Positions 1 to 64,000 of a stretch of DNA of 64,000 nucleotides are shown here, piece after piece. Below the pieces are notes generated by a model. That model searched no databases, was not told the origin of the DNA, and saw only the letters and a list, made by a program, of their open reading frames with translations. Numbering within the stretch: the stretch's first letter is position 1; each line of letters opens with the position of its first letter. The position numbers were made by a program, and so were the translations under genes. Source of the stretch: a virus; IMG/VR virus record IMGVR_UViG_3300036800_000175, positions 45,877 to 109,876 of that record. One strand, 5' to 3'.

Positions 1-1
1 C

Positions 2-163
2 CTGGCTGCGCTCGGCGCGTTCGGGTTGCACATGGACGCCCACATGCAGGCGGAGTTCCTCACCGGCATCGGGATCGTGCTCGGCCTGGTCCTGCGGCTG
101 CACCAGACCCCCGTCACCCCACCGGCCGTCACCCCACCGGCGGCGGCGCACGCGGCCGGGTGA
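2..163 (+). CDS. C-terminal fragment of small membrane protein (holin-like position)
   Basis: Open from the window edge, so the N-terminus is missing. The visible 53 residues contain one hydrophobic stretch (FLTGIGIVLGLVL) followed by a Pro/Thr/Ala tail. It overlaps the next gene by GTGA and sits two genes before the endolysin, a position where holin or anti-holin genes are common in actinophages. The holin role is inferred from position only. Confidence 0.5.
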   Translation: MAALGAFGLHMDAHMQAEFLTGIGIVLGLVLRLHQTPVTPPAVTPPAAAHAAG

Positions 164-468
164 CCGGCTGGCTGGGGCACTGGCTCGGCCTCGACAACGT
201 CGCGGGCCAAATCTACGCCTGGTGGTCCGGCAGCGGGTCGGTGATCCTCCCGTGGATCCTGAACTCCCTCACGGTCGCGGCCCTGTTCTGGTGGCACCAC
301 CAGTGCCACGTCTCCGGGTGCTGGTGGTATGCCCGCCGCACCACGGCGGCCGGTGAACGCGCCTGCTGGCGCCACCATCCCCATCCGCGGCGGACCGCCG
401 CGGATCTGCTCACCGCGCATCACGCCGCTATCCGCGCCGGCACCAACACGAACGGAGGCGCACCGTGA
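160..468 (+). CDS. Small membrane protein of the lysis cassette
   Basis: 102 residues with a GTG start that overlaps the preceding stop (GTGA), and its own stop overlaps the endolysin start in the same way. A hydrophobic segment (VILPWILNSLTVAALFWW, about residues 27-44) is followed by a His/Trp/Arg-rich cytosolic-looking tail. The tight coupling to the endolysin suggests a lysis accessory or holin function. No family is recognised with certainty. Confidence 0.6.
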   Translation: MTGWLGHWLGLDNVAGQIYAWWSGSGSVILPWILNSLTVAALFWWHHQCHVSGCWWYARRTTAAGERACWRHHPHPRRTAADLLTAHHAAIRAGTNTNGGAP

Positions 469-1313
469 CCCTTGCAGGTGTTGACGTGGCGGTCTACCAG
501 GGGACACCCGGCAGCTGGCGGGCGGAGGCAGGCGCGATCGCGTGGGCCGGGGTGAAGATCAGCGAACTGTCATCCGCCGGGCCCTACATTTCCCCGGACG
601 CCGCGGCGGACTGGGCGTATCTCAAGGCCCACGGCAAAGGCCGGGTCGGCTACCTGTTCGGTCACCCCGCCACCGGCCCGGCGGCGACGGTCAGCCTGTT
701 CGCGGATGAGCTCGCCCGCCTCGGCCTGGACGACGGCGACGGCATCGCGCTGGACCTCGAGCAATCCGACGGGCTGCCGCCCGGCCATGTGGCCACCTGG
801 GCGGGGCAGGTCATGGCACAGCTTGAGCATGTGCTGCACCGGACCCCGCTGCTGTACACCTTCCTCAGCTTCGCCCAGGGCGGGAACTGTGCCGGGCTCG
901 GCCGGTACCCGCTGTGGATCGCGGACCCGTCCAGCCCGGCCGGCCACCCGCGGGTACCGGGCCCGTGGTCGGGGTGGGCGATCCACCAGCATTCGATCAC
1001 CGGCAGCATCGACCGGGACGTCGCCGCCTGGGCCACGATGGCCGCGATGCGCGGCGAGCTCGGGAAGAAAGGAACCGCCGTGGCAGGGCAGACGATCGAC
1101 TGGAAGGCTGCGGGCAGCAGCAAGACGCTCGCGGAGCTGGCCGCGGACCGGAAGGTGGGGCCGTCCACGATCCTGCGGCTGACAGCGCAGCACGGGGCGG
1201 GGGGGAAGTTCCCCGGCCCGGTCGCGGCGTGGCTGGACGCGGTATTCACTGGGACGACGGCACCGTCGGCGCCGATCCCCGCGGATGTGGTGCTGCGGGT
1301 GCCTGCCAGCTGA
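465..1313 (+). CDS. Endolysin, glycoside hydrolase family 25-like
   Basis: 282 residues. The N-terminal about 200 residues look like a GH25 muramidase: GVDVAVYQG near the N-terminus, the acidic motif GIALDLEQSDG (about residues 92-102) where the catalytic Asp/Glu lie, then YTFLSF, PLWIADP and the late IHQHS...DRDVAAW strand. Such enzymes cut the MurNAc-GlcNAc bond of peptidoglycan to release phage. The C-terminal about 80 residues, after GKKGTAV, may be a small wall-binding or targeting module. There is no signal peptide, so export would depend on a holin. It is the last gene of the rightward late operon entering the window. GTG start overlapping the previous stop. Confidence 0.85.
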   Translation: MTLAGVDVAVYQGTPGSWRAEAGAIAWAGVKISELSSAGPYISPDAAADWAYLKAHGKGRVGYLFGHPATGPAATVSLFADELARLGLDDGDGIALDLEQSDGLPPGHVATWAGQVMAQLEHVLHRTPLLYTFLSFAQGGNCAGLGRYPLWIADPSSPAGHPRVPGPWSGWAIHQHSITGSIDRDVAAWATMAAMRGELGKKGTAVAGQTIDWKAAGSSKTLAELAADRKVGPSTILRLTAQHGAGGKFPGPVAAWLDAVFTGTTAPSAPIPADVVLRVPAS

Positions 1314-1453
1314 AACGCGCGGTGGGCGGCGTGCGGGGCCTTGCGCGACGGAACTCGGCAGCCGGCTTCACCAGGCTCCGACGAACAACCCTTGCTCCCC
1401 GCACGCCGCTTCGGGACAGTCTGGCCCGTCTCGTCCGCATTGTCTACCTGGTC

Positions 1454-1470
1454 TGTGACTAACGGTCACA
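1454..1470. promoter_or_regulatory. Operator-like inverted repeat upstream of the short GntR gene
   Basis: TGTGAC, five bases, GTCACA: a perfect 6-bp inverted repeat about 70 bp before the GntR start at 1541. Its size and placement fit a GntR-type operator, probably autoregulatory. No binding data. Confidence 0.35.
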
Positions 1471-1540
1471 ATGGTATGTGTGGCTGATACGGGTGATACC
1501 CGGGGTACAGGTGTGACGGGCCCGGTCGTAACGTTGGGTC

Positions 1541-1792
1541 ATGTCCGGGGAGATCGACCGTTGGAGCGAGACGCCCTACAAGGAGCAGCTCGCCGGGTTC
1601 ATCCGCGCCCAGATCCAGGCCGGTGACCTGCAACCGGGCCAGCAACTCCCCAGCGAACAGCACCTCATGGCCACCTACCAGCTATCCCGGTCCACCGTCC
1701 GCGGTGCCCTTGAGCTACTCCGCGGCGGCGGATGGATCGAAACCCACCGTCGGCGCGGGTCACGCGTCAGCCAGAACCCGCCGCCCCGCTAG
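1541..1792 (+). CDS. Short GntR-family winged-helix regulator
   Basis: 83 residues forming only the GntR DNA-binding domain: PYKEQLAGFIRAQI, GDLQPGQQLPSEQ, then the recognition region LSRSTVRGALELLRGGGWIETHRRRGSRV. The effector domain of chromosomal GntR proteins is absent, as in other short GntR regulators of actinomycete plasmids and phages. It stands alone between the late operon and the leftward early genes and is followed by a strong terminator, so it may set expression of both. A similar short GntR lies at 42320-42601. Confidence 0.85.
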   Translation: MSGEIDRWSETPYKEQLAGFIRAQIQAGDLQPGQQLPSEQHLMATYQLSRSTVRGALELLRGGGWIETHRRRGSRVSQNPPPR

Positions 1793-1810
1793 CGGCCGCA
1801 AAAGCAAAGA

Positions 1811-1851
1811 GCCCCCGGCAGCGTTCGCGCTGCCGGGGGCTCCCCTTTTTG
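1811..1851 (+). terminator. Rho-independent terminator after the GntR gene
   Basis: A 14-bp perfect stem with a TTCG tetraloop (1811-1842) is followed by CCCCTTTTT. It lies 19 bp after the GntR stop. Confidence 0.9.
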
Positions 1852-1874
1852 CATGTGCTGGGGTCAGCCGTGGA

Positions 1875-1915
1875 ACATGTCCGGGGACGCCCCGTGGTAC
1901 ATGTCCGGGGACGCC
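1875..1915. repeat. Two direct copies of ACATGTCCGGGGACGCC
   Basis: Identical 17-mers at 1875-1891 and 1899-1915, 24 bp apart. Their first 12 bases (CATGTCCGGGGA) also occur across the GntR start codon at 1540-1551. The half-palindromic ACATGT core and the helical-scale spacing are compatible with a regulator site. The region 1793-2086 otherwise shows no convincing gene. Confidence 0.4.
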
Positions 1916-2086
1916 GCCGCCACGACCGGGGCGGAGTTCGCGGTGGCGACGATCGACGGGACCGCCACGGCGGCACCGGAACTGATGGTGCCGGCCACGA
2001 TCATTGTGGCGGCGAACTTTCTCGGGATGCGGGTGATTCTCATCGGGCGGGTTTCCTTCCATCGGGGGGGCCTTCAACGTCGGGGA

Positions 2087-2467
2087 TCATGAGACGGGCC
2101 ACTGCGGTTCCACCAGCGCAGCCAGCTGGGTGAGCCTGCTGCGGCCCATGAGCGACGGCAGCCCGGTGCCCTCAGCGCGGCATGAGTTGGTGGTGATCTG
2201 CCAGGTGCTGCCGAGGTACTCACCGTCGGCTTTGCTCACCGCGGCAACCCCCGCCTCAGGGGCCAGTTCCCGGGCGATGCTCAGCAGGTCAAGGCCCTTG
2301 TCGCGGTCACCGAAAATCAGGGTGAGGATGTCACCCTTGCCGTCGTTGAAATTGATCGCGGCCACATCAATAGGCCGCTCAGCGGTCTCCGACCACCACA
2401 GCGGGCAGACACGCGCCAGACGCGTAAGGGTGCGGTAGACGCTTGCGTCAGCGTCCTGAAAAAGCAT
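2087..2467 (-). CDS. Hypothetical protein
   Basis: 126 residues, acidic and alpha/beta in appearance (IDVAAINFNDGKGDILTLIFGD). An upstream GGGGAGAAG ribosome-binding site 7 bp before the ATG supports the start. It is monocistronic, with a possible promoter around 2490-2545 on the same strand. No recognised family. Confidence 0.6.
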   Translation of the reverse strand: MLFQDADASVYRTLTRLARVCPLWWSETAERPIDVAAINFNDGKGDILTLIFGDRDKGLDLLSIARELAPEAGVAAVSKADGEYLGSTWQITTNSCRAEGTGLPSLMGRSRLTQLAALVEPQWPVS

Positions 2468-2681
2468 CGGCTTCTCCCCGTTGCTCCTGTGTGTCTGGCT
2501 GGTACCCTACGTCTGCTTAGTACGATCCGTCTAGGTCCCCGGCGGGTACCGCAGGCTGGCTTCCGGAACGTGACCGCGGAGGTGGGGGGGGGCCAGCTGA
2601 ATCCGGTTACCCGCCGGGTTGCTTAGCGGGTTAGCGTGAAGCAACGGCTTGACCTGAGTCGTTGTTCAAGGGATTGCGCAG

Positions 2682-2722
2682 GAACGCCGCCCGGCCCCCG
2701 CAGCGGGGGGCCGGGCGGCGTT
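2682..2722 (-). terminator. Terminator hairpin downstream of the 2729-2956 gene
   Basis: A long near-perfect stem (AACGCCGCCCGGCCCC and its complement around AGC) begins 7 bp after the stop of the leftward gene at 2729. It is symmetrical and could act on both strands. Confidence 0.7.
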
Positions 2723-2728
2723 CTTCTG

Positions 2729-2956
2729 CTATGCGCGGGGTACGGCGCCGGGGAGGGCGAGCGCGGCGCGGATCAGCGCCCACGGGCCGTCGCCGTAGCG
2801 GTGCCACACGGTGCCGACATCGGTCGTGTCCCGGGTGACCAGGTACGTGCTGACCGTGCCGGGCGGCAGGCCACTGGTTTCGGTGTTGCTGGTCCGGCGG
2901 ATCACCAGCGTGCCGATCCGCTCATCGTTGACCATGAGCGGGAACCACAGGCTCAC
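2729..2956 (-). CDS. Hypothetical small protein
   Basis: 75 residues, beta-rich (TVSTYLVTRDTTDVGTVWHRY). Its start overlaps the stop of the next upstream gene (ATGA), which places it as the last gene of a small leftward operon ending at the hairpin 2682-2722. Function unknown. Confidence 0.65.
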   Translation of the reverse strand: MSLWFPLMVNDERIGTLVIRRTSNTETSGLPPGTVSTYLVTRDTTDVGTVWHRYGDGPWALIRAALALPGAVPRA

Positions 2957-3417
2957 GGGGAGTCCTGGTCGCTGGTTTCCGGCGTGGCCCCCGATTCCGC
3001 GCCGGAAACCAGCTGATCCCAGTCCACCACCACCGCTGGATCCAGGTCCGGCACCTCACCGGCGATGACGTCGCGGGCCGCGCCGGGGCCGAGCCGCTCG
3101 AGCACGGCGGCGAGCGCCCGGTCATGCCCGGCGTTCGCAGCCGCTACGGTGGCGTACCGCTCCTGATAGTCGTCCAGGTCGTCATCGCCGCCGATGTGGA
3201 CGTCACCGGGCGCGAAGATCATCGTCTCAAAGATGATCGGCACGGTGGATCCCCAGCCGTGGTCGATGCCGAGCCACACGGTAGAGATCGTCCAGCCGCG
3301 CACATGATGGACCGCGACCCGCAGATACTCAAGATCCCCATGCTTGACCGCCCATTCCTCGGGCTCAATGGGCTGCCCATCGCGGTCGTAGAACAGGTGG
3401 TACCGGCCGTAGAACAC
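2953..3417 (-). CDS. Conserved actinophage protein (FYGRYHLFYDRDG family)
   Basis: 154 residues. The pattern FYDRDGQPIEPEEW ... STVWLGIDHGWG ... PIIFETMIF is one I recognise from many actinobacterial phage and prophage proteins of unknown role. The C-terminal third (from about residue 90) is helical and low in conservation. It overlaps the downstream gene by four bases. Confidence 0.8.
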   Translation of the reverse strand: MFYGRYHLFYDRDGQPIEPEEWAVKHGDLEYLRVAVHHVRGWTISTVWLGIDHGWGSTVPIIFETMIFAPGDVHIGGDDDLDDYQERYATVAAANAGHDRALAAVLERLGPGAARDVIAGEVPDLDPAVVVDWDQLVSGAESGATPETSDQDSP

Positions 3418-3423
3418 GGGAGG

Positions 3424-3921
3424 TCAGCCGACCGTGGCCACGGCCGCCGCGAGCGTGGCGAGCGTGGCGCAGGTGCTCTTGACGTAGCCGGCGTCCCGGT
3501 ACGCCTCGCCGCCCATCCGGATCGGCTCCCAGCCGTACTCGGCTGCGTCGTGGGCATCCTGGCCGGGCATGACGTCCCAGGTGCCGGCGCAATGGAATCC
3601 CAGCCACCACACCCGGTCGGGCTCGCCCGGGCCGGGGACGTGGCAGATGGTGCGGTCCTCCGGGCCCGGCTCGCACAACCCGGAATAGGTCAGTTCCCGG
3701 TCGCCGGCCCACAGGGGAATTGAGTCGCAGGGCGCCTCAAACCAGGGGTGGCCTTCGGGGACGCCGACGTAGCCGCACAGCGCACCGGACCGGGGGTTGC
3801 GTTTCAGCAGGCACGGCAGGCCGGTGGACTCATCGGCCCACTGTTCCTTGTCGGGCTCACCCATCCACGGGCCGGGTGCCCAGCTGGTTTTGTCGATCGT
3901 GGTCCACGTCCGGTTATCCAC
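3424..3921 (-). CDS. Conserved actinophage protein (CGYVGVPEGHP family)
   Basis: 165 residues. The segment LCGYVGVPEGHPWFEA, followed by LTYSGLCEPG and ICHVPGPGEPDRVWWLGFHCAG, is a recurring actinophage early protein of unknown function. The conserved Cys residues could bind a metal. It is the first gene of the operon running to 2729. The hairpin at 3959-4001 lies in its upstream region. Confidence 0.8.
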   Translation of the reverse strand: MDNRTWTTIDKTSWAPGPWMGEPDKEQWADESTGLPCLLKRNPRSGALCGYVGVPEGHPWFEAPCDSIPLWAGDRELTYSGLCEPGPEDRTICHVPGPGEPDRVWWLGFHCAGTWDVMPGQDAHDAAEYGWEPIRMGGEAYRDAGYVKSTCATLATLAAAVATVG

Positions 3922-3958
3922 CGCCGGAGCCTCCCCCCGTCTGCGGCGTCTGGCGGAG

Positions 3959-4001
3959 CCTGCCTACGGGAAAGTCAGCGATGAAGTTACCCGCAGGCAG
4001 G
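3959..4001. repeat. Hairpin between two leftward genes
   Basis: A 12-bp inverted repeat with one mismatch (CCTGCCTACGGG / CCCGCAGGCAGG) and a 19-nt loop. It could be a leader structure for the gene at 3921 or terminate the membrane gene at 4059. Neither strand shows a clear T-run. Confidence 0.4.
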
Positions 4002-4058
4002 TCCGGTTAACTCAATGTAGCGGGAGGGTGGGGGGCGTGCCCAGCGGAAACGCCAACG

Positions 4059-4286
4059 TCAGCGACGGCGGGCGCGGCGGCGGCGATCCGTCTCAGCGTG
4101 CGCGGCCAGCAGGCCGTACACGGCCAGGAAGACGATCAGCGCGGCCAGGACGGTGATGAGGACGCCCAGCCACAGGGCGGCGATCCACGCCCAGGTGACG
4201 CCACCGGCGGCGAAGATGATCAGGTACAGCCAGCCCGCGCCGGCGACGCGGCGGCGGCGGCGGATGCATGCTCTCACAGCCCCCAC
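4059..4286 (-). CDS. Small two-helix membrane protein
   Basis: 75 residues with two transmembrane segments (about 18-36 and 39-60) flanked by Arg-rich termini. Monocistronic. No family recognised; membrane proteins of this type occur among phage exclusion and lysis accessory genes, but no role can be assigned. Confidence 0.55.
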   Translation of the reverse strand: MGAVRACIRRRRRVAGAGWLYLIIFAAGGVTWAWIAALWLGVLITVLAALIVFLAVYGLLAAHAETDRRRRARRR

Positions 4287-4363
4287 TATACCCGGTCAAG
4301 TTGACCACGTCTAAAACGGCCAACACGGCAACCGGGCGGGCGGACATATCCGAAAATACAGGA

Positions 4364-4412
4364 GGGGCCAGGGCGGCGGATGCGCATATCCGTCTTCGCC
4401 CGCCCTGGCCCC
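4364..4412 (-). terminator. Terminator-like hairpin after the 4515-6017 operon
   Basis: A perfect 13-bp stem (GGGGCCAGGGCGG and its complement at 4400-4412) lies about 100 bp after the stop at 4515. On the leftward strand it is followed by a TATTTTC stretch. Confidence 0.55.
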
Positions 4413-4514
4413 GCCTGCCCCCCCCGATCAGGACGCACCACCCCGTGCCCGGGTAATGCGACGCCCAGCGTACGGCAAACGATTACATCCCGCGCCCCTG
4501 AGATTACGGATCCT

Positions 4515-5135
4515 TTAACGTGACGGCCTGCCGCGCACCCCGGCCGTATCGCGGCGGCCACCACCGCCGAACCCGGCGGGCAGCGGCGCGCTGCGGGACA
4601 CCACCGCCCGGAACATCGTCATCAGGGCATCCGGGACGTCACCTTCCAGGCCTTCGACGCGCTGCGTGTCGATCCTGTCCTGGCCGCGGGTCTGGAACGC
4701 GGTGAACATGCCCATGCGGGTCATCGCCCACACGGTCCGCTGCTCAACCCGGCCCGGGTGAGCGTACAACCTGCGGCGGTGGGCGGCGCGCTGCGCCCGC
4801 CGGACCGCGGCCTCATCGCTGACCGGGGTGGCGACCGTCCATGTTTCGCAGCGGAACACCACGCCGTGGAACGATTCCGGGGCGAGGGCGACCAGCGCCT
4901 CACGGTACGGCGGTTCAGTCATGTTCCGGGCCAGGCCGGCCAGCACCTGCGCCGGCGGCCCTGACGCCCACACGCACTCCGGGACCAGCGACCGCCCGGA
5001 AATCCGGATCCGGCTGCCGTCGTCGTTGTACATGAAATGCAGGGCGGGTGGCTCATCCCACGCGCGGCGGGCCCGCAGCAGGTCCGCGAGCGCCATGCTG
5101 GTCAGGTCGGCCAGCGCCTGGCGGGACAGTTCCAT
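4515..5135 (-). CDS. Hypothetical protein
   Basis: 206 residues starting MELSRQAL. The in-frame extension to 5195 overlaps the upstream gene, whereas this ATG has GGGGAG about 11 bp before it and lies next to the upstream stop. The N-terminal half reads HFMYNDDGSRIRISG ... CVWASGPPAQVLAGLARNM; the middle is Arg-rich. Last gene of the 6017-4515 operon. No family recognised. Confidence 0.6.
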   Translation of the reverse strand: MELSRQALADLTSMALADLLRARRAWDEPPALHFMYNDDGSRIRISGRSLVPECVWASGPPAQVLAGLARNMTEPPYREALVALAPESFHGVVFRCETWTVATPVSDEAAVRRAQRAAHRRRLYAHPGRVEQRTVWAMTRMGMFTAFQTRGQDRIDTQRVEGLEGDVPDALMTMFRAVVSRSAPLPAGFGGGGRRDTAGVRGRPSR

Positions 5136-5136
5136 G

Positions 5137-5400
5137 TCAGCCGATGCTCCCCGTGCACGGCTGGGCGGCGAGCTGCTCACTGTAGGCCTGCTCACATTTG
5201 AAACAGCCGGTCCCGCCGAAACCGATCATGTTTTCCACGTCCAGCAGCATCGACGTGTCGTCCCGGGTGCGCGGGTCGGGGATCCGCCACACGGCGGTCA
5301 CGCACCACAGATGCTCAGCAGGCCCGTCCGCGACGGCCAGCCGGGCCAGCAGCGTGCCCCCGTCGGGCGGGTTGTAGGTGCTGTCCAGCCCCCTGATCAT
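5137..5400 (-). CDS. Hypothetical small protein with a CxxC pair
   Basis: 87 residues starting MIRGLDST, with the ATG overlapping the upstream stop (ATGA). Near the C-terminus CFKCEQAYSEQLAAQPC could bind zinc. It is tightly coupled to both neighbours. Function unknown. Confidence 0.6.
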   Translation of the reverse strand: MIRGLDSTYNPPDGGTLLARLAVADGPAEHLWCVTAVWRIPDPRTRDDTSMLLDVENMIGFGGTGCFKCEQAYSEQLAAQPCTGSIG

Positions 5401-5716
5401 GTGGCGTCGTCCCACGCCTGCATGGCGTCTTTCAGGCTGTCCGCGATGCGCCGGCCGCCGCTCGAGCGGAGCCGCAACGCGAACACCGGGCACAGTTGCG
5501 CGGCGAGATCCTTCCCCGCGTACGTCATCGCGGTCACCAGCGTCGCGACCGGCATGGCGTCGTCTGAGCGCTGGATCCCGAACGCCGGCACGCTGGACTC
5601 GCGGAGCCGGGCGGGGACACGCACATCCGGTCCCAAGGGCAGGTCGTGCAGAGCATGGCCGGGTCGGAGCCTTCGGCCAGTGCCTTCGACGCCGCCTCAT
5701 AGTTACCCACACACAC
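5397..5716 (-). pseudogene. Conserved actinophage CTTCPWD protein, frameshifted
   Basis: Two reading frames together give one recognisable actinophage protein. The 5716 start encodes MCVGNYEAAS ... MLCTTCPWDRMCVSPP. The downstream frame then encodes MPVATLVTAMTYAGKDLAAQLCPVFALRLRSSGGRRIADS ... WDDA, the usual C-terminal half of this family. The switch needs a -1 shift near 5605-5620 (TCCCCGCCCGG), with no classic slippery heptamer visible. A one-base deletion, in nature or in the assembly, is the simplest reading. The Cys pair and the later Cys suggest metal binding. Confidence 0.7.
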
Positions 5717-5738
5717 CCCCAGTTACGTTAAGCGAGGG

Positions 5739-6017
5739 CTATGTTACCGCGCGTCCCTCCCCGGCCGCGGGATCTCCGGTCAGCGACTTGAGCAGCACCC
5801 GGAACCCGTCGCTCTTGGCCTGGCACGCCAGATGCCAGCCGCAGCGGCCCCGGGTCGCAGCCCGGCACGCGTCGCAGGTCAGGGCTTCCTGCGTGGTGTC
5901 CCACGTTGCGATGGATTCCTCAAGGGATTCCAGGACCTGCGGGAGGGCGTCCCCGGCGACGATGATCGGCACGTTGCGGCCGCGGACGATGACCGTCTGC
6001 TCGATGACTGCGGTCAC
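5739..6017 (-). CDS. Hypothetical small Cys-containing protein
   Basis: 92 residues, GTG start with GGGAGAAA eight bases upstream. An N-terminal beta segment (TVIVRGRNVPIIVAGDALP) is followed by an acidic helix and a CDACRAATRGRCGWHLAC cluster that could hold zinc. First gene of the leftward 6017-4515 operon. Confidence 0.65.
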   Translation of the reverse strand: MTAVIEQTVIVRGRNVPIIVAGDALPQVLESLEESIATWDTTQEALTCDACRAATRGRCGWHLACQAKSDGFRVLLKSLTGDPAAGEGRAVT

Positions 6018-6258
6018 GGCGTTTCTCCCTACGGCGGGGGGGACTGCGTTTCCAACGATGCCGTAAATGGGCGAAACCGGCCAGCGACACGCTCTGAACA
6101 GGGACGGTGCCGGCGTGTCATGCAGGTATCCGCAGGCACCTTAGGCTAGGCGACACGCCGCAACGGCGGACACACTGCACGCAACGGTGCCGGCGATGGC
6201 AGGATGACCGGTCAAACCCGGCTGCCAACCTGGCGAACGAACACCGGAGGTTACCCAG

Positions 6259-6289
6259 GAAAAAAACAAGGCCCGCACGAGGCGGGCCC
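6259..6289 (-). terminator. Leftward rho-independent terminator
   Basis: On the minus strand a GGCCCGC/GCGGGCC stem (6270-6288) is followed by TTGTTTTTTT. No leftward gene lies just upstream of it. Confidence 0.8.
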
Positions 6290-6373
6290 ACACACAACTC
6301 CACACAGATCCGGGATCCAGCTAGCTAGTTAGCTTGGCGGCGACGACCTAGCAGGAACCCATCCGAGCAACCG
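6259..6373 (-). ncRNA. Candidate short antisense RNA over the Rep-like leader
   Basis: A good -10 box TATAGT (minus strand, 6385-6380) could start an RNA of about 115 nt. It would end at a GGCCCGC stem-loop followed by a run of T residues (6289-6259). No protein-coding frame fits. The -35 region is poor. The arrangement resembles copy-control RNAs of plasmids, but this is inference. Confidence 0.35.
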
Positions 6374-6469
6374 AGGGCTACTATACGCGAAGCCGACTCG
6401 GCTGGTAGCCCTGCGCCCGATTTTCAGCGTGTCGGTTCCCGGCCGGGCACCCCTGTTCCTGCAACCTCC

Positions 6470-7303
6470 CAGGCCAGATGGCTGCGCCTGGCGGAGGCCT
6501 TCGCCGGCGACGCCCGCGCCGAGCTCCGCGCCGACGCAGCCGCGAACCTGCTGCGCGTCGCCCGGGCGGTCGGGTGGGCCGCCGACTGGCAGACCCTCCG
6601 GACCCGGCCGACGCTCGCCGCGCTGACCGGACGCACGGGGCTCGCCCGGCGCACCGTGCAACGGTGGCTCCGCGTCCTCGAGGACGCCGGGCTGCTCGAG
6701 GTCCTCGAACCCGGCACCACTCCCCGATTCCGGCCCGCGATCCTGCACCGCGGCGAACCAAACCTCGCGCGGGAGTGGGTTCTCACCGACCCGGATGCTG
6801 AGCCTGTGGACGGATCTGGCACCCCCTCGGGTCCTGTTACCTGTAACAGGACCCAGGGAATCGCCCCTACGCAGGCGCGCGAGGCCGGGGACACTGCGAA
6901 ACCCGGAAAATCGCGCCAGCGGCGCGGGTGGCTGACGATCTGCCAGACGCTGCGGGCTCAGAATCCGAACCTGCGGCGCATCCCCGTGCTGCTGCTGCGG
7001 CACATCCTGCGGCCGTGGCTCACCGCCGGGTACACCGCGGGCGATGTGGTGCACGCCCTGGACTGGCGGGCCGACGGCGGCGAGCATTTCTGCACCGACC
7101 GGGTCCGGTTCCCGGCCGGGTGGCTCCGGTCCCGGATGGCCTGCTGGGCTGGCCCCGACGGGGCACCGCTCCCCCCGTGGTCGGCTGTGCTGGCCAGCCG
7201 GCACGCCACTGAGCGGGCGCAGGTGTACCGGGCTCCGGCCGGGCGTGGCAGCGAGCCTCCGGCCGCCTGGCACGCCGCCCGTGCAGCCATGGGTGCCCGG
7301 TGA
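6470..7303 (+). CDS. Winged-helix replication-initiator-like protein (start unresolved)
   Basis: The frame is recognisable from about 6470 (QARWLRLAEAF). It continues through LLRVARAVGWAADWQTLRTRPT, a helix-turn-helix (LTGRTGLARRTVQRWLRVLEDAGLLEVLEPGTTP) and a C-terminal region with LRRIPVLLLRHILRPWLTAGY. Similar proteins with this order are encoded on actinomycete plasmids, where they are often annotated as replication or HTH proteins. The frame is open back to 6329 but has no ATG, GTG or TTG before GTG 6656, which is inside the HTH. Either a CTG or other rare start is used or the 5' end is shifted by an indel. It neighbours parA. Confidence 0.55.
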   Translation, partial: QARWLRLAEAFAGDARAELRADAAANLLRVARAVGWAADWQTLRTRPTLAALTGRTGLARRTVQRWLRVLEDAGLLEVLEPGTTPRFRPAILHRGEPNLAREWVLTDPDAEPVDGSGTPSGPVTCNRTQGIAPTQAREAGDTAKPGKSRQRRGWLTICQTLRAQNPNLRRIPVLLLRHILRPWLTAGYTAGDVVHALDWRADGGEHFCTDRVRFPAGWLRSRMACWAGPDGAPLPPWSAVLASRHATERAQVYRAPAGRGSEPPAAWHAARAAMGAR

Positions 7304-7412
7304 CCCGCCCGGCCAGGCCCGGAAGGGAGCGTGCCCGGGCGGGCGCGCGGGCACGCGCCCGCGCGTATACATCCCCGCGCACCCAGGCGCAAGGGCGCGG
7401 GGCATGTCGCGG

Positions 7413-7448
7413 ACGGGCCCCCGCACGCACAGGAATGCGGGGGCCCGT
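7413..7448. terminator. Bidirectional terminator-like hairpin
   Basis: A perfect 13-bp stem (ACGGGCCCCCGCA / TGCGGGGGCCCGT, 10-nt loop) sits between the convergent Rep-like gene and the ParA operon. Confidence 0.6.
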
Positions 7449-7458
7449 GCTGGCGCGC

Positions 7459-7884
7459 TCATCCCCCAGCGGGATCGCGCGGCGGGACGTCCACGTCCGC
7501 GTCAGCGGCCGCGGCCGTCAGCAGGCGCTCACCTGCGCCCGCTGCCCGTGCGTCCGCGCATAGGCGCACCCATTCGGCGGTGGCCGCTTCCGCGCGGTCC
7601 CGTGCGGCGGCGGCGGCCCGCGCTGTCGTGCCGAGCTCCCGGCGCCAGCGCCGCTCTAGGCGCTCATCCATGCGGGCGGGGGCCGGTGGGGGAGTGGGCG
7701 CGGGAACGGCCGCGAGCGGCGGCGCTGTAGCGGCTGCGGGCGCTGCGGGCTGATCTGGTGCGGTAGCAGGGGGGTGGCTGCCCGGCGCGGCAGGGGCCGC
7801 CTCAGCGCCGTCGCCCAGCTTGGCGGTGCCGATCTTCCCGAACGCTGCCTCTGCGGCCGCACCGGCGCGCTGGCGGGCCATCAC
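7459..7884 (-). CDS. Putative ParB-like partner of ParA
   Basis: 141 residues. An Ala/Pro-rich N-terminal half is followed by a helical, coiled-coil-like C-terminal half (MDERLERRWRRELGTTARAAAAARDRAEAATAEW). Its start overlaps the parA stop, and it ends before the hairpin at 7413-7448. Small, poorly conserved second genes of this kind usually encode the centromere-binding partner of a plasmid ParA. That role is inferred from position. Confidence 0.55.
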   Translation of the reverse strand: MMARQRAGAAAEAAFGKIGTAKLGDGAEAAPAAPGSHPPATAPDQPAAPAAATAPPLAAVPAPTPPPAPARMDERLERRWRRELGTTARAAAAARDRAEAATAEWVRLCADARAAGAGERLLTAAAADADVDVPPRDPAGG

Positions 7885-8489
7885 GCGGCCGCCGCGTCGC
7901 TGGCCAGTTCCTCGAGCACGCCTGCGTACTCGCCCAGGTCGGCGGGCACCGTGCCGTAACCGAGGGGGTACCGCTCGAGGTTGTGCACCTCAGCGGCCAT
8001 GACCTTGAGGTTGTGGTCGGTCAGCCACGCGCGGGCTAGCCGGCTGCTGCGGGTGCCGGCGCGGATCTTGACCAGCAGCACCTGGGGGTACACCGGGGAC
8101 ACGGCGTCGATCTCGGCGGCCAGGGCGAACGTGTCGGGCAGCTGCTCAAGTTCCATGGGGCTCGGGGCGACCGGGATGAGCAGCTCGTCGGTGATCATCA
8201 GTGCTTTGCGCAGCAACAGGTCGTCGTGGGGGCTGGTGTCGATGAGGATGTCATCGAAGTCGCCGGCGATGGCCTGGATGCTGCGGACCAGGTCGTCCCC
8301 GAACGCGAGCACGGTGACTGACCCGGGCCAGTCTGGGGCCAGGGCTTTCCATTTCAGGCAGGTTTTGTTGGTGGTGTCCTCATCCACGATGAGGACCCTC
8401 CGCCCTTGCCGGGCGAGGGCGAGCGCGAGGTACACGGTGGTCGTGGATTTCGCCACGCCACCTTTCAGATTGCCTATGGTTGCCTTCAT
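7881..8489 (-). CDS. parA: ParA-family partition ATPase
   Basis: 202 residues starting MKATIGNLKGG. The deviant Walker A motif KGGVAKSTT lies at residues 9-17, followed by RRVLIVDEDTTNKTCLKW (Walker A' region) and ILIDTSPHDDLLL (Walker B). The length matches small type Ib ParA proteins that lack an N-terminal HTH. It would segregate an extrachromosomal element together with the small downstream gene. The upstream interval 8490-8582 is shared with the divergent PadR gene and may hold the promoter and centromere, although no clear iteron is visible. Confidence 0.85.
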   Translation of the reverse strand: MKATIGNLKGGVAKSTTTVYLALALARQGRRVLIVDEDTTNKTCLKWKALAPDWPGSVTVLAFGDDLVRSIQAIAGDFDDILIDTSPHDDLLLRKALMITDELLIPVAPSPMELEQLPDTFALAAEIDAVSPVYPQVLLVKIRAGTRSSRLARAWLTDHNLKVMAAEVHNLERYPLGYGTVPADLGEYAGVLEELASDAAAA

Positions 8490-8582
8490 GTGGGGTAAAG
8501 TACCGCGCCCAATCCTGCGGAGCGCGGACACGCCGGGCGACACACACGAAAAACGACCTAGCCCCATCGTAGAGTTCTGACT

Positions 8583-8888
8583 ATGGCCCCCCAGGCGCGC
8601 ATGACGCTGCCGACCGCGCTGGTGCTCGCCCGGCTCGCGACGGCCGCGCCCGGCGAGCTGTACGGGCGGCAGATCATGACCATGACCGGGCTCCGCGGCG
8701 GCACCATTTACCCGCTGCTGGCCCGCCTCGAAAGCAGGGGCCTGGTCGAATCGCGGCGCGAGACAATCAACCCGGCGAGGGAAGGGCGGCCGCCGCGCCT
8801 GTTCTACCGGCTCACCGACGCCGGGAAGGCTGAGGCGCAGGCCCACGCCACCCGGTACAGCGCCACCTTCACCCCTGGGGAGGGATGA
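8583..8888 (+). CDS. PadR-family transcriptional regulator
   Basis: 101 residues. Winged-helix features typical of PadR: PTALVLARLATAAPGELYGRQIM, then GGTIYPLLARLESRGLVESRRE, the charged wing GRPPRLFYRLTDAGKAEA and a short tail. Divergent from parA and first in the rightward operon to 13208, so it may control both. Confidence 0.8.
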   Translation: MAPQARMTLPTALVLARLATAAPGELYGRQIMTMTGLRGGTIYPLLARLESRGLVESRRETINPAREGRPPRLFYRLTDAGKAEAQAHATRYSATFTPGEG

Positions 8889-8891
8889 GTC

Positions 8892-9368
8892 TTGGATGCA
8901 GCAGCGATCGGTGAGGCAGCCGACCAGGCGTTCCGGGCCGCGTTCAACGGCGACCGGGAAACAGTCGCGGACCGGCTGGGCGACATTGCGGAGCGCTGGG
9001 GACCGCCCGGGATCCACGCCGCGGTCATGGGCTGGTCCGCGATCACCCTCAAAGCCATGACCGGCGACGGGTTCAATGACCGGGCCGAGTTCTACGCCCT
9101 TGAGGTGACCGAGAACGCCACAGGCAAGACGACCAGCGTCGACCAGATGTACTCCGGGCCCGAACAGCAGGCGATCCAGATGGTCACCCTGTACGGCAAC
9201 CGCGACGACGCCACCTCGATCGCGATGATCAAAACGGCATGCGCGGGCCCGGACTATGGCGCGGGCCTGATGGTCGCATCGGTCACCCTCGCTGCGGAAT
9301 CTGCCCGCAGCCACCTTGAGCAGCACGCCGCGACCTGCCGCGGATGCAATAAGGATCACCCCGCATGA
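8892..9368 (+). CDS. Hypothetical protein
   Basis: 158 residues with a TTG start preceded by GGGAGGGATGAG. Helical N-terminal half (FRAAFNGDRETVADRLGDIAERW), C-terminal CRGCNKDHPA that may hold metal. Coupled to the next gene by ATGA. No family recognised. Confidence 0.6.
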   Translation: MDAAAIGEAADQAFRAAFNGDRETVADRLGDIAERWGPPGIHAAVMGWSAITLKAMTGDGFNDRAEFYALEVTENATGKTTSVDQMYSGPEQQAIQMVTLYGNRDDATSIAMIKTACAGPDYGAGLMVASVTLAAESARSHLEQHAATCRGCNKDHPA

Positions 9369-9616
9369 CTGACCGCGATCCGGTTCCGTACCAGGTGACC
9401 CGCGTGTGGACGGTCCTGGCCACCGACGGGCAAGACGCGTTGGACAAGGCCCGGCCGGGGGAGCATCACGACGTGGTCGTCCGACCGATGCCATGCGGTG
9501 ACTGGCCGTTGCCGTGCACCCACAACCCGCAGCACGTCCGCCCCGCCGGTGAGCGCGAGGCGCGGCGCGAGCAAATCCGGCGGGACTTCGCCCCACCGCG
9601 CGAGTCTCCGTCATGA
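9365..9616 (+). CDS. Hypothetical small protein
   Basis: 83 residues. YQVTRVWTVLATDGQDALDKA resembles a small alpha/beta fold in which a strand is followed by a data-like helix. ATGA overlaps at both ends. Function unknown. Confidence 0.6.
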   Translation: MTDRDPVPYQVTRVWTVLATDGQDALDKARPGEHHDVVVRPMPCGDWPLPCTHNPQHVRPAGEREARREQIRRDFAPPRESPS

Positions 9617-9780
9617 TCCACGTCACCTACGACGGCGACACCTACTGGCTGCAATGCTTCGCGGACGACCCGGACGCTGAGCACGGCGAGATCATTCACC
9701 CGATAGACGCGGGTGACAGCTGGGATGAGATGGCGGCGAAGGTGGCCGGGCACCGGGCCGAGCACGGGTGCCAATTGTGA
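9613..9780 (+). CDS. Hypothetical 55-residue protein
   Basis: Begins MIHVTYDGDTYW and ends GHRAEHGCQL. The start overlaps the previous stop (ATGA) and the stop overlaps the next GTG, so the gene is held by coupling rather than by similarity. Composition is acidic. Confidence 0.55.
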   Translation: MIHVTYDGDTYWLQCFADDPDAEHGEIIHPIDAGDSWDEMAAKVAGHRAEHGCQL

Positions 9781-10022
9781 CGGCCGGCACCGGCTGGGCG
9801 GATCTGTGCCCGGCGACCCGCGGCACCGGCCCCTGCATCTGCGCGCCGGGGCCGCCGCTGACCCACTACTGGCACTGCTGGCGTAACCCCGGCCATCACG
9901 CGTGCGCCGTGGCACTGATCGAACGGCAGGCCGCTGAGAATCAGCAACTGACCGGCCAGGTGGCCGCGCTTGAGCGCGCGGCCCGCGACGACAAGGAGAC
10001 TCATGCTGACGCCGCCGAATGA
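9777..10022 (+). CDS. Hypothetical Cys-rich small protein
   Basis: 81 residues from GTG 9777, chosen because it forms GTGA with the upstream stop. The N-terminal half has C-rich spacing (LCPATRGTGPCICAPG ... HYWHCW). The C-terminal half is a likely coiled coil (ALIERQAAENQQLTGQVAALERA). Function unknown. Confidence 0.55.
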   Translation: MTAGTGWADLCPATRGTGPCICAPGPPLTHYWHCWRNPGHHACAVALIERQAAENQQLTGQVAALERAARDDKETHADAAE

Positions 10023-10539
10023 GGTGCTCGCCCGCGAGACACGCCGCCTGGTCACGGACATGCACGTTGAGTGGGACGCCCCGCACCAGTTCGTCACCCT
10101 CCACTGGGACGGGAACAAGATCAGTTACGGCGTGGTGGCGTGCATCATGACCGACATCCACCCCACCCAGTACCCGCAGCTCATGGCCGGTTTCGTACGT
10201 GAGCAGTCCCGCCGCCGCGACCTGCCGCCGATGTGCGCCTGCGCCGTCCAGGTCGAATCCCACGGCGTCACAGAGCCCGGCCCGGACGCCAGCGTCGCTG
10301 AGCGTCTCGCGTATGACCGTGACCGGGTCGGCCGGACGTTTCACCAGCGACCCGACGCCATCGAATCAGCCGACGCCTGGTGCGCCGACTCATACGGGTT
10401 CCTGTGGGCCGCCGCCAAACGCCGCGACGATCCGCGCACCATCGTTGAACGGTTCTACAAACCCGGCACTGCGCCAGGTGGCCATCTGATCGCCGCGGTG
10501 CTCGCGGCTGCCCGCCTGCCCGTCGTGGCAGGCAACTAA
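10003..10539 (+). CDS. Hypothetical protein
   Basis: 178 residues from the ATG at 10003, which has AAGGAGA just upstream. The longer frame lacks such a site. Contains HQFVTLHWDGNKISYG and MCACAVQVESHGV; the C-terminal part is helical. Its last nine codons lie in the 60-bp repeat described at 10510. Confidence 0.6.
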   Translation: MLTPPNEVLARETRRLVTDMHVEWDAPHQFVTLHWDGNKISYGVVACIMTDIHPTQYPQLMAGFVREQSRRRDLPPMCACAVQVESHGVTEPGPDASVAERLAYDRDRVGRTFHQRPDAIESADAWCADSYGFLWAAAKRRDDPRTIVERFYKPGTAPGGHLIAAVLAAARLPVVAGN

Positions 10540-10569
10540 CCCCCCCACGGAAGGAAGGACCCCCGATGC
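10510..10569. repeat. 60-bp perfect direct repeat, copy 1
   Basis: Identical to 10718-10777. It carries the end of one gene, a stop, a ribosome-binding site (GGAAGGAAGG) and the ATG of the next gene, and it flanks the 49-residue gene between the copies. Confidence 0.95.
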
Positions 10570-10715
10570 TCCGTGTCGTGTCCGCAGTCTTCGTTGCAGG
10601 CTTCATGATCGCCGCGATTGTGTGCGTGATCGCGGGCCGCTGGCCGGAGGGCTTCCTGTTCGCGGCGGTGGGGCTACTCCCGGCAGCCCTGTTCGTTGTC
10701 CAGACGCGTCAATGA
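10566..10715 (+). CDS. Hypothetical 49-residue membrane protein
   Basis: Begins MLRVVSAVFVAGFM and has two hydrophobic stretches separated by GRWPEG, so probably two membrane helices. Its start and ribosome-binding site come from repeat copy 1. It may be a cassette inserted through the repeat. Confidence 0.55.
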   Translation: MLRVVSAVFVAGFMIAAIVCVIAGRWPEGFLFAAVGLLPAALFVVQTRQ

Positions 10716-10717
10716 CC

Positions 10718-10777
10718 GCCCGCCTGCCCGTCGTGGCAGGCAACTAACCCCCCCACGGAAGGAAGGACCCCCGATGC
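10718..10777. repeat. 60-bp perfect direct repeat, copy 2
   Basis: Second copy of 10510-10569, supplying the ribosome-binding site and start of the gene at 10774. It preserves the LPVVAGN tail codons of the gene upstream of copy 1, in a vestigial 11-codon frame beginning at 10712. Confidence 0.95.
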
Positions 10778-11268
10778 CCCGGTTCCGAAGGACCGCCCCG
10801 ATGGCCCAGTTCCGCCGCCGCCCGGTTCCCCCAGCCCGGCTAGGCCCCCCGGTGCTGTACGCGGTGCCGATCGACCAGTCTGAGGCGCACCTATTAGTGA
10901 TCGCGCTACGCACCCACGACCGGATGCAGCGCGAACTGTACTGGACACCCGGCAGCGGTCCCTCACACTCCGCCGGGATGGCGGACCGGATCCTGAAAAC
11001 TGCGGGGACAGCGGCCTGCTACGGCCAGCAGGCCATCCCGCTCGAGGTGGCCGACCTCGACTCGCTCCGGTACACGCTGGCCTACTTGCAGGAACAGCAG
11101 CCGACCCAGCCGACCCACGCGCTGGCGCAGCTGCTGAACATGCTGCACGCCCGGTCCGGCATGGCCAGACTCCGCCAGTGGCGGGTCACCTGGTCCGATG
11201 AGGCCGGGACCATGTGGTGGGAAGGCACCCCGCCGCAGCCCGCGCCAGCAGATGGGATCAGCGGATGA
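10774..11268 (+). CDS. Hypothetical protein
   Basis: 164 residues from the ATG supplied by repeat copy 2. The basic N-terminus (MPRFRRTAPMAQFRRR) is followed by VLYAVPIDQSEAHLLVIALRTHD and a helical middle (LAQLLNMLHARSGMARLRQWRVTW). Function unknown. Confidence 0.6.
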   Translation: MPRFRRTAPMAQFRRRPVPPARLGPPVLYAVPIDQSEAHLLVIALRTHDRMQRELYWTPGSGPSHSAGMADRILKTAGTAACYGQQAIPLEVADLDSLRYTLAYLQEQQPTQPTHALAQLLNMLHARSGMARLRQWRVTWSDEAGTMWWEGTPPQPAPADGISG

Positions 11269-12014
11269 CCCAGACCACATGGCCGTACAGGGTCGTGGAT
11301 GCCGACAATCAGGGCTGGTACCTCACCCACGACGCCGGCCCGGGCCGGCGCGAAATCTACAGCGCCGGGTACCGGCGCCAGGACCTGCCCGCCCGGAGCG
11401 GGGATGAGCTCGCCGCGACCCGCGGGCCGCTCCGCCCGGTCCTGCCGATCACCGATGAGGATGAGCAGCGGATGCGGGAACTGTTCGCTGAGGCTGGCCG
11501 TAAGGCGGTCGCGACGCTCGCGGCCGCGCTGGACACCGTGTTTGAGCAGCTCCGCGACTCCCGCGGTGGCCTGGGTCACGCCGGCGACTCCTACGCGTAC
11601 GCGATGCGGACGATGAAAGCCGGGCGGGAAGGATCCTGGGAAGCTGAGGCGCTGGACAACGTCATCTACTTCGGCAACGAACTGAACCTCACCCCGGCCA
11701 GCGGCAAACGCGGGCGTGGTTTCCGGGACGCTGCCACCCTCCGCGCGGCCGGCCCGTCGAAACGCGTCAACATGGCCGTCCACCATGAGTTGACCGCGAT
11801 GCTGACCCGGTGGGTCACCGGCCCGGACAGGTACACCGAAGTCGCGGAAACCCTCGCCGCGGTGGTGTCCAGCTACGCCGACGACGCACCGGCTGGCTGG
11901 TACGACGTGGCGGATCAGTGGCTGCAACCCGGCGGGCTGGCCCGTGACTCGTTCGTCAACTGCTACCGGCTGCTGTACTCCCGCAGCCCGCTCCTGGACA
12001 CGAGCCTGCTATGA
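11265..12014 (+). CDS. Hypothetical protein
   Basis: 249 residues from the ATG overlapping the previous stop. N-terminal beta segment (YRVVDADNQGWYLTHDAG), then a long mixed helical region including MRELFAEAGRKAVATLAAALDTVFEQL. It ends ATGA into the next gene. No family recognised. Confidence 0.6.
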   Translation: MTQTTWPYRVVDADNQGWYLTHDAGPGRREIYSAGYRRQDLPARSGDELAATRGPLRPVLPITDEDEQRMRELFAEAGRKAVATLAAALDTVFEQLRDSRGGLGHAGDSYAYAMRTMKAGREGSWEAEALDNVIYFGNELNLTPASGKRGRGFRDAATLRAAGPSKRVNMAVHHELTAMLTRWVTGPDRYTEVAETLAAVVSSYADDAPAGWYDVADQWLQPGGLARDSFVNCYRLLYSRSPLLDTSLL

Positions 12015-12271
12015 GCGGCTGGGATTGTGAGGCCTACGGCCCGGAAATCGCCCACACCGGCGCCGTGTGTTTCATCGCCGGGGAGCTCGGCAAGCGGGTC
12101 TGCGCCAGCCAGGACGCGTGCCACGAGGTGATAACTGCTGAACGGCAGCGCGTTTACAGCCGGATCAGCGAGCTGGCCGCCCACGGCGACCCGGTGATGG
12201 AAGACGTGGCGGGCGCCATTGGCAGCCCCGGCCAGATTCTCGGTGGCGGGGACGATGGGGATGAGCGGTGA
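12011..12271 (+). CDS. Conserved small actinophage protein (CASxDAC family)
   Basis: 86 residues. CASQDACHEVITAERQRVYSRISELAAHGDPV ... SPGQILGG matches a small protein often seen in actinophage early regions; role unknown. Two Cys in the N-terminal half may bind metal. Confidence 0.7.
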   Translation: MSGWDCEAYGPEIAHTGAVCFIAGELGKRVCASQDACHEVITAERQRVYSRISELAAHGDPVMEDVAGAIGSPGQILGGGDDGDER

Positions 12272-12654
12272 TGGCCAGATTCAAGCGGCTCACCGACGCG
12301 GAAGCACGCACGCTTACCCGGTCCGAGATTCTGGACCGCGTCGAAGCTGAACAGCAGTATTGGATCCGCAAGCACAGGCGCGGCATGACCGAAGAGGACG
12401 TGACGGCCGAGCGGGAGTTCAACCGGATCATGTACGCCTACCTGGATCCGATGGCGGGACTAGATGCGCTCCGGGACACGCTGGAAGGCCGCCGGTCGGA
12501 CTACTGGGAGTCGAGACCGGGGGAGGAATCAGCGCCGCCACGCGGCGATATCACCCTCGAAGGCGGCCTCGTCATGGATGAGGGACAGCAGGCCGCCCTG
12601 CGTTACGGGTTGCGTGAAGCGGCGAAGATGGACGCCCGGGAGCGGGACTCCTGA
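12271..12654 (+). CDS. Hypothetical charged protein
   Basis: 127 residues from the ATG in a TGATG overlap (an in-frame GTG lies one codon earlier). Strongly charged and helical (RLTDAEARTLTRSEILDRVEAEQQYW). Function unknown. Confidence 0.6.
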   Translation: MARFKRLTDAEARTLTRSEILDRVEAEQQYWIRKHRRGMTEEDVTAEREFNRIMYAYLDPMAGLDALRDTLEGRRSDYWESRPGEESAPPRGDITLEGGLVMDEGQQAALRYGLREAAKMDARERDS

Positions 12655-12771
12655 TGGCATACAGCGTCGTGGTAGCCGACCTGATGCGCCGCGCCGGCCG
12701 GGCCCTTGACGCCGCGATACGCGCTGCAAGCTGAGGCGGCGCGCTATGAGGCGTATCTGAGGCAGTCATGA
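12654..12771 (+). pseudogene. Small gene apparently split by a frameshift
   Basis: MAYSVVVADLMRRAGRALDAA is in the first frame, which stops at 12734. The +1 frame continues with AEAARYEAYLRQS and stops in an ATGA overlap with the next gene, as expected for an intact operon member. If the first stop is real, the product is only 26 residues. Confidence 0.5.
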
Positions 12772-13208
12772 GAACCGACCCGGCGCTCGCCCCGGCCGTC
12801 ACCGCTGACCCGCCCCTCGCGGCGCGGCGGGACGCGTCCTGGTGGAACAGCCCGGGTACCGCGTACGTCTACCACGTCGCCACGACGGACATGGCAGCGT
12901 GCTGTTTCCGGGATCAGCCGCTGGCCGAGTTCACCAGCCAGGACGCCGCCAAAGTTCCCGCCGCCCAGCGCTGCCGCCGGCGAGGCTGCGCCACCCGGTG
13001 GCCGGCGGACCCGGGTCCGCTCAAGACGTTCCCGATCCAGATCGCCGTGTTCTGCGACGTGTGCGGCACCGAGGTTGTGCATGACTACGTGGTCCACGAT
13101 CTTATGACCCGTGACCAGAGGCTCGGTGTGGCTCGCACGCACCTGACCCGCAATGAAGGCTGGTCATGCACTCTGGCCGGTGACCTTTGCCCGGGGTGCG
13201 CAACATGA
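12768..13208 (+). CDS. Hypothetical zinc-ribbon protein
   Basis: 146 residues. Two possible metal sites: CRRRGC in the middle and CDVCGTE ... CTLAGDLCPGC at the C-terminus. Last gene of the rightward operon that starts at 8583. Function unknown. Confidence 0.6.
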   Translation: MRTDPALAPAVTADPPLAARRDASWWNSPGTAYVYHVATTDMAACCFRDQPLAEFTSQDAAKVPAAQRCRRRGCATRWPADPGPLKTFPIQIAVFCDVCGTEVVHDYVVHDLMTRDQRLGVARTHLTRNEGWSCTLAGDLCPGCAT

Positions 13209-13234
13209 GCAGGTCAGCGGTGGTGGGGGAGTGG

Positions 13235-13498
13235 TCAGTCGGCAGGAGCCAGGTCGCGGGCCGGGCGGATGAACACCGCGAGATAGGCGCCGTCGTCGTC
13301 GGACAGGAAGTCATCGAACTCGCCGGCCTTGGCGCCGTCGATGAATGCGGCCAGTTCAGCGCGGGTGTATCGCAGCTGCGGGCCGTCCGGGTCGCGGCTG
13401 TTGCGCATCGCGATGTTCCCGTCAGGCAGTTCGGCCACCTCAACGCAGTTGCCGTTGTGGGCGCTCCAGCTGGACTTGCGCCAGGAAAGATCATCCAC
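13235..13498 (-). CDS. DUF397-domain protein
   Basis: 87 residues from GTG 13498 (GGAGACACC upstream). An in-frame extension to 13537 is possible. LSWRKSSWSAHNGNCVEVAEL followed by IAMRNSRDPDGPQLRYTRAEL is the complete DUF397 signature. In actinomycetes DUF397 proteins are normally encoded beside an XRE/DUF5753 regulator, with which they act as a toxin-antitoxin-like or developmental pair. No such partner is adjacent here. Acidic C-terminal tail. Confidence 0.85.
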   Translation of the reverse strand: MDDLSWRKSSWSAHNGNCVEVAELPDGNIAMRNSRDPDGPQLRYTRAELAAFIDGAKAGEFDDFLSDDDGAYLAVFIRPARDLAPAD

Positions 13499-13876
13499 GG
13501 GTTGGTGTCTCCGTCCGTACGCCCGGCGGGTGGCCACCCCGGAGTCCCCAGTGTCCCGTTCAGCCGCCTGCGGGGTGGCCCCCCAGGGTGCCGTAGCGGG
13601 ATCAACCTACCGGCTCTGCGGGGCGGGTTGCAGGCGGTTGGCTGCATGTACGGGAAGGTACCTTACGCGCTACGCCCGGCGGGGGACAACCCCTCCCGGA
13701 CCAGGGCAAAAACCGCTAGCTTTACATAATCAACGTTATCGGCGTAAGACAAAGGGGGGCAAACCGGGCACGTCTCGTCTCACCGAACATGTCGTTTGCC
13801 AGCCATCATGTCGCTGTCAGCGCCGTCCCATAGGCTCGCAGGCACCACGTTTGGCCTACGTTTCGGAGACCCCCCC
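13499..13876. other. Intergenic region with divergent promoters
   Basis: No gene supported. An AT-richer patch (13720-13752, containing TACATAAT and AACGTTATC) is the only low-GC stretch nearby and probably contains promoters for the DUF397 gene and the rightward gene at 13877. Confidence 0.45.
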
Positions 13877-14272
13877 ATGGCCACCCTGATGCTCCCCCTC
13901 GAGGTACACGAGCACACCGTCAAATGCGGCACCTGCGGCGGTACCGGCGTCACCGGCGACCGCTACGACATGGAAGCGGGCGAGCACACCCTCACGCTCG
14001 AGGTGATCTGCCCGCAGTGCGGCGGGTGCGGCAACGGCGACCCCGGCCACCGTGACTGCATCGCGGACTGGCACGCCTACCCCGAAGACGTCCTCGGCAT
14101 CGACGGACTGGAACCCCTGATGGACGTCGATGAGATGCCCTGCCCGTCGTGCCAGTCCGGCCGCGGCTGGTACCCGGTGCAGGGTTTCACCGGCGAGGGT
14201 GACGACGCGGAAATACACATCCTGCGGACGCTGTGCGGATGCTCCACGGACCGCCTGGTGCCCGCTGAGTGA
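13877..14272 (+). CDS. DnaJ-type zinc-finger-like protein
   Basis: 131 residues from the ATG with GGAG ten bases upstream. Three Cys knuckles resembling DnaJ zinc-finger repeats: CGTCGGTGVTG, CPQCGGCGNG and CPSCQSGRGW. There is no J domain, so a chaperone role is not implied. Small proteins of this kind are common in actinophages. Confidence 0.7.
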   Translation: MATLMLPLEVHEHTVKCGTCGGTGVTGDRYDMEAGEHTLTLEVICPQCGGCGNGDPGHRDCIADWHAYPEDVLGIDGLEPLMDVDEMPCPSCQSGRGWYPVQGFTGEGDDAEIHILRTLCGCSTDRLVPAE

Positions 14273-14529
14273 ACCTGGCCCTCCCCCGCGCCGACCCGGC
14301 CACCGCGGCCAAAGGCAGCACCAGGCGGCCGCGTGTGCGGCCCGCGCTGGTCACGGTCGCCCTGGACGACGGCACCTGGGCTGAGGGTGAGGTGATCGCC
14401 GTCGCGAAGGACCTGGCCAGCCGCCGTTGGCGGCTCCTGATCCGCTGGTATGACCCCGGCCCGCCCAGGTCGATGCGGGACGACTGGGTCATGCACGACC
14501 CGCCGCTGATCCGCGACCTGGCCGTGTAG
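14269..14529 (+). CDS. Hypothetical small basic protein
   Basis: 86 residues with a GTG start overlapping the previous stop (GTGA). VTVALDDGTWAEGEVIAVAKD and WRLLIRWYDPG look like a small beta barrel. Function unknown. Confidence 0.65.
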   Translation: MNLALPRADPATAAKGSTRRPRVRPALVTVALDDGTWAEGEVIAVAKDLASRRWRLLIRWYDPGPPRSMRDDWVMHDPPLIRDLAV

Positions 14530-14589
14530 CGGATCACTACACGCTTACTTCCGCAGGTCAGCGAGTCGTCGAATAGGTCGGCTACCGAT

Positions 14590-14754
14590 CTATCCCGGGT
14601 GGCGCGCGTCGTCAGCGCGTTTGCCTGTGGCAGCCGCGGCGTTGTGCGCCGCCATGACGTCGTCCCACGCGACATCCTCCCCGCGCATGAACGCATCCCA
14701 CAGATGGTCAGCGATGAGCCATGCCGCGGCTTCCTCGCTAGCCTCCGGAGACAT
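14590..14754 (-). CDS. Hypothetical 54-residue protein
   Basis: Starts MSPEASEEAAAWL and includes HLWDAFMRGEDVAWDDVMAAH. It overlaps the end of the upstream gene by 17 bp. A short helical protein with no recognised family. Confidence 0.5.
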   Translation of the reverse strand: MSPEASEEAAAWLIADHLWDAFMRGEDVAWDDVMAAHNAAAATGKRADDARHPG

Positions 14755-14998
14755 TCCCGCCCGCCTGGTCACGGGCCGGCTGGACGTCGACGCCGTGGGC
14801 GGCGAACTCATCCAGGATGTCCCGCTCAGTGTCGCCGTAATGGATGACGATCATGACTTCCGGGCAACCCAGCTGCGCCAGCTCCCGCGGGGAGATCGCG
14901 ACCGGCTGCCCCGCGGTCAGCCGGTCGATGTTCTCCCGGGTAAGGCCGAGGATCACGATCGGCTCACCGAGCCCCGTCCGGCCCGCCAGTTTGATCAT
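14738..14998 (-). CDS. Hypothetical small protein
   Basis: 86 residues from the ATG overlapping the upstream stop. GLTRENIDRLTAGQPVAISPRELAQLG and MIVIHYGDTERDI resemble proteins that pair a small regulator-like domain with a strand-rich end. Unknown role. Confidence 0.6.
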   Translation of the reverse strand: MIKLAGRTGLGEPIVILGLTRENIDRLTAGQPVAISPRELAQLGCPEVMIVIHYGDTERDILDEFAAHGVDVQPARDQAGGNVSGG

Positions 14999-15213
14999 CG
15001 CTGCAACTCCCCTGGGATAAGCCGGTAGTCCGGGCGGTGCGGCGGCAGACCCGGCCGTTGCGTCCGGTACCACCGTTCGTAGACCGCGCGCCTGCCGTCG
15101 CTGACACCAACCTCGCGGGCCGCGTCGACGGGGAGCGCACCCCCGTCGCGGAGCGCCGCATAGGCGGCCAGGCGCAGATCCCGGGCGGCGGGAGCTGGTG
15201 AGAGGCGGGTCAC
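14995..15213 (-). CDS. Hypothetical helical protein, possible DNA-binding
   Basis: 72 residues from GTG 15213, which forms GTGA with the upstream stop. RLAAYAALRDGGALPVDAAREVGVSDGRRAVYERWYR could be an HTH of the homeodomain type found in small phage regulators. The C-terminus is Pro-rich. Confidence 0.55.
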   Translation of the reverse strand: MTRLSPAPAARDLRLAAYAALRDGGALPVDAAREVGVSDGRRAVYERWYRTQRPGLPPHRPDYRLIPGELQR

Positions 15214-15836
15214 TGCGGCGCCCGGATCCGGGCACCGCAGTTCCCGCACACCCCGCCGGCTGGCAGGCCGGCCGCAGGCTTGGCCAGCAGGAACCCGCAC
15301 GACGGGCACGGGAACTCATCCAGCTTGGGCCGGAACCCCGGCGGGAGGTTGTGGCGGGCCCGCAGGCCCACACCACCCCGGCCGGCGGCCATGACCCGCT
15401 GCATGTGCGCGCGGGCCGCCGGTGGCAGGCTCGCGATGTCACGCTCCCGGGCCACGCCGTGGCCACCGGCCCGGTCCGCTTCGGCCAGCAGGTGCCAGCC
15501 CTGCTCATCGGTGAGGAACCCGCCCTGAGGGACACAGCCGCGGGGGCATTTCATGCCTTCCACGGCGCCCCACACGCGGCAGATCATCGGGCGGAGCTCA
15601 TAGACGGCGCATCTGTGGCCCTCGGTCAGCGCCTCACACCAGTACGTGTCGGCCTGCATCCGCGCCCGCTCGCTGGGCGTGATCTTGTAGCCGGCGTCGC
15701 GGAGCCGCTGCCGTTCCCGGTCAGCCATCTCAACCGGGCCGCAGGAAATCCAGCACGACCCGTCGCAGTCGGGGATCTCAGGGACCTGGTCATACAGGTC
15801 CTGTAGTTCGGCGTCGATCTGGCTGCGGCGGCCCAT
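15210..15836 (-). CDS. YkgJ-like Cys-cluster protein
   Basis: 208 residues. IPDCDGSCWISCGPVEM, CAVYELRPMICRVWGAVEG and CPRGC follow the Cys pattern of YkgJ-type (zinc/iron-chelating) proteins. A C-terminal ribbon (FPCPSCGFLL ... CGNCGARIRAPQ) is fused on. Conserved in many actinobacterial prophages; enzymatic role unknown. Confidence 0.75.
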   Translation of the reverse strand: MGRRSQIDAELQDLYDQVPEIPDCDGSCWISCGPVEMADRERQRLRDAGYKITPSERARMQADTYWCEALTEGHRCAVYELRPMICRVWGAVEGMKCPRGCVPQGGFLTDEQGWHLLAEADRAGGHGVARERDIASLPPAARAHMQRVMAAGRGGVGLRARHNLPPGFRPKLDEFPCPSCGFLLAKPAAGLPAGGVCGNCGARIRAPQ

Positions 15837-16123
15837 CAGTTCGGGCCCGCGCCGAGACTGTCCCCGCTCAGGAACGTCACCGTCTTGCCGTGCGCCGCGA
15901 ACAAGCCTTGCAGGTGCTGGGCCAGGTCCACGAGTGCGTCGGGGCCGTCTTCCTCGTCGTAGCCGAAGACGGCGATGCCGCTGCGGGTGCCCGCGACCAG
16001 CATGATGATGCCCCGGACGTCGTCACCGTTCTCCGGGTGTCCGTTGATGCCGTCGACCGCGGCATCGGCCAGCCGGGTGAGCCGTTCCTGCGGCGTCTCC
16101 GTCCGCTCAACGTCGCCGGTCAT
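15836..16123 (-). CDS. Conserved actinophage protein (VRGIIML family)
   Basis: 95 residues from MTGDVERTE. The ORF extends upstream, but this ATG overlaps the preceding stop. DDVRGIIMLVAG ... GIAVFGYDEED ... VDLAQHLQGLFAAHGKTV is recognisable from other actinophages; role unknown. Confidence 0.7.
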   Translation of the reverse strand: MTGDVERTETPQERLTRLADAAVDGINGHPENGDDVRGIIMLVAGTRSGIAVFGYDEEDGPDALVDLAQHLQGLFAAHGKTVTFLSGDSLGAGPN

Positions 16124-16650
16124 GCGTCGTCCCGTAGTTGCCGCAGCCGGGTGAACAGCCGTTCGGTGAGCGCCGGGTCGGCGGACGGGAACTCTTCGAG
16201 CGCCCGCACGACCAGCCGGTCCGATTCGGTGGCCTCCGCCGCGGCGAACCACGCCCCCGCCATCTCCCTCGCCGCAGCCGGGGACACGACCCCTTCCCAC
16301 TCCGCCATGGGGCCGCGGCGCAGCAGGACGACCGCCTCACCGCGTTTGGTGGATCCGGCGGGCAGCAGATCCAGAGTGGCCGGGGTGCCGAACCGGGTCC
16401 GGCCGGACGTGGCCAGCAGGTCGGTGGTGAACCCGGCGGCCGTCTGCGCGGGCAGTTTCAGCTTGACGGCGAGCTGCATCATCATTTCCGCGTAGGCGGC
16501 GCAGGTGACCAGGTCGATCGCGGTGCTGCGGATATCGGCCACCGGCGCGTGCCAGCGCTGTGTGCCCCATGTGAGCTCACATGCCGGGTCCGGGCCGCCG
16601 CGGGTGGATGTCACCCAGATCGTGCCGTCATCGTCGTTGTCGCTGGCCAA
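16120..16650 (-). CDS. Conserved hypothetical protein
   Basis: 176 residues. Central segment AIDLVTCAAYAEMMMQLAVKL ... AGFTTDLLATSG is shared with actinophage proteins I recognise but cannot name functionally. First gene of the 16650-14590 leftward operon. Confidence 0.65.
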   Translation of the reverse strand: MASDNDDDGTIWVTSTRGGPDPACELTWGTQRWHAPVADIRSTAIDLVTCAAYAEMMMQLAVKLKLPAQTAAGFTTDLLATSGRTRFGTPATLDLLPAGSTKRGEAVVLLRRGPMAEWEGVVSPAAAREMAGAWFAAAEATESDRLVVRALEEFPSADPALTERLFTRLRQLRDDA

Positions 16651-16824
16651 CGCGTGGCCCTCCCCCCAAGGCTGGCTGAATCGCGACAGCAGGTTAGCAC
16701 CATGTAACTGCGGGTACCTTGCCTTCTGCGGTCAGCCGCGTACCGTCAGGAATCAAGTAGGCACCTCCCGGACGGCTGACCGCCGCGCGCTGAGGTGCCT
16801 CCCGGGCCGTGCCAGGCGGTTTCC

Positions 16825-17076
16825 CTACAGCGCCCCGCCGGCACGGCCCGGCTCTGCGCGGGCTCCCGGTTCCGGGGACAAGGCCTCCGTCGCCTCCCCG
16901 TCGGGGAACGTCAGCCGGATGATTACCTGCTGCGCGTCGTTCACCTCATCCGCTCCCGGCATCCGGCACACCCCCGGGCCTGTGATCTCCGCCGACCAGC
17001 ATTCGCGGCGCGTCGCGGCGTCCAGCATCTGGATCCGGAGGGGGAAGTCGTCCGGACCCAGGTCGTGGAACACCAT
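16825..17076 (-). CDS. Hypothetical protein
   Basis: 83 residues from MVFHDLGPDD, five bases beyond the upstream stop; an alternative start at 17115 would overlap it by 35 bp. Beta-rich (FPLRIQMLDAATRRECWSAEI ... VIIRLTFPDGE) with an Ala/Glu/Pro tail. Function unknown. Confidence 0.6.
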   Translation of the reverse strand: MVFHDLGPDDFPLRIQMLDAATRRECWSAEITGPGVCRMPGADEVNDAQQVIIRLTFPDGEATEALSPEPGARAEPGRAGGAL

Positions 17077-17080
17077 CTGC

Positions 17081-17515
17081 TCAGGCCGGGCCGCGTGCGG
17101 CTGCGGCTGCACCATGGGTTCTCACCCACTCCCAAACGCGGATCGCTTCCTCCCGCGCCGTCAGGCCCGGCGTCTCGTTACTGCCGCCGTAGCAGTGGCA
17201 GCGGCCCTCGAGGTGGGCCAGGGAGCCGATGACACTGCGGAGCGAGCATTCCCGGTGGGCGTGGCGGATCTCCGACCGGCCGGCCGCCAGGATGCACGGC
17301 ATGGCCTGCCCGGAATCCCCCGCAGCCTGGTCGAACACCTCGCCGCAGTGCAGGCACGACTCCCCCACCGGGAACGCCTTGCGCATGTCGGTGAGCAGCT
17401 GGCCGTCTTCGCCGTAACAGATGAACGACCACCACGGTTCCCCGAACCATCCCCAGTTTTCCCGCCGCACCTCGATCGGCAGTTCGTCGTACGGCGTGCT
17501 GATCATCATGGGCAC
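17081..17515 (-). CDS. Conserved actinophage zinc-binding protein
   Basis: 144 residues. CLHCGEVFD ... HRECSLRSVIGSLAHLEGRCHCYGG followed by TAREEAIRVWEWVRTH is a widespread actinophage protein. The CxxC plus H/C pattern suggests one zinc site. Role unknown. Confidence 0.75.
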   Translation of the reverse strand: MPMMISTPYDELPIEVRRENWGWFGEPWWSFICYGEDGQLLTDMRKAFPVGESCLHCGEVFDQAAGDSGQAMPCILAAGRSEIRHAHRECSLRSVIGSLAHLEGRCHCYGGSNETPGLTAREEAIRVWEWVRTHGAAAAARGPA

Positions 17516-17589
17516 CGGACCCCTCTCCCCCGTCGGTGCTGGTCAGGCCGCACCAGCCTAGGGCAGGCACGGCGGGTACCCGCAGTAGA

Positions 17590-17684
17590 GTTAGGTTACG
17601 TGCCGGTATGCCTGATTCGCGGCCCCGGTCCGTGATAGCCAAGAGGGCGTAGGCCCTCAGGTTCGGACTGGTAAAGGGACCAGC
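17590..17684 (+). promoter_or_regulatory. Structured 5' leader of the 17685 gene
   Basis: Three nested or successive stems can form: GGTCC/GGACC (17627-17631 with 17677-17681), GAGGGC/GCCCTC (17643-17658), and CTGGT/ACCAG (17668-17683). The last overlaps the ribosome-binding region, so the alternatives exclude each other. A leader-control role is inferred. Confidence 0.3.
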
Positions 17685-18302
17685 ATGGTCAGGCTTCGTT
17701 ACGCGGACATGCCCGGCGGGATCCGCGCCCGCATCAACCGCGGTCACCACCCGGGCCGGGTCACCATCGTCCTCGCCCCGGACATGACGGGGCCGCGGCG
17801 CCGGGCGATGCTCCGCCGGCTGATCCGCAACTCCCGCATCCCCGGCTACGGCCCGCCGCTCCCCGCCGCGGGCGTGTGGGGTGCGCTCGCCTGGGATGTC
17901 GCTGCGGCGAACGTGCGTAACGCCGTGGCTGCGATGCGGCTGCACCCGGCACAGTCGCTGCTGTGCGGCGCGTTCGTCGCCGGGGTGGTGACCTGCTACA
18001 TGATGTTCGCGGCGGTCAGCGTCCAGATCCGCCCTGCTGCACCCGGGCCGGGCGGCCCGCCGCTGATCCCCGTCGCCCGGCATCACCACCGCCGCCGGCC
18101 GGGCCGGCCGGCGGTGTATGTGCCGCCACCGGAACGGGTTGCCATGGCCACGAGCCCGGCAGCCACGGAGGGCCGGCAGGTGCCGTCGCCGCTGACCGCG
18201 ACCGCGGCACCGCAGCCGTCCCCGCCGGTGCCCGCATCGCCGTCGCCCAGCAGCGGGGCGTGCCTGCGACTGGGCCCGGTCGGGGTGTGCGTCGGCGGTT
18301 AG
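17685..18302 (+). CDS. Single-pass membrane protein with Pro-rich exterior
   Basis: 205 residues. An Arg-rich cytosolic N-terminal region (about 80 residues) precedes one transmembrane helix (LLCGAFVAGVVTCYMMFAAV, about 93-112). A Pro/Ala/Ser-rich tail follows, ending in CLRLGPVGVCVGG with two Cys. Monocistronic, between convergent operons. Unknown role; cell-envelope location is likely. Confidence 0.6.
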   Translation: MVRLRYADMPGGIRARINRGHHPGRVTIVLAPDMTGPRRRAMLRRLIRNSRIPGYGPPLPAAGVWGALAWDVAAANVRNAVAAMRLHPAQSLLCGAFVAGVVTCYMMFAAVSVQIRPAAPGPGGPPLIPVARHHHRRRPGRPAVYVPPPERVAMATSPAATEGRQVPSPLTATAAPQPSPPVPASPSPSSGACLRLGPVGVCVGG

Positions 18303-18844
18303 CCTTCGAGCGGGACCGGGCGGACCGGGATCCCTGCCCGGCGGGCCCGGTCAGCGCAGTACGTGGTGCCGTGTGATTCGTGCGGCCTGGGCTCGCCGCA
18401 GCGCCGGTCGGCGCACGGGCCGGTGAACGCGAGACACAGCACCGCGCCGGCTTTGACCATCGCCGCGCTGCGGATGAACCCGCCCTGCCGCGGGTAGCTG
18501 TGCCAGTCCGCCGGGTGCCGCTCCGGCTCAGGCCAGTCCAACTCAAAGGCGGCGACGTCCGCGAGCCAGTCCCCGCCAAGCAGCCGCTTCTGCTGCTCGA
18601 GCGGGAGTTTCTCGGCGTCGTACCATTCGATCACCTTGCGGGGGTCGTCCGGGTCGCGCGGGTCGCACTGGCCATGCACCACCTGGACGGGCCGGCCGTA
18701 CTGGGCGGCGACGGCGGCGAGCTCGCCGCGGACCACCTCATAGGGGCCGAAGTAGCGGGACGCGGTCACCAGCACCCGCACCGGCCCGGCCGGGAGGCCC
18801 GGCTCAAACAGCATCCCGCTGCCGGGCATCCGCACCGGCCTCAC
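18299..18844 (-). CDS. SLOG-family protein (YspA/cpYpsA-related)
   Basis: 181 residues. VRVLVTASRYFGPYEVVRGEL matches the nucleotide-binding start of SLOG proteins. Then come HPADWHSYPRQGGFIRSAAMVKAGAVLCLAF and a C-terminal TTYCADRARRAGIPV, the usual order for actinophage DUF2493/SLOG proteins. SLOG domains bind nucleotide-derived ligands. GTG start overlapping the HerA stop. Last gene of the 25381-18299 operon. Confidence 0.8.
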   Translation of the reverse strand: MRPVRMPGSGMLFEPGLPAGPVRVLVTASRYFGPYEVVRGELAAVAAQYGRPVQVVHGQCDPRDPDDPRKVIEWYDAEKLPLEQQKRLLGGDWLADVAAFELDWPEPERHPADWHSYPRQGGFIRSAAMVKAGAVLCLAFTGPCADRRCGEPRPHESHGTTYCADRARRAGIPVRPVPLEG

Positions 18845-20547
18845 CGGGCAGCCGCCAGGAAGAACACGTCCGCAGCGCTGACCTCATCGCCGGTGACGTC
18901 GGCCAGGCCGTTGCTGCGGAGGGTGGACAGGTACGACCCGAAGGTGCCGCCGGTGCGCTCAAGCCCGGCCGCTTCCGCGAGCTGGTCACGCGTCAGCGCG
19001 GCCGGGTGGGCGGCCAGCAGCGCGTCCAGCATCAGGCGCGCTCCCGCTTTCAGCGGACCGCGCCACCTCTCGCGGACCTCATCTGCGGTCATCGGCGCCC
19101 CGGGTACGCCGGGTTCCGCGCCGGCGACGGCCAGGCCCTCATGGGTGATGGACACCACCCCCGCGGTTTCGCTGATCAGCCCTCCGGTGCGCAGCGCCGA
19201 GAAGTACGACCCGAAGGTCCCGCCGGTGCGTTTCATCCCGGCCAGCGCCGCCAGCTGCGCCCGGGACACGGTCAGCGGGTACTGGCGGGCGAGCACGCCC
19301 AGCATCCGCCGCGCGCCCGCTTTCAGGCCCGGCGGCCCGTCCGCCGCTGCCGACCGGGTGTACCTGCTGTCGCTCCGCAGCGCGCCGGCCGTGGCCACCG
19401 CCGGCGCGGCCTGGACGGCGGCGGGCCGGGCCGCGCGGGACAACGCCAATTCCAGGCCCGCAGCCGCGTCCCGCAACCCGGTGATGATCTGCTCAACCGC
19501 GGCGATCTCGCCGTGCTGCACGACGGGCACCTCAACCTCACGGGCCGGCTGGGCCCGGACCGCGTTCAGTTCGGCGGACAGCCGGGCGATCTCACGGCGC
19601 AACTCCGGGTCGCCCGCCGCTGGTGACGACGGGGCGGGCGTCTCAGCGTCGGCCTGCGTGAGCAGCCCGGCCATCCGGGCCAGGTCGGCCGGGTCGACGC
19701 GGGCGAACTCGCGGGGCATGATCCGCCGCTCCCCCACCTTCGGCGTCGCGGACGAGTCGAACGTCCGCCGCTTGCGCACCTGGATCCGGGTGAGGATCTC
19801 AAGCCACCCCGGCGACCACACCCACGCCGCGCCGACCGGCAGTTTCGGCAGGCTCGCTTTCAGCTCACGGGCCTGGTCAGGGTCGGCGTGCGCGCTGATC
19901 CAGTCGTCTATCGCCGCGATATCCAGCTTCCCGGTCAGCCGCATCGCGAACAGCACCTCACACTGTGACCGGATGTCCGCGTTCAGCACTGCGGGCCGCT
20001 GCGTGATGCTGGTGCAGCCCAGTCCCTTGACCCGGCCGCGGCGGACCACGTCGTTGTAGGCACCGACCAGGCGGGCGATCTCCCCCCGGGTGTGCTGCGG
20101 CGCGAACATGTCGGCCTCGTCCACGAACAGGTGCAGCGGGTCGCGGTTGTGATCGAACAGCCACTCAAACAGGTCCATGACGAACCGGCGTTGCTGCGTC
20201 TTCGACATGGCTGACAGATCGAGGATGACGGGGATCCGCTCAGCGATGATCAGCTGGGCGACCAGCGCGCCGGACTCCGGGGTCAGGGGCAGGTCGGCGT
20301 GGTCGCCGCCCAGGATCGTGACCGGGAGGCCGGGGCCGGTCCCGTCGGCGCTTGATCGCAGGCCCCACCACACGCCCAGCGGGTCGATGATGCATACCGG
20401 CAGGCCGGCTGTGATCATCTCTTCGGCCATGACCGACGCGGCATAGGTTTTGCCGACCCCGCGCTTCGCAAAGAACAGGAAGGTCTCTGTCACCGCGTCC
20501 AGGGGGAACGCCAGCGAATCGGAGATCCGGAGTTCGGGCGTGCTCAT
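18841..20547 (-). CDS. HerA-like (DUF87-type) ATPase with duplicated winged-helix tail
   Basis: 568 residues from MSTPELRISDSL; the ATG overlaps the upstream stop. Walker A FAKRGVGKTYAAS (about 27-38), Walker B LHLFVDEADMFAP (about 139-150) and an arginine-rich VVRRGRVKGLGCTSITQRP segment place it with HerA/VirD4-type hexameric DNA translocases. After a spacer and a probable coiled coil there are two similar C-terminal winged-helix domains. Each begins LKAGAR and contains KRTGGTFGSYFSALR or ERTGGTFGSYLSTLR. Possible roles are DNA movement or defence; no nuclease partner of the NurA type is visible beside it. Confidence 0.8.
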   Translation of the reverse strand: MSTPELRISDSLAFPLDAVTETFLFFAKRGVGKTYAASVMAEEMITAGLPVCIIDPLGVWWGLRSSADGTGPGLPVTILGGDHADLPLTPESGALVAQLIIAERIPVILDLSAMSKTQQRRFVMDLFEWLFDHNRDPLHLFVDEADMFAPQHTRGEIARLVGAYNDVVRRGRVKGLGCTSITQRPAVLNADIRSQCEVLFAMRLTGKLDIAAIDDWISAHADPDQARELKASLPKLPVGAAWVWSPGWLEILTRIQVRKRRTFDSSATPKVGERRIMPREFARVDPADLARMAGLLTQADAETPAPSSPAAGDPELRREIARLSAELNAVRAQPAREVEVPVVQHGEIAAVEQIITGLRDAAAGLELALSRAARPAAVQAAPAVATAGALRSDSRYTRSAAADGPPGLKAGARRMLGVLARQYPLTVSRAQLAALAGMKRTGGTFGSYFSALRTGGLISETAGVVSITHEGLAVAGAEPGVPGAPMTADEVRERWRGPLKAGARLMLDALLAAHPAALTRDQLAEAAGLERTGGTFGSYLSTLRSNGLADVTGDEVSAADVFFLAAAR

Positions 20548-20846
20548 GATGGATGGTCGCTCTCTGGTGTCGCCGTTACGTCGCCCAGGTCTGGCAGCGG
20601 CTCGCCTCTCGATATCCTGCGCAGGCACCGCCGCCAACTGGAATGTGACATAGAGCCCTGTTCGGCATCCCTGAGCGCCATGAGGTGCTGGGCCATCTTC
20701 CGCCGCACATCCCGTTCAATGAGGGGCAACGCGACTTCGAGCGCCATCCTGACTTTGGCCTCTTCGGCGGCTGAGATCCATGCCCCCGAAGCCTCCAATG
20801 CCCTGAGGGATGCGCGTAGGACCCCGCGCGGGAGTTTGTCAGCCAC
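20544..20846 (-). CDS. Hypothetical helical protein
   Basis: 100 residues, mostly helical (VLRASLRALEASGAWISAAEEAKVRMALEVALPLIERDVRRKMAQHL). Coupled by ATGA to the HerA-like gene, so it could be its small partner. No family recognised. Confidence 0.6.
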   Translation of the reverse strand: MADKLPRGVLRASLRALEASGAWISAAEEAKVRMALEVALPLIERDVRRKMAQHLMALRDAEQGSMSHSSWRRCLRRISRGEPLPDLGDVTATPESDHPS

Positions 20847-21369
20847 GGGTCACCTCCCCGCTTACCCACTCGATCACGTAGGCCAGCAGGCATTCGTGCC
20901 CGGCGTCGTCTTCGCAGCGGGGGCAGGACAGGATGCCTGTGCACTGCTGGATCTCAGCGCAGCACCCAGCGCACGCCGCCGCCCGGTTGACGTGTTCGTG
21001 GGCGCAGGCGAACGTGATGACCGCGACCGACCGCTCCCCGCAGGCAGTTATGGCCGTGTTGGGCCAGTTGTCGCGGGGGTCGGTGGCGCTCATCATGCAG
21101 GGCGTCAGCCGGGGCCCGGTCACGCGTTCCTTGCGGCCGTCGGGGTGGACGATGTACACCCGGTCCTGGATGCCTAGCGGACCCTGGCCGCCGGCGTTGG
21201 GCTGGGTCCGGTCAAGTTCCTCGAGGCGGCGGAGCGCGTCGGTGTGGGCCGCCTCATAGCTGTCGTAGGCCCGCTGGTAGTCGTAGTCGGTTGCGCCGGG
21301 ATACTTCCCGAGCGGGTATTCCTCAGCGGAGAACGTGTCGTAGCCTTCCAGCCGCCAGACCTCACCCAT
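20839..21369 (-). CDS. Conserved actinophage protein (WRLEGYDTF family)
   Basis: 176 residues. VWRLEGYDTFSAEEYPLG ... DALRRLEELDRTQPNAGGQGPLGIQDRVYIVHPDG is a recurring actinophage protein. A fused C-terminal Cys-rich region (CAHEHVNRAAACAGCCAEIQQC ... CPRCEDDAGHEC) probably binds zinc. Role unknown. Confidence 0.75.
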   Translation of the reverse strand: MGEVWRLEGYDTFSAEEYPLGKYPGATDYDYQRAYDSYEAAHTDALRRLEELDRTQPNAGGQGPLGIQDRVYIVHPDGRKERVTGPRLTPCMMSATDPRDNWPNTAITACGERSVAVITFACAHEHVNRAAACAGCCAEIQQCTGILSCPRCEDDAGHECLLAYVIEWVSGEVTRG

Positions 21370-21598
21370 CGGTTACCTCCCCATTGGCTGCTGCTGGCGG
21401 CGTGCGGTGGATCGTGTAGCCGAGCCGTTCACCCTGATCCAGGCAGGCAGCGCATGCGCCCTTCGGATGCAGATCCCACGACTCCACATAGCCCACGGCC
21501 GGGAGGGACGGGTGAAGGTTGCACGGCCCGCTGGCGGCTTCCCGGCGCATCCCGGTGAGCGCCCCGGTGATCCGGTGCAGATTCCGCACGCCGCTCAC
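21362..21598 (-). CDS. Hypothetical Cys-containing protein
   Basis: 78 residues from GTG 21598 (GTGA with the upstream stop). CNLHPSLPAVGYVESWDLHPKGACAACLDQGE may bind a metal. Function unknown. Confidence 0.6.
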   Translation of the reverse strand: MSGVRNLHRITGALTGMRREAASGPCNLHPSLPAVGYVESWDLHPKGACAACLDQGERLGYTIHRTPPAAANGEVTDG

Positions 21599-21987
21599 CG
21601 ATCCCCCTCGGCCGTTTTTTGCGGGTCGCGGATCAGGGCGATCACCTGCGGGCGCAGGTCGTTGCGGTCCCGCCGGGTGATCCCTAGCGCATCTGGCCAC
21701 GCCGGGTTGCTGAATATGTTGCCGCCCGCCCCAGGCATGACCCTGGTGGTCAGGTACACGCCCGGAACGGCCCGCAGCGCGGTCTCAAGGACGGCAAGCG
21801 CGTCCAGCGCGGCGGTGGTGTAGAACGCATGCACTTCATAGTGGTCGGCGTCATACGCCGGGCAGCGGCGTTCACGGCGGTCGCGGGGGGTGACGCGGAC
21901 AGCCGCGCTGTGGCCCGGCCAGCGGGGCAACTCGGCCTGCAAGCGGTTCCGCAGCTCAGCGGGCAGGCCCAGCCTGAACGTGGTCAT
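21595..21987 (-). CDS. Hypothetical protein
   Basis: 130 residues from MTTFRLGLPAELRNRL, the ATG overlapping the upstream stop. Mixed alpha/beta with YEVHAFYTTAALDALAVLETALRAVPGVYLTTRV. No family recognised. Confidence 0.6.
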   Translation of the reverse strand: MTTFRLGLPAELRNRLQAELPRWPGHSAAVRVTPRDRRERRCPAYDADHYEVHAFYTTAALDALAVLETALRAVPGVYLTTRVMPGAGGNIFSNPAWPDALGITRRDRNDLRPQVIALIRDPQKTAEGDR

Positions 21988-22436
21988 TGAGTCCCCTGAT
22001 CCCATCCGTTGGCGATGTACAGCAGCGCCCGCCCGTGGCACATGTCCACCTCATCGCCGGCGGGCAGCGGGCACCAGCAGCCCAGATCCTGCCCGGCCAG
22101 CGTCAGCCGGGCCGCCTCAACCAGTTCCGGCTGGTCATCCAGCCACAACAGGTACGCGGTGACGGCGACCAGGGGGGTGACGGGCGGCAGCAGATCATAG
22201 GCGGCGCGCTGTAGGTCGATGCTGACCGGCGGCGTCACATGCGCGAGCGCCCGCTCAACGTAGCCGCGGAGATGGTGGTCGCGGGGAAACATGCGGCGCA
22301 GCCTGAAAGGGTTAGCGAACGGCGACGCCAGCAGTCCCGGGGTATGGCGCCCGACATACACAGCGCCGTCGGGAAGAACCGGGTGGAACAGGTCGCCGGT
22401 GACCGTGACCCGGCGCGGCCGCTGCTGGTCAGACAC
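21984..22436 (-). CDS. DUF4326-family protein
   Basis: 150 residues from GTG 22436. VYVGRHTPGLLASPFANPFRL near the N-terminus and LAGQDLGCWCPLPAGDEVDMCHGRALLYIANG at the C-terminus are the two conserved blocks of DUF4326. The family is widespread in phages; the conserved Cys/His (CWC...CHG) suggests a catalytic or metal site. Function unproven. Confidence 0.8.
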   Translation of the reverse strand: MSDQQRPRRVTVTGDLFHPVLPDGAVYVGRHTPGLLASPFANPFRLRRMFPRDHHLRGYVERALAHVTPPVSIDLQRAAYDLLPPVTPLVAVTAYLLWLDDQPELVEAARLTLAGQDLGCWCPLPAGDEVDMCHGRALLYIANGWDQGTQ

Positions 22437-22743
22437 CGGGCACCTCCCGACGGGCTTTCTCCCGGTACGCCGCCGCGACCGCCTCAGATACCTCTGGGTC
22501 GGTGAACAGGGCGCGGGAGATGGCCTCGCGGACGTGGTCGGCACACGCCCGGTAGCCGTCCTGGAAGATGGTGGAGCCCGGTCCAATGTCAAGGACGTCC
22601 AGTGCAGCCACAACCGCAGCGAGGAAGCCGGGGAAGAGTTCGGCCGCGATCTGGTGCTCAGTCTCAGCGTCCTGCGGGATCCCGATGAGCGCGCGGACCT
22701 GTTCCAGGTAGTTGGCCACATGGGCTTCCGTTATCTCAGGCAT
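22429..22743 (-). CDS. Hypothetical protein
   Basis: 104 residues, helical and acidic at the N-terminus. YRACADHVREAISRALFTDPEVSEAV near the C-terminus shares LFTDPEV with the next gene upstream, suggesting partial duplication. Unknown role. Confidence 0.6.
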   Translation of the reverse strand: MPEITEAHVANYLEQVRALIGIPQDAETEHQIAAELFPGFLAAVVAALDVLDIGPGSTIFQDGYRACADHVREAISRALFTDPEVSEAVAAAYREKARREVPGV

Positions 22744-22978
22744 CGGGCACCTCCGGGTCGGTGAACAGGAACCCGTCAGCAGCGTTCGACTCAGCCCGGC
22801 GCTGCATCGCGCCGACCGTGGACAGGCCCTCTACCGGCTCGCCGTACCGCTCAGTCATCGCCTCCGCGAACGCTTCCGCTGAGGCGGCAGGGACACGCCA
22901 CGCCCGGGAGTGCGCTGTCGCGCCGAGCTCACGGCTGCTGGCCGTGATCAGTGAAACCAGCGTCAGGCCGTCAGCCAT
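22736..22978 (-). CDS. Hypothetical protein
   Basis: 80 residues. Starts MADGLTLVSLITASSREL and ends FLFTDPEVPDA, a tail shared with the neighbouring gene 22429-22743. Function unknown. Confidence 0.6.
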   Translation of the reverse strand: MADGLTLVSLITASSRELGATAHSRAWRVPAASAEAFAEAMTERYGEPVEGLSTVGAMQRRAESNAADGFLFTDPEVPDA

Positions 22979-23036
22979 CGGGCTCGCCCTTTTTCGGGTG
23001 CGCCGGACAGTAGTCGAGACGCTCGGTTGCGCTCAC
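22971..23036 (-). CDS. Possible 21-residue coupled microprotein
   Basis: GTG at 23036 overlaps the upstream stop (GTGA). It reads MSATERLDYCPAHPKKGEPDG and its stop overlaps the next start by 8 bases. Held only by the coupling pattern; it may be a translational bridge. Confidence 0.4.
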   Translation of the reverse strand: MSATERLDYCPAHPKKGEPDG

Positions 23037-23614
23037 GGCGCGGTCCGGAGGGTGACTTTGACCGTGCAGCCGTAGCCGCCGGGGTTGGTGCCGGCGAACT
23101 GCGCCCGGTAGCCGCGGGCCCGCAGCCAGGACTCCACAGCGATCGCGTTCCCGCCTGAGTTCAGCCGCAGCAGCACCGCATCCCCGGCCCGGTCAACAGC
23201 GATGAGCGCGTCCGGGGCGTCATATTTGAGCCGGTGCGCGATGGCCCGGCGGGCATGGGCGGCCAGGGCGCGCGTGTTCAGCCGGATCGGGTAGGTCGCG
23301 ACGCGTGTCCCATCGGGACGCCACTCCGGCAGCAGACGGCGGCTCACAGGGCGGCGGTCGGTCCCTAGCCGGGTCACGGCCCTGCGCCAGAGCGCGGTCG
23401 CCGCGTCTTTGGTCACGCCCAGCCGGGCAGCCAACTCCGCCCAGGTGTCCCCAGGATGGTCACGGCGGGCGCACACCACATCCCACGCGGGGGTTTCGGG
23501 TAGCAGCCGGCCGCTGGCCAGCAGCCGCCGGGCCGTCTCCTGATCGCGTTCCGCGGCCCTGGCCTGCCGTCGTACGTTGCTGGCCCGCAGCATCTGTAGA
23601 CGGTCGGTGGTCAC
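23033..23614 (-). CDS. Putative HTH protein
   Basis: 193 residues from GTG 23614 (GTGA). A basic helical N-terminus (ASNVRRQARAAERDQETARRLL) leads into WAELAARLGVTKDAATALWRRAV, a likely HTH. The C-terminal half is strand-rich (DALIAVDRAGDAVLLRL). It could be a transcriptional regulator within the operon. Confidence 0.55.
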   Translation of the reverse strand: MTTDRLQMLRASNVRRQARAAERDQETARRLLASGRLLPETPAWDVVCARRDHPGDTWAELAARLGVTKDAATALWRRAVTRLGTDRRPVSRRLLPEWRPDGTRVATYPIRLNTRALAAHARRAIAHRLKYDAPDALIAVDRAGDAVLLRLNSGGNAIAVESWLRARGYRAQFAGTNPGGYGCTVKVTLRTAP

Positions 23615-24039
23615 CGCTCCGCCTCCGGGGCTACCTCGGCCCACCATGTGCGCGTCCCCGTGTCCGGGTTCGGCTCGACAGCAGCCACTAGGTTGTTTTC
23701 GTCAGCCATGCCGCCCGGTGGCACGGGACCATCACCTGAGTAGACCGACAGTGAGCGCCAGCCCTGCCGGTAGCGGTCCTCAACGACAGCGGCGACGGCG
23801 GCGGGGGTGAGGATCATCCGGCCTTGCACCTGCCCGCCGTGGGAGTTGACGCCCCGCCAGCGGTATGCGGCCTCCCCGGCCGGCGGATGGTTCCTGTTGC
23901 AGCCGACGTCGCCGCAGCCCAGATTCGGATGTGCTCTGACGTGGCCAACTTCGGCGCACCGCTCGCAGTGGCCCGGCAGGCCGACCGACTGGCGTTCTGA
24001 GTTTGAGCCAGCGAACTCATGCGTTGGGTAAGGCACCAT
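23611..24039 (-). CDS. Protein with duplicated zinc-binding N-domain, copy A
   Basis: 142 residues. The N-terminal about 50 residues (THEFAGSNSERQSVGLPG, HCERCAEVGHVRAHPNL, GCGDVGCNRNHP) are almost the same as in the gene at 24896-25381; the C-terminal parts are unrelated. Cys/His spacing suggests one or two zinc sites. The tail contains AAVAAVVEDRYRQGWRSLSVY. Confidence 0.65.
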   Translation of the reverse strand: MVPYPTHEFAGSNSERQSVGLPGHCERCAEVGHVRAHPNLGCGDVGCNRNHPPAGEAAYRWRGVNSHGGQVQGRMILTPAAVAAVVEDRYRQGWRSLSVYSGDGPVPPGGMADENNLVAAVEPNPDTGTRTWWAEVAPEAER

Positions 24040-24042
24040 CTT

Positions 24043-24228
24043 CTAGCCCTTCGGCGGGTAGCCAGGATCGTGGGGGTCGCACCAGGAGATTTGCACCGGC
24101 TGGCCGTCGATGACCATCGACGTGCAGCCGCAGGGGCGGCTGACCATCATCGGTTCCGGGTCAGGTGCGCGGAGCGGGAACGGGAAGTCGGCACCGTCAG
24201 GCATCTGGATCTCGGCCGGTTCGGTCAC
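24043..24228 (-). CDS. Hypothetical small protein
   Basis: 61 residues. PCGCTSMVIDGQPVQISWCDPHDPGY carries three Cys and a His in a metal-site-like pattern. Overlaps the upstream stop by four bases. Unknown role. Confidence 0.6.
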   Translation of the reverse strand: MTEPAEIQMPDGADFPFPLRAPDPEPMMVSRPCGCTSMVIDGQPVQISWCDPHDPGYPPKG

Positions 24229-24554
24229 AGCGGCACCTCCGTGCCGGCCGCGGTCAGGCCGTACTCATCGCGGATGGCCAGATACAGGTCACCGACCCAC
24301 GCGAGATCTGGGTCGGGCCGGTCGGTGAAGTAGGACGCTGACCCGAACCGGCGGCCCACGGTGCCATCTTTCTTGCGCTGTACGCCGGTCACCCAGACGG
24401 AAGCCCGTTCGCCACGGGTCAGCCTTATCTCGATCGTGGTAGGGAAGACGACAGTTTTGCGGCTGTAGCCCTGGATGATGTCGGGCCAGTTGTCACCGTC
24501 GCGCGTGACGGTCAGCGTCCATGTCTCGGTGTTGACCAGTTCGATCTGCGCCAT
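24225..24554 (-). CDS. Hypothetical beta-rich protein
   Basis: 109 residues dominated by beta strands (TWTLTVTRDGDNW, TTIEIRLTRGERASVWVTGVQRK). Start and stop fit the coupled operon. No family recognised. Confidence 0.6.
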   Translation of the reverse strand: MAQIELVNTETWTLTVTRDGDNWPDIIQGYSRKTVVFPTTIEIRLTRGERASVWVTGVQRKKDGTVGRRFGSASYFTDRPDPDLAWVGDLYLAIRDEYGLTAAGTEVPL

Positions 24555-24557
24555 CGG

Positions 24558-24899
24558 TCAGTCCTCGACGGCGAGGCGCTCATTGGCCTCAGCTGCGACG
24601 CGCGTGGCATGTGCGATGACGTCCATGAGCGCTGGCACGTACTCCGTGCGGACGCCACCCAGGCCGAGGTTTTCCGGCAGCTCGATGACCGCGAACACCC
24701 CGGGGGCCACCTCGTCAGTCTCGGTGATCTTCACCCACACCTGGGGACGGGTGTCGAACATGGTCAGCCCAGCTGCGGCGTCGCCGCCGTCGAACTGGGC
24801 GAGCACGCGAACCTTGCGGAAACCGTCCAGTTCCCAGCGGATCTTCTCGGCGTCTAGGTCGCGCGACCCGTCGGTGACCCTGATCGTGTAGTTGCTCAT
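24558..24899 (-). CDS. Hypothetical protein
   Basis: 113 residues. Beta-rich N-terminal two thirds (YTIRVTDGSRDLDAEKIRWEL ... VWVKITETDEVAPG) and a helical end (MDVIAHATRVAAEANERLA). Overlaps the upstream stop (ATGA). Confidence 0.6.
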   Translation of the reverse strand: MSNYTIRVTDGSRDLDAEKIRWELDGFRKVRVLAQFDGGDAAAGLTMFDTRPQVWVKITETDEVAPGVFAVIELPENLGLGGVRTEYVPALMDVIAHATRVAAEANERLAVED

Positions 24900-25381
24900 G
24901 GGGTTCGGGCCCTCTCATTTTCGGCGGCGGTTTTCATCGCGGCGCTGATCGCGGCGATCACAACCTGTGCCGGGGTGCCAGCGTGGAAGTCGGCAGTCCA
25001 GCGGTTCGACCAGTACGGCACCAGCGACGCCGAGTTCAGGTGGACGCACGGGGCCGGGGCAGCGGGTGCGGGGACCGAATTGCCGCGCGGGTAGACAGCG
25101 ACGGTGATCATCGTGTCCGCGACCTCGCGGAGGTACCAGCGGGCATGAGGCCGGCCGGTGTCCCGTTTCCGGGTGAACCCGCAGGCGGTCAGCATGTCGT
25201 AGATCGGGGCCAGGTCGGTCACTGCCGCCGTTGGATGATCCCGGTCGCAGCCGACGTCGCCGCAGCCCAGATTCTTGTGAGCCCTGACGTGGCCGAACTG
25301 CGCGCACCGCTCACAATGTCCCGGCAGGCCCACCGACTGGCGTTCAGAGTTCGAGCCAGCGAACTTATGTGTCGGATACAT
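24896..25381 (-). CDS. Protein with duplicated zinc-binding N-domain, copy B
   Basis: 161 residues. Shares its first about 50 residues with copy A at 23611-24039, but continues with YDMLTACGFTRKRDTGRPHARWYL and an unrelated C-terminal domain. First gene of the 25381-18299 operon, with a promoter just upstream (25430-25457). Confidence 0.65.
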   Translation of the reverse strand: MYPTHKFAGSNSERQSVGLPGHCERCAQFGHVRAHKNLGCGDVGCDRDHPTAAVTDLAPIYDMLTACGFTRKRDTGRPHARWYLREVADTMITVAVYPRGNSVPAPAAPAPCVHLNSASLVPYWSNRWTADFHAGTPAQVVIAAISAAMKTAAENERARTP

Positions 25382-26042
25382 CTCCGGCGTCTCCCTCCCC
25401 GGGTCGCTTTACCCGGTCAACTTCACCGTACCATAGGATGCGCCTTATCGGGGGCAACCTGGTGCTACCATGATCGGCATGCCGTCCCTGTCGCCCAAGC
25501 AAATCGCTGCGCTCCGCAAGGTGTCCCTGGACACCGTCGAACGTGAGATCCACCGCGGCAACCTGGCCGCCGTGAAAGTCGCCGGCCGGTGGCAGATCGA
25601 ACCGGCCGACGCGGACAAGTGGGTCGCCACGTTCGTCACCTACGCCGCCCTGCGGCAGCCCCGCGGGAAACGCCGCACCTAACAACCACCCGCCCGGCCA
25701 TCGCCCCGCCCAGGCCGTGACAGCCGCGACCGCGGCACCGGGCACCGCGTATTCCTCAGCGACCACGTCCGGGTCCTCCCCCGCCGCGAGCATCCCCGCG
25801 ATCGCGTCGACCACCCGGTGCCGCTGATCCAATCCCCGCCGGCCGCAGATCCCGCACGGGCCGATCCGCGGGAACCACGGGTCTAGCGCGGGGTCGGCGT
25901 GCGCGGCCAGCGCGAGGGCGAGCCGGACCCGGACCTTGTGCGGCCTGCGGGCCCAGTCGGAGATCGTCATGCACCTCTGCCCGGGGATCGCCCCGCAGTG
26001 ATCACAGGACGCGGTCAGCGGATCGACGTCCGCCGGGTTCAC
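25365..26042 (-). CDS. Zinc-ribbon protein with DUF433-like C-terminal segment (3' end doubtful)
   Basis: Starts at GTG 26042, overlapping the upstream stop (GTGA). CDHCGAIPGQRCMTI and CGICGRRG are followed by VVDAIAGMLAAGEDPDVVAEEYAVPGAAVAAVTAW, which resembles the helical DUF433 core. The protein would be expected to end near 25690. Instead the frame stays open to 25365, running antisense through the excisionase-like gene. A lost stop or small indel near 25690 is likely. Confidence 0.55.
   Translation of the reverse strand: MNPADVDPLTASCDHCGAIPGQRCMTISDWARRPHKVRVRLALALAAHADPALDPWFPRIGPCGICGRRGLDQRHRVVDAIAGMLAAGEDPDVVAEEYAVPGAAVAAVTAWAGRWPGGWLLGAAFPAGLPQGGVGDERGDPLVRVGRFDLPPAGDFHGGQVAAVDLTFDGVQGHLAERSDLLGRQGRHADHGSTRLPPIRRILWYGEVDRVKRPGEGDAGDVSDT
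25430..25457 (-). promoter_or_regulatory. Promoter of the 25381-18299 operon
   Basis: On the minus strand TTGCCC (25457-25452), a 16-bp spacer and TATGGT (25435-25430) lie about 50 bp before the first start codon. One of the best sigma70-type promoters seen here by eye. Confidence 0.5.
25479..25682 (+). CDS. Excisionase/BldC-type HTH protein
   Basis: 67 residues from MPSLSPKQ (an ATG at 25470 is also in frame). LSPKQIAALRKVSLDTVEREIHRGNLAAVKVAGRWQI is the HTH_17 fold of phage excisionases and BldC-like regulators, and the basic tail (RQPRGKRRT) fits DNA binding. It stands alone at a divergent promoter region, so a regulatory role is at least as likely as excision. Confidence 0.7.
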   Translation: MPSLSPKQIAALRKVSLDTVEREIHRGNLAAVKVAGRWQIEPADADKWVATFVTYAALRQPRGKRRT

Positions 26043-26407
26043 CAGCCCGCCCCCCCGGGCTGCGGCTGCCACACCCGCCGTGGCCGCTGAGCGTCCCGCA
26101 TGCCGGCGGCGAGTTGGGCGATCCGGGCCCGCGACTTCGCCCCGTACGCGCGGGGTGCCCGTTTCCGCCGCGACCGCCGCGACCGCCACCACAGGTACGC
26201 AGCGACGGCACCGCTGGTCATGTGGATGGCCAGGACCGGCCACTGCTGCGGGGGCAGGAGATCCGCAGCGGCCCCGCCTGCCTCAATCAGTAGCCACAGC
26301 CAGTAGTTCGGCCACACAGGGTGCCTGCGCCTCCGCGCGAGTATCCACGGCAAACCGAGCCCGATGAACGGCCCCCACACCGCCGCGATCACCAGAGACA
26401 CGATCAT
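26039..26407 (-). CDS. Membrane protein with three or four helices
   Basis: 122 residues from MIVSLVIAAVWG (ATGA with upstream stop). Hydrophobic stretches at the N-terminus, around YWLWLLIEAGGAAADLL and around VLAIHMTSGAVAAYLWW precede a very basic tail (RRSRRKRAPRAY). Unknown role. Confidence 0.6.
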   Translation of the reverse strand: MIVSLVIAAVWGPFIGLGLPWILARRRRHPVWPNYWLWLLIEAGGAAADLLPPQQWPVLAIHMTSGAVAAYLWWRSRRSRRKRAPRAYGAKSRARIAQLAAGMRDAQRPRRVWQPQPGGAGW

Positions 26408-26646
26408 GATGCCAGCCACCTCGCTGTTAACCCGGCCGCTGGCCGCCAGCGGGTGCACGGCCGCCGGTCCTCCGGGGTGCGCCGCCCTTCCACGGCGGCC
26501 ACCTCCCCCGCGTCCCCCATGCGCCGCAGCGCCTTACGGACCGTGGACGCCGATTCCCGCAACGCGCGGGCGATCTCCGTCGCCGTCAACCCCGGATACG
26601 TCCGCACATGCACGATGATGCGGTCACGCAACGGTTGCGGCGTCAT
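26404..26646 (-). CDS. Winged-helix (MarR-like) regulator
   Basis: 80 residues. LRDRIIVHVRTYPGLTATEIARALRESASTVRKALRRMGDAGEVAAVEG is a compact winged helix. No effector domain. Coupled at both ends within the early operon, so it may feed back on it. Confidence 0.7.
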   Translation of the reverse strand: MTPQPLRDRIIVHVRTYPGLTATEIARALRESASTVRKALRRMGDAGEVAAVEGRRTPEDRRPCTRWRPAAGLTARWLAS

Positions 26647-27284
26647 GCTGGCACCACCTCAAGGGCACGCTCATAGGTGGCGTCCAGTTGCGCCACAGCC
26701 GCCGGCCCCTGCTGTTCGGCCATGTCCCGCAGCAGCGGCAACCCCGACGTGATCGACTCGAGGACCTCAGCCCGGGTCGCCGGCCGGCCGCGGGCGAACC
26801 ACAACGCCTCCCGCGGCTCCCCGATATCGAACAGGCGGCCACCAGCACCGTCGGACCGTTCCCCCCACGCCCGGTACCGGGTGACCCACACCAGAGCCAC
26901 ACCCGGGTTACGGCGGATCATCACCCCCGCCGGCGGCGTCGTGCCCTCCGGCATGCGCCGGTCACGGCGGACCATCTGCGGCGTGTTCAGGAACGGGCAC
27001 GCCAGCGCGGAGTACACCGCGCAGTCCCGGTGCGCCGGCGGCTCCGCGCTGACCCGGTTCACCGCGCACATCGGCCCGATCGTGAACGCCCGGTCCTCCT
27101 GCCGCAGGAACACGATCCCGCAGATCCAGCACACCCGGTGGGCGAGCGCCTGGCCGGCCGCCCCCGGCTTGACGACCCGGAAGTCGGGCTTGCCGTCGAC
27201 CCAGGCCACGAACCACGGGACGGGCCGGCCCACATGATCGCGGGGCAGGCGGGCGATCCGCCCCGGCATGTCCGGGCCCGTCAT
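26643..27284 (-). CDS. Conserved actinobacterial element protein (IARLPRD family)
   Basis: 213 residues. RIARLPRDHVGRPVPWFVAWVDGKPDFRVV, then CWICGIVFLRQEDRAFTIGPMCAVNRVSAEPPAHRDCAVYSALACPFL is a highly conserved pattern in Streptomyces and related prophages and plasmids. It is often near replication genes, as here. The Cys spacing predicts zinc binding. Biochemical role unknown. Confidence 0.8.
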   Translation of the reverse strand: MTGPDMPGRIARLPRDHVGRPVPWFVAWVDGKPDFRVVKPGAAGQALAHRVCWICGIVFLRQEDRAFTIGPMCAVNRVSAEPPAHRDCAVYSALACPFLNTPQMVRRDRRMPEGTTPPAGVMIRRNPGVALVWVTRYRAWGERSDGAGGRLFDIGEPREALWFARGRPATRAEVLESITSGLPLLRDMAEQQGPAAVAQLDATYERALEVVPA

Positions 27285-27658
27285 CAGGTCACCCCCGCCG
27301 CTGCGGACAGCCGGGTGATCGCGTCGCGGAGCATCGGCAGATGCCAGTGCGCCGGGTCAGGGCGGCCGCGGATCTCATCCGCCACATGGGCCAGCAGGTA
27401 CTGGATGTCTTCCCGCCGGACGATCACGTTGCTGCTCGGTGCTATTGAGGGGACGCCGCTGCCGAGCTCCGTCAGCGCGTGGCGGAACAGCCGCATCACC
27501 TCATCCACCCCGTCGCAGCAGGTCAGGACATTCAGCCCGTTGTTCCCTGTGGCTGCGATGGCGTAATGAGAGTTCTCCGCCAGCGGGATACCGGCGGCCC
27601 GGGCCAGCAGGGCGCGCACCTCACCAACGGTGACGTCTTCCCCCGGTGCTGTCGTCAT
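27284..27658 (-). CDS. Hypothetical protein
   Basis: 124 residues, helical ends around a strand-rich middle (YAIAATGNNGLNVLTCCDGVDEVMRLFRHAL). One-base overlap with the next gene. No family recognised. Confidence 0.6.
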   Translation of the reverse strand: MTTAPGEDVTVGEVRALLARAAGIPLAENSHYAIAATGNNGLNVLTCCDGVDEVMRLFRHALTELGSGVPSIAPSSNVIVRREDIQYLLAHVADEIRGRPDPAHWHLPMLRDAITRLSAAAGVT

Positions 27659-27747
27659 CAGTCGTCATCCTCCCTGTCTCCGTCCTCAGCGCAGAGCCAG
27701 CCGCCGTGGCCGGTGCTGTAGGCGGCGAGGAACCACGGGCCAAGCAT
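27658..27747 (-). CDS. Coupled 29-residue microprotein
   Basis: MLGPWFLAAYSTGHGGWLCAEDG with an acidic end. Its start and stop are both in TGATG overlaps, and AGGGG lies upstream. Possibly a real peptide, possibly a translational bridge. Confidence 0.45.
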   Translation of the reverse strand: MLGPWFLAAYSTGHGGWLCAEDGDREDDD

Positions 27748-27815
27748 CAGGCGTCACCCCTCAGGATCGTTAGGGTACCTACAGTGACCTGCCGTTCCCT
27801 GCGGACACGGCGCAT
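27747..27815 (-). CDS. Coupled 22-residue microprotein
   Basis: MRRVRRERQVTVGTLTILRGDA, basic. TGATG overlaps on both sides link the nuclease-fold gene to the next microprotein. Supported only by coupling. Confidence 0.4.
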   Translation of the reverse strand: MRRVRRERQVTVGTLTILRGDA

Positions 27816-28369
27816 CAGGCTGTCCCCCGTGCCGCCGCGGTGCGGGCGGCGGCGTACAGCAGGGACGCCATCGACGCGGGCGGGATCGGGTGCACCTCGC
27901 GGAACGGCGCGGCGATGACCTGCTGCAACCGCCACCCGCCGGCCCACCGCCGGGCCGCCAGCAGTCCCCACCCCGGCGGCAGTTCCCCGTCTTTCACGAT
28001 CACCTGGTCAGGGACCGCCAGCCACCAATACGAACACCACCCCATGCAGGCCGCAGCCTTGCCGGGCGTTTTGAGCTCGCGGAGCCAGTCGGCCCGGCTG
28101 ACTTTGACCTCAACGCCGTGGATGGCGCATTTGCCGCTCGCCCAGGTGTCCACGGCGACGAAATCAGCCGTCCTGGCCGACGGGTCACCACGGTCAAAGA
28201 ATCCGCTCTTGGCGCGGACGTGCTCGGCCTTGACGTACTGGGGTTTCGGGACGCCGCCGTTGTGGCTGACGAAGCCGTACCGTTTGTGCAGCAGCTCAAG
28301 CATGTCCCGCTCCGTCAGCGGCCGTGCCGCCAGGACGGGCATGTCGGGGAAGGTGTCCGGTGCGGTCAT
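27815..28369 (-). CDS. PD-(D/E)XK-like nuclease-fold protein
   Basis: 184 residues. FVAVDTWASGKCAIHGVEVKVSRADWLRELKTPGKA has the D...E-x-K core of restriction-nuclease-like folds (related to MmcB/VRR-type proteins). It is followed by YWWLAVPDQVI, typical of such actinophage proteins. Just downstream of the queuosine-type genes, it could be a DNA-processing or repair enzyme. Catalysis is not proven. Confidence 0.65.
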   Translation of the reverse strand: MTAPDTFPDMPVLAARPLTERDMLELLHKRYGFVSHNGGVPKPQYVKAEHVRAKSGFFDRGDPSARTADFVAVDTWASGKCAIHGVEVKVSRADWLRELKTPGKAAACMGWCSYWWLAVPDQVIVKDGELPPGWGLLAARRWAGGWRLQQVIAAPFREVHPIPPASMASLLYAAARTAAARGTA

Positions 28370-28419
28370 GTCTCTCCCCGCGCGATCTGCTGGGCGCGGG
28401 TGACCACGTCAGCGCGCAT
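28366..28419 (-). CDS. Possible 17-residue coupled microprotein
   Basis: [17 protein letters not shown], linked by TGATG to the upstream peptide and by ATGA to the nuclease-fold gene, whose ribosome-binding site (GGGGAGAG) lies inside it. May serve only for coupling. Confidence 0.35.
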   Translation of the reverse strand: MRADVVTRAQQIARGET

Positions 28420-28514
28420 CACCGGCCCTGCACACCTGTCAGGAACGACGCCGTTTGCACGGAGGGCAGGGGGGCGGGCTCATCGGGGGGGAACCCGGTG
28501 GTTTCGTCAGGCAT
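28419..28514 (-). CDS. Coupled 31-residue microprotein
   Basis: [17 protein letters not shown] followed by [14 protein letters not shown]. Starts eight bases inside the end of queD and ends in TGATG. Pro/Asp-rich, no family. Confidence 0.4.
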
Positions 28515-28917
28515 CGTGCGCGGTCCTTCCGGTTGGGGGGGTTACGCGGCTTCGCGGCGGACGCCAAGGGCCGCGGTAGGCGCACCCGGAGGTGCAGGTT
28601 TCCCTGACGACGACCTGTGTCAGCGGCAGCGAGCCGGTGAGCCGGTCCCAGATCCAGCGGGTCAGGTTTTCGCTGGTCGGGTTGGCCAGGCCAGGTATCT
28701 CGTTGAGGTAGTGGTGATCCAGTTGGGTGTGCAGCGGCGCGAACGCGTCCTTGAGATCCCCGAAATCCATCACCCAGCCCGTGTCCGGTCCGACGGGACC
28801 GCTGACGTGGATCTCCACCCGGTAGGAGTGGCCGTGCAGCCGGGCGCACTTGTGCCCGTCGGGAACATGAGGCAGCCTGTGAGCTGCCTCAAAGGTGAAC
28901 TCGCGGGAGATGTCCAT
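28507..28917 (-). CDS. queD: QueD, 6-carboxy-5,6,7,8-tetrahydropterin synthase
   Basis: 136 residues. Zinc ligands H13 (EAAHRL), H28 and H30 (RLHGHSY), catalytic Cys in HKCARLHGH (C24), the LDHHYLNEI motif and the later [12 protein letters not shown] strand identify the PTPS/QueD family at normal length. It converts dihydroneopterin triphosphate to CPH4, the second step of 7-deazaguanine synthesis after FolE. Its start follows the queE stop directly (TAAATG), and queE, queC and a DpdA-like gene lie immediately upstream, so the product is committed to preQ0. No folE is visible, so the host enzyme would be needed. Confidence 0.92.
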
Positions 28918-29559
28918 TTACGGGATCCCCAGGTATTTGTGGGTTTGCAGGCTGAGCCGCCACGCGGGGTGCGCGAGGCAGTATTCGACGGCGAGGCGGG
29001 TGTTTTTCTCCCTGTCCGGCCCGTCCATCGGTTGCAGCAGCAGCCGCGGGAACCCGAGATCCTCAAAGACGGCGGGGTCAAGGTCGTCTTGCGGATAGAC
29101 AAGTTTCAGTTCGTCGCCGCGGGTGAGCCGCAGCGTGGTGCCGCGTTTGGGGCTGACACAGATCCAGTCCAGACCGGGCGGCGGGTCCTGGGTTCCGTTC
29201 GTTTCAACAGCGACCTCAAACCCGGCGGTCTGCATCGCGCGGACTGCGGCCTGGTCTAGTTGCAGGAGCGGTTCCCCGCCGGTGCACACCACGAACGGCT
29301 GCACCCGCTCACCCCTCGCCCCGTCCCACGCGGCCGACACCGCGGCAGCCAACTCGAGCGCGGTGGTGAACCGGCCGCCGCCGGGGCCGTCGGTGCCGAC
29401 GAAGTCGGTGTCGCAGAACTGGCAGATCGCACGGTGCCGGTCCCGTTCCCTGCCGGTCCACAGGTTGCAGCTGGTGAACCGGCAGAACACAGCTGGCCGG
29501 CCCGCATGGGTGCCTTCGCCTTGGAGGGTGTAGAAGATCTCTTTCACCCGGTACGTCAC
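28918..29559 (-). CDS. queE: QueE, 7-carboxy-7-deazaguanine synthase
   Basis: 213 residues. Radical-SAM enzyme with an extended cluster motif C31-x14-C46-x2-C49 (CNLWTG ... ICQFCDTDF). The wider spacing is seen in one QueE subtype. [19 protein letters not shown] at the N-terminus and [19 protein letters not shown] and WICVSPKRG complete the family pattern. It turns CPH4 into CDG. Overlaps queC by four bases. Confidence 0.92.
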
Positions 29560-30245
29560 CGCCGGTCACCCGCCAGTGCCGGGTCAGGGATGCCGAGTTC
29601 GGTGAACGCCGCAGCGCGCACACTGCACGCGCCGCACGCACCGCACGGGCCGCCGGGTGCGGGGTTGTAGCAGCTGAGGGTCGGCGTGTAGTCCACGCCC
29701 AGCCTGAGACCGTGCCGGATAATCGCCGCTTTGGTCATGCGGATCAGTGGGGCCCGGATCTGGACGGGGCCGGCGCTGGTCGCCAAGCCGGCCATCTGCT
29801 GGAACGCGGCCAGGTATCCGGGCCGGCAATCCGGGTATCCGTCGTGGTCGCCGGCGTTGACACCGATGAAGATGTCCCGTGCTCCGATGGTTTCGGCCCA
29901 GGCCAGCGCGAGGGACAGGAACACCGTGTTGCGAGCTGGCACGTACGTCGCGTCGATACTGGCGGCCGGCCCGGCGGGCACGTCGGCGGCCGGGTCGGTG
30001 AGCGCGGATCCGCCGAACACGCTGACATCCACATCCAGGATGAGGTGCCGCACGACGCCCTGCGCGGCGGCGACCCGGCCCGCAGCGGCGAGCTCAGCTG
30101 CGTGCCGCTGGCCGTAACGGAAACTCAGCGCATACGGGGCGAAACCTTCGCTGCGGGCGACCGCCAGGACGGTCGCTGAGTCGATGCCGCCGCTGAGCAG
30201 CACCACAGCTCCCCGGATGGCTGAACGCGGCGGGGCAGTGATCAT
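29556..30245 (-). CDS. queC: QueC, 7-cyano-7-deazaguanine (preQ0) synthase
   Basis: 229 residues. PP-loop ATPase: [14 protein letters not shown] near residue 17, [28 protein letters not shown], and the C-terminal zinc site SCYNP ... [14 protein letters not shown]. It makes preQ0 from CDG using ATP and ammonia. Overlaps the DpdA-like gene by ATGA, linking synthesis to insertion. Confidence 0.93.
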
Positions 30246-31009
30246 GACGCCTCATCCCATAGGAAGCCCTGGTCGCGGGCGGCGAGTTGCTGCCGGGCCA
30301 TGACCTCGTTGAGGCACGGCGGGGCCTGATGGCGCTCGATGCGCTCAGTGAGCACGTCGGCCCGGGTTTCGTTGGTGGCGGGCATGTAGACCCCGCTCGC
30401 CCAGTTCCCGTCGATGCCGATGTTGCGCGCCACGTTCGTTGAGTCAGCCGACGCCATCGGCACGGCGGCGACGATGCGGTGGCTCAGCATGCGCAAGCCG
30501 TGGAGTTTGGTGACCGGCTGCCCGTTCCGGCAGATCGCGGGCAGCACCTTCGGGTCATAGAGGCGTCCAAGGCACTTCGACGGTGCCGACACGTCCCACT
30601 CGGCGGCAGAGCCGAGCGCCACCCGCGGCCACTCACCAGCCAGCCGTACCAGGCGCTCAGGTGATTCGTTCAGGTGCCACACAGGGACGCCGCGGTGGCC
30701 GAACGGCCACGCGGTGAGCAGTTCGTCGTTCTCATCCTCAGTGCCGCCGATGACGTCGGGGATGATGGCCCAGTCACACGCCGGGTGAGCGAGCCACTTA
30801 TCGCACCACCTGTAATACGCCTGCCAGTCCACCGCCTTCCCCTGCTTCCAGAGCGTGAACGCGCCGCAGTCGAGCGCGAACGTCTGGCAGATCGCGGCGG
30901 CCAGTTCGAGTTGGCGCGGCTCAGCGAACGATATGAAGGCGTGCCGGCCACGCCATACCCGGTAGGCACATGTTTCGGGCGTGATCGGGCCGCCGTGGTA
31001 GTGGATCAC
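30242..31009 (-). CDS. dpdA: DpdA/TGT-like base-exchange enzyme
   Basis: 255 residues, GTG start. The protein belongs to the compact TGT-related family found in phages: HYHGGPITP at the N-terminus, LDCGAFTLW (an LDNGAF-type active-site strand with Asp), [19 protein letters not shown] and [19 protein letters not shown] with a second conserved Asp. TGT enzymes swap guanine for a 7-deazaguanine, and DpdA homologues do this in DNA. Fourth in a strict queD-queE-queC-dpdA unit, so preQ0 or a derivative is the likely substrate. Most relatives have Asn where this one has Cys (LDCGAF). The DNA target is inferred from context. Confidence 0.75.
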
Positions 31010-31635
31010 TACGCTGCCGCCTCACGGCGGACGCCGCACGGCCGGGCTTTCGGGTCGTCCATGTCGATGCCGTCCCACGCGGCGGGAGGCGCGTGACCGT
31101 GCTGGCGGGCTTTCCCCGCAGTGTGATTAGACGGGCCGGGGTGGTTGGCCAGTTCGTCGTAGACGGTGAGTACCCGGGTGGCCATCCGCACCGATACCCG
31201 ATCCACGTAGATCCGCGCCAGCAGCGACCGGGATGAGTAGCCGGCGCGTTCCGCGATCACTGCGCCGGGCCAGCCCATCCGCATGAGGGCCTGCACCCGG
31301 CGCCTGGTCCCGGTCGACGGGACGCCACGCCGGGACTCACCGGCCGGGCGGAGCGGGACCGCCAGGATCGCTTGCTCATTCCGCGCCCGGATCCGCTTGA
31401 CCCTGCCGGTGTACAGGTAGTACAGGTTCGCGGTGCCGGTGACGGCCTCAGCGGCGATCTGATCCCACGTCCACCCGTACACCTCACGCAGCTGCCGCAG
31501 GTGCTCACGGGCCAGCCCGCCACCACGGAGCCCACCCCGGCCCGTGTGCAGCCGGTAGCGGTAGTCAGGCCCGCAGAACCCGTCGGTCTCGCGTGGCCCT
31601 TTGCAGCCGGGCCGGGCGCACGTCGGGGCGGTCAC
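31009..31635 (-). CDS. Putative HTH regulator with N-terminal zinc motif
   Basis: 208 residues from GTG 31635. CARPGCKGPRETDGFCGPDYRYR at the N-terminus; a first HTH-like unit (LRQLREVYGWTWDQIAAEAV) and a second (RRRVQALMRMGWPGAVIAERAGYSSRSLLARI). The C-terminal PAAWDGIDMDDPKARP is common in actinophage proteins of this kind. One-base overlap with the DpdA-like start. Confidence 0.7.
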   Translation of the reverse strand: MTAPTCARPGCKGPRETDGFCGPDYRYRLHTGRGGLRGGGLAREHLRQLREVYGWTWDQIAAEAVTGTANLYYLYTGRVKRIRARNEQAILAVPLRPAGESRRGVPSTGTRRRVQALMRMGWPGAVIAERAGYSSRSLLARIYVDRVSVRMATRVLTVYDELANHPGPSNHTAGKARQHGHAPPAAWDGIDMDDPKARPCGVRREAAA

Positions 31636-32102
31636 GCGGCACCGGCCAGTGTGTTCGCGTCCTGTCCGGCGGCCTGGTCGCGGTCGGTGAGTTCCTGGCA
31701 CTGCCACAGCACCCGAACCTCACCGCCGGCCAGGTCGGCCAGTTCCGCGGCCGCCTCATTGCGCCACTCCCAGCCGACGTCATCCCAGTCAGGCGCGATC
31801 AGCTCATACGCCTCAGCGGCCTGCCGTGACAGTTCCTGGCAACGCGGGCAGTACCCGCCAGTGCTTATGTTGCGGGTCCGGCGGCACCGGACACCCATCC
31901 CGCCCCGGCAACGGCCCTTGACCGGCACCAGCGCCTCAGCTAGCACCCCGACCAGCGGGTGCAGGTCGGTGTCGCCGGTGTGACGCAACGGCGGCGCCGG
32001 CCGCGGCGCGGCGGGTTCCACGCCACACTGATCCGCGATCACATCCAGCAGATCACGGAACAGGTCATCAAGCGACGCCGGGGCCTCACCGCCGGTGGTC
32101 AT
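31632..32102 (-). CDS. Hypothetical Cys-containing protein
   Basis: 156 residues from MTTGGEAPASL. Helical N-terminus, then GVRCRRTRNISTGGYCPRCQELSRQAAEAYELI and an acidic helical end. Probable single zinc site. Coupled on both sides. Confidence 0.6.
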   Translation of the reverse strand: MTTGGEAPASLDDLFRDLLDVIADQCGVEPAAPRPAPPLRHTGDTDLHPLVGVLAEALVPVKGRCRGGMGVRCRRTRNISTGGYCPRCQELSRQAAEAYELIAPDWDDVGWEWRNEAAAELADLAGGEVRVLWQCQELTDRDQAAGQDANTLAGAA

Positions 32103-32275
32103 GCTGCGGGCTCCCGCCTGGTAGGGCCCGGGCGGTCGGTGATGGTGACGATGCGCCTGCCAGTCCAGCGCTGCCGGCTGGTCGTGATCAGCGGTGCGCA
32201 AGCGTGAGGCTCATACTCGCCGCACGTCTCGCAGATACGCCGGGGGCGGGGCGCGCCGCCCGGGGTGGCAGTCAT
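32099..32275 (-). CDS. Hypothetical 58-residue zinc-finger protein
   Basis: Starts MTATPGGAPRPRRICETCGEYEPHAC and continues with a basic segment (RQRWTGRRIVTI). The CxxC...H.C pattern suggests one zinc. ATGA overlaps at both ends. Its last codons (REPAA) repeat those of the upstream gene. Confidence 0.6.
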   Translation of the reverse strand: MTATPGGAPRPRRICETCGEYEPHACAPLITTSRQRWTGRRIVTITDRPGPTRREPAA

Positions 32276-32625
32276 GCTGCGGGCTCCCGCTTCGCGGGCT
32301 GCGGCGTGGATGGTGTCACCCGCGGCCCGGCGATCTTGGCCTCAGCCACCCGGGCGTGAGCGTCGGCGCGGATCTTCGCCGCCGCCTCAAAACCGAGCGG
32401 GTCGGCCTTGCGTACGGTCGGGTCGTTGCACGCCTCGATCAGCTCGCGGGGGTGGGCGTCCTCACGGCCGAGTAGCCGCGACGCGTGGCCGTAGAACTGC
32501 GGCCAGTCCCAGGCCGCGCGGACCTGCGGGTTGGCTGCTGCGCCTTCGAGGGCGCGGGCCCAGTCGGGGCCGCGCATGACGGCGGCGAGGTCGATCAGTT
32601 CACGGTAGGCAGGGTTGATCGTCAT
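32272..32625 (-). CDS. Hypothetical protein of the replication region
   Basis: 117 residues from MTINPAYREL. Helical (LIDLAAVMRGPDWARALEGAAANPQVRAAWDWPQF) with an Ala/Lys-rich second half. Immediately downstream of the replisome-organizer-like gene. Could be a replication helper, by position only. Confidence 0.6.
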   Translation of the reverse strand: MTINPAYRELIDLAAVMRGPDWARALEGAAANPQVRAAWDWPQFYGHASRLLGREDAHPRELIEACNDPTVRKADPLGFEAAAKIRADAHARVAEAKIAGPRVTPSTPQPAKREPAA

Positions 32626-33638
32626 GAGACTGCGGCTTTCTGGTCGTTCAGGGGGTGGCAGTTCGGGCAGCGCTTGGGGGTGTCGGGCTCTCCGACCCAT
32701 CTGTGTTCCGTGCTGGTGCACTCGCCGCACCACGGCGGCCAGGACCCACGGCCGGGTGGCGCGGCCTGCTGGGCCGCGGCGAGATCCCACCAGTCCCCGT
32801 CGTGCTCGAGGCGGCCGGGTTGCTTGGAATCGCGGCGACGGGCGACGTCGATCATGGCGGGGCGGGCCAGTGCCCAGCCGCGTTCGATGACGGCGGGCCG
32901 GGTTAGGGCGCGGCGGATGGATGAGGTAGGCCAGGCGGGGCGGATCTCCCGGACTTCCGCGATGAGGGCGTCAATGTCGGCGGGGTTGATCCCTTGGAAA
33001 ATTTCCCCCTCCCCCTCCGTTTGGACAGCGGCCATCAGGGGCGGCTGCTTCCATGCCGGCGGGGGGGTAGGGGGGGTTATCTTCTTGTCTTCTCTTCTAT
33101 GGGCGCGACTGTCGCGCGACTTTCCGGCCTGGTTATCCACAACTTGCAGGTCAGGGGGTGGCTGTGGAAAACCCGGCGACCCCAGTTCGGCGGTGTCGCC
33201 GCTACTAGTCGCGGAGGGTGTCGCGCCACTAGTCGCGCGACCTGTAGCGCGACTGTCGCGCGACACTTGAACGTCCCGGGCGTCACGGGCGGCCCGCTCA
33301 GATGCCCGTTTCGCCGCCATCCGTTCCCGGTCGGCCCTGCGTTTCCGCTCAGCCGCGTCGCTCAGGTTCCGTTCCTCATTCCAGATGTCCGGATTGAGCA
33401 GGTAACCCCGGTCTTCCTCAAGCCAGATCTCTTCGCTGACCAGAGCTTTGACCCGCCTGTCCAGGTCCGGGCCCGCGAACCGCGGCACCTGCGTGCGCGG
33501 GATGAAGCCCTGAGACTCTGCGCTGGTCAGGTAGCACATGCTCTCGATCAGCAGCCACCCGGCGCCGGGTGCGCTGTGCTCCGCAGCCTGGACGCATGGC
33601 TGGTCCGGAAGCGACGCGTAGAGGCGGCACCATTCCAT
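32622..33638 (-). CDS. Replisome-organizer-like replication protein (contains probable origin)
   Basis: 338 residues. The N-terminal domain (MEWCRLYASLPDQPCVQ ... LDRRVKALVSEEIWLEED) is a winged-helix type seen in phage replisome organizers and DnaD-like proteins. A long low-complexity linker follows, in which SRDSRA occurs twice. The C-terminal half contains INPADIDALIAEVREIRPAW and ends with a zinc ribbon (WCGECTSTEHRW ... RCPNCHPL). The linker-coding DNA carries GTCGCGCGAC palindromes and a TTATCCACA DnaA box, the layout of lambda gene O. GGAGGTGA precedes the ATG. Replication role is inferred from architecture and the embedded repeats. Confidence 0.7.
   Translation of the reverse strand: MEWCRLYASLPDQPCVQAAEHSAPGAGWLLIESMCYLTSAESQGFIPRTQVPRFAGPDLDRRVKALVSEEIWLEEDRGYLLNPDIWNEERNLSDAAERKRRADRERMAAKRASERAARDARDVQVSRDSRATGRATSGATPSATSSGDTAELGSPGFPQPPPDLQVVDNQAGKSRDSRAHRREDKKITPPTPPPAWKQPPLMAAVQTEGEGEIFQGINPADIDALIAEVREIRPAWPTSSIRRALTRPAVIERGWALARPAMIDVARRRDSKQPGRLEHDGDWWDLAAAQQAAPPGRGSWPPWCGECTSTEHRWVGEPDTPKRCPNCHPLNDQKAAVS
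33070..33265. other. Probable replication origin inside the replisome-organizer gene
   Basis: Three perfect palindromes GTCGCGCGAC (33111-33120, 33232-33241, 33255-33264), several half copies (33103, 33219, 33246), a consensus DnaA box TTATCCACA (33133-33141) and a second near-consensus box on the other strand (33163-33171). A T/C-rich, comparatively AT-rich patch (33077-33100) adjoins and could be the unwinding region. Confidence 0.6.
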
Positions 33639-33642
33639 GCAG

Positions 33643-33750
33643 TCACCTCCCCCGCTTCTTGTTCAGATAGGGCGCCTCATGCAGGCGCGCTTGCTTCCGC
33701 TTCAACAGCACCATGTGCGCGAGCGTCGCGGCGGTGTCCGTCCCGTTCAT
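33643..33750 (-). CDS. Hypothetical 35-residue basic protein
   Basis: MNGTDTAATLAHMVLLKRKQ with a basic end (NKKRGR). Overlaps the methyltransferase stop by ATGA, and its end carries the ribosome-binding site of the next gene. Supported by coupling. Confidence 0.5.
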   Translation of the reverse strand: MNGTDTAATLAHMVLLKRKQARLHEAPYLNKKRGR

Positions 33751-35315
33751 GCGGCGGCCCCGCGGCTGCTGAGCTCCGGCATGGCCAGCCCGCTCGCCAT
33801 CGCCACCACATGCGCGGCCAGCAACGGCGGCACAGCGTTGCCGACCTGCTCAAACTGCTTCGTCCGCGTGCCCTGCCACGGGTAATCCGGCCTGAACGAT
33901 TGGAGTACCGCGGCTTCCTGGACGGTGATCCGCACAGAGTCTTGGGCGGCCGAGACGGCGTCCTTGGTCACCCACTGGCACCGGGTGTTGGCGGTGATGC
34001 TCACTGCCGGCCCGCTGCGCAGGATCCAGTCCTTGGCCTTCGTGGTCACGGCGTGCGCGGGGCGGGTTGCCGGGTCCATCTCATGAGTGCCATGGGTGCC
34101 GCTGCCCGTGGCTTTCGGCCCGGTCCACGGCTTGCCGAACGAGGTGCGCAGCACCCACCGGCCGCTGTCGCGCTCAGCCTCGAGCAACTCGCGGCCGCGG
34201 GTCGGGAACGGCTCAGCGCCGCCCGTGGACGTCCCCCCGGCGGTCACAGCGGGCCCGGGGCGGCTGGTCGCACCCCAGCCGAGGGCGTCGGCCATCGACA
34301 CCCACAGGGCGCCCCACAGCTGCATGCCTTTGCGGGGGTCGTAGTGGGTCGGTTCGGGCCGGTACACCTTCCGGACGCGGGAGGCGACCAGGATGGCCCG
34401 TTCCCGGGTTTGGGGCACGCCGTAGTCCGCGGCGTTGAGTTTCCCGCACCAGACCGAGTAGCCGCGGGCCCGGAGTTCCCCCGCGTAGACCCGCCACAGC
34501 GGGAGGACTGCGGGGACCTGCTCAAGCGCGACCCATTCGGGCTGGCCGGCGTGGATGTACCGGGCCGGCTCGATCACCAGCGATGCCGACCGGACGGCAG
34601 CCCAGATCTTCGCGGAGCGCTGAGCCCGGGTCGGATGCGCGCTGCTGCCGGCCGACGCGGCCATGTCGCGCCGCAGCCTGGCCGGTGAGCCCCTGCGGGC
34701 CAGCAGCTGGCGTTTCCATCCCGCCTGGTTGTCACGGCGCCAGATGTGCGCCATCAGGTCGGGCTTGCAGGCCAGCGGATGGGGCGCCGGGCGGTCGGCA
34801 CCCCACTTCGACACCCGCAGCGCGTGGGCCATCTCCCGGCGCCGCAGGGCGCGTGTCGTGCGCCCGGCCATGGCGTCGCGGATCCCTGCGGCGAGGATCG
34901 CCGTGACGACGTTCCCCGCCTGGTCGCCGGCCGCGCTGAACGTCGTGCAGGGCGGGGAGTGGACCTGGCCGCGAGTCTTCCCGGCCAGCCGCTCGAGGGG
35001 GAACGTGGCGACGTCCGCGCGGATCGTCGCGTGGCCGGCTGCGCGGCGTGTGGCGCAGGCCGCGGCGTCCAGTTCGATGCCGAGTTCGGGGAGGCCGAGC
35101 ATCCGCAGCCCCTCCGCCCAGCCGCCCGGCCCCGCGCAAGTCCCCAGCGCCTCGATCAGGCCGGGGGTAGCGCCCGGAGGGGCGGCGGGGGACACCTCCG
35201 CCCCTCCGGGCCCGGCCGCGCTCCCCGGGGGAGAGTGGGGATCACGCGCGGCCGGCCCAGCCGCTGCCCGGGTAGTGTCAGCAGCGGCGGCCTGGTGGGT
35301 CTCAACAGCGGTCAT
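33747..35315 (-). CDS. C5-cytosine DNA methyltransferase
   Basis: 522 residues. SAM motif I LGTCAGPGGWAEGL (about 58-70), catalytic motif IV SPPCTTFSAAG (Cys about 123), motif VI-like VALEQVP, motif VIII ADYGVPQTRERAI and motif X QVGNAVPP at the C-terminus make a complete Dcm-type enzyme. The variable target-recognition region lies between motifs VIII and X. No restriction enzyme is adjacent, so it is an orphan methyltransferase, probably protecting the element or regulating it. A Pro/Ala-rich N-terminal extension of about 50 residues precedes the fold. It sits in the same operon as the deazaguanine genes. Confidence 0.92.
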   Translation of the reverse strand: MTAVETHQAAAADTTRAAAGPAARDPHSPPGSAAGPGGAEVSPAAPPGATPGLIEALGTCAGPGGWAEGLRMLGLPELGIELDAAACATRRAAGHATIRADVATFPLERLAGKTRGQVHSPPCTTFSAAGDQAGNVVTAILAAGIRDAMAGRTTRALRRREMAHALRVSKWGADRPAPHPLACKPDLMAHIWRRDNQAGWKRQLLARRGSPARLRRDMAASAGSSAHPTRAQRSAKIWAAVRSASLVIEPARYIHAGQPEWVALEQVPAVLPLWRVYAGELRARGYSVWCGKLNAADYGVPQTRERAILVASRVRKVYRPEPTHYDPRKGMQLWGALWVSMADALGWGATSRPGPAVTAGGTSTGGAEPFPTRGRELLEAERDSGRWVLRTSFGKPWTGPKATGSGTHGTHEMDPATRPAHAVTTKAKDWILRSGPAVSITANTRCQWVTKDAVSAAQDSVRITVQEAAVLQSFRPDYPWQGTRTKQFEQVGNAVPPLLAAHVVAMASGLAMPELSSRGAAA

Positions 35316-35318
35316 CGG

Positions 35319-35822
35319 TCACACGCCGGCCGGGTCATAGGGGGTCAGCGGCATGTCGGCGGGCACGTACAGGGGATGCCACGGCTGGCCGATGCAGGTG
35401 ACGCCAAGACAGAGCAGGGAGACGCCGGCGTCGGCCAGCATCGCGGTGACCTGCTGCGCGCGGCTGCGGCGGATCCCGTGGTTGCCCCACGCGGCGACGA
35501 CCCGCACCCCGGGCTGGCAGTGGGCGCGGATGTAGTCATCGTTGCCGGGCCCGACCGGGTCGGGGTGGCGGGACAGCTCGCGCGGGTTGGTGGCACGGAG
35601 AGCGAACAGGTTGACCACGATCAGCTTGGACGCCCGTTCACGGTCCGCGAAGCCTATGCATCTGCGGGCGGTCGGGTCATTGATGTACCGGCTGGCGGTT
35701 GAGGGGTTCAGCATGATCATCACGAGTGCCGGCCCGTGGCCGGCCAGTTCCCGGGTGAGCTCATAGCGGTACTCGCCGGTGTCGGCCGGGTCATCGAGGG
35801 GGAACAGTGGCTCAGCGGTCAC
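35319..35822 (-). CDS. DUF1643-family protein
   Basis: 167 residues. Y-x-L-x-R, VMIMLNPSTASRYINDPTARRCIGFADRE, VVNLFALRATNPRELSRHPDPVGPGND and VVAAWGNHG are the DUF1643 signature in order. Common in phages; activity unknown, thought to be nucleotide- or nucleic-acid-related. Confidence 0.85.
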   Translation of the reverse strand: MTAEPLFPLDDPADTGEYRYELTRELAGHGPALVMIMLNPSTASRYINDPTARRCIGFADRERASKLIVVNLFALRATNPRELSRHPDPVGPGNDDYIRAHCQPGVRVVAAWGNHGIRRSRAQQVTAMLADAGVSLLCLGVTCIGQPWHPLYVPADMPLTPYDPAGV

Positions 35823-36031
35823 CTGGCCGCCGCCTGACTGGCGGCCTCGGTGGCGCGCAGGTCGGCGTATGCGCCGGCGATCGCCTCGAGGCAGGGCCCG
35901 GACGTGGACCAGGCTTTGCCCTGCACGCCGGCGTCTTCGGTACCGAACACCATCGTCCAGCCGCCACGCGGCCCGTCTGTGACGTCGACCTCATCCGCGA
36001 CCGCGGCCGGGATCCGGGGAGCCGCGGTCAT
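35819..36031 (-). CDS. Hypothetical small protein
   Basis: 70 residues from MTAAPRIP. GGWTMVFGTEDAGVQGKAWSTSG then a helical end (CLEAIAGAYADLRATEAA). ATGA overlaps on both sides. Unknown. Confidence 0.55.
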   Translation of the reverse strand: MTAAPRIPAAVADEVDVTDGPRGGWTMVFGTEDAGVQGKAWSTSGPCLEAIAGAYADLRATEAASQAAAR

Positions 36032-36222
36032 GGCTGGGTCTCCCACCACGCGTCAGACTCGGCCAGGTCGGCTTCGGTGATGCCCAGGCGCTCGGCCATG
36101 CTGGGCTCATCCTCAGCGGGAACCTCGATCACGCTGGCCCTGCGCGCGTCGTCGCACATCAGGACGCCGCTAAAGCAAGCCTCGGTGAGGCACTCAGAGC
36201 ACACGAGGTGTTTACCTGTCAT
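36028..36222 (-). CDS. Hypothetical 64-residue protein
   Basis: Starts MTGKHLVCSECLTEACFSG; the Cys cluster suggests zinc. Acidic second half (EDEPSMAERLGITEADLAESD). The ATG overlaps the upstream stop. Confidence 0.55.
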   Translation of the reverse strand: MTGKHLVCSECLTEACFSGVLMCDDARRASVIEVPAEDEPSMAERLGITEADLAESDAWWETQP

Positions 36223-36842
36223 GACGGGCCGTCGGTGCAGTATTCGCAGCCGGGACACGGGCAGCAGATCGCGCAGATGCCGAGCGGCTCGCCCCAGCAG
36301 CCGACTTCGGTCCGCCGGTGGTGGCGCAGCAGCAGGCAACCCCACCACTCGGCCGGCCGCCAGAGGATCATGCCGCTGCCCCACCGCCAGCCGGTGTGGC
36401 AGCCGGTGCAGCCGCCGCCCCAGCTCGCGGAGGTGGATCCGCCGACGCCGAGCATGGCCAGCCAGTGATCTGCCCGGCGGGTGATCCTCCACGACTGCCA
36501 CTTGTGGTGGTGGGAGTGGGCACACCCGGAGTGGGCGGCGGCTTCGGAGTCCCACGCGCAGTACATGCACGGCGCGGGGTAACCCTCGCTGGCGTGGACG
36601 AACGTGACCGGGTGCCCGGCGTCGCATTCGATGCGTTGCAGGCCGGGGATTTCCATGGGGGCGTGGCGGGGGCAGCCAGCGCGGTCGGTGATGGGCTGGC
36701 CGCACAGGTTGCAGGAGAATCCCCAGTCGTGGTAGTCGCAGTCGCAGCCCTCATCGCCGGTGGCGCGGAGGCAGCCGAACAGCTCGAGGTACGGCGGGGG
36801 TGGCGGGCTGGCGGCGGTGGTGGGTGCGGTCATCTCTCTCAT
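36219..36842 (-). CDS. Cys/His/Trp-rich protein
   Basis: 207 residues from the ATG overlapping the HNH stop. More than twenty Cys and many His in CxxC-type groups (CDCDYHDWGFSCNLCG, PCMYCAWDSEAAAHSGCAH, GICAICCPCPGCEYC) predict several zinc or metal sites. No homologous family recognised. Confidence 0.6.
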   Translation of the reverse strand: MREMTAPTTAASPPPPPYLELFGCLRATGDEGCDCDYHDWGFSCNLCGQPITDRAGCPRHAPMEIPGLQRIECDAGHPVTFVHASEGYPAPCMYCAWDSEAAAHSGCAHSHHHKWQSWRITRRADHWLAMLGVGGSTSASWGGGCTGCHTGWRWGSGMILWRPAEWWGCLLLRHHRRTEVGCWGEPLGICAICCPCPGCEYCTDGPS

Positions 36843-37330
36843 CTCCGTGCTGCGTGTGGTGCTGGGGTCTCCGCGGCCTGTCCAACCCCCCGGTAGACCG
36901 GGCCGCGGAGACCGTCTAAGGGGCCGGCCAGTGCCGGCGGTGGTGGCCCGTCCCACGAGTGCCGGGACAGGCCCTTGGGGTAGGCGTCGGGGAACGCCTC
37001 ATCGGTGATCGCGGTGTGACACGGCCTGGCCACGACCGCCATGTTCGGCGGGTCGGTGATGCTGCCACCGCGGGCGCGGGACAAGATTTCGTGGACGTCG
37101 TCAGCGAGCCGGCCGCAACCGCAGTCGCACAGCGGCGGCGGCTCATACACGGGGAACAGGACGGCGATCACCTTGGCGCGGACCCGGTTTTCCGCCGCCC
37201 GCTTGGCGGACACCGCCCGGATCGGGCCGCCCCGCTCGAGCGAGCTGGACCGGCCGGGCTCCCCCGTCCGCGTCAGCGGGGTGCGGGAGACCAGCGGGAC
37301 GGTGCGCGGCTTCATCGGGGAACGCTTCAC
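36839..37330 (-). CDS. HNH endonuclease
   Basis: 163 residues. A basic N-terminus (MKRSPMKPRTVPLVSRTPLTRTG) leads to LCDCGCGRLADDVHEILSRARGGSITDPPNMAVVARPCH, with the H-x(n)-N-x(n)-H spacing of an HNH nuclease. Such small enzymes are common in phages, either near terminase genes (where this one is not) or as stand-alone nucleases. Confidence 0.8.
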   Translation of the reverse strand: MKRSPMKPRTVPLVSRTPLTRTGEPGRSSSLERGGPIRAVSAKRAAENRVRAKVIAVLFPVYEPPPLCDCGCGRLADDVHEILSRARGGSITDPPNMAVVARPCHTAITDEAFPDAYPKGLSRHSWDGPPPPALAGPLDGLRGPVYRGVGQAAETPAPHAARR

Positions 37331-37737
37331 GACCGGGCCGCCTCCCGGTCCTCATCACGCCATCCCGGGGGTTGCCGGGCGCGGTCGGTGTCGATCGCGG
37401 CGACCAGGCGCCGGGCGGCGAAGTACAGGGCTGTCTCAGCGCGCATGAGTGCGGGGACGGAGTCTTCGGTCATGGCCAGTTCGAGTTCGGCCAGCAGCAG
37501 CGCGAGGGCACGGTGTACCGCGTCGCGGGCGGCAGCGGCGACGCCGGGGGTTTCATGGTCGTCGTCCCGCCAGCCTTTGGGTTGCCGGGCACGGTTGGCG
37601 TCCAGGCAGCGGACCAGCCGCCGGCAGGCGAAGTACAGGGCCGCCTCAGTGCCCCGGTCGCGGGCCAGCAGCAGTTTGATGGAATGACGTTTTACGGTCT
37701 CCCGGGCTGCGATCACCTCACCGCCGACTAGGCTCAT
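37327..37737 (-). CDS. Internally duplicated protein
   Basis: 136 residues made of two similar halves: EAALYFACRRLVRCLDANRA followed by RQPKGWRDDDHE, and ETALYFAARRLVAAIDTDRA followed by RQPPGWRDEDRE. A third helical segment lies between. The duplication is also visible in the DNA. Function unknown. Confidence 0.65.
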   Translation of the reverse strand: MSLVGGEVIAARETVKRHSIKLLLARDRGTEAALYFACRRLVRCLDANRARQPKGWRDDDHETPGVAAAARDAVHRALALLLAELELAMTEDSVPALMRAETALYFAARRLVAAIDTDRARQPPGWRDEDREAARS

Positions 37738-38822
37738 GCGGCCTCGCCGGTGAGTTCGGTGTACCGGGCTTTGAGGTAGTCGATCAGGGGCTCATGGACG
37801 TCGGGGTCGTGGTCAGTGCACACCGACGTGTCTGGCGGGACCTGCTGGCGCTTGCACTGGGCGACCAGTTTGTTGATGTCGTCGCCACTGGTGGCCAGGC
37901 CGGCGAGATCCGCGATCCGCTGCGCCGCGTCCTCTTCGGTGGTGAGCATGGCGGCCAGATCCTCGATCCGCTCAGCGGCATCCTCCGGCGGGGGCACGTC
38001 GCCGGGATTGGCCCGGTCTGCGAGAGCTGCGGGCAGGGCGCGCTGTTCCGGCACGCCCTTCAACTGGGCGATCAGGCCGGCCGGCCCGGCGGGCAGTTGC
38101 CCTTGAGCGATCTGCCGCATGGACAGGCCGATTTGCAGGCTCAGCACCGGGTACGGGCTGCCGTCATCGGCGCGCTTCCGCCAGTGGATGAACAGCACTG
38201 CCGGGAGGTAGACCCCGCCTTCGCGGGCGATTTCCATCGCCTCACCGGAGTCCGCGATCTCTACGGCAGCGTTTTCGCTGCCGGTGTTGATCCTGAACAC
38301 GCCGGTCATGCCGGGCAGGTCGGGGATGGTGACACTGATGCGGGTCAGCACCTTGCACGCCTGCGGCGGCCGCAACTTGGACAGGCGATTGCGCTCATCG
38401 TGGGCGCGGCGCACCGACGCTGCGTCGGTGGGGTCATCGGCCAGCGGGCACATGCAGGACTTGCCTGAGAGTTCCTCAGTGATCCCGTCGCAGCGGCGCA
38501 GGCGGCGCTGGCCGTCCCACAGTTCCATGCTGGTGTCGACCGGCTGGCCGCGGGCGGGCACCCACACGTCCAGGGCGGTGCGGTCGGTGATGACCTCGAA
38601 GTAGCCCCGGCGCTGCGGCCAGGGGGCGACCGTGCCGCTCTCGTAGTGGGCGGCGACCGCCTCAGCAGTCTGCCGGGTGGGGAGGGTGAACCGGAACGTA
38701 TCGAGGCGGACCGGCTGGCGGCCTTTCTTGCCGGGCACCTCCTTGGAGGTGCCGATACGGATCTCACCGAGCGGGAGACTGCGGCGTTGCAGGCCGAGCA
38801 ACTCAGGGGCACGTATGGGCAT
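37734..38822 (-). CDS. gp3-like recombination directionality factor
   Basis: 362 residues. The N-terminal about 250 match the gp3-like family of serine-integrase directionality factors: RIGTSKEVPGKKGRQPVRLDTFRFT, PWPQRRGYFEVITD, ELWDGQRRLRRCDGITEELSGKSCMC, ACKVLTRISVTIPDLPGMTGVFRI and YLPAVLFIHWRKRA. The prototype phiC31 gp3 switches its integrase from integration to excision. A C-terminal acidic helical region extends the protein beyond that prototype. No integrase lies in the window. Confidence 0.8.
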   Translation of the reverse strand: MPIRAPELLGLQRRSLPLGEIRIGTSKEVPGKKGRQPVRLDTFRFTLPTRQTAEAVAAHYESGTVAPWPQRRGYFEVITDRTALDVWVPARGQPVDTSMELWDGQRRLRRCDGITEELSGKSCMCPLADDPTDAASVRRAHDERNRLSKLRPPQACKVLTRISVTIPDLPGMTGVFRINTGSENAAVEIADSGEAMEIAREGGVYLPAVLFIHWRKRADDGSPYPVLSLQIGLSMRQIAQGQLPAGPAGLIAQLKGVPEQRALPAALADRANPGDVPPPEDAAERIEDLAAMLTTEEDAAQRIADLAGLATSGDDINKLVAQCKRQQVPPDTSVCTDHDPDVHEPLIDYLKARYTELTGEAA

Positions 38823-38828
38823 GGGGGG

Positions 38829-40010
38829 TCACGCCGCCTTCACTTTGGGGGGTTCGTCCGCGAGTCGCAGGCCGTGATCGGCCAGCATGATCCGGATGGT
38901 TTCGATGAGCTTCGGGCCGATGCCCTTGATCGCGAGGACGTCAGCCGGGGTGAACCGGGCCAGGTCCTCAAGTTCGGCGTCCGCTCCCAGTGCTTTGCGG
39001 AGCGGGGCGAGGGCGTGGCCGTAGCCTTCGCTGGCCAGGTCGCACACCCGCGGGCCGGGCAGCGTCCCGTCGGGCCGCAGCGCCCGGATGACCTTCCCGG
39101 GCTTGGCCTTGACTTTCTGCCGGTCACGGAAGATCCCCGCGGCGACCTGGAATCGTTGCCACGCGGCTTCGTCGTCGTCACCGGCGACCAGCATGAGCAG
39201 GTAGCCACCGGGGTATTCGGGCCGCAGGTGCAGCACGGCACCGGCGTCGGACGGCGGGGTCGGGTGCATCTCACGGAGGCGCAGCGCGCATTCGGGCATG
39301 CGCCGGTAGGCGGCGAGTTGCTCTTTCCAGGTCCCTTCCGGGTTCTTCCCTGTTTTGGTGTCGATGCAGAGCACCAGCAGGTTGCCGGGGGACGCGATGA
39401 CCTGCCCGTTGAGGATGGCGTAACCCTCAAGCACGACGATCATGTCGAGTGTGCCGGCGATGCCAAGCGGCTGGTTGTACACCTGCATCTCAGTCGCGAG
39501 GAACCGGGGGTTGAAGTCGTGGACCCACTGGACGAACCCGTCCGCCATGAAGTCAACGACGTCGGTGAGGGGCAGCCATTCGTCGGCGCCCATGTTGTAC
39601 CAGGCGTCGGCCAGATGATCCGGGAGCAGCGGATAGGGGACGGTGGCGCCCTCAGCGCCTGCGGCGGCCCAGTAGATCAGGGCTTCCTGCACGTCGTGGA
39701 TGTAGGTGCCGGCTTCGGCCCGCATCTCGCGGATCCGTTCCGCCTCATCCTTCCCGAGTTGGATGGCTTCGTCGCGGCCCTGGTCGCGGAGGGTCTGGGC
39801 GAGCAAGGTCATGTGGTCGACGGCCCACGCCATCGACACCCCGCCGGACCATTTGACCAGCCACGGTTTCGCGTCGGTGGCACCGATCACGGTGGTGACG
39901 GAGTCGAGCAGTTCCCCGGTCGGCGGGTACGGGTAGTGCCGGCCGTCCCGGTCCTCAAATCTGGCGGCCGGGTCTGCGGCTGGGGGTGCGGCGGTCACCG
40001 TGTCCACCAC
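38829..40010 (-). CDS. RecB/Cas4-like PD-(D/E)XK nuclease with HhH tail
   Basis: 393 residues. YPPTGELLDSVTTVIGATD near the N-terminus, IAGTLDMIVVLEG and LVLCIDTKTGKNPEGTWKEQLAAYRR give the D...D-x-K core with QxxxY of RecB-type nucleases. The C-terminus has a helix-hairpin-helix (ADVLAIKGIGPKLIETIRIML) for DNA binding. A role in recombination or replication with the directionality factor just downstream is plausible. Confidence 0.75.
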   Translation of the reverse strand: MVDTVTAAPPAADPAARFEDRDGRHYPYPPTGELLDSVTTVIGATDAKPWLVKWSGGVSMAWAVDHMTLLAQTLRDQGRDEAIQLGKDEAERIREMRAEAGTYIHDVQEALIYWAAAGAEGATVPYPLLPDHLADAWYNMGADEWLPLTDVVDFMADGFVQWVHDFNPRFLATEMQVYNQPLGIAGTLDMIVVLEGYAILNGQVIASPGNLLVLCIDTKTGKNPEGTWKEQLAAYRRMPECALRLREMHPTPPSDAGAVLHLRPEYPGGYLLMLVAGDDDEAAWQRFQVAAGIFRDRQKVKAKPGKVIRALRPDGTLPGPRVCDLASEGYGHALAPLRKALGADAELEDLARFTPADVLAIKGIGPKLIETIRIMLADHGLRLADEPPKVKAA

Positions 40011-40360
40011 CCGGCGGTCAGCGCGGTGAGCGCCTGCGTGGCGTAGACATCTGCGATCTCCGCAGCGACTTCCTGCCGGCCGGGGCAGGTCAGGCCGGGA
40101 TCCACCTCACGCCAGTCCGCCACCCCGGACAGCAGGTCGTCGCGCAGCGCGACCGCCTCAGCGGCCTCTTCCCACCGGATGCGCAGCGCCTCGCCGCCCA
40201 GCGCCGCCCATGCGTCCAGGCAGGTAGCGACATGGCGGGGGGAGCGGGTGCCTTCGACGTAGCCGGCGGCGAGGCTGTCCAGCAGCCCGGTCAGCAGCCG
40301 GTCCCGGGTCCGGTCCGGGGCGTAGACCAGGGTGACCCGTTCGGGGGCGACCGCGGTCAT
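39995..40360 (-). CDS. Hypothetical helical protein
   Basis: 121 residues, helical, basic at the centre and acidic around EEAAEAVALRDDLLSG. Overlaps its neighbours. No family recognised. Confidence 0.55.
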   Translation of the reverse strand: MTAVAPERVTLVYAPDRTRDRLLTGLLDSLAAGYVEGTRSPRHVATCLDAWAALGGEALRIRWEEAAEAVALRDDLLSGVADWREVDPGLTCPGRQEVAAEIADVYATQALTALTAGWWTR

Positions 40361-40638
40361 GACGTGCTGCCGGCTGTGGCGGGCGCAGTCTCGCGGAGGC
40401 AGTTAGCGTCGCACCACGCGCGGAGTTTCCCGCCCACCTGATACAGGGCGGGCCGGTCCTCGCGGGCGAAATCCCCGACGATGGCCGGGACGATCAGCGT
40501 CTGATGGTCGGCGCGGGTGTACAGGGCGCGCGGCGGCATCCGGGTCCGCTTCGCCTTGACCGGCGGCGGATCGGCGCGGCCGTCCAGGTAGGCCCACTGC
40601 GGGTGGTCGGCCAGGACCGTTTCCAGGGTGCCGGTCAT
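40357..40638 (-). CDS. Hypothetical protein
   Basis: 93 residues from MTGTLETVLADHPQW. Central TRADHQTLIVPAIVGDFARED; C-terminal CDANCLRE. Coupled to both neighbours. Unknown. Confidence 0.55.
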   Translation of the reverse strand: MTGTLETVLADHPQWAYLDGRADPPPVKAKRTRMPPRALYTRADHQTLIVPAIVGDFAREDRPALYQVGGKLRAWCDANCLRETAPATAGSTS

Positions 40639-40907
40639 GCTGCTGCCGCCTTCCGTGCGTTCATTGCGTCCAGCCGGTCCGCGGCCTGCGTCCACGCGGC
40701 TGCGTGCGCGCGGGCCAGTTCCGGATCGGTGACCCATCCCCAGGACCCGTCCTCGTACTGGAAGTGCACGGCGGGCCGCGGGTCGTTGCGGGGGTGGTCG
40801 GTGAGCAGGGGGACGCCCATCACGGACGGCGGCTGGTAGTGGTAGGCACCGCGCCGGGCGGGGGGTTGTGCCTCCGCCGGCCCGGGGGTGGTGTGTCGTG
40901 TCACGGG
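40635..40907 (-). CDS. Hypothetical protein
   Basis: 90 residues from GTG 40907 (AGAGG upstream). VMGVPLLTDHPRNDPRPAVHF and WVTDPELARAHAAAWTQAADRLDAM. First coding unit downstream of the XRE gene in the leftward operon. Confidence 0.55.
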   Translation of the reverse strand, partial: PVTRHTTPGPAEAQPPARRGAYHYQPPSVMGVPLLTDHPRNDPRPAVHFQYEDGSWGWVTDPELARAHAAAWTQAADRLDAMNARKAAAA

Positions 40908-40927
40908 CTGATCGCCTCTGTTTCTGT

Positions 40928-40990
40928 TAGAATGCGGACCGGCTGATCGCCGGCCAGCCCCGGTCTGAACCACCGGGGCTGCTGCCTTTT
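40928..40990 (+). terminator. Rightward terminator, possibly of a very short RNA
   Basis: AGCCCCGGT/ACCGGGGCT stem (40956-40980) followed by GCTGCCTTTT on the plus strand. A TAGAAT box (40928-40933) and a small stem (40939-40953) precede it, although both flanking genes are leftward. It may end an antisense or small RNA. The promoter is weak. Confidence 0.4.
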
Positions 40991-41292
40991 CAGGCCGCCG
41001 CAGCTCGCTTGGGGGTAGGGGTTTCGGTGGCGGGGCGGGGGATGTCCTGCTGGCGTGCGGGCGGGTCAAGGAGCAGGGATCCGATCTCCAAGCCGAGGAC
41101 CAGCTCGAGGATCGCGCGGCGTGCCGTGCCCGGGTTGGCGCCGGCTTCGATGAGGCCGATGTTCCGGCCATCCACCGGGGCCAGGTACTTTTCGCCGCAC
41201 AGACGGCCTAGGGCCTGCTGTGACAGATTCAGCCGCTTTCGTGCTTCGCGGAGGGCTCCCCCGTCGATCTGGGGGCACTTTGCGAGGGGCAT
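40990..41292 (-). CDS. XRE-family repressor (Cro/CI-like HTH)
   Basis: 100 residues. LREARKRLNLSQQALGRLCGEKYLAPVDGRNIGLIEAGANPGTARRAIL is a canonical HTH_3 domain. No C-terminal cleavage domain. Divergent from a second HTH gene with matching operators between them, the classic arrangement of a lysogeny or maintenance switch. It leads the leftward early operon (40907 to about 25365). Confidence 0.8.
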   Translation of the reverse strand: MPLAKCPQIDGGALREARKRLNLSQQALGRLCGEKYLAPVDGRNIGLIEAGANPGTARRAILELVLGLEIGSLLLDPPARQQDIPRPATETPTPKRAAAA

Positions 41293-41303
41293 GCTCAGTA
41301 AAG

Positions 41304-41378
41304 TAGCGCCAAAGAAGCGCCGGCCGCAAGTCCTTCGGCCGGCGCGCCCGGCTCGACCTCAGCGCCGCCTTGGCGCTA
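41304..41378. promoter_or_regulatory. Paired operators of the XRE/HTH switch
   Basis: TAGCGCCAA (41304-41312) and its exact complement TTGGCGCTA (41370-41378) flank a GC-rich hairpin (41317-41344, 10-bp perfect stem) inside the divergent promoter region. The two identical half-sites point inwards as expected for a dimeric repressor acting on both promoters. Confidence 0.5.
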
Positions 41379-41427
41379 AGTTGTCTGGCAACACTTCCCC
41401 CGGCATCACCGGAAGGGGCACCCCCCA

Positions 41428-41835
41428 GTGCCAGACACGACCTACAGGTATGCGCGGCTCGCCGCAGAGATGGACAGGGACCGCCGCGCCAACGGCTGGC
41501 GGTGGGCTGACATCGCCGCCCGCGGCGGCCCGTCGGTCGCGCAGCTGCGGGACCTGATGCACGGCCGGACCGGGGAGCTGTACCCGTCCACCATCCCGAA
41601 GATCGCCCGCGGCATGGGCTGGACGGAAGATCACGTCCGCGGGCTCATCGCTGACGCCGACCCGTTCGACGCCGCAGTCACCGCGGCGTCGCGGGAAGTC
41701 GCGGAGGCGTTCGCGGCCCATTTCCGGGGCCAGGACGTCACCCCGGGTGAGATCGACGCGTGGTTCGCAGGTGGTGAGGTGGCGGAGATCGTGACCCGGC
41801 ACGGCCTGGCACGGCCGCGCAGCCGCGAGGCTTAG
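41428..41835 (+). CDS. HTH protein divergent from the XRE repressor
   Basis: 135 residues, GTG start with GGAAGGGGC upstream. The N-terminal HTH-like region (YARLAAEMDRDRRANGWRWADIAARGGPSVAQLRDLMHGRTG) is followed by PSTIPKIARGMGW, the usual XRE end. A C-terminal helical acidic domain follows. Position fits Cro or an antirepressor. Confidence 0.7.
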   Translation: MPDTTYRYARLAAEMDRDRRANGWRWADIAARGGPSVAQLRDLMHGRTGELYPSTIPKIARGMGWTEDHVRGLIADADPFDAAVTAASREVAEAFAAHFRGQDVTPGEIDAWFAGGEVAEIVTRHGLARPRSREA

Positions 41836-42062
41836 CCGGCGACGCGGAGCCGCTGGCGGGTTCCCCCGCCGTCGTTTTCCCCCCGCTGGGCGTTCAGGAC
41901 GCCGCGGGTGATCGCTTCCACGATCCGCTGATATTCCTCGTCGGGCCGGCGCGGCCGGCGTGGCATCTTGCCGCCCCTGCGGTACCGGACGGCTACGGTG
42001 GCTGCGGCTGCGGCGCAGACGGCGGCCGCGGTCAGTGCCCAGGCGGCCTTTCCTGGCATCAT
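41832..42062 (-). CDS. Small single-pass membrane protein
   Basis: 76 residues. N-terminal hydrophobic helix (AAWALTAAAVCAAAAATVAV, about 6-25), then a basic and acidic cytosolic part. Convergent with the HTH gene (4-bp overlap). Unknown. Confidence 0.5.
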   Translation of the reverse strand: MMPGKAAWALTAAAVCAAAAATVAVRYRRGGKMPRRPRRPDEEYQRIVEAITRGVLNAQRGENDGGGTRQRLRVAG

Positions 42063-42258
42063 CCGGCGGGGTTTCCCTCCCTTGTGGCGTGTCGCGGGGT
42101 CCGGGCGTCACGGGTGTGTCTGGTGGGACCTGGGGGTTTGAGCCACCCGCAGGCCACTGAGGTTACCCTCAGTTATCAGCCGGTCGCTAGGGGTAGCGGT
42201 GAGTGAGTTATGTCATCCAGGTTAGGTGCAGATGTAGTAAAGGAACCTGGGTTACGGC

Positions 42259-42310
42259 CGCTATGTGCGGGTAGCGTGCCGCCCATGCGCATATCCCGTA
42301 ATACATAGCG
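42259..42310. promoter_or_regulatory. Operator-like inverted repeat upstream of the second short GntR
   Basis: CGCTATGT (42259-42266) and its perfect complement ACATAGCG (42303-42310) flank the stretch just before the GntR start at 42320. A separate CTGAGG/CCTCAG repeat lies at about 42157-42172. Confidence 0.35.
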
Positions 42311-42319
42311 TGGCCCAGC

Positions 42320-42601
42320 GTGACCACCGACCACATTGACCACGAGGGCGAAACGCCCATTTACTTGCAGCTTGCGAACATTCTCCGCCAGCAGATACTA
42401 GCTGGCGAACTCCTGCCACGACGCCCGATCCCCTCTAAGCGCACACTCACCCAACGGCACGGGATCGCCGGCGTCACAGTGGACAAAGCGACCAGGATCC
42501 TCAAAGACGAGGGCCTGCTCAACACAGTGCCCGGGAAGGGATTGTATGTCCGGGCACCCGAAGATCAGGGGGGAGGCGGGGGGACCGGGCTAGTGAGCTA
42601 G
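42320..42601 (+). CDS. Short GntR-family regulator
   Basis: 93 residues, GntR HTH only: PIYLQLANILRQQILAGELLPRRPIPSKRTLTQRHGIAGVTVDKATRILKDEGLLNTVPGKGLYV. As with the 1541-1792 protein there is no effector domain. A Gly-rich tail ends the protein. It faces the leftward genes at 42598 and may act on the XRE-controlled region. Confidence 0.8.
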   Translation: MTTDHIDHEGETPIYLQLANILRQQILAGELLPRRPIPSKRTLTQRHGIAGVTVDKATRILKDEGLLNTVPGKGLYVRAPEDQGGGGGTGLVS

Positions 42602-42831
42602 CCACGTCCGCCATTCCTCCCGGCCGTGAACGGCGGGGAGGAATGGCGGGCCGCCGGCGTGCCGGCCAGTTGCCCCGCCAGATCGTCCAGAGTCTCCGCC
42701 TGGATCTCCCCGGGGCGCCCCGGCTTATACGCCGACCAGCCCCCCGGGGAGCGGTAAATCCGGTAGCCGCTGGTCTCACGGAGATGCGCCAGCTGCCGGT
42801 CAAGGCGCGACTGCACGGCCCAGGTCGTCAT
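42598..42831 (-). CDS. Hypothetical small protein
   Basis: 77 residues from MTTWAVQSRLDRQL. LRETSGYRIYRSPGGWSAY then a Pro/Arg tail; the 3' end forms a long hairpin (42608-42648, 14-bp stem) that could also terminate the GntR transcript. TGATG overlap upstream. Confidence 0.55.
   Translation of the reverse strand: MTTWAVQSRLDRQLAHLRETSGYRIYRSPGGWSAYKPGRPGEIQAETLDDLAGQLAGTPAARHSSPPFTAGRNGGRG
42608..42648. terminator. Hairpin at convergent gene ends
   Basis: CCGCCATTCCTCCC and its complement GGGAGGAATGGCGG with a short loop lie just after the GntR stop and inside the last codons of the leftward gene. No long T-run. Confidence 0.5.
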
Positions 42832-43112
42832 CAGTGCACCCCGCCGCGGCCGGTCCGCTGATCGTGCACCGGGTCTGCCGCGCGCACACCGCGGCCGGTC
42901 AGCGGCTGGCATAGCAGCCGGGTTTCCGCCTGGCACACCTGGACGCGGAGCTGGTCGCTGATCGCGGCCAGATCCGCCCACGCCGCCGTGATCGCGGCGG
43001 CCGCGGCGGCCGCGGCATCGGGGTCACCCGTCCCGCCCTCCCAGTGGGCCAGGTGATCCCGGAGCGCGCCGACATTGTCTTGCAGTGCGTCAAGATGCCC
43101 GGTGGCAGCCAT
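42831..43112 (-). CDS. Hypothetical helical protein
   Basis: 93 residues. LDALQDNVGALRDHLAHWEGG, an Ala run and LAAISDQLRVQVCQAETRLL suggest a helical bundle. First of two coupled genes; a promoter must lie in 43113-43380, where no gene is seen. Confidence 0.55.
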   Translation of the reverse strand: MAATGHLDALQDNVGALRDHLAHWEGGTGDPDAAAAAAAAITAAWADLAAISDQLRVQVCQAETRLLCQPLTGRGVRAADPVHDQRTGRGGVH

Positions 43113-43380
43113 CGTGTCCTCCCCTGACGGGAGGGGACTGCGGCGCTCAAAGGCAGATGGCGCGGCCCCCCCGTTCCGTGGGCACGGCTCGAGGGGACCG
43201 CCATTACCGAAGGGTAACCGTCCTGGTCGTCCGCCCGCTGCCTGACCGCGGGGATTACTGCTGCCGTGCCCACGAACAAACCGTAATCAGCCTGCGGCAA
43301 CGTGTACACCTACTCACCCAGCCGCACCCAGAATGTCACCAGCAGGTTAGGCCGACGTACCCACGGTGAGAGCGGGCAGG

Positions 43381-43644
43381 TTAACGTACCTGCCCCAGCC
43401 GCGCATGCGGCCCCGGATGCACGCCACCCCACGGGCAGTGCTGGCAGCAGCACCGGCCCCGGTCATGCACATCCGCGGCGGGGACGATCGCCGCGACCAG
43501 CAGACCGGCCTCAGTCAGCCCGACCGCATGGATGCCGCGCCTGACCACAGCGTCGATCCCGTCGGCCACGCCGGTCACGTCGGCTATCCCGGACGGCTCA
43601 CGGCCGAGCCCGGTCACGTCGACCTGCATCAGGATCTCGCTCAT
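43381..43644 (-). CDS. Hypothetical protein
   Basis: 87 residues from MSEILMQVDVTG (ATGA with the glycosyltransferase stop). Alternating Val/Ala strands and a Cys cluster (GRCCCQHCPWGG). Unknown. Confidence 0.5.
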   Translation of the reverse strand: MSEILMQVDVTGLGREPSGIADVTGVADGIDAVVRRGIHAVGLTEAGLLVAAIVPAADVHDRGRCCCQHCPWGGVHPGPHARLGQVR

Positions 43645-44399
43645 GCGGCGGCAGACAGGGACATCCCGCTGGCCAGCAGCGCCTGAGCGCGCCGCTTGAT
43701 GATCAGGTTCCGCGCCGGCCACTCAACGGGGTCGGTGTGCGCCGCGTCCGCAGTCATCTGTGCCGGCCATTTCCGGTACAGCATCCCCACGTCGCGGATG
43801 AACCATCCGGTACTGGTCGCGTTCAAAGCCATCATCAGGCCCGTGTCGGCGCCCGCGGGCAGGGCCATCCACCCGCCCAAAGCCATCAGGGCGCCGTACC
43901 GGATGCACATGGTGGCCGGATGGACCTGAGCCCGGTAGCCGTGGGTGAGCCAGTGGCCCAGCACCGCACCCTGGTCAAGCGTCCCGGTCAGTGGGTCGTT
44001 GCCGAAACCGACGGTGGTGCCGTCGGGCATCAGATCCAGCACCCCGCAGGTCGTCCACATCACATGCGGCCGGGCGGCCAGCACCTTGATTTCCCGGTCC
44101 AGTGTGCCGGGGGTGAGCAGGTCGTCGGCGTCCAGGACCTTGACCAGTTCGCCGTCCGCGCGGGACAGTGCCATGTTCCGGGTGATCGCCTCCCCGCCTT
44201 TGCGGCCGTGCCCGACGCTGATACGCGGATCCAGATCGGTGAGGTAGTCCACGACGCCGGTCTGGCCGTCTTCCTGCACGCACCATTGCCAGTCCCACCC
44301 GCGCGGCATGACCTGCGCGGCCAGCGAGTTGTAGGTGTCGCGGATGTGCCCGGCCGCCGGTGCGTGCACGGGGGTAACAACAGAGACGATGCGGGTCAC
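43641..44399 (-). CDS. Family 2 glycosyltransferase
   Basis: 252 residues from GTG 44399 (GTGA with the GntR stop). GT-A fold markers: IVSVVTPVHAP at the start, GEAITRNMALSRADGELVKVLDADDLLTPG (DxD-type acidic pair) and GTLDQGAVLGHWLTHGYRAQVHPAT. No membrane segment, so a soluble sugar-nucleotide enzyme. Encoded between the GntR repressor and a small gene. Possible targets are the cell surface or modified DNA bases. Confidence 0.8.
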   Translation of the reverse strand: MTRIVSVVTPVHAPAAGHIRDTYNSLAAQVMPRGWDWQWCVQEDGQTGVVDYLTDLDPRISVGHGRKGGEAITRNMALSRADGELVKVLDADDLLTPGTLDREIKVLAARPHVMWTTCGVLDLMPDGTTVGFGNDPLTGTLDQGAVLGHWLTHGYRAQVHPATMCIRYGALMALGGWMALPAGADTGLMMALNATSTGWFIRDVGMLYRKWPAQMTADAAHTDPVEWPARNLIIKRRAQALLASGMSLSAAA

Positions 44400-45211
44400 G
44401 CTGGCCACCTTTGCAGCTGGGTTGTGTAGGCGAACACGGTCCGGTCGCCCGGCAGGATCACCTCTGAATACTCCGCCACGTCCCCCGCCGTGTCGATAGA
44501 CGTTTTCCGGAGCACCAGCACCGATTCGCCATCGTCAAGATCCAGCAGATGCTTTTCGTCGTCGCTCGCCGGCCGGCCGGTGAGCTCGTCGGTGATCTTG
44601 TCGATCTCGATCCCGACGGTGCGGAGTTGATGCATGGTGCCGCCTGGCCACGGTTCGTTGCCGGAGTCCAGCAGGTCAGGGTTCGCGGCGACCAGGTCAT
44701 AGCGCAGCCACGAGGTGACGATGTTCAGCGGCACGTCTTTCGCCTCGCGGACGCTGGTCGCATAGGTGCGGCGCAGCATCGGGGTGCCTTCGGGTATCCC
44801 GAATCGTTCCGCGACATCCCCGGGCGCGGCCGTCATCTCATAGCCCGCAGTGAACAGCAGGTCGCCCATTTCAAGGCCGGTGTCGTGCTCGGTGGCACCC
44901 GTCTCACCCCGCTCGAGCGGCGTGAGCAGCGCCCGGTCCTTTTCCCACTGGTAGCGGGTGGTGTGGTCGCGGCGCACAGGGTGACGCGGGATCCGGACGA
45001 ACGTCCCCCGGCCTTTCTCAGTGCGGATTAGTCCTTCGCCGCGGATGACGTCGATCGCGTGCCGGACCGTGGTCCGCGACACCCCGTAGGCGGCGGCGAG
45101 TTCAGGTTCGCTTGGCAGCTTCTCCCCCGGGCCCAGGTCGCCGCTCGCGATCCGCTCGCGCAGGCCGGCGGCTACCTGGATGTGCTGCGGCCGGTAGTCG
45201 TGTGTGGTCAC
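44396..45211 (-). CDS. GntR/HutC-family repressor with UTRA domain (KorSA-like)
   Basis: 271 residues from GTG 45211. The GntR HTH (IQVAAGLRERIASGDLGPGEKLPSEPELAAAYGVSRTTVRHAIDVI) is followed by the UTRA effector domain (EGTPMLRRTYATSVREAKDVPLNIVTSWLRYDLVA ... SVLVLRKTSIDTAGDVAEYSEVILPGDR). KorSA-type proteins repress transfer genes in actinomycete elements. Divergent from the excisionase-like gene over a palindrome-rich promoter, consistent with repressing both. Confidence 0.85.
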   Translation of the reverse strand: MTTHDYRPQHIQVAAGLRERIASGDLGPGEKLPSEPELAAAYGVSRTTVRHAIDVIRGEGLIRTEKGRGTFVRIPRHPVRRDHTTRYQWEKDRALLTPLERGETGATEHDTGLEMGDLLFTAGYEMTAAPGDVAERFGIPEGTPMLRRTYATSVREAKDVPLNIVTSWLRYDLVAANPDLLDSGNEPWPGGTMHQLRTVGIEIDKITDELTGRPASDDEKHLLDLDDGESVLVLRKTSIDTAGDVAEYSEVILPGDRTVFAYTTQLQRWPA

Positions 45212-45240
45212 GGACCACAAGTTAACACGCCGGTATGTCT

Positions 45241-45336
45241 ACCTGTCTGAACAGGTTGGCGTGAACCTGTTGACATGTCTGCCAAGTCTGCTTACGCTGG
45301 CAACAGCGCAGAACATGGCAGACATGCCTACAGGTT
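45241..45336. promoter_or_regulatory. Divergent promoter with nested operators for the transfer module
   Basis: A rightward promoter TTGACA (45270-45275), 17 bp, TACGCT (45293-45298) is embedded in inverted repeats: ACCTGT-ctga-ACAGGT (45241-45256), AACCTGT/ACAGGTT (45264 and 45330) and CATGTCTGCC/GGCAGACATG (45274 and 45317). The -35 box lies inside a repeat arm, so the adjacent GntR repressor should occlude it. Confidence 0.6.
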
Positions 45337-45347
45337 GGAGACAGCCG

Positions 45348-45599
45348 ATGACGGACGGCGCCGGAACCGTAGCCCCACTCCCCCACCTGGGGGAATGGCT
45401 GCCGCCGAAGGAAGTCGCCCCCAAGCTGGGGGTGTCCTGGTCCACCGTCTACAGGCTGATCCGATCAGGTGACCTCAAGGCCCGCCGTATCGGCCGGGGC
45501 CGGGGCACCCTCAAAGTTGAGATCAGCGAGATCACCCGCTACCTGGACAGCGCCGAAACGGCAGCAGCAACTGACCTGCTCACGGCGGTGCCGGCGTGA
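45348..45599 (+). CDS. Excisionase/BldC-type HTH protein
   Basis: 83 residues from MTDGAGTVAP (GGAG upstream; an earlier in-frame ATG at 45315 lies inside the operator). EWLPPKEVAPKLGVSWSTVYRLIRSGDLKARRIGRGRGTLKVEISEITRYL is an HTH_17/excisionase fold. It heads the transfer operon. Confidence 0.75.
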   Translation: MTDGAGTVAPLPHLGEWLPPKEVAPKLGVSWSTVYRLIRSGDLKARRIGRGRGTLKVEISEITRYLDSAETAAATDLLTAVPA

Positions 45600-45916
45600 T
45601 CGCCGTCGGCGCGGATGACCGCGAAGTGATCTTGCGGATCGCGTCCTCAATCACCAGAGCCCAGCACGACCCGATCGAGGTCGTCCGGAACTCAGTCCCG
45701 ATGCTCACCTGGCTCGAGCACGCCACCGATAAGGGTGACCTGGCTCACCGCCTTGAGGCGCTGAACCGGATGTGGTGCAACCTCCCCGACTCCGATGACC
45801 GCGGCCCGGTCCTCGACTCACCCGCCGCGTTCGTCGTCGGGGCGGAGATCTTCTACCTGTTCGCGACCGGAGACCCGGAGATTCCCGACGGCCTGACCGG
45901 CGGTGACGCCGTATGA
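45596..45916 (+). CDS. Hypothetical protein of the transfer operon
   Basis: 106 residues, GTG start overlapping the previous stop. Helical (VILRIASSITRAQHDPIEVVRNSVPMLTWLEHA ... RLEALNRMWCNL). No family recognised. Confidence 0.6.
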   Translation: MIAVGADDREVILRIASSITRAQHDPIEVVRNSVPMLTWLEHATDKGDLAHRLEALNRMWCNLPDSDDRGPVLDSPAAFVVGAEIFYLFATGDPEIPDGLTGGDAV

Positions 45917-46176
45917 ACCGCGTCTGCCCCCGCGACGGCACCGTCCTTGACGGCGGCCCGGTCGTGTTCTGGTGCTCCGGCCGCGGCCGGGATGTCCACG
46001 GCAGCTGCGCTCCCCTCGCGGTGACGCACGCTCCCCATGATCGCGTGGCGGGCCGGGCATCGGCCACCCCCGAAGCCGGGCCGGCCCGCCACGCCCACGA
46101 ACGCGCGGCCGGGCGCGGGCATGCCCCGGCGCCCGGCCGCGCCTCCCAGCCAGCAGCAGCGGAAGGGGGTGCGTGA
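45913..46176 (+). CDS. Small zinc-finger protein
   Basis: 87 residues. CPRDGTVLDGGPVVFWCSGRGRDVHGSC at the N-terminus fits one zinc site. The rest is low-complexity Ala/Pro/Arg. Such short zinc proteins occur in actinomycete plasmid operons. Confidence 0.6.
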   Translation: MNRVCPRDGTVLDGGPVVFWCSGRGRDVHGSCAPLAVTHAPHDRVAGRASATPEAGPARHAHERAAGRGHAPAPGRASQPAAAEGGA

Positions 46177-46457
46177 TGGCCGACGTCCTCGTCCCCCTGG
46201 ACTCCGTCGGGATCATGCTCGCGGCCGACGACGCCGCGGACGACCGCTGGCAGGAACGCGCGCTGTGCGCCCAGACCGATCCGGAGGCGTTTTTCCCGGA
46301 GAAGGGCGGCAGCACCCGCGAAGCCAAGAAGGTGTGCCGGGCCTGCGAAGTCCGCGTCGACTGCCTTGAGTACGCGCTCGCGCGGGACGAACGCTTCGGG
46401 ATCTGGGGCGGACTGTCGGAGCGGGAACGCCGCCGGATGAAGCGCGAGGCGGTCTGA
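46173..46457 (+). CDS. WhiB-family iron-sulfur regulator
   Basis: 94 residues. Four cluster Cys at 32 (RALCAQTDP), 55 and 58 (VCRACEV) and 64 (VDCLEYAL), the G-I-W-G-G turn (FGIWGGLSERERRRMKR) and a basic C-terminus. WhiB proteins bind a 4Fe-4S cluster and modify sigma-factor promoter choice; phage copies can block host regulators. Part of the transfer operon. Confidence 0.9.
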   Translation: MMADVLVPLDSVGIMLAADDAADDRWQERALCAQTDPEAFFPEKGGSTREAKKVCRACEVRVDCLEYALARDERFGIWGGLSERERRRMKREAV

Positions 46458-46458
46458 G

Positions 46459-46992
46459 ATGGGCGCCGCAGCCTTCGTGGGCTCGGCCTTCGTCGCCGGC
46501 ATGGCGATAACCGTCGTCGCGCACGGCGGGATCCCGCTGGCCCACGCCACCAGTCAGGGCGGCCACGGTGCCCCGGCGCGGCCGGCGGCAGTGACGCGGG
46601 CGATCAGCTACGCGTGGGCCCAGGTCGGCAGGCAACCGTACTGCTGGGGTGGGACCGGCGCGTCGTGCCCGAACCCGCCATACCACGGCTACGACTGTTC
46701 CGGCCTGATGTTCAAGGCCTACGGCTTCCCGCCCGGCCTGCGGACCTCGCAGCAGCAGTGGGCTGGCCTGCCGCACGTCCCCGCCAGCCAGGCCCGGCCC
46801 GGCGATCTCGTCTTCGCGCCCGGCAGTGACGGGACGCGGGCCAAGCCCGGCCACGTCGGCATGCTGCTCTCCCGTGACCGCGTCGTGCAGGCGTACGCCC
46901 CCGGCTACCTGGTCAGCGTCACGTCGCTCAGCAACTTCGCTGCCGGCGCCGGCGGGATCACCGGCTTCGCACGCCCCACCGGAGGTGCCTGA
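46459..46992 (+). CDS. NlpC/P60 cell-wall peptidase
   Basis: 177 residues. An N-terminal signal or anchor (AAFVGSAFVAGMAITVVA) precedes the NlpC/P60 domain: YAWAQVGRQPYCWGG, catalytic Cys in YDCSGLMFKAYG (about residue 80), RPGDLVFAPG and catalytic His in PGHVGMLL (about 132). It cleaves peptidoglycan peptides outside the membrane. Paired with the transglycosylase two genes downstream, it would open the wall for DNA transfer. Confidence 0.9.
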   Translation: MGAAAFVGSAFVAGMAITVVAHGGIPLAHATSQGGHGAPARPAAVTRAISYAWAQVGRQPYCWGGTGASCPNPPYHGYDCSGLMFKAYGFPPGLRTSQQQWAGLPHVPASQARPGDLVFAPGSDGTRAKPGHVGMLLSRDRVVQAYAPGYLVSVTSLSNFAAGAGGITGFARPTGGA

Positions 46993-47132
46993 TGCTCGGC
47001 AAGATCATCGGCTGGATCATCATCATCCTCACCGTCGTGTGGGTCCTCACTAACCCGCATCACGCTGCGGACGTCGTTCACGGCTGGCTCAGCGGGATCG
47101 CGTCCTGGCTCTGGGAGAGGTGGCACCTGTGA
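46992..47132 (+). CDS. 46-residue membrane protein
   Basis: Starts MLGKIIGWIIIILTVVWVL, one membrane helix and a Trp-rich end (GIASWLWERWHL). Translationally coupled on both sides (TGATG, then GTGA). Probably a small component of the envelope apparatus. Confidence 0.6.
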   Translation: MLGKIIGWIIIILTVVWVLTNPHHAADVVHGWLSGIASWLWERWHL

Positions 47133-47647
47133 GCCGCCGCAGCAGCAGCGGCCGCGGGACGGGTGCCGCTGTCGCGGTGGTGGCCGGGCTGTACCTGTCA
47201 TCCACGATGCACCCCCACGGGTCGCCCGCAGCGCAGCCCCCCGCGCATCATCACCACGACCGCGCCTCCCTGACGTCCATGCCGCAGGGAAACGGGGGGA
47301 CGCCCAGCCAGAACCGGGCGCTCGCGAACGCGATGGCGGCCCGCCGCGGGTGGACCGGCGCGCAGACGCAGTGCCTGGACACGCTGTGGATGGGTGAGTC
47401 CGCGTTCGACCAGTTCAACACCTACCCCAGCCACGACACCTCGCCGTCGACGCCCGGTTCGCAGATCACGACGGCGTACGGGATCCCGCAGGCGCTCCCG
47501 GCGCAGAAGATGGCCGCTGCCGGAGCGGACTGGCAGACCAACCCCCGCACACAGATCAGATGGGGCCTGGGCTACATCCAGGCGACCTACGGCTACCCCT
47601 GTACGGCCCTGAACTTCAAGACCACGCACGGAAACAAGGGCTACTAG
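47129..47647 (+). CDS. Lytic transglycosylase-like protein
   Basis: 172 residues from GTG 47129. N-terminal export signal (AAVAVVAGLYLSS), then ALANAMAARRGWTGAQTQCLDTLWMGESAFD ... AYGIPQALPAQKMAAAGADWQTNPRTQIRWGLGYIQATYGYPC, the resuscitation-factor/SLT-like glycosidase pattern with its catalytic Glu (MGESAF). It cleaves the glycan strand. Companion of the NlpC/P60 peptidase. Confidence 0.85.
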   Translation: MSRRSSSGRGTGAAVAVVAGLYLSSTMHPHGSPAAQPPAHHHHDRASLTSMPQGNGGTPSQNRALANAMAARRGWTGAQTQCLDTLWMGESAFDQFNTYPSHDTSPSTPGSQITTAYGIPQALPAQKMAAAGADWQTNPRTQIRWGLGYIQATYGYPCTALNFKTTHGNKGY

Positions 47648-47678
47648 CCCACCACCCCCACGAAAGGAAACCCCGTCC

Positions 47679-47864
47679 ATGCAGCACACCGGCTTCAACT
47701 ACTGGATCCACCACGGCAGCGGCGGCGTCATGTTCGGCCTGCTGATCGCATTCCTGGTCCTGGTCGTCATCCCTGTCGCGCTCATCATCGAGGGGCGCAT
47801 GAAGGCCAGCCGTGCTGAGGCCGCCCGCGCCGAGGCCCGCGCCGCCAGCCGCTACGCCGGCTGA
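47679..47864 (+). CDS. Small membrane protein with coiled-coil tail
   Basis: 61 residues. One helix (GGVMFGLLIAFLVLVVIPVALII) and an Ala/Glu/Arg tail (KASRAEAARAEARAA). GAAAGGAAA upstream. Accessory to the transfer apparatus by position. Confidence 0.6.
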   Translation: MQHTGFNYWIHHGSGGVMFGLLIAFLVLVVIPVALIIEGRMKASRAEAARAEARAASRYAG

Positions 47865-47911
47865 CCCACTCTCTAACCGCTTTGACACACCCCGTGGAAG
47901 GGCCGGCGACC

Positions 47912-48289
47912 GTGCCAGACATCACCGACCAGCGGCTGCGGGATCTGCTCCGCCGCCTGCCCGACGTGCCCGACGACCTTGTCTGGCGCGCGGTGCAGGC
48001 GGAGGACAAGATCCGGAAGGCCCTCGCAGGCCCGGAGCCGGACTCGCGGGCAGCACGGAACATCGCCTTGCAGTTCTTGCAGGCCGAGCTCACCAACCGG
48101 CGCAAGGCCGGCCTGATCAGCACATCGCTGATTGAGGTGCAGCTCGCCGGCACGACCCTCGCCATCGGGATCGAGATCCACAACTGGACCCCGGACCGGC
48201 CCGCCGGCCCGTGGCCACCCGGTGGCGGCCAGCTGACGGATGTTTTCTTCCGGAACCTCACTGCAACGTTGGAAGGAGATCAGCAGTGA
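47912..48289 (+). CDS. Hypothetical protein
   Basis: 125 residues from GTG 47912. Helical N-terminal half (RLRDLLRRLPDVPDDLVWRAV), strand-rich second half (STSLIEVQLAGTTLAIGIEI). Overlaps the next start (GTGA). Confidence 0.55.
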   Translation: MPDITDQRLRDLLRRLPDVPDDLVWRAVQAEDKIRKALAGPEPDSRAARNIALQFLQAELTNRRKAGLISTSLIEVQLAGTTLAIGIEIHNWTPDRPAGPWPPGGGQLTDVFFRNLTATLEGDQQ

Positions 48290-49080
48290 CACACGGCCTG
48301 ACCGCGCTGCGGGACCTGGCACACAACAGGGGAAGCAGCGACGCCAGCCAGGCGGCCCCCGGCCCGGGCGCCCCCACCGATGAACTCGCCGCGGAACTCG
48401 CGGCGTCCCGCGAATGGCTGGACCGCGAGCTGGCTGCCTCAGCCGCCGGCGGCACCATGCCACCGCCGCGCCAGCCGGCCCCCGGGCCCGCCCCGGCCGG
48501 GCCGGCCAGTACGGAACCGATCATCCGCCTGCGTGAGGGCCGCAAGATGACAGTCGGGAATGAGGCCCGCGCTGTCGTGGGCCAGGTGTGGCGGCAGGCT
48601 CGCCGGAATCTCCGTGAGATGCGGCACCACCCGGGCGGGATGATCAACGGCTGGCTCGCGGCGCAAGGCCCGTCGGTCGATGACCAGATCGCGTACAAGC
48701 GGGAAAAGCGGTGGGTGCCCCTCGGTCATGACGACGGGGTGGCGGACAAGGCCGGCACCGCGTACCAGACCGTGATCGGTGTCCCGGGTGTGGCGTTCTT
48801 CGGTGCCTGCAAGGCGATCGTCGCCCGGCCGTTCCGGTTCGGGGCCACATTCTTCGCCTGCTACCTGCTCACCGCGTTGACGCTGATCCTCGCCCAGCCG
48901 CGGATCGCCGGGGTGGCCATGCTCATTTGCCTGCCCATCGCCGTGATCGCCGCCCTGATCGGCTTGGAGGGCTGGGCCGCCGCGTCCCGCCGCGCCAGCC
49001 AACCGCAGCCACCCGACGACGAAGACGACGACGAAGCCGAGGACGACGACCCGGCCGGCTACGAACCCCCATCGGAATAA
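48286..49080 (+). CDS. Membrane protein of the transfer operon
   Basis: 264 residues from GTG 48286. A long helical cytosolic N-terminal region with a Pro/Ala linker, three hydrophobic segments (about 165-215, ending IAGVAMLICLPIAVIAALIGL), then a strongly acidic tail (DDEDDDEAEDDD). Position before the FtsK-like gene suggests part of the transfer channel. Confidence 0.65.
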   Translation: MTHGLTALRDLAHNRGSSDASQAAPGPGAPTDELAAELAASREWLDRELAASAAGGTMPPPRQPAPGPAPAGPASTEPIIRLREGRKMTVGNEARAVVGQVWRQARRNLREMRHHPGGMINGWLAAQGPSVDDQIAYKREKRWVPLGHDDGVADKAGTAYQTVIGVPGVAFFGACKAIVARPFRFGATFFACYLLTALTLILAQPRIAGVAMLICLPIAVIAALIGLEGWAAASRRASQPQPPDDEDDDEAEDDDPAGYEPPSE

Positions 49081-49084
49081 GGGA

Positions 49085-49972
49085 ATGATCATGCACGCAC
49101 ACACGGTCGCGCTCGCGGCCAACCACGCCGCCGCGCTGACCCCGCCGCACGCGCACGGCTCCGTCATCGTGCTCGCCGTGCTCGCCGGCGCGGCCGGCCT
49201 GACCCTGTGGGCGTTCAGGTACACCCGCCGGCTGGTGTGCTGGCTGATCGCGTTCGCCGCCGGGATCTGCGCCATCGGGGTCGGCGTGTGGTCAGACGCC
49301 CTGGTCGCCCTGGTCACCAGCGGACCCGGCCAGATCGCGCTGATCGTGATCGTTTTCGCGTCCGGCATCACGTTTTACCTGGTCGCGGTGCATGACGCGC
49401 AAGGCCGCAAGATCCGGCAGGCCAAAAGGAAGCGCCGCAAGGACAAGAAGGACCGCGGGCGCGACGACTACGACGATGACGTCAGCGCGGAACTCGCCCT
49501 CACCGGCGGGAAAGAGATCGTGATCCCGCGGCGCAGCAACACGCTGGATCGCCGCAGCCACCACCACCACATCGGCTCCCCGGCGGTCGCCGCGATCTTC
49601 GGCACGTCGTTTTCCCTGCTGGTGATCACCTTCGGGCTGATCATGACGGACCTGTGGGAGTCGTTCACGTCGCTGGGCAGCACCGTCGCGACCCAGTCCG
49701 GCCGGGCCAGCTCCGGTAAGGCAGCGGCCGCCGCGGTGGCCGGGCATGGCCAGTCGCCCGGTCACATCGTGCTGATCGGCGCGGCGATCCTCATCGCGGT
49801 CCTGTACGGCGGTCACCGGGTCTCACGGCGGATCCACGGCGACAAGAACAAGAACAACGACGGCGGCAACGGCGGCGGTGGCGGCCGGGGCGGCCGGAAG
49901 AAGCGCGGCCGTAACCGTGGCGGCGGCCAGGTGCAGAACAACCGGCCCACGCAGGAACTGGGGTGGCACTAA
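49085..49972 (+). CDS. Multi-spanning membrane protein
   Basis: 295 residues. Hydrophobic segments at about 28-42, 49-68, 79-100, 165-186 and 228-243, with a Lys/Arg-rich loop (KRKRRKDKKDRGR) and a Gly/Arg/Asn-rich C-terminus. No family recognised; candidate channel or coupling component. Confidence 0.65.
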   Translation: MIMHAHTVALAANHAAALTPPHAHGSVIVLAVLAGAAGLTLWAFRYTRRLVCWLIAFAAGICAIGVGVWSDALVALVTSGPGQIALIVIVFASGITFYLVAVHDAQGRKIRQAKRKRRKDKKDRGRDDYDDDVSAELALTGGKEIVIPRRSNTLDRRSHHHHIGSPAVAAIFGTSFSLLVITFGLIMTDLWESFTSLGSTVATQSGRASSGKAAAAAVAGHGQSPGHIVLIGAAILIAVLYGGHRVSRRIHGDKNKNNDGGNGGGGGRGGRKKRGRNRGGGQVQNNRPTQELGWH

Positions 49973-49975
49973 CCC

Positions 49976-52018
49976 ATGGCTGGCATGCAGCAGCAGGGAA
50001 GCGAAGCCCGGGTCGTGGAGGCTGAGCATCACGGCCTGCTGGTCCCGTTCTACTGGATGTTCGCCTCCGATGCGACCGTCCTGGCTGCCTCCCTGCTGCT
50101 GCCGTCCTGGCGGCTGCTCATCGCCGCCGTGGCCGCCGCGCTTGCGATCGGCAGGCAGGTCCGGCAGGTCCGCCGGATCGAGGATGAGATAGCGGAGGCC
50201 ACCGGGCAGCCGGTGGTCCGCCACAAGCCACCCATCCTGCGGTGGACGCTCGGCACCCTGTGGCTCCTGATCGCCGCCGCGGCCGGGCTGCGCCTGGTCC
50301 CGCAGGTGGTGATGCAGATCCTGCTGATCATCGGCGTGTACGCGATCGCGGCGAAGCACTGGTCCCGCAACCGGGTGCCGCACGACGCCCCGCACACCCG
50401 CATCATCACCTCTGGTGCCACCGTGATCCTGGACGACGACGACGCCCAGGCCGCACCGCCGCAGGCCGCACCGTTCGCCACCCCACCCGGCCCGCCGCCC
50501 ACGCCGGCCCCGCCGCCGCCCGCACCGGCCCCTGCGGAGAGTTCCTATGTGGTGCCCCGGATGGGCACCCTGGCCGCGGGTGTGGTCGCGGCGGCCCGCA
50601 CCGCAGCCAACGATTCCGTGATCCGGGCGCTCACCGAACTGTTTGACCAGTTCAAGGTGGACGCCCGGGTCACCGGCTTCAAACGCGGTCCGACGGTCAC
50701 CCGGTATGAGGTGGAACTCGGCCCGGCAGTGAAAGTTGAGCGGGTCACCGCCCTGACCAGGAACATCGCGCTCGCGGTCAAGACGGCGGATGTGCGGATC
50801 TTGTCGCCGGTCCCGGGAAGATCCGTGATCGGCATTGAGATCCCCAACGCGGACAAGGACCTGGTCCGGCTGGGGGACATCCTCCGCTCACCCGCCGCAC
50901 TGATGGACCCCCATCCGATGGTTGTGGGGCTCGGCAAGGACGTTGAGGGCCGCACCGTCATCGCGAACCTCGCGAAGATGCCTCACATGCTCATTGCCGG
51001 CGCGACCGGCGCGGGGAAATCCACCTGCATCTACGGGCTGATCACCTCAATCCTCATGCGGGCCACCGTTGAGGACGTCCGGATGATCCTGATCGACCCC
51101 AAGCGGGTCGAACTGGCCATCTACGCCGGCATCCCGCACCTGTACACCCCGATCATCACCAGCGCGAAGAAAGCCGCTGAGGCCCTGGCGTGGGTGGTCG
51201 GGGAGATGGACCGCCGCTACGACGACCTGGCCGCGTTCGGGTTCCGGCATATAGACGACTTCAACGCCGCGGTCCGCGGCGGCAAGGTCGTCCTCCCGCC
51301 GGGCAGTGAGCGGATCCTCAGGCCGTACCCGTACCTGCTGGTCATCGTGGATGAGCTGGCCGACCTGATGATGGTCGCCCCCCGCGACGTTGAAGACTCG
51401 ATCGTCCGGATCACCCAGCTGGCCCGCGCCGCCGGGATTCATCTGGTGCTCGCCACCCAGCGGCCGTCAGTGGACGTGGTCACCGGGATCATCAAAGCCA
51501 ACGTGCCCGCCCGGCTCGCGTTCGGCACCTCAAGCCTCACCGACAGCCGGGTCATCCTCGATCAGCCGGGCGCGGAGAAACTCGTCGGGGAAGGCGACTG
51601 CCTGTACCTGCCGATGGGGGCGAGCATCCCCACCCGGCTGCAAAACGCGTTCGTCACCGAAGGCGAAGTCCGCGACGTGGTCGCCCAGTGCAAGGCGCAG
51701 GGCTCACCGGAATACCGCGAAGACTTCACCACGCCAGACCGGGCGGCCCGGGAAATAGACGCGGAAATCGGTGACGACCTGACGCTGCTCAGGCAAGCCG
51801 CCGAACTTATCATCCGCACCCAATTCGGCTCAACATCAATGCTGCAACGCAAACTCCGCGTCGGGTTCGCGAAAGCGGGCCGGCTAATGGACCTGCTCGA
51901 GGCACGGCAGATCGTCGGACCCTCCGAAGGGTCGAAGGCCCGCGATGTCCTGGTCCGCCCCGACGACCTGACCCAGACGCTCGCAGCCCTGGACCCAGAC
52001 AGTGAAAGGACCACCTGA
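49976..52018 (+). CDS. FtsK/SpoIIIE (TraB-like) DNA translocase
   Basis: 680 residues. N-terminal membrane segments ([22 protein letters not shown] and a second pair near [11 protein letters not shown]), a Pro/Ala linker, then the FtsK motor. [20 protein letters not shown] is the FtsK alpha/beta entry, [15 protein letters not shown] the Walker A (about 342-352), [14 protein letters not shown] the Walker B (about 452-463) and [16 protein letters not shown] the sensor. The last about 70 residues ([28 protein letters not shown]) form an FtsK-gamma winged helix that reads DNA polarity sequences. TraB proteins of actinomycete plasmids use this plan to move double-stranded DNA between cells. Cell-wall hydrolases upstream support that role. 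Confidence 0.92.
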
Positions 52019-52575
52019 TGGACCACCTGACCATGTGGACCATGGCCCACCGGGCCATGAGCCACCCCGCATGGACCACCCTGGCCGGAGGGACCACCGC
52101 AGGGGCCGGCGTGGGCCACACCGTGGGCCACGCCGCCGGGAGGATCGCGGCCAGCCTGGGTCACGACGCCGTCACCCACCCAAAGTGGGCCGCCGGGGTC
52201 GCCGTAGTGATCGCCGTCGCCGTGTGGATTGGCGTGCGCCGCCGCGGGGGAGCGAGGCGGCGCCCCCCCGTGCGGGTTCCGCATCACGATCATGGCGGCG
52301 GCGGTCCGTGGCTCGGCCTGGGCGTCGCGGTCGGGGCGCTCGTGTTCGTCATCGTGCTGGTGGCCAACTGGAAGCCCGCCACGCCCGTCAGGCACACCGC
52401 CGCGCCGACGCCGACGCCGACGGTGACGCACACGACCATCGTCCAGCACATCACCCACGTCACCCATGTGACCCGCGCGGCCGCCACCCATATCCCCGAC
52501 GGCCTGTGGTGGGTCGCGGGGATCACCGTGGTCGCCGTGGTGGTCATCTACCTCAACCGCCGGAGGTCGTCATGA
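52018..52575 (+). CDS. Membrane protein of the transfer operon
   Basis: 185 residues, overlapping the FtsK stop by one base. Three hydrophobic stretches (AAGVAVVIAVAVWIGV, LGLGVAVGALVFVIVLV, VAGITVVAVVVIYL) with a Thr/Pro/His-rich external segment. Possible spread-type protein. Its 5' end carries several GGACCACC/GTGGACCAT motifs. Confidence 0.6.
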   Translation: MDHLTMWTMAHRAMSHPAWTTLAGGTTAGAGVGHTVGHAAGRIAASLGHDAVTHPKWAAGVAVVIAVAVWIGVRRRGGARRRPPVRVPHHDHGGGGPWLGLGVAVGALVFVIVLVANWKPATPVRHTAAPTPTPTVTHTTIVQHITHVTHVTRAAATHIPDGLWWVAGITVVAVVVIYLNRRRSS

Positions 52576-53486
52576 CTGACCTGCGAAACCCCTCCCCTCC
52601 CCCGGGGGAGCACCCCTCCCCGGCGGCCGATGCGCATACGCCCATGCGCGCATCCGCGGATGCGCGCATGCGCGCGGGCGCGCGTCAGGATAAGGCAGAC
52701 CCGGCCGAACCGGCCGGAGCCACGCCGGCGGTACCTGAACCCCCCGGGATCGACTGGGTTTCCTCCGCTGGCGGGGCCCTGGTCGGAGGCTTGTGCGCGG
52801 CCCTGACGTGGTCCGGCGGTTACGAGTTCGCCCAGCAATGCGACTGGCCCGCGGCGCTCGCCTGGATCCTGCCGCTGATCACGGACATCTACGCCGGGGT
52901 TGCCCTGTGGATCATGCTGGGCCTGCGCTGGGCCAGCACGGAAACCCGGCACTTCGCCGCCGGATCCACGGTCCTCGCGGTCGCGGCGTCGGTCGCCATG
53001 CAGATCATGTACCACATCCTGCTGAACTCGCCCGGCCACAAGCCCCCCGTGGGTGTGGTGGTCGCCGTGTCGGTGGTCGCCCCGATCATGCTGGCGCTCA
53101 CCGCGCACCTGATGGCCCGGGTCAACGGTGACCGCGGCGAGCTGGTCAGGGCCGCACACCAGGCGCAGGCCCGGCACGCTGAGACGCAACGGGCGGAAGC
53201 CGAGACGCGCGCCGAGACGCAGCGGGCGGAGGCTGCCCGGGTCGCCGCTGACCGTGCCGCCACCGAACGCGCGGCGGCTGAGGCGGACGCAGCCCGGGCG
53301 GCAGCGGCGCGGGCCTCGGGCGAGTTGGCAGTTTGGGAGGCGCAGCGCGCCGCAGCCGCCCGGGAGCGCGCCGCAGCGGATGGGCCACCGATGGGCCACC
53401 CCGCCGGCGTGGACCATGGGCCAGGCACGGCCGGTGGACCATCCGCAGGTGACGTGGACCATGGGCCAGACGGCGGGGTGGACCAT
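52035..53486. repeat. Dispersed GTGGACCAT repeats (clt-like candidate)
   Basis: Exact GTGGACCAT at 52035, 53409, 53434, 53454 and 53478, the last four 20-25 bp apart, plus several GGACCACC variants at 52009-52100. Most are followed by GGGCCA or GGTCCA. They lie in coding frames (VDHGP). TraB-type translocases recognise clustered short repeats in or near the transfer locus. Confidence 0.45.
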
Positions 53487-53762
53487 GGTCCACCCCCAGC
53501 CGATGGGCCAGACGACGGCGACGACCCCGACGCGGCGTGGACCCTGCCCGACGGTGAACGCGACGAAAAAGGCGACCCCGGCGACATTTACGTCCAGGCC
53601 CGCAACGCGTTCCGGCAAAGCTGCCGCGACGGAAAGCCGCTGAGCCCCCGCGCGATCGCCGCGATGTTCCCCGGCAAGTCCCGCAATTGGGGCAAGACAC
53701 GCATCACCGAAGTCAAGAAAGGGATACACGGGATACGCCTCGCCCGCGCGGCAGGCGAGTAA
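52572..53762 (+). CDS. DUF2637/Spd-like membrane protein
   Basis: 396 residues from the ATG overlapping the previous stop. A Pro/Ala N-terminus precedes the DUF2637 region: AALTWSGGYEFAQQC, ALAWILPLITDIYAGVALWIMLG and further hydrophobic helices to about residue 187. A long Glu/Arg/Ala coiled coil follows (about 190-270), then repeats of DHGP and an acidic hinge. The C-terminal domain (YVQARNAFRQSCRDGKPLSPRAIAAMFPGKSRNWGKTRI) looks like an HTH. DUF2637 proteins accompany transfer genes in Streptomyces elements. The DHGP repeats are encoded by GTGGACCAT repeats in the DNA. Confidence 0.8.
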   Translation: MTDLRNPSPPPGEHPSPAADAHTPMRASADARMRAGARQDKADPAEPAGATPAVPEPPGIDWVSSAGGALVGGLCAALTWSGGYEFAQQCDWPAALAWILPLITDIYAGVALWIMLGLRWASTETRHFAAGSTVLAVAASVAMQIMYHILLNSPGHKPPVGVVVAVSVVAPIMLALTAHLMARVNGDRGELVRAAHQAQARHAETQRAEAETRAETQRAEAARVAADRAATERAAAEADAARAAAARASGELAVWEAQRAAAARERAAADGPPMGHPAGVDHGPGTAGGPSAGDVDHGPDGGVDHGPPPADGPDDGDDPDAAWTLPDGERDEKGDPGDIYVQARNAFRQSCRDGKPLSPRAIAAMFPGKSRNWGKTRITEVKKGIHGIRLARAAGE

Positions 53763-53792
53763 ACCACCAAAGGGAGTAGGAGACCCCCCGAA

Positions 53793-54527
53793 ATGACAGC
53801 ACCAGCCGTCCAGACCGTCTATGAGGCATGCGAGGAAATGCTCACCCGCTACACCCCGGTCGCCACCCGCGTCGAAGGACACAACAGGTCGATCGTGATC
53901 CGCGCCGGAGGTAATAGCCACACGTTCTACGTGCTGGCGCAGGACCTGGACGACGGCACCTGCCACCTGTTCCCGTGGTACACCGGGCTGTCCAGGACCA
54001 CCGTGATCACCCCCGGCCTGGATGTCCGCGCCGTCCCCAAGCATGCCGTCCAGCTGCTCAGGCATGGTGTGCCCGTCCCGCAGCACGGGATCGCGTTCGG
54101 CTGGGTTGGCCGTGGCGACCGGGTCACCGCCCTGGTCCCGGTCGACGTTGAGTACCGCCCGGACAAGCCGCTGCCGACGTTCGCTGTGATGCCGCATGAG
54201 GACGCCGGACGCAACGACTGGCCGCCGTTCTATAACGCTGAGGTGTTCGGCCCGGAGATGTGGGAAGCCCAGCGGGCGGGCCGGCTGGTGGTCCTGGACG
54301 ATGCGATCGCCAGCACCGCCCAGAACGTCTCCTGGATCGAGCGGACCGACGGGGAGGCCGCCAGTTACTGTGACGTGGGCACCGATGTCGCCTGGGATGG
54401 GTTCACCATCCCGGCCGGCCGGTACGCCTACTGGCGGCGCCTGCTGTCCCGCGACCGCCGCTGGCCGTCGCCCACCGAACTGCTTGATAACTACACCGCA
54501 TCCGACCTGGCCCCCCGCTTCCGCTGA
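53793..54527 (+). CDS. Hypothetical protein
   Basis: 244 residues with no hydrophobic helix. GGNSHTFYVLAQDLDDGTCHLFPWYTG and PQHGIAFGWVGRGDRVTALVPVDV suggest strand-rich soluble domains. GGGAGTAGGAG precedes the ATG. No family recognised. Confidence 0.6.
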   Translation: MTAPAVQTVYEACEEMLTRYTPVATRVEGHNRSIVIRAGGNSHTFYVLAQDLDDGTCHLFPWYTGLSRTTVITPGLDVRAVPKHAVQLLRHGVPVPQHGIAFGWVGRGDRVTALVPVDVEYRPDKPLPTFAVMPHEDAGRNDWPPFYNAEVFGPEMWEAQRAGRLVVLDDAIASTAQNVSWIERTDGEAASYCDVGTDVAWDGFTIPAGRYAYWRRLLSRDRRWPSPTELLDNYTASDLAPRFR

Positions 54528-54544
54528 CCCAAGGGGGCCTCCCC

Positions 54545-54856
54545 GTGAGCACGCTGACTGAGACAAGCCCGCCCGCCGCTGAGCGCAGCCCGGCCGGACC
54601 CAGCGTCGGGCCCTGCCGGTTGTGCAAGGCGGTCGCCTACGGGGGCGACGCTGACGGGCCGGTCCACGCGTGCTGCTTCGAGTGGCGGGCCGCGATCGCC
54701 GCCGGGCTGTCCTGCCCGGCGTGCGACGCGGCCCGCCTGTCACGGGCACGCGGCCGGATCGTCCCGCCGCGGCTGCCCCGCAAACTCCCCGACGGCCGGC
54801 CCCTCGTCCCGGGCCTGCCCGTCACCCCGGATCAGGCAGAATCAGCGGCATGCTGA
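54545..54856 (+). CDS. Hypothetical zinc-site protein
   Basis: 103 residues, GTG start. GPCRLCKAVAYGG ... HACCFEWRAAIAAGLSCPACDAARLSR fits one or two zinc sites. The C-terminus is Pro/Arg-rich. Unknown. Confidence 0.6.
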   Translation: MSTLTETSPPAAERSPAGPSVGPCRLCKAVAYGGDADGPVHACCFEWRAAIAAGLSCPACDAARLSRARGRIVPPRLPRKLPDGRPLVPGLPVTPDQAESAAC

Positions 54857-54877
54857 CCCTGCAACATCAACGATGAG

Positions 54878-55453
54878 GTGCAGGCCCGCATCTGGAACGA
54901 CTCGCGGCTGCCACCCGGAACCCGTGAGCTCACCCTCGCGATGATGTGGGTGCTGCACCGCGAACCGGAGCATCCGCCGGGCGGCGGGTACTGGCGGCGG
55001 GTCCGTGAACTACTCGGCCGCGCCGGGGTCATCACCCGCGCCGGCCACGGGTGGCGGATTCATGACCTGGTAGCCGGCGACGCACCCCGCTACGACCCGG
55101 GTGGCTATTCCTGGGCGAACGGGTCGTGTGAAGGGCCGCGGGTCCGCCCGTACCGGCCGCGCCGCCCCGCCCAGCAGCCGGATCGCTGCCTGGTGTCCGC
55201 GCATCACCCCCACCTCGGGGACTGCCGCTACACCCAGGTCCACTACGCCGGCGGTGACTTCCTGTCCGGCGGGCATCCGCTCACCGGGACGACCACCACC
55301 CGCCCGGACGGCTGGCCCGGTGAACCGGACCGCGACGACCGGGTGTGCGGCGCGCACGCCACCATCGCTGTCACCGAATACGACATGGTGACCGGGTGGG
55401 AAACGGTCCACTGGTTCTGCACCCGGCACCGCGGCCGGGCCGCCGAAGTGTGA
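54878..55453 (+). CDS. Hypothetical protein, possible HTH at N-terminus
   Basis: 191 residues from GTG 54878. The first 70 residues (TRELTLAMMWVLHREPEHPPGGGYWRRVRELLGRAGVITRAGHGW) resemble the winged domain of phage replication helpers. The rest is Arg/Asp-rich with CRYTQVHY and CGAHATIAVTEYD ... WFCTRH metal-like pairs. Confidence 0.55.
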   Translation: MQARIWNDSRLPPGTRELTLAMMWVLHREPEHPPGGGYWRRVRELLGRAGVITRAGHGWRIHDLVAGDAPRYDPGGYSWANGSCEGPRVRPYRPRRPAQQPDRCLVSAHHPHLGDCRYTQVHYAGGDFLSGGHPLTGTTTTRPDGWPGEPDRDDRVCGAHATIAVTEYDMVTGWETVHWFCTRHRGRAAEV

Positions 55454-55701
55454 AAACCCAGCTCGCCGCGAAAGGTCAGCCGCCGGATCCGATCCCGAAC
55501 CATGGCGGGCACCTGCCCCGCTACTTCACCGCCGACTGGGCGGCGATCTACGCCCGGCATTGCGGGCTGTCGCTGCGGCCGGGGGCGACGTGCTGGCGGC
55601 CGCCGTATCACGGGCTGAACGCTGACGACTGGCCCGTGCCGGGCCGCACCCCGGTCCCGCGGCGGCCACGCCTGTCCATCGTCACCGCCGACGTCTCATG
55701 A
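55450..55701 (+). CDS. Hypothetical small protein
   Basis: 83 residues from GTG 55450 (GTGA). HGGHLPRYFTADWAAIYARHCGLSL and PPYHGLNADDWPV; overlaps the next start (ATGA). Unknown. Confidence 0.55.
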   Translation: MKTQLAAKGQPPDPIPNHGGHLPRYFTADWAAIYARHCGLSLRPGATCWRPPYHGLNADDWPVPGRTPVPRRPRLSIVTADVS

Positions 55702-55859
55702 GCGGCCCGGACGCAGCGCCGGGCGGGGACTGCCTGTGTGGCCGCGGGCCCGCGCTCGGCACGCTCGCCATCACATCGACCAGGATGCTGCTGCGGTCGT
55801 CGGGCGGCCACGGCGAGGGCACAGTCAGCGCTCCGCCGGGCGTGGCAGAACGCATCTGA
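55698..55859 (+). CDS. Hypothetical 53-residue protein
   Basis: MSGPDAAPGGDCLCGRGPAL then Ser/Thr/Gly-rich. Supported by the ATGA overlap with the previous gene. End of the transfer operon. Confidence 0.45.
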   Translation: MSGPDAAPGGDCLCGRGPALGTLAITSTRMLLRSSGGHGEGTVSAPPGVAERI

Positions 55860-55913
55860 GGCTGAGCGTTGCGCCTGGGCGTCACGCGCCAACAGGCGCG
55901 ACCTGACCTGACT

Positions 55914-55962
55914 GGCGGGTACCCGGCCACGGACAGCCACGATCCGGTACCGGGTACCCGCC
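55914..55962. terminator. Inverted repeat at convergent gene ends
   Basis: GGCGGGTACCCGG and its exact complement CCGGGTACCCGCC, 23 bp apart, between the rightward operon ending at 55859 and the leftward gene ending at 55970. No T-run, so it may be a protein site rather than a terminator. Confidence 0.4.
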
Positions 55963-55969
55963 GGACGGG

Positions 55970-56308
55970 TCAGGCCATCGCGGCCTGGCGGGCCTGGCGG
56001 GGCGTGCTCGAATCACATTCGATGCACGCGTAACCCTCAGGCGGCGTCCCGCCGCACCATTCACACGGCAGCGGCGTGATCATCTCCGTCGGCGTCCTGC
56101 CGAAAACCTGGGCCATCCGGTCGACAGTGTCAAGCCCGGTCTGCCGGCCCGCCTCAACCAGGTTGACCGTCGCAGCGGGTTTAGCGGCACCCGGGTTGAA
56201 CAACTCACCCAGTTTCTCCTGTGACCAGCCCCGCGCGTTGCGGAGCTGGAACACGTTGGCGGCGAAGATGCCGGCGCTGGTCGGCTGGGGGGTAGCGTCC
56301 GTGGTCAA
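55970..56308 (-). CDS. XRE-family regulator with C-terminal zinc motif
   Basis: 112 residues from TTG 56308 (GGAAAGG upstream; ATT is an alternative start). FQLRNARGWSQEKLGELFNPGAAKPAATVNLVEAGRQTGLDTVDRMAQVFG is a good HTH. CEWCGGTPPEGYACIEC at the end suggests zinc. Stands alone and faces the transfer operon. Confidence 0.65.
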   Translation of the reverse strand: MTTDATPQPTSAGIFAANVFQLRNARGWSQEKLGELFNPGAAKPAATVNLVEAGRQTGLDTVDRMAQVFGRTPTEMITPLPCEWCGGTPPEGYACIECDSSTPRQARQAAMA

Positions 56309-56657
56309 GAGAATGACCTTTCCCGGCCCCCCGGCGCCGCAGCGCCCCGGGGCCGTTTCCATGCGCAGGCAGGCATCCCCTGGCCTGCGCGAACCTGGGG
56401 TTAGGGCCGGGGCAGGAACGGCCGGCATCCCTGCGGGGAGGGGGGGAAACCCTCCGGGATGGTGCCGTCCCTGCCCCCGGCGAGACGGCACCGGCCAGTA
56501 GCCATAAAGCCACGGCAAGTTACCGCCCTGGGAGCATTCTGGATCACCGCAGGTAACCTGTCCACCCGCATCCACCAGCAGGTACCTGCGAATAACCGTG
56601 GTGTCATGCCATGCTTGCGCCGCCCCCCGCTTTGCCTAGGCAACCCGGGGGCGGATT
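56309..56657. other. Non-coding interval with a long imperfect hairpin
   Basis: No gene supported. The main structure is a 26-bp imperfect inverted repeat (56406-56431 with 56456-56481), with a smaller stem in its loop. It probably holds the promoters of the XRE gene and of the operon starting at 56658. Confidence 0.45.
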
Positions 56658-57506
56658 GTGGCGATTCAGCGGCCATGCGCACGACGCGAACGGTGCCGGT
56701 CCGCAGAAACCACCGTCATAGACGGCGAAACCATCACCACCCCAGCGCAAACACCCGGCACATACTGCCGCTCCGACCGGAACCTGATCTACCGCAGCCT
56801 GGCCAGCCTCCCCGAACTGTGGGTCCGCCTGCACCTCGAGCTATCGGTCAAAGCCACCGCGTCCGGCGATAAGGTCGCCGGGTCACGCACCCCGCCCGTC
56901 CCACCGAACCTGGCTGCGGACGCCCTGATGCGCGAAACCCTCACCGTCCTCGCCGCGTGGGATGAGCGGATCCGCACCGCCGCCCACCTGACCCGCCCCG
57001 ACACGCAACTGTCCCGGCTCCGCCGCGACGGCCCGGCGCTGGACGGCATGGTCCGCACCTTGCTCGCCCACCTGGACGGCCTGCTCGCCCTGCCTGCGGA
57101 TGCGATGTGCCGCGCATACCCGATCGACTCCCATGAAGACATCGGCCGTCTCCCCGAAGGCTGCTACGGCCGGTCGAATCGCACCGGCGGATACGCCGAT
57201 GTCGCAGTTGAGCTCTCGGGCGCGGACGCCGGTGAGGATATCCTGCGGCTGCACCACCGGGCCCGCGCGTTCCTGGGTGAGACCCGGATGTGCGAGCGGC
57301 TGGACGTGCCGTGCCCGGGTTGCGACCTGCTCATGCTCGAGCGGCGGCAAGGCTCGGAGTACGCGGCGGAATGCCGCGAATGCGGGCGGCTGCTCACCAC
57401 CCCTGAACTGCATCAGTGGGCCCGGCTGTTCGCCGCCCACCTGGTCGCCGTCGGTGTCGCCACACCGGCCCATCTCGCCGCCGCGGGCATGGCCGCCGCA
57501 TCGTGA
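56658..57506 (+). CDS. Conserved actinophage zinc-containing protein
   Basis: 282 residues, GTG start. RNLIYRSLASLPELWVRLHLELS, a helical middle (MRETLTVLAAWDERIRTAAHLTR) and CPGCDLLMLERRQGSEYAAECRECGRLLTTPELHQWARL at the end, a pattern familiar from actinophage late-early boundaries. The zinc ribbon is clear; the role is unknown. Overlaps the methyltransferase start. Confidence 0.65.
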   Translation: MAIQRPCARRERCRSAETTVIDGETITTPAQTPGTYCRSDRNLIYRSLASLPELWVRLHLELSVKATASGDKVAGSRTPPVPPNLAADALMRETLTVLAAWDERIRTAAHLTRPDTQLSRLRRDGPALDGMVRTLLAHLDGLLALPADAMCRAYPIDSHEDIGRLPEGCYGRSNRTGGYADVAVELSGADAGEDILRLHHRARAFLGETRMCERLDVPCPGCDLLMLERRQGSEYAAECRECGRLLTTPELHQWARLFAAHLVAVGVATPAHLAAAGMAAAS

Positions 57507-59184
57507 CCGCAGCTGAGCCGTTCTGGTCCGACGATCAGGTGACGCTGCATCTGGGTGACTGTTTGGAGGTCATGGCGGGTCTGGACGACGCATCGGTTGA
57601 TGCTGTCGTCACCGACCCGCCGTATTTAGGGCCTTGAGTTCATGGGCCGCGAGTGGGACACCTTCAAGGGCGAGGCGTGGCGCACGGGAGCCGGGCTGAG
57701 CAAGCCGGGACTAGGTCCCCGGCCGACTGCGTGGCCGGCGTTCGGTGGATCAGACTCTGCAAATGCGACCTGCGCGCTGTGTGGCGGCCGGATGCGGGGA
57801 GCCCGTAAGTGCGGCTGCCCAGAACCCGACTGGCGCGTGAAAGGGCGCCCGCTCAGCGAACGCGATAACCGGGCACCGCAGATGCGCGCCTACCAGGCGT
57901 GGTGCGAGAGCTGGGCGGCGGAGTGCCTGCGGGTGCTCCGCCCGGGCGGCCACCTGCTGGCCTTTGGCGGGACGCGGACGTATCACCGGCTGGTCTGCGG
58001 TATTGAGGACGCCGGATTTGAGGTGAGGGACTCGCTGCACTGGATTTACGGCAGCGGGTTCTTACCTGTTCCCGAAATCGCTGGACGTGTCCAAAGCCAT
58101 CGACCGTGCCGCCGGCGCTGAGCGCGAGGTGACCGGCCAGTACGCCAGCCCAGAGGGAACGACGGGGCTGGCCAGCCGCGACGATGAGTTCGGGTTCGGG
58201 CTCGGTGACATGAGCAAGCGCCTGGTCACCGCTCCCGCGACCGAGGATGCCGTCCGCTGGTCGGGATGGGGTAGTGCGCTTAAACCTGCCCATGAGCCGA
58301 TCGTCGTGGCCCGCAAGCCCCTAGCGGGGACGGTGGCACAGAACGTGCTCGAGCACGGCACGGGTGCGCTGAACGTGGACGGCTGCCGGGTGGGGCACGC
58401 CGGCGCAGCTGATCTTGCCGTGTCCCGGGCGAAGAACCCCGGCCGCGGCGACACCGCAACGTCGGACGTGTACGGCGCGGGCCGCCCGCAGCAGTCGGTG
58501 AACGACGCTGGCCGGTGGCCGCCGAACGTCCTGCTCACCCACGCCGCCGGATGCCAGCGGGCCGGGACACGGCAGGTCCGCGGCGGCATGGCATCACCCA
58601 ACAGCGGTGCGATCGGCAGCGGCCAGATCTACCGCACGGCCGCCGCCCGCGCGGATGGTGACTTCGGCGGTGGCTATATCGGCCCGGACGGTACCGAGAC
58701 GGTAGAAGCGTGGGACTGCACGGCTGGCTGCCCGGTGGCCGAACTAGACCGCCAAAGCGGAAGCGTCCGCAGCAGCGGCGTCTACACCCCCGTCGACCAC
58801 GGCCCGAACGGCAACGCTAAGGCCACCAGCTTCCCCGGGCCGGGCGTGCCCGGCAGCATGTACGCCGACGCCGGCGGTGCGTCCCGGTTCTTCCCCGTCT
58901 TCCGCTATGAGGCCAAAGCCAGCGCAGCCGAGCGGCCCCGCAACGCAGACGGCACCGCGCACCCCACGGTCAAGCCCGTCGATCTTCTCGCATGGCTGGT
59001 GCGGCTCGTGACGCCACCGGGCGGGCTGGTGCTCGATCCGTTCGCCGGGTCCGGGACGACCGCAGAGGCGTGCATCGTTGAGGGCTTCCGCTGCGTCCTG
59101 ATCGAACGGGATCCCGCCTACATGGGGCTGATCCGCGCCCGGTTGCGGCGGGGGATCCAGCCAGGCCTGTTCGGTGGCGGCTAG
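57503..59184 (+). pseudogene. DNA N6-adenine/N4-cytosine methyltransferase, two frameshifts
   Basis: Three reading frames together encode one Dam/N4-type methyltransferase. The first (57503-57637) has FWSDDQVTLHLGDCLEVMAGLDDASVDAVVTDPPY, motif IV. The second (to about 58070) has FMGREWDTFKGE, LRVLRPGGHLLAFGG and LHWIYGSGF. The third (to 59184) has DVSKAID ... HPTVKPVDLLAWLVRLVTPPGG and LDPFAGSGTTAEACI, motif I. The first break looks like one extra C near 57630. The second looks like a 10-bp insertion near 58061. Intact copies of this type are common in actinophages near the terminase. Either decayed or affected by assembly errors. Confidence 0.8.
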
Positions 59185-59516
59185 CCGATGTGGGTCCACC
59201 GCACCGGGTACGTCAGGCCACGGTCAGAGGTGACCGTCATCTCATGGGACTGCCCGGGTAGCAGCCGGGCGAGGACCTCCGTGCCCGCGGTGGCGATGAC
59301 GCGGACTGCGCCCTGATCGTCCAGCGCATCGGCGCCGCTGACGGACCGTTCGATCAGCGAATAGCCGCCGCAGCACTGGAACATGATGACGTCCCGGCCA
59401 CCGCCGGGCAGGTTCGTGCTGATCGACCCGGGCGGGTCCGACGGGGTCATGGTCACCGCTTCCGCCCAGCCGCCCGCGCCGTCCCGCTGGACATCAACCC
59501 GCAAACATGCAGCCAT
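59181..59516 (-). CDS. Hypothetical beta-rich protein
   Basis: 111 residues from MAACLRVDVQRDG. Strand-rich (VIMFQCCGGYSLIERSVSG ... GAVRVIATAGTEVLARL). Convergent with the methyltransferase (4-bp overlap). Unknown. Confidence 0.55.
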   Translation of the reverse strand: MAACLRVDVQRDGAGGWAEAVTMTPSDPPGSISTNLPGGGRDVIMFQCCGGYSLIERSVSGADALDDQGAVRVIATAGTEVLARLLPGQSHEMTVTSDRGLTYPVRWTHIG

Positions 59517-59550
59517 GCCGCAAGGGTAGCGGCCCGCACCCCACCCTGAC

Positions 59551-59579
59551 TTGACTCTCCGCGCGTACCCTGTCACGCT
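59551..59579 (+). promoter_or_regulatory. Possible promoter of the packaging operon
   Basis: TTGACT (59551-59556), 17 bp, CACGCT (59574-59579), upstream of the rightward packaging genes. The -10 box is poor. Confidence 0.3.
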
Positions 59580-59599
59580 GCGTGCGTTAGGACAACCAT

Positions 59600-59628
59600 G
59601 ACCTGAACCCCCCGCGCGGGTTCGGGTC
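59600..59628. repeat. Leader hairpin before the packaging genes
   Basis: An 11-bp stem with one G:U pair (GACCTGAACCC / GGGTTCGGGTC), 18 bp before the HTH gene at 59646. It may be an operator or an early terminator. Confidence 0.4.
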
Positions 59629-59645
59629 ATTTCGCATTTCCGGGG

Positions 59646-59903
59646 GTGATCACCACGCTGATCACCCGCGGAGACGGCTACATCACCGGCCCCCAAGCCG
59701 CCCAGCTCGCCGGCGTAGACCCGGCCACGATCCGCAAATGGCGGCAACGCGGCCACCTGCGGGCACGCGGCCTGGACGAACACGGCAACCCGCTGTACCA
59801 CCCCGACGACGTCGCCCGCGCCGACAAACACGTCCGCGACAACGGGCTCCGCACCTCCGGGATCGACCCGCGGGCGCTGCGGCAGCGGAAGGCGGCGGCC
59901 TGA
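59646..59903 (+). CDS. MerR/HTH_17-type DNA-binding protein
   Basis: 85 residues, GTG start. YITGPQAAQLAGVDPATIRKWRQRGHLRARGLDEHGNPLYHPDDVARAD is a compact HTH_17 fold. First gene of the packaging operon; proteins of this type often regulate or accompany terminase genes in actinophages. Confidence 0.75.
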   Translation: MITTLITRGDGYITGPQAAQLAGVDPATIRKWRQRGHLRARGLDEHGNPLYHPDDVARADKHVRDNGLRTSGIDPRALRQRKAAA

Positions 59904-60283
59904 TGGCCATGTCCTGGTGGCCACGGCCGCAACCATGCAACCACGGCGAGATCCTCACCCAACTCGGAACCATCCAAGAATCACTGCGTGACCTGCACAG
60001 AAAGGCAGACAACCTGATGGCTGCTAGTGACGACATCGCCGCGGCGGTAGCCGCGTTGCAGAGCGAGGAAACCGGCGTCGCCGCGACCGCGGCGGACCTC
60101 ACCACCGCCGCGGCGAACATCCAGGCCGAGCTGGCCGCGCTCGCCGCAGCCAATCCGTCGGTGGACACGACCGCGCTGAACGCCGCCGTCGCCGGCCTGG
60201 CCCCCGTGCAGCAGCAGCTCACGGCCGCGCAGTCCGCGGTGGACGCCCTCGAAACCCCGCCCGCTCCGCCGCCGTCCAGCTGA
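59903..60283 (+). CDS. Coiled-coil protein
   Basis: 126 residues from the ATG in TGATG. LTQLGTIQESLRDLHRKADNLMAASDDIAAAVAALQ and further Ala/Thr/Val heptads predict an extended coiled coil, with a Pro end. Possibly structural; no family assigned. Confidence 0.6.
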   Translation: MAMSWWPRPQPCNHGEILTQLGTIQESLRDLHRKADNLMAASDDIAAAVAALQSEETGVAATAADLTTAAANIQAELAALAAANPSVDTTALNAAVAGLAPVQQQLTAAQSAVDALETPPAPPPSS

Positions 60284-60293
60284 TCAACCCCGC

Positions 60294-60336
60294 GTTCCGC
60301 CGCCCGGGTTTTACCGCTCGGCCCGGGCGGCGGAAC
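60294..60336 (+). terminator. Terminator-like hairpin before terminase
   Basis: A perfect 15-bp stem (GTTCCGCCGCCCGGG and complement) with a 13-nt loop. It follows the coiled-coil gene by 11 bp and may reduce read-through into the terminase operon. Confidence 0.6.
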
Positions 60337-60383
60337 ACCCCCCTGCATCGGAAACATCCTGGGATACGCAAGGGATCAGACAC

Positions 60384-60854
60384 ATGCCAGCAGCCAACCC
60401 CCTGCGTGACGCGCAGGCCCTCGGCTACCGCGCCCGCGGCTGGACGTATGAGCGCATCGCGAACGAGATGGGCTACGCCAACCGTTCCGGAGCCCAGAAA
60501 GCCGTGGAACGGGCCATGGCTACCGCGGTGCGGGAAACCACTGAGGCGGCCAAGACGCTGCTGCTGGCCGACCTGAACGCGCTCAAGAAAGAAGCGTGGG
60601 GCGTGCTCGAGGCGACCCACATCACCGTGTCGCATGGCCAGGTCGTCAGGATCGAAGGCCCGGACGGTGAGAAAGTCCCCATCCCCGACGATGGGCCGGT
60701 GCTGAACGCGATCGACCGGATCGTGCGGATCGACGCGGAGATAGCGAAGATCTACGGTGCCTACGCACCGACCCGCAGCGAGGTGCTGACCATGGACGCG
60801 GTAGAGGCGGAGATCGTCCGCCTCGAGGCGGAAGTCGGCCGCGCTGCCGACTAG
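60384..60854 (+). CDS. terS: Terminase small subunit-like protein
   Basis: 156 residues. LRDAQALGYRARGWTYERIANEMGYANRSGAQKAVERAM is an HTH that would bind the packaging site. A helical coiled-coil middle and acidic end (DAIDRIVRIDAEIAKIYGAYAP region) follow. It directly precedes the large subunit. Confidence 0.75.
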   Translation: MPAANPLRDAQALGYRARGWTYERIANEMGYANRSGAQKAVERAMATAVRETTEAAKTLLLADLNALKKEAWGVLEATHITVSHGQVVRIEGPDGEKVPIPDDGPVLNAIDRIVRIDAEIAKIYGAYAPTRSEVLTMDAVEAEIVRLEAEVGRAAD

Positions 60855-60861
60855 CAGGGCC

Positions 60862-62541
60862 GTGCCTGACCCATTCGCCGCGATGCGGCTGGACCGGCTG
60901 CGGCGACTCCGCGACCTGCAACGCGAGGCCGAGCGGATCAACCGTGGCGTGGCCCGCTACTACGACGACCCGGTCGGGTTCGCCCGCGACTGCATCGACT
61001 GGCACGGCGACGGACTGACCGGCTACCAGCAGGAAATCATCGGGGAACTGCCATCCCGCAAGCGCATCGCGGTCCGGGGTCCGCACGGGCTGGGGAAAGG
61101 GTGCACAGCGTCAGTTGTCATCCTCTGGTTCGCGTTGACCCGCGACGCGGCCGGGGTGGACTGGAAGGTTCCGACCACAGCCGGATCCTGGCATCAGCTG
61201 GTGCAGTATTTGTGGCCGGAACTGCACAAGTGGGCTGGCCGGCTCCGGTGGGATGTGGTCCGCGACGGCCGCCCGTTCTCCCGCGCGAACGAGTTGCAAA
61301 ACCTGAACCTCCGCCTCGCTCACGGCGCCGCGTTCGCCGGGGCGTCCGCGAACGCGGCCCTCATCGAAGGTGCGCACGCCGACAGTCTGCTGTTCGTGTT
61401 CGATGAGGCGAAAGCCATCCCGGCGGGCACGTTCGACGCGTGCGAAGGCGCGTTCTCCGGCACAGGTGAGGCGTTCGCCCTGGCCCTCTCGACACCGGGG
61501 GCGCCGCAGGGCCGGTTCTATGACATCCAGTCCCGCCGCGCCGGTTATGAGGACTGGTACGCCCGCCACGTCACCCTAGACGAAGCCCTCAAGGCAGGCC
61601 GGATCAGCCCGGACTGGGCTGAGCAGCGGGCCCGCCAGTGGGGCAAAACGTCCGCGATCTACGTCAACCGCGTCCTAGGCGAGTTCCACGCCGGCGACGA
61701 AGACTCCGTCATCCCCCTCGCCTGGGCTGAGGCGGCGGTCGAACGGTGGCACGAGTGGGCCGCCGCAGGGAAACCCGATACGGGATTCCCCCGCACGGTC
61801 GGCGTCGACGTCGCAAGGACCGGCCAGGACAAGACGGTGCTCGCGATCCGCAACGGCCCGGTCCTGACGGAGCTGCGGCGGTACACCAAAGAAGACACCA
61901 TGCAAACCACCGGGCATGTGATGGGTGTCCTCGAGGCGGGCCGGGACCGGACCGCGATCGTGGATGTCGTTGGTATCGGCGCGGGTGTGGTGGACCGCCT
62001 GTTTGAGCTCGGCGCGCTGGTCACCCCGTTCAACGCCTCAGGTGCGTCCCGGCAGCGGGATGTGTCTGGTGAGCTCGGCTTCACCAACCTCCGCAGTGAG
62101 GCGTGGTGGTCGCTGCGTGAGCAGCTGGACCCGTCCGCGGGCCCGGATGTGTGCCTGCCCGATGATGAGATGCTGCTGAGCGACTTGAGCGCGCCGCAGT
62201 GGGAGGTCAAGTCGGGCGGGAAAATCCAGGTCGAATCGAAAGACACGATCGCGAAGCGGCTGGGCCGGTCGACGGACGATGGTGATGCGGCGGTGCAGGC
62301 GTTCCACCCGCAATCCCTGCCGCACACGGCGTCGGTGCGGCCGTGGTCGGGTGGCCGGGATCTGGATCGTGTCGCGGCTGGGACCAGGCCGCCGTTCCAA
62401 CGGCCGGAAGACAGGCACCGTGACCCGCTCGCCCCCTCGAGGCGGCCGGATGTGTGGGATGAGGATTCGTTCGCCCCGCAACCCGACGACGGCACCGCCG
62501 GCCGCCGCGGCGAGCGGCCCAACGTCAGGGGGTGGCGATGA
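60862..62541 (+). CDS. terL: Terminase large subunit
   Basis: 559 residues, GTG start. ATPase: VRGPHGLGKGCTASVVILW (Walker A, about 72-82) and DSLLFVFDEAKAIP (Walker B, about 173-186). Nuclease: GVDVARTGQDKTVLAIRNG (first Asp, about 313), AIVDVVGIGAGVVDRL and the late STDDGDAAVQAFHP acidic site. These are the packaging motor and RNase-H-like cleavage domains in the usual order. It cuts and translocates phage DNA into the prohead. Confidence 0.92.
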   Translation: MPDPFAAMRLDRLRRLRDLQREAERINRGVARYYDDPVGFARDCIDWHGDGLTGYQQEIIGELPSRKRIAVRGPHGLGKGCTASVVILWFALTRDAAGVDWKVPTTAGSWHQLVQYLWPELHKWAGRLRWDVVRDGRPFSRANELQNLNLRLAHGAAFAGASANAALIEGAHADSLLFVFDEAKAIPAGTFDACEGAFSGTGEAFALALSTPGAPQGRFYDIQSRRAGYEDWYARHVTLDEALKAGRISPDWAEQRARQWGKTSAIYVNRVLGEFHAGDEDSVIPLAWAEAAVERWHEWAAAGKPDTGFPRTVGVDVARTGQDKTVLAIRNGPVLTELRRYTKEDTMQTTGHVMGVLEAGRDRTAIVDVVGIGAGVVDRLFELGALVTPFNASGASRQRDVSGELGFTNLRSEAWWSLREQLDPSAGPDVCLPDDEMLLSDLSAPQWEVKSGGKIQVESKDTIAKRLGRSTDDGDAAVQAFHPQSLPHTASVRPWSGGRDLDRVAAGTRPPFQRPEDRHRDPLAPSRRPDVWDEDSFAPQPDDGTAGRRGERPNVRGWR

Positions 62542-62729
62542 GCAACCGCCGTAAGCTGCGCCGCGCCCGCCCGGCCGCCTGGGCAGGATGGCGGCAGATC
62601 GGCACGACCACCCCGGAGCCCGACGCGTTCCGCCCGGCGCCACCTGCGCCCCCAAGGCCGAACGTCGTCTACGGGCCGGGCGAACTGTTCATGGCGCGTC
62701 CTGGCGGCCAATGGCAGAGGATCGGCTGA
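62538..62729 (+). CDS. Hypothetical small basic protein
   Basis: 63 residues from MSNRRKLRRARP. Pro-rich middle (RPAPPAPPRPNVVYGPGELFMARPGG). Overlaps the terminase stop by ATGA. Unknown. Confidence 0.55.
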   Translation: MSNRRKLRRARPAAWAGWRQIGTTTPEPDAFRPAPPAPPRPNVVYGPGELFMARPGGQWQRIG

Positions 62730-62730
62730 A

Positions 62731-62964
62731 ATGGCTCCGCCGATCTTGTACACCGCGCTGACCGACCTCAAGGTGTCCAGCATGACCGCGAGTTGGCCAT
62801 GCCCGGCCGGGCATGTGCTGCCGTTGGATCCGGCGAAACCGTCCACCCAGCTGCTGCTAGCCGCTGGATCCATCACGGTCGCCGGGCCCGGCGCGGTTGA
62901 TAACACGACCCCGGCCCGCATGGTCCGCGGCATCCCCGGCATCCGCGTCGCCGTCTCCAACTAG
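62731..62964 (+). CDS. Hypothetical protein of the structural operon
   Basis: 77 residues. Strand-rich (ILYTALTDLKVSSMTASWPC ... ITVAGPGAVDN). One base after the previous stop. Could be a small structural component. Confidence 0.6.
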   Translation: MAPPILYTALTDLKVSSMTASWPCPAGHVLPLDPAKPSTQLLLAAGSITVAGPGAVDNTTPARMVRGIPGIRVAVSN

Positions 62965-63069
62965 CACCCATCGCTCATACAGCGGGTCTGTGGTGTCCAG
63001 GCACAGGCAGGTGCAGTCCGGGTCGGCCCACACCTTGCCGCAGCCCAGGCACCGCCACCAGCCCGTCAT
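62857..63069 (-). CDS. Hypothetical zinc-ribbon protein (3' end doubtful)
   Basis: 70 residues from MTGWWRCLGCGKVWADPDCTCLCLDTTDPLYERW. The Cys cluster is convincing and related small proteins occur in actinophages. The frame continues antisense into the rightward gene at 62731, so the real end may lie near 62965. Overlaps the upstream gene by four bases. Confidence 0.5.
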   Translation of the reverse strand: MTGWWRCLGCGKVWADPDCTCLCLDTTDPLYERWVLVGDGDADAGDAADHAGRGRVINRAGPGDRDGSSG

Positions 63070-63332
63070 ACGGCGGGCCAGCCGTACTGTTCGGCCAGGC
63101 CCGCCAACTCGGCGGCTTTGAGCCCGTGCATCGCGACGTACAGCCGCGGCACCCGCCACGCACCCACGCCGTCCACGCGGATCGGGATGACCGCAGGCAG
63201 GCCGGCGACCACATCCAGGTACGCGTCGCGTGCGTCGCTGCTGAGCTGGTGAACGGCGCCGCATGGGCAGCCGGCTACCGCGACCAGCCGCCCGCCGTCG
63301 TCGTCGTCCGCTCCTACCCCCGTCAGATCCAT
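63066..63332 (-). CDS. Conserved hypothetical protein, against the operon
   Basis: 88 residues from MDLTGVGADD (63350 also possible). CPCGAVHQLSSDARDAYLDVVAGLPAVIPIRVDGVGAWRVPRLYVAMHGLKAAELAGL matches a conserved actinobacterial prophage protein. With 62857-63069 it forms a leftward pair inside the rightward packaging/structural region, which is unusual. Confidence 0.65.
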   Translation of the reverse strand: MDLTGVGADDDDGGRLVAVAGCPCGAVHQLSSDARDAYLDVVAGLPAVIPIRVDGVGAWRVPRLYVAMHGLKAAELAGLAEQYGWPAV

Positions 63333-63368
63333 GACGCCCGATGATCGCATGACACGCGGGGGGCGAGC

Positions 63369-64000
63369 ATGGCGGACGCCCAGGTAGCCCGGCTGGCGAA
63401 GTTCCCCGACCTGAAAGCCAAAACCCGGAACACGCTGCTCGGCGGCGAGGCAGGCACACAGTTCGACCTGGGTGAGCGGCTGTTCGCCGCCTACGCCGAC
63501 GGCGACGTCCTCGACTACGGCGAGTTCACCGCCCGCGACTACACCACCATGCTGTCCCGCGACGGCCAGGCTGCGGCGATCGAATCGGTGCTGACCCTGC
63601 CGCTGCGGCAGGCCAACTATGCGATCACCCCCGCCAAACACGATCAGGGTGAGGCGGAGTTCGTCCGGTCCGTGATCATGGCACCCGCGACGGCGGGCGG
63701 GATGAAAACACCGTTCGGCACGGTCATCGGGCAGATGACCTCCGCGCAGATCTACAAAAAAGCGTTCTTTGAGAAGGTGTGGGAGCGCCGCGAGTCGGAC
63801 GGCAAAATCGTGTACGCCAAACTGGCGTACCGGCCGCCCGCGACGTGCGAGTTGAAGCGGGACGCGCAGACCGCCGATGAGGACGGGTTCCGGCAGCAGG
63901 TCTGGTTGTACGGCGGTGAACTGCGGACCCGGCATCAGAAAATCCCCGGCTGGGTGGACATCCCCAAAATCCGCTCCTACGTGTATATCCACGGGAAACA
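63369..64000 (+). CDS. Portal protein (DUF935-like), N-terminal part
   Basis: The first 210 residues; the gene runs off the window. LLGGEAGTQFDLGERLFAAYADGD, MLSRDGQAAAIESVLTLPLRQANYAITP and KKAFFEKVWERRESDG fit phage portal proteins of the Mu gp29/DUF935 kind, which form the dodecameric ring through which the terminase packages DNA. The order terminase-portal supports this. Confidence 0.75.
   Translation, partial: MADAQVARLAKFPDLKAKTRNTLLGGEAGTQFDLGERLFAAYADGDVLDYGEFTARDYTTMLSRDGQAAAIESVLTLPLRQANYAITPAKHDQGEAEFVRSVIMAPATAGGMKTPFGTVIGQMTSAQIYKKAFFEKVWERRESDGKIVYAKLAYRPPATCELKRDAQTADEDGFRQQVWLYGGELRTRHQKIPGWVDIPKIRSYVYIHGK

Follow-up and report, generated by a model that had tools for sequence, protein, structure and literature searches.

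A probable immunity switch with matched operator-like sites in a large actinobacterial phage

The 64,000 nucleotides of viral DNA analysed here (the window, part of a 109,876-base record) appear to belong to a large virus infecting soil bacteria, and the 135 bp that separate two divergent regulator genes within it resemble the decision switch of that virus. Does this region carry the signals of such a switch and, if so, which of the two proteins would be the repressor? The preliminary description proposed a lysogeny or maintenance switch with matched operators and implied that the XRE protein is its repressor. Synteny, protein profiles and promoter geometry give good support to a switch of the lysogeny type, but the protein roles have to be amended, since the XRE protein, P0001, is more likely the Cro-like first early gene and P0002 the repressor. 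The region probably serves a large actinobacterial phage as its immunity (lysis/lysogeny) switch, with P0002 as its putative repressor and P0001 as a Cro-like antagonist. The genes concerned are the following.

40990-41292, minus strand: P0001, XRE/HTH protein of 100 aa, probably Cro-like and heading the leftward early block
41293-41427: divergent intergenic region of 135 bp between P0001 (minus strand) and P0002 (plus strand)
41428-41835, plus strand: P0002, HTH protein of 135 aa with a GTG start, probable immunity repressor of the phrog_6288 type
37734-38822, minus strand: PF18897 protein ("Gp3-like recombination directionality factor"), adjoining the exonuclease gene as in phages mu1/6 and VWB

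A terminase search retrieved 15 viral loci and Streptomyces phage TurkishDelight, and exonuclease alignment searches retrieved seven loci. A divergent pair of repressor and Cro-like genes lies upstream of the exonuclease in all six distinct related viral records (L022/G005, L024, L026, L027, L029 and L030; the near-copy of L029, L028, was not used, and L025 is the same record as G005/L022), and the same layout is found in TurkishDelight (gp54, immunity repressor; gp55, Cro), mu1/6 (gp7 and gp8, annotated as repressor and Cro) and VWB (gp1, annotated as hypothetical, and the Cro-like gp2). The exonuclease of the window itself is present in only 1 of the 10 related records first searched and no exonuclease was found in six further related ones; single-sequence scans of viral_contigs with the exonuclease and the PF18897 protein gave no match. 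As in the relatives, and as in switches of the CI/Cro type, the Cro-like gene heads an early/recombination block, with the exonuclease and the PF18897 protein downstream on the same strand.

This leftward block encodes the exonuclease (phrog_298), the PF18897 protein, a C5 methyltransferase, QueD, QueE, QueC and a TGT-like protein, in agreement with the DNA-modification genes previously assigned to it. The directionality factor named along with them is doubtful because the label derives from how Pfam PF18897 is named. Relatives of this protein directly follow the exonuclease in mu1/6 and VWB, the former with an excisionase gene of its own and the latter with a tyrosine integrase, and a RecT protein fills the slot in TurkishDelight; the PF18897 protein may be a recombination partner rather than a directionality factor. 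QueD, QueE, QueC and a queuine tRNA-ribosyltransferase-like gene stand in a row at 28507-31009 (minus strand), a probable 7-deazaguanine DNA-modification cluster, and a small HTH_17 excisionase-like gene (25470-25682, plus strand) lies inside the block on the opposite strand. The window further contains a GntR-UTRA regulator (44396-45220, minus strand) and an FtsK/SpoIIIE-like translocase with alpha and gamma domains (49976-52018, plus strand). A phage terminase and an endolysin are present; no match to a tyrosine (PF00589) or serine (PF00239) integrase was found in the record, which may be incomplete.

At the protein level, P0001 has weak Pfam matches to HTH_31 and HTH_3, below the cut-off, and P0002 a weak match to phrog_6288 (E = 0.0024), the only one in the record; the repressors of four relatives match the same family with E-values of 2.1e-6 to 3.6e-13. 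Repressor and Cro-like profiles were built from seven relatives, excluding the window, and scored on all open reading frames of the window and on 1,000 shuffled copies. The repressor profile ranked P0002 first (E = 1.5e-6, against 0.28 for P0001) and the Cro-like profile ranked P0001 first (E = 8.7e-4, against 0.095 for P0002), the modest value of the latter match counting against the reading that we favour. Pairwise comparison of P0001 with its counterparts yielded nothing convincing, and the structure models were poor (mean pLDDT of 58 for P0002 and 56 for P0001). No close relatives of either protein were found in viral_contigs, nor of P0001 in phages, plasmids or 10 related records; a genome_contigs search with P0001 returned just two clostridial HTH stretches, which were set aside. 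The two proteins correspond to the divergent DNA-binding regulators of a CI/Cro-type switch, with helix-turn-helix domains by profile that are weak in Pfam, and the C-terminal self-cleaving peptidase domain of a lambda-type CI is absent from the 135-aa P0002. P0001 probably represents the Cro side and P0002 the repressor.

The intergenic region and its margins contain several perfect repeats.

41304-41312, plus strand: left copy of TAGCGCCAA
41370-41378, minus strand: right copy of TAGCGCCAA, written TTGGCGCTA on the top strand
41317-41345, strandless: perfect 10-bp dyad with a 9-nt loop, overlapping the -35 of the XRE promoter
41382-41390 and 41429-41437: perfect 9-bp inverted repeat, TGTCTGGCA and TGCCAGACA, surrounding the start of P0002

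A search of the whole record for further sites confirmed TAGCGCCAA and its complement as the sole exact copies, and no third exact or one-mismatch copy lies within the window, where the motif is not enriched (2 occurrences with at most one mismatch, against a mean of 7.8 in shuffles). Both copies are where they had been reported, although "at the two ends" describes them loosely, with 11 bp between the left one and the XRE start codon and 49 bp between the right one and the GTG of P0002. Between them lies the hairpin of the preliminary description, GCGCCGGCCG-N9-CGGCCGGCGC, which is indeed perfect; the TGTCTGGCA/TGCCAGACA pair is a third perfect repeat, absent from that description. Of 2,000 dinucleotide shuffles of the 135-bp region, 0.1% contained at least two perfect inverted repeats, each 9 bp or longer, but among 1,419 real 145-bp windows of this DNA, 36 (2.5%) carry comparable sets; on their own the repeats are therefore only a mild signal. 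It is the placement of the sites, rather than the repeats as such, that is unusual. Read as RNA, the region folds better than shuffles (z = -3.1) because of the inverted repeats. The central dyad has no T run and lies outside both predicted transcripts; an RNA hairpin or terminator reading was discarded, as the dyad is upstream of both predicted starts and no terminator was called. An attenuator at 41382-41437 was likewise rejected, the RNA fold of 41383-41460 being no better than shuffles (z = -1.0). A comparably long dyad does not recur at the same position in all relatives.

Promoter-like elements and paired half-sites occupy the same region.

41300-41305, minus strand: -10-like TACTTT, 7 nt ahead of the XRE ATG (leaderless), with the same geometry in relatives
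41324-41329, minus strand: -35-like TTGCGG, with an 18-bp spacer to TACTTT
41377-41382, plus strand: -10-like TAAGTT of P0002, paired in register with TACTTT by the best own match
41353-41358, plus strand: possible -35 TCGACC, weak, proposed from the sequence, with an 18-bp spacer to TAAGTT
41411-41418, plus strand: GGAAGGGG, possible ribosome site of P0002, judged by its sequence
41305-41321, minus strand: operator-like pair AGCGCCAAAGAAGCGCC at the XRE promoter, direct (GGCGCT-N5-GGCGCT), overlapping the left TAGCGCCAA
41361-41377, plus strand: operator-like pair AGCGCCGCCTTGGCGCT at the repressor promoter, inverted (AGCGCC-N5-GGCGCT), overlapping the right TTGGCGCTA

A standard promoter scan of the region called none. 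All 9 regions scored (the window, L022/G005, L024, L026, L027, L029, L030, TurkishDelight and mu1/6) have a leaderless-type promoter, TTG-N17-19-[-10]-N5-7-ATG, ahead of the Cro-like gene; VWB was left out of the score because its annotated start lies downstream. When -35/-10 pairs 5-7 nt before the start were scored by the best of 12 placements (three distances and four spacers), applied alike to genes and background, each of the nine Cro-like promoters fell within the top 2% of 2,066 ATGs opening a reading frame of at least 60 codons, a background that included the Cro-like genes and omitted L029; in some relatives the starts of these genes were picked by eye. The promoter of the window, TTGCGG-N18-TACTTT-N7-ATG, tied for the weakest of the nine, its hexamers making 6 of 12 consensus matches. 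The -10 of L027 reads CACCAT, and a strict TANNNT stands at the Cro-promoter distance in 0.3-1.6% of ATGs.

GGCGCT/AGCGCC pairs spaced 11 bp apart occur only twice in the window, both times in 41293-41427, and neither kind of pair has a further exact instance in the whole record. Both abut a TANNTT hexamer in the same register: on inspection, the sequences read outward as TTGGCGC followed by TACTTT and TTGGCGC followed by TAAGTT, so the candidate operator ends on a -10-like box in both directions. Judged by sequence, this corresponds to the operators shared by both promoters in a CI/Cro-type switch. The same operator was sought in other viruses (viral_contigs), giving two matches, both within coding sequence of lower-G+C records and taken as chance.

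Whether the promoters of each phage are matched was assessed by ungapped local comparison, in which every Cro promoter was set against the opposite strand of the remaining intergenic sequence, either its own or that of another region (8 regions, excluding mu1/6 and VWB; 20,000 permutations). Matching within regions exceeded matching across regions (permutation P = 0.002), with the own target ranked first in only 3 of the 8. The best own match of the window is a 21-nt stretch that ends on both -10 boxes. In a longest-word test, P fell below 0.05 in just two of the eight regions, and in the window it is an arm of the dyad, rather than TTGGCGCTA, that gives the longest word. The match between L027 and L030 is better than that of either with itself, suggesting a shared operator. 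CTTCC-N5-CTTCC type operators are apparently present at both promoters in L027 (4600-4800) and L030 (5420-5630), which possibly form a common immunity group. Taken together, the predicted operators appear to be matched within phages and different between phages, with their position kept.

How do other explanations fare? That the repeats arose by chance in 70% G+C DNA and bind no regulator is very unlikely: the half-sites are short and G+C-rich, and 2.5% of real 145-bp windows carry at least two comparable repeats, but the only two 11-bp-spaced pairs of the window fall at the two predicted -10 boxes, and the permutation test across relatives (P = 0.002) argues against coincidence. The roles of the proteins could also be reversed, as the preliminary description implied, with P0001 itself the lysogenic repressor and P0002 an accessory regulator. 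The clearer XRE-type Pfam signal in P0001 speaks for this assignment, and the antagonist role of P0001 is a prediction. We nevertheless consider it unlikely, because annotations name the first gene of the exonuclease operon Cro in TurkishDelight, mu1/6 and VWB and the opposite gene repressor in TurkishDelight and mu1/6, and because the repressor profile is matched by P0002 (E = 1.5e-6) and not by P0001 (E = 0.28).

We give similarly little credence to a plasmid-type maintenance or copy-number switch in place of a lysogeny switch. It would agree with the FtsK-like translocase and GntR-UTRA regulator nearby and with the tyrosine or serine integrase not found in the record; yet the record encodes a phage terminase and an endolysin, among the syntenic relatives, those with named records are phages, and a prophage maintained as a plasmid would need a lysogeny switch too.

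For the immunity switch, the observations comprise the repeats and their register, the gene order shared with relatives and the kinship of the proteins; promoter activity, binding, which of the proteins favours which pair and the role in lysogeny are inferred. P0002 would be the repressor and P0001 its Cro-like antagonist. Leftward transcription would run from TTGCGG-N18-TACTTT and start on or beside the P0001 ATG, yielding a leaderless transcript, and rightward transcription towards P0002 would run from TAAGTT. Each promoter would carry a GGCGCT half-site pair, one helical turn apart and ending on the -10 box, such that a regulator occupying the pairs would block RNA polymerase at both promoters; the outcome would depend on how the affinities of P0002 and P0001 for each pair compare. 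There is a slim chance that the repressor and Cro tell the promoters apart by half-site orientation (direct versus inverted), not sequence; if true, such discrimination would be an unusual route to a bistable switch.

The locus offers a concrete immunity-switch candidate for large actinobacterial phages known mostly from metagenomes, and a possible role for part of phrog_6288, whose listed function is unknown; a literature text search found no paper on this element. The comparison with relatives suggests a stable layout (a leaderless Cro promoter whose operator ends on the -10 and has its match at the repressor promoter) and a changing operator sequence, such turnover being what sets immunity groups.

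Among known systems, the region is similar to the cassette of mycobacteriophage BPs (repressor gp33, Cro-like gp34), with divergent regulators and a small repressor. In BPs (PMC4557955), the -35 and -10 of PR flank OR, and Prep has an operator of its own, ORep, each of the two being built of two half-sites; five regulatory regions are spread across the genome, and the integrase adjoins the repressor. The predicted arrangement here likewise places one operator at the early promoter and another at the repressor promoter, with two half-sites each, but the operator sequence differs and a single region carries sites, against five in BPs. Unlike in BPs-type integration-dependent immunity, an integrase beside the repressor was not found in this possibly incomplete record, and unlike the dispersed operators of BPs, L5 and phiC31, no further exact site occurs in it. 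The same repressor-Cro order is described for Streptomyces cluster BC (PMC12243558). Gene order links the locus to Streptomyces phages mu1/6 and VWB, which share the repressor and Cro-like pair, the exonuclease and the PF18897 relative, but differ in their operators and have genomes of 38-49 kb, compared with a 110-kb record. TurkishDelight (gp54/gp55) has a related terminase (55% identity), the same switch layout and a leaderless-type Cro promoter, although its exonuclease aligns poorly, RecT replaces the PF18897 protein and the operators differ. Set beside these phages, the region appears to be an ordinary yet well-defined phage immunity switch, whose predicted operator sequence is its own and whose design is familiar.
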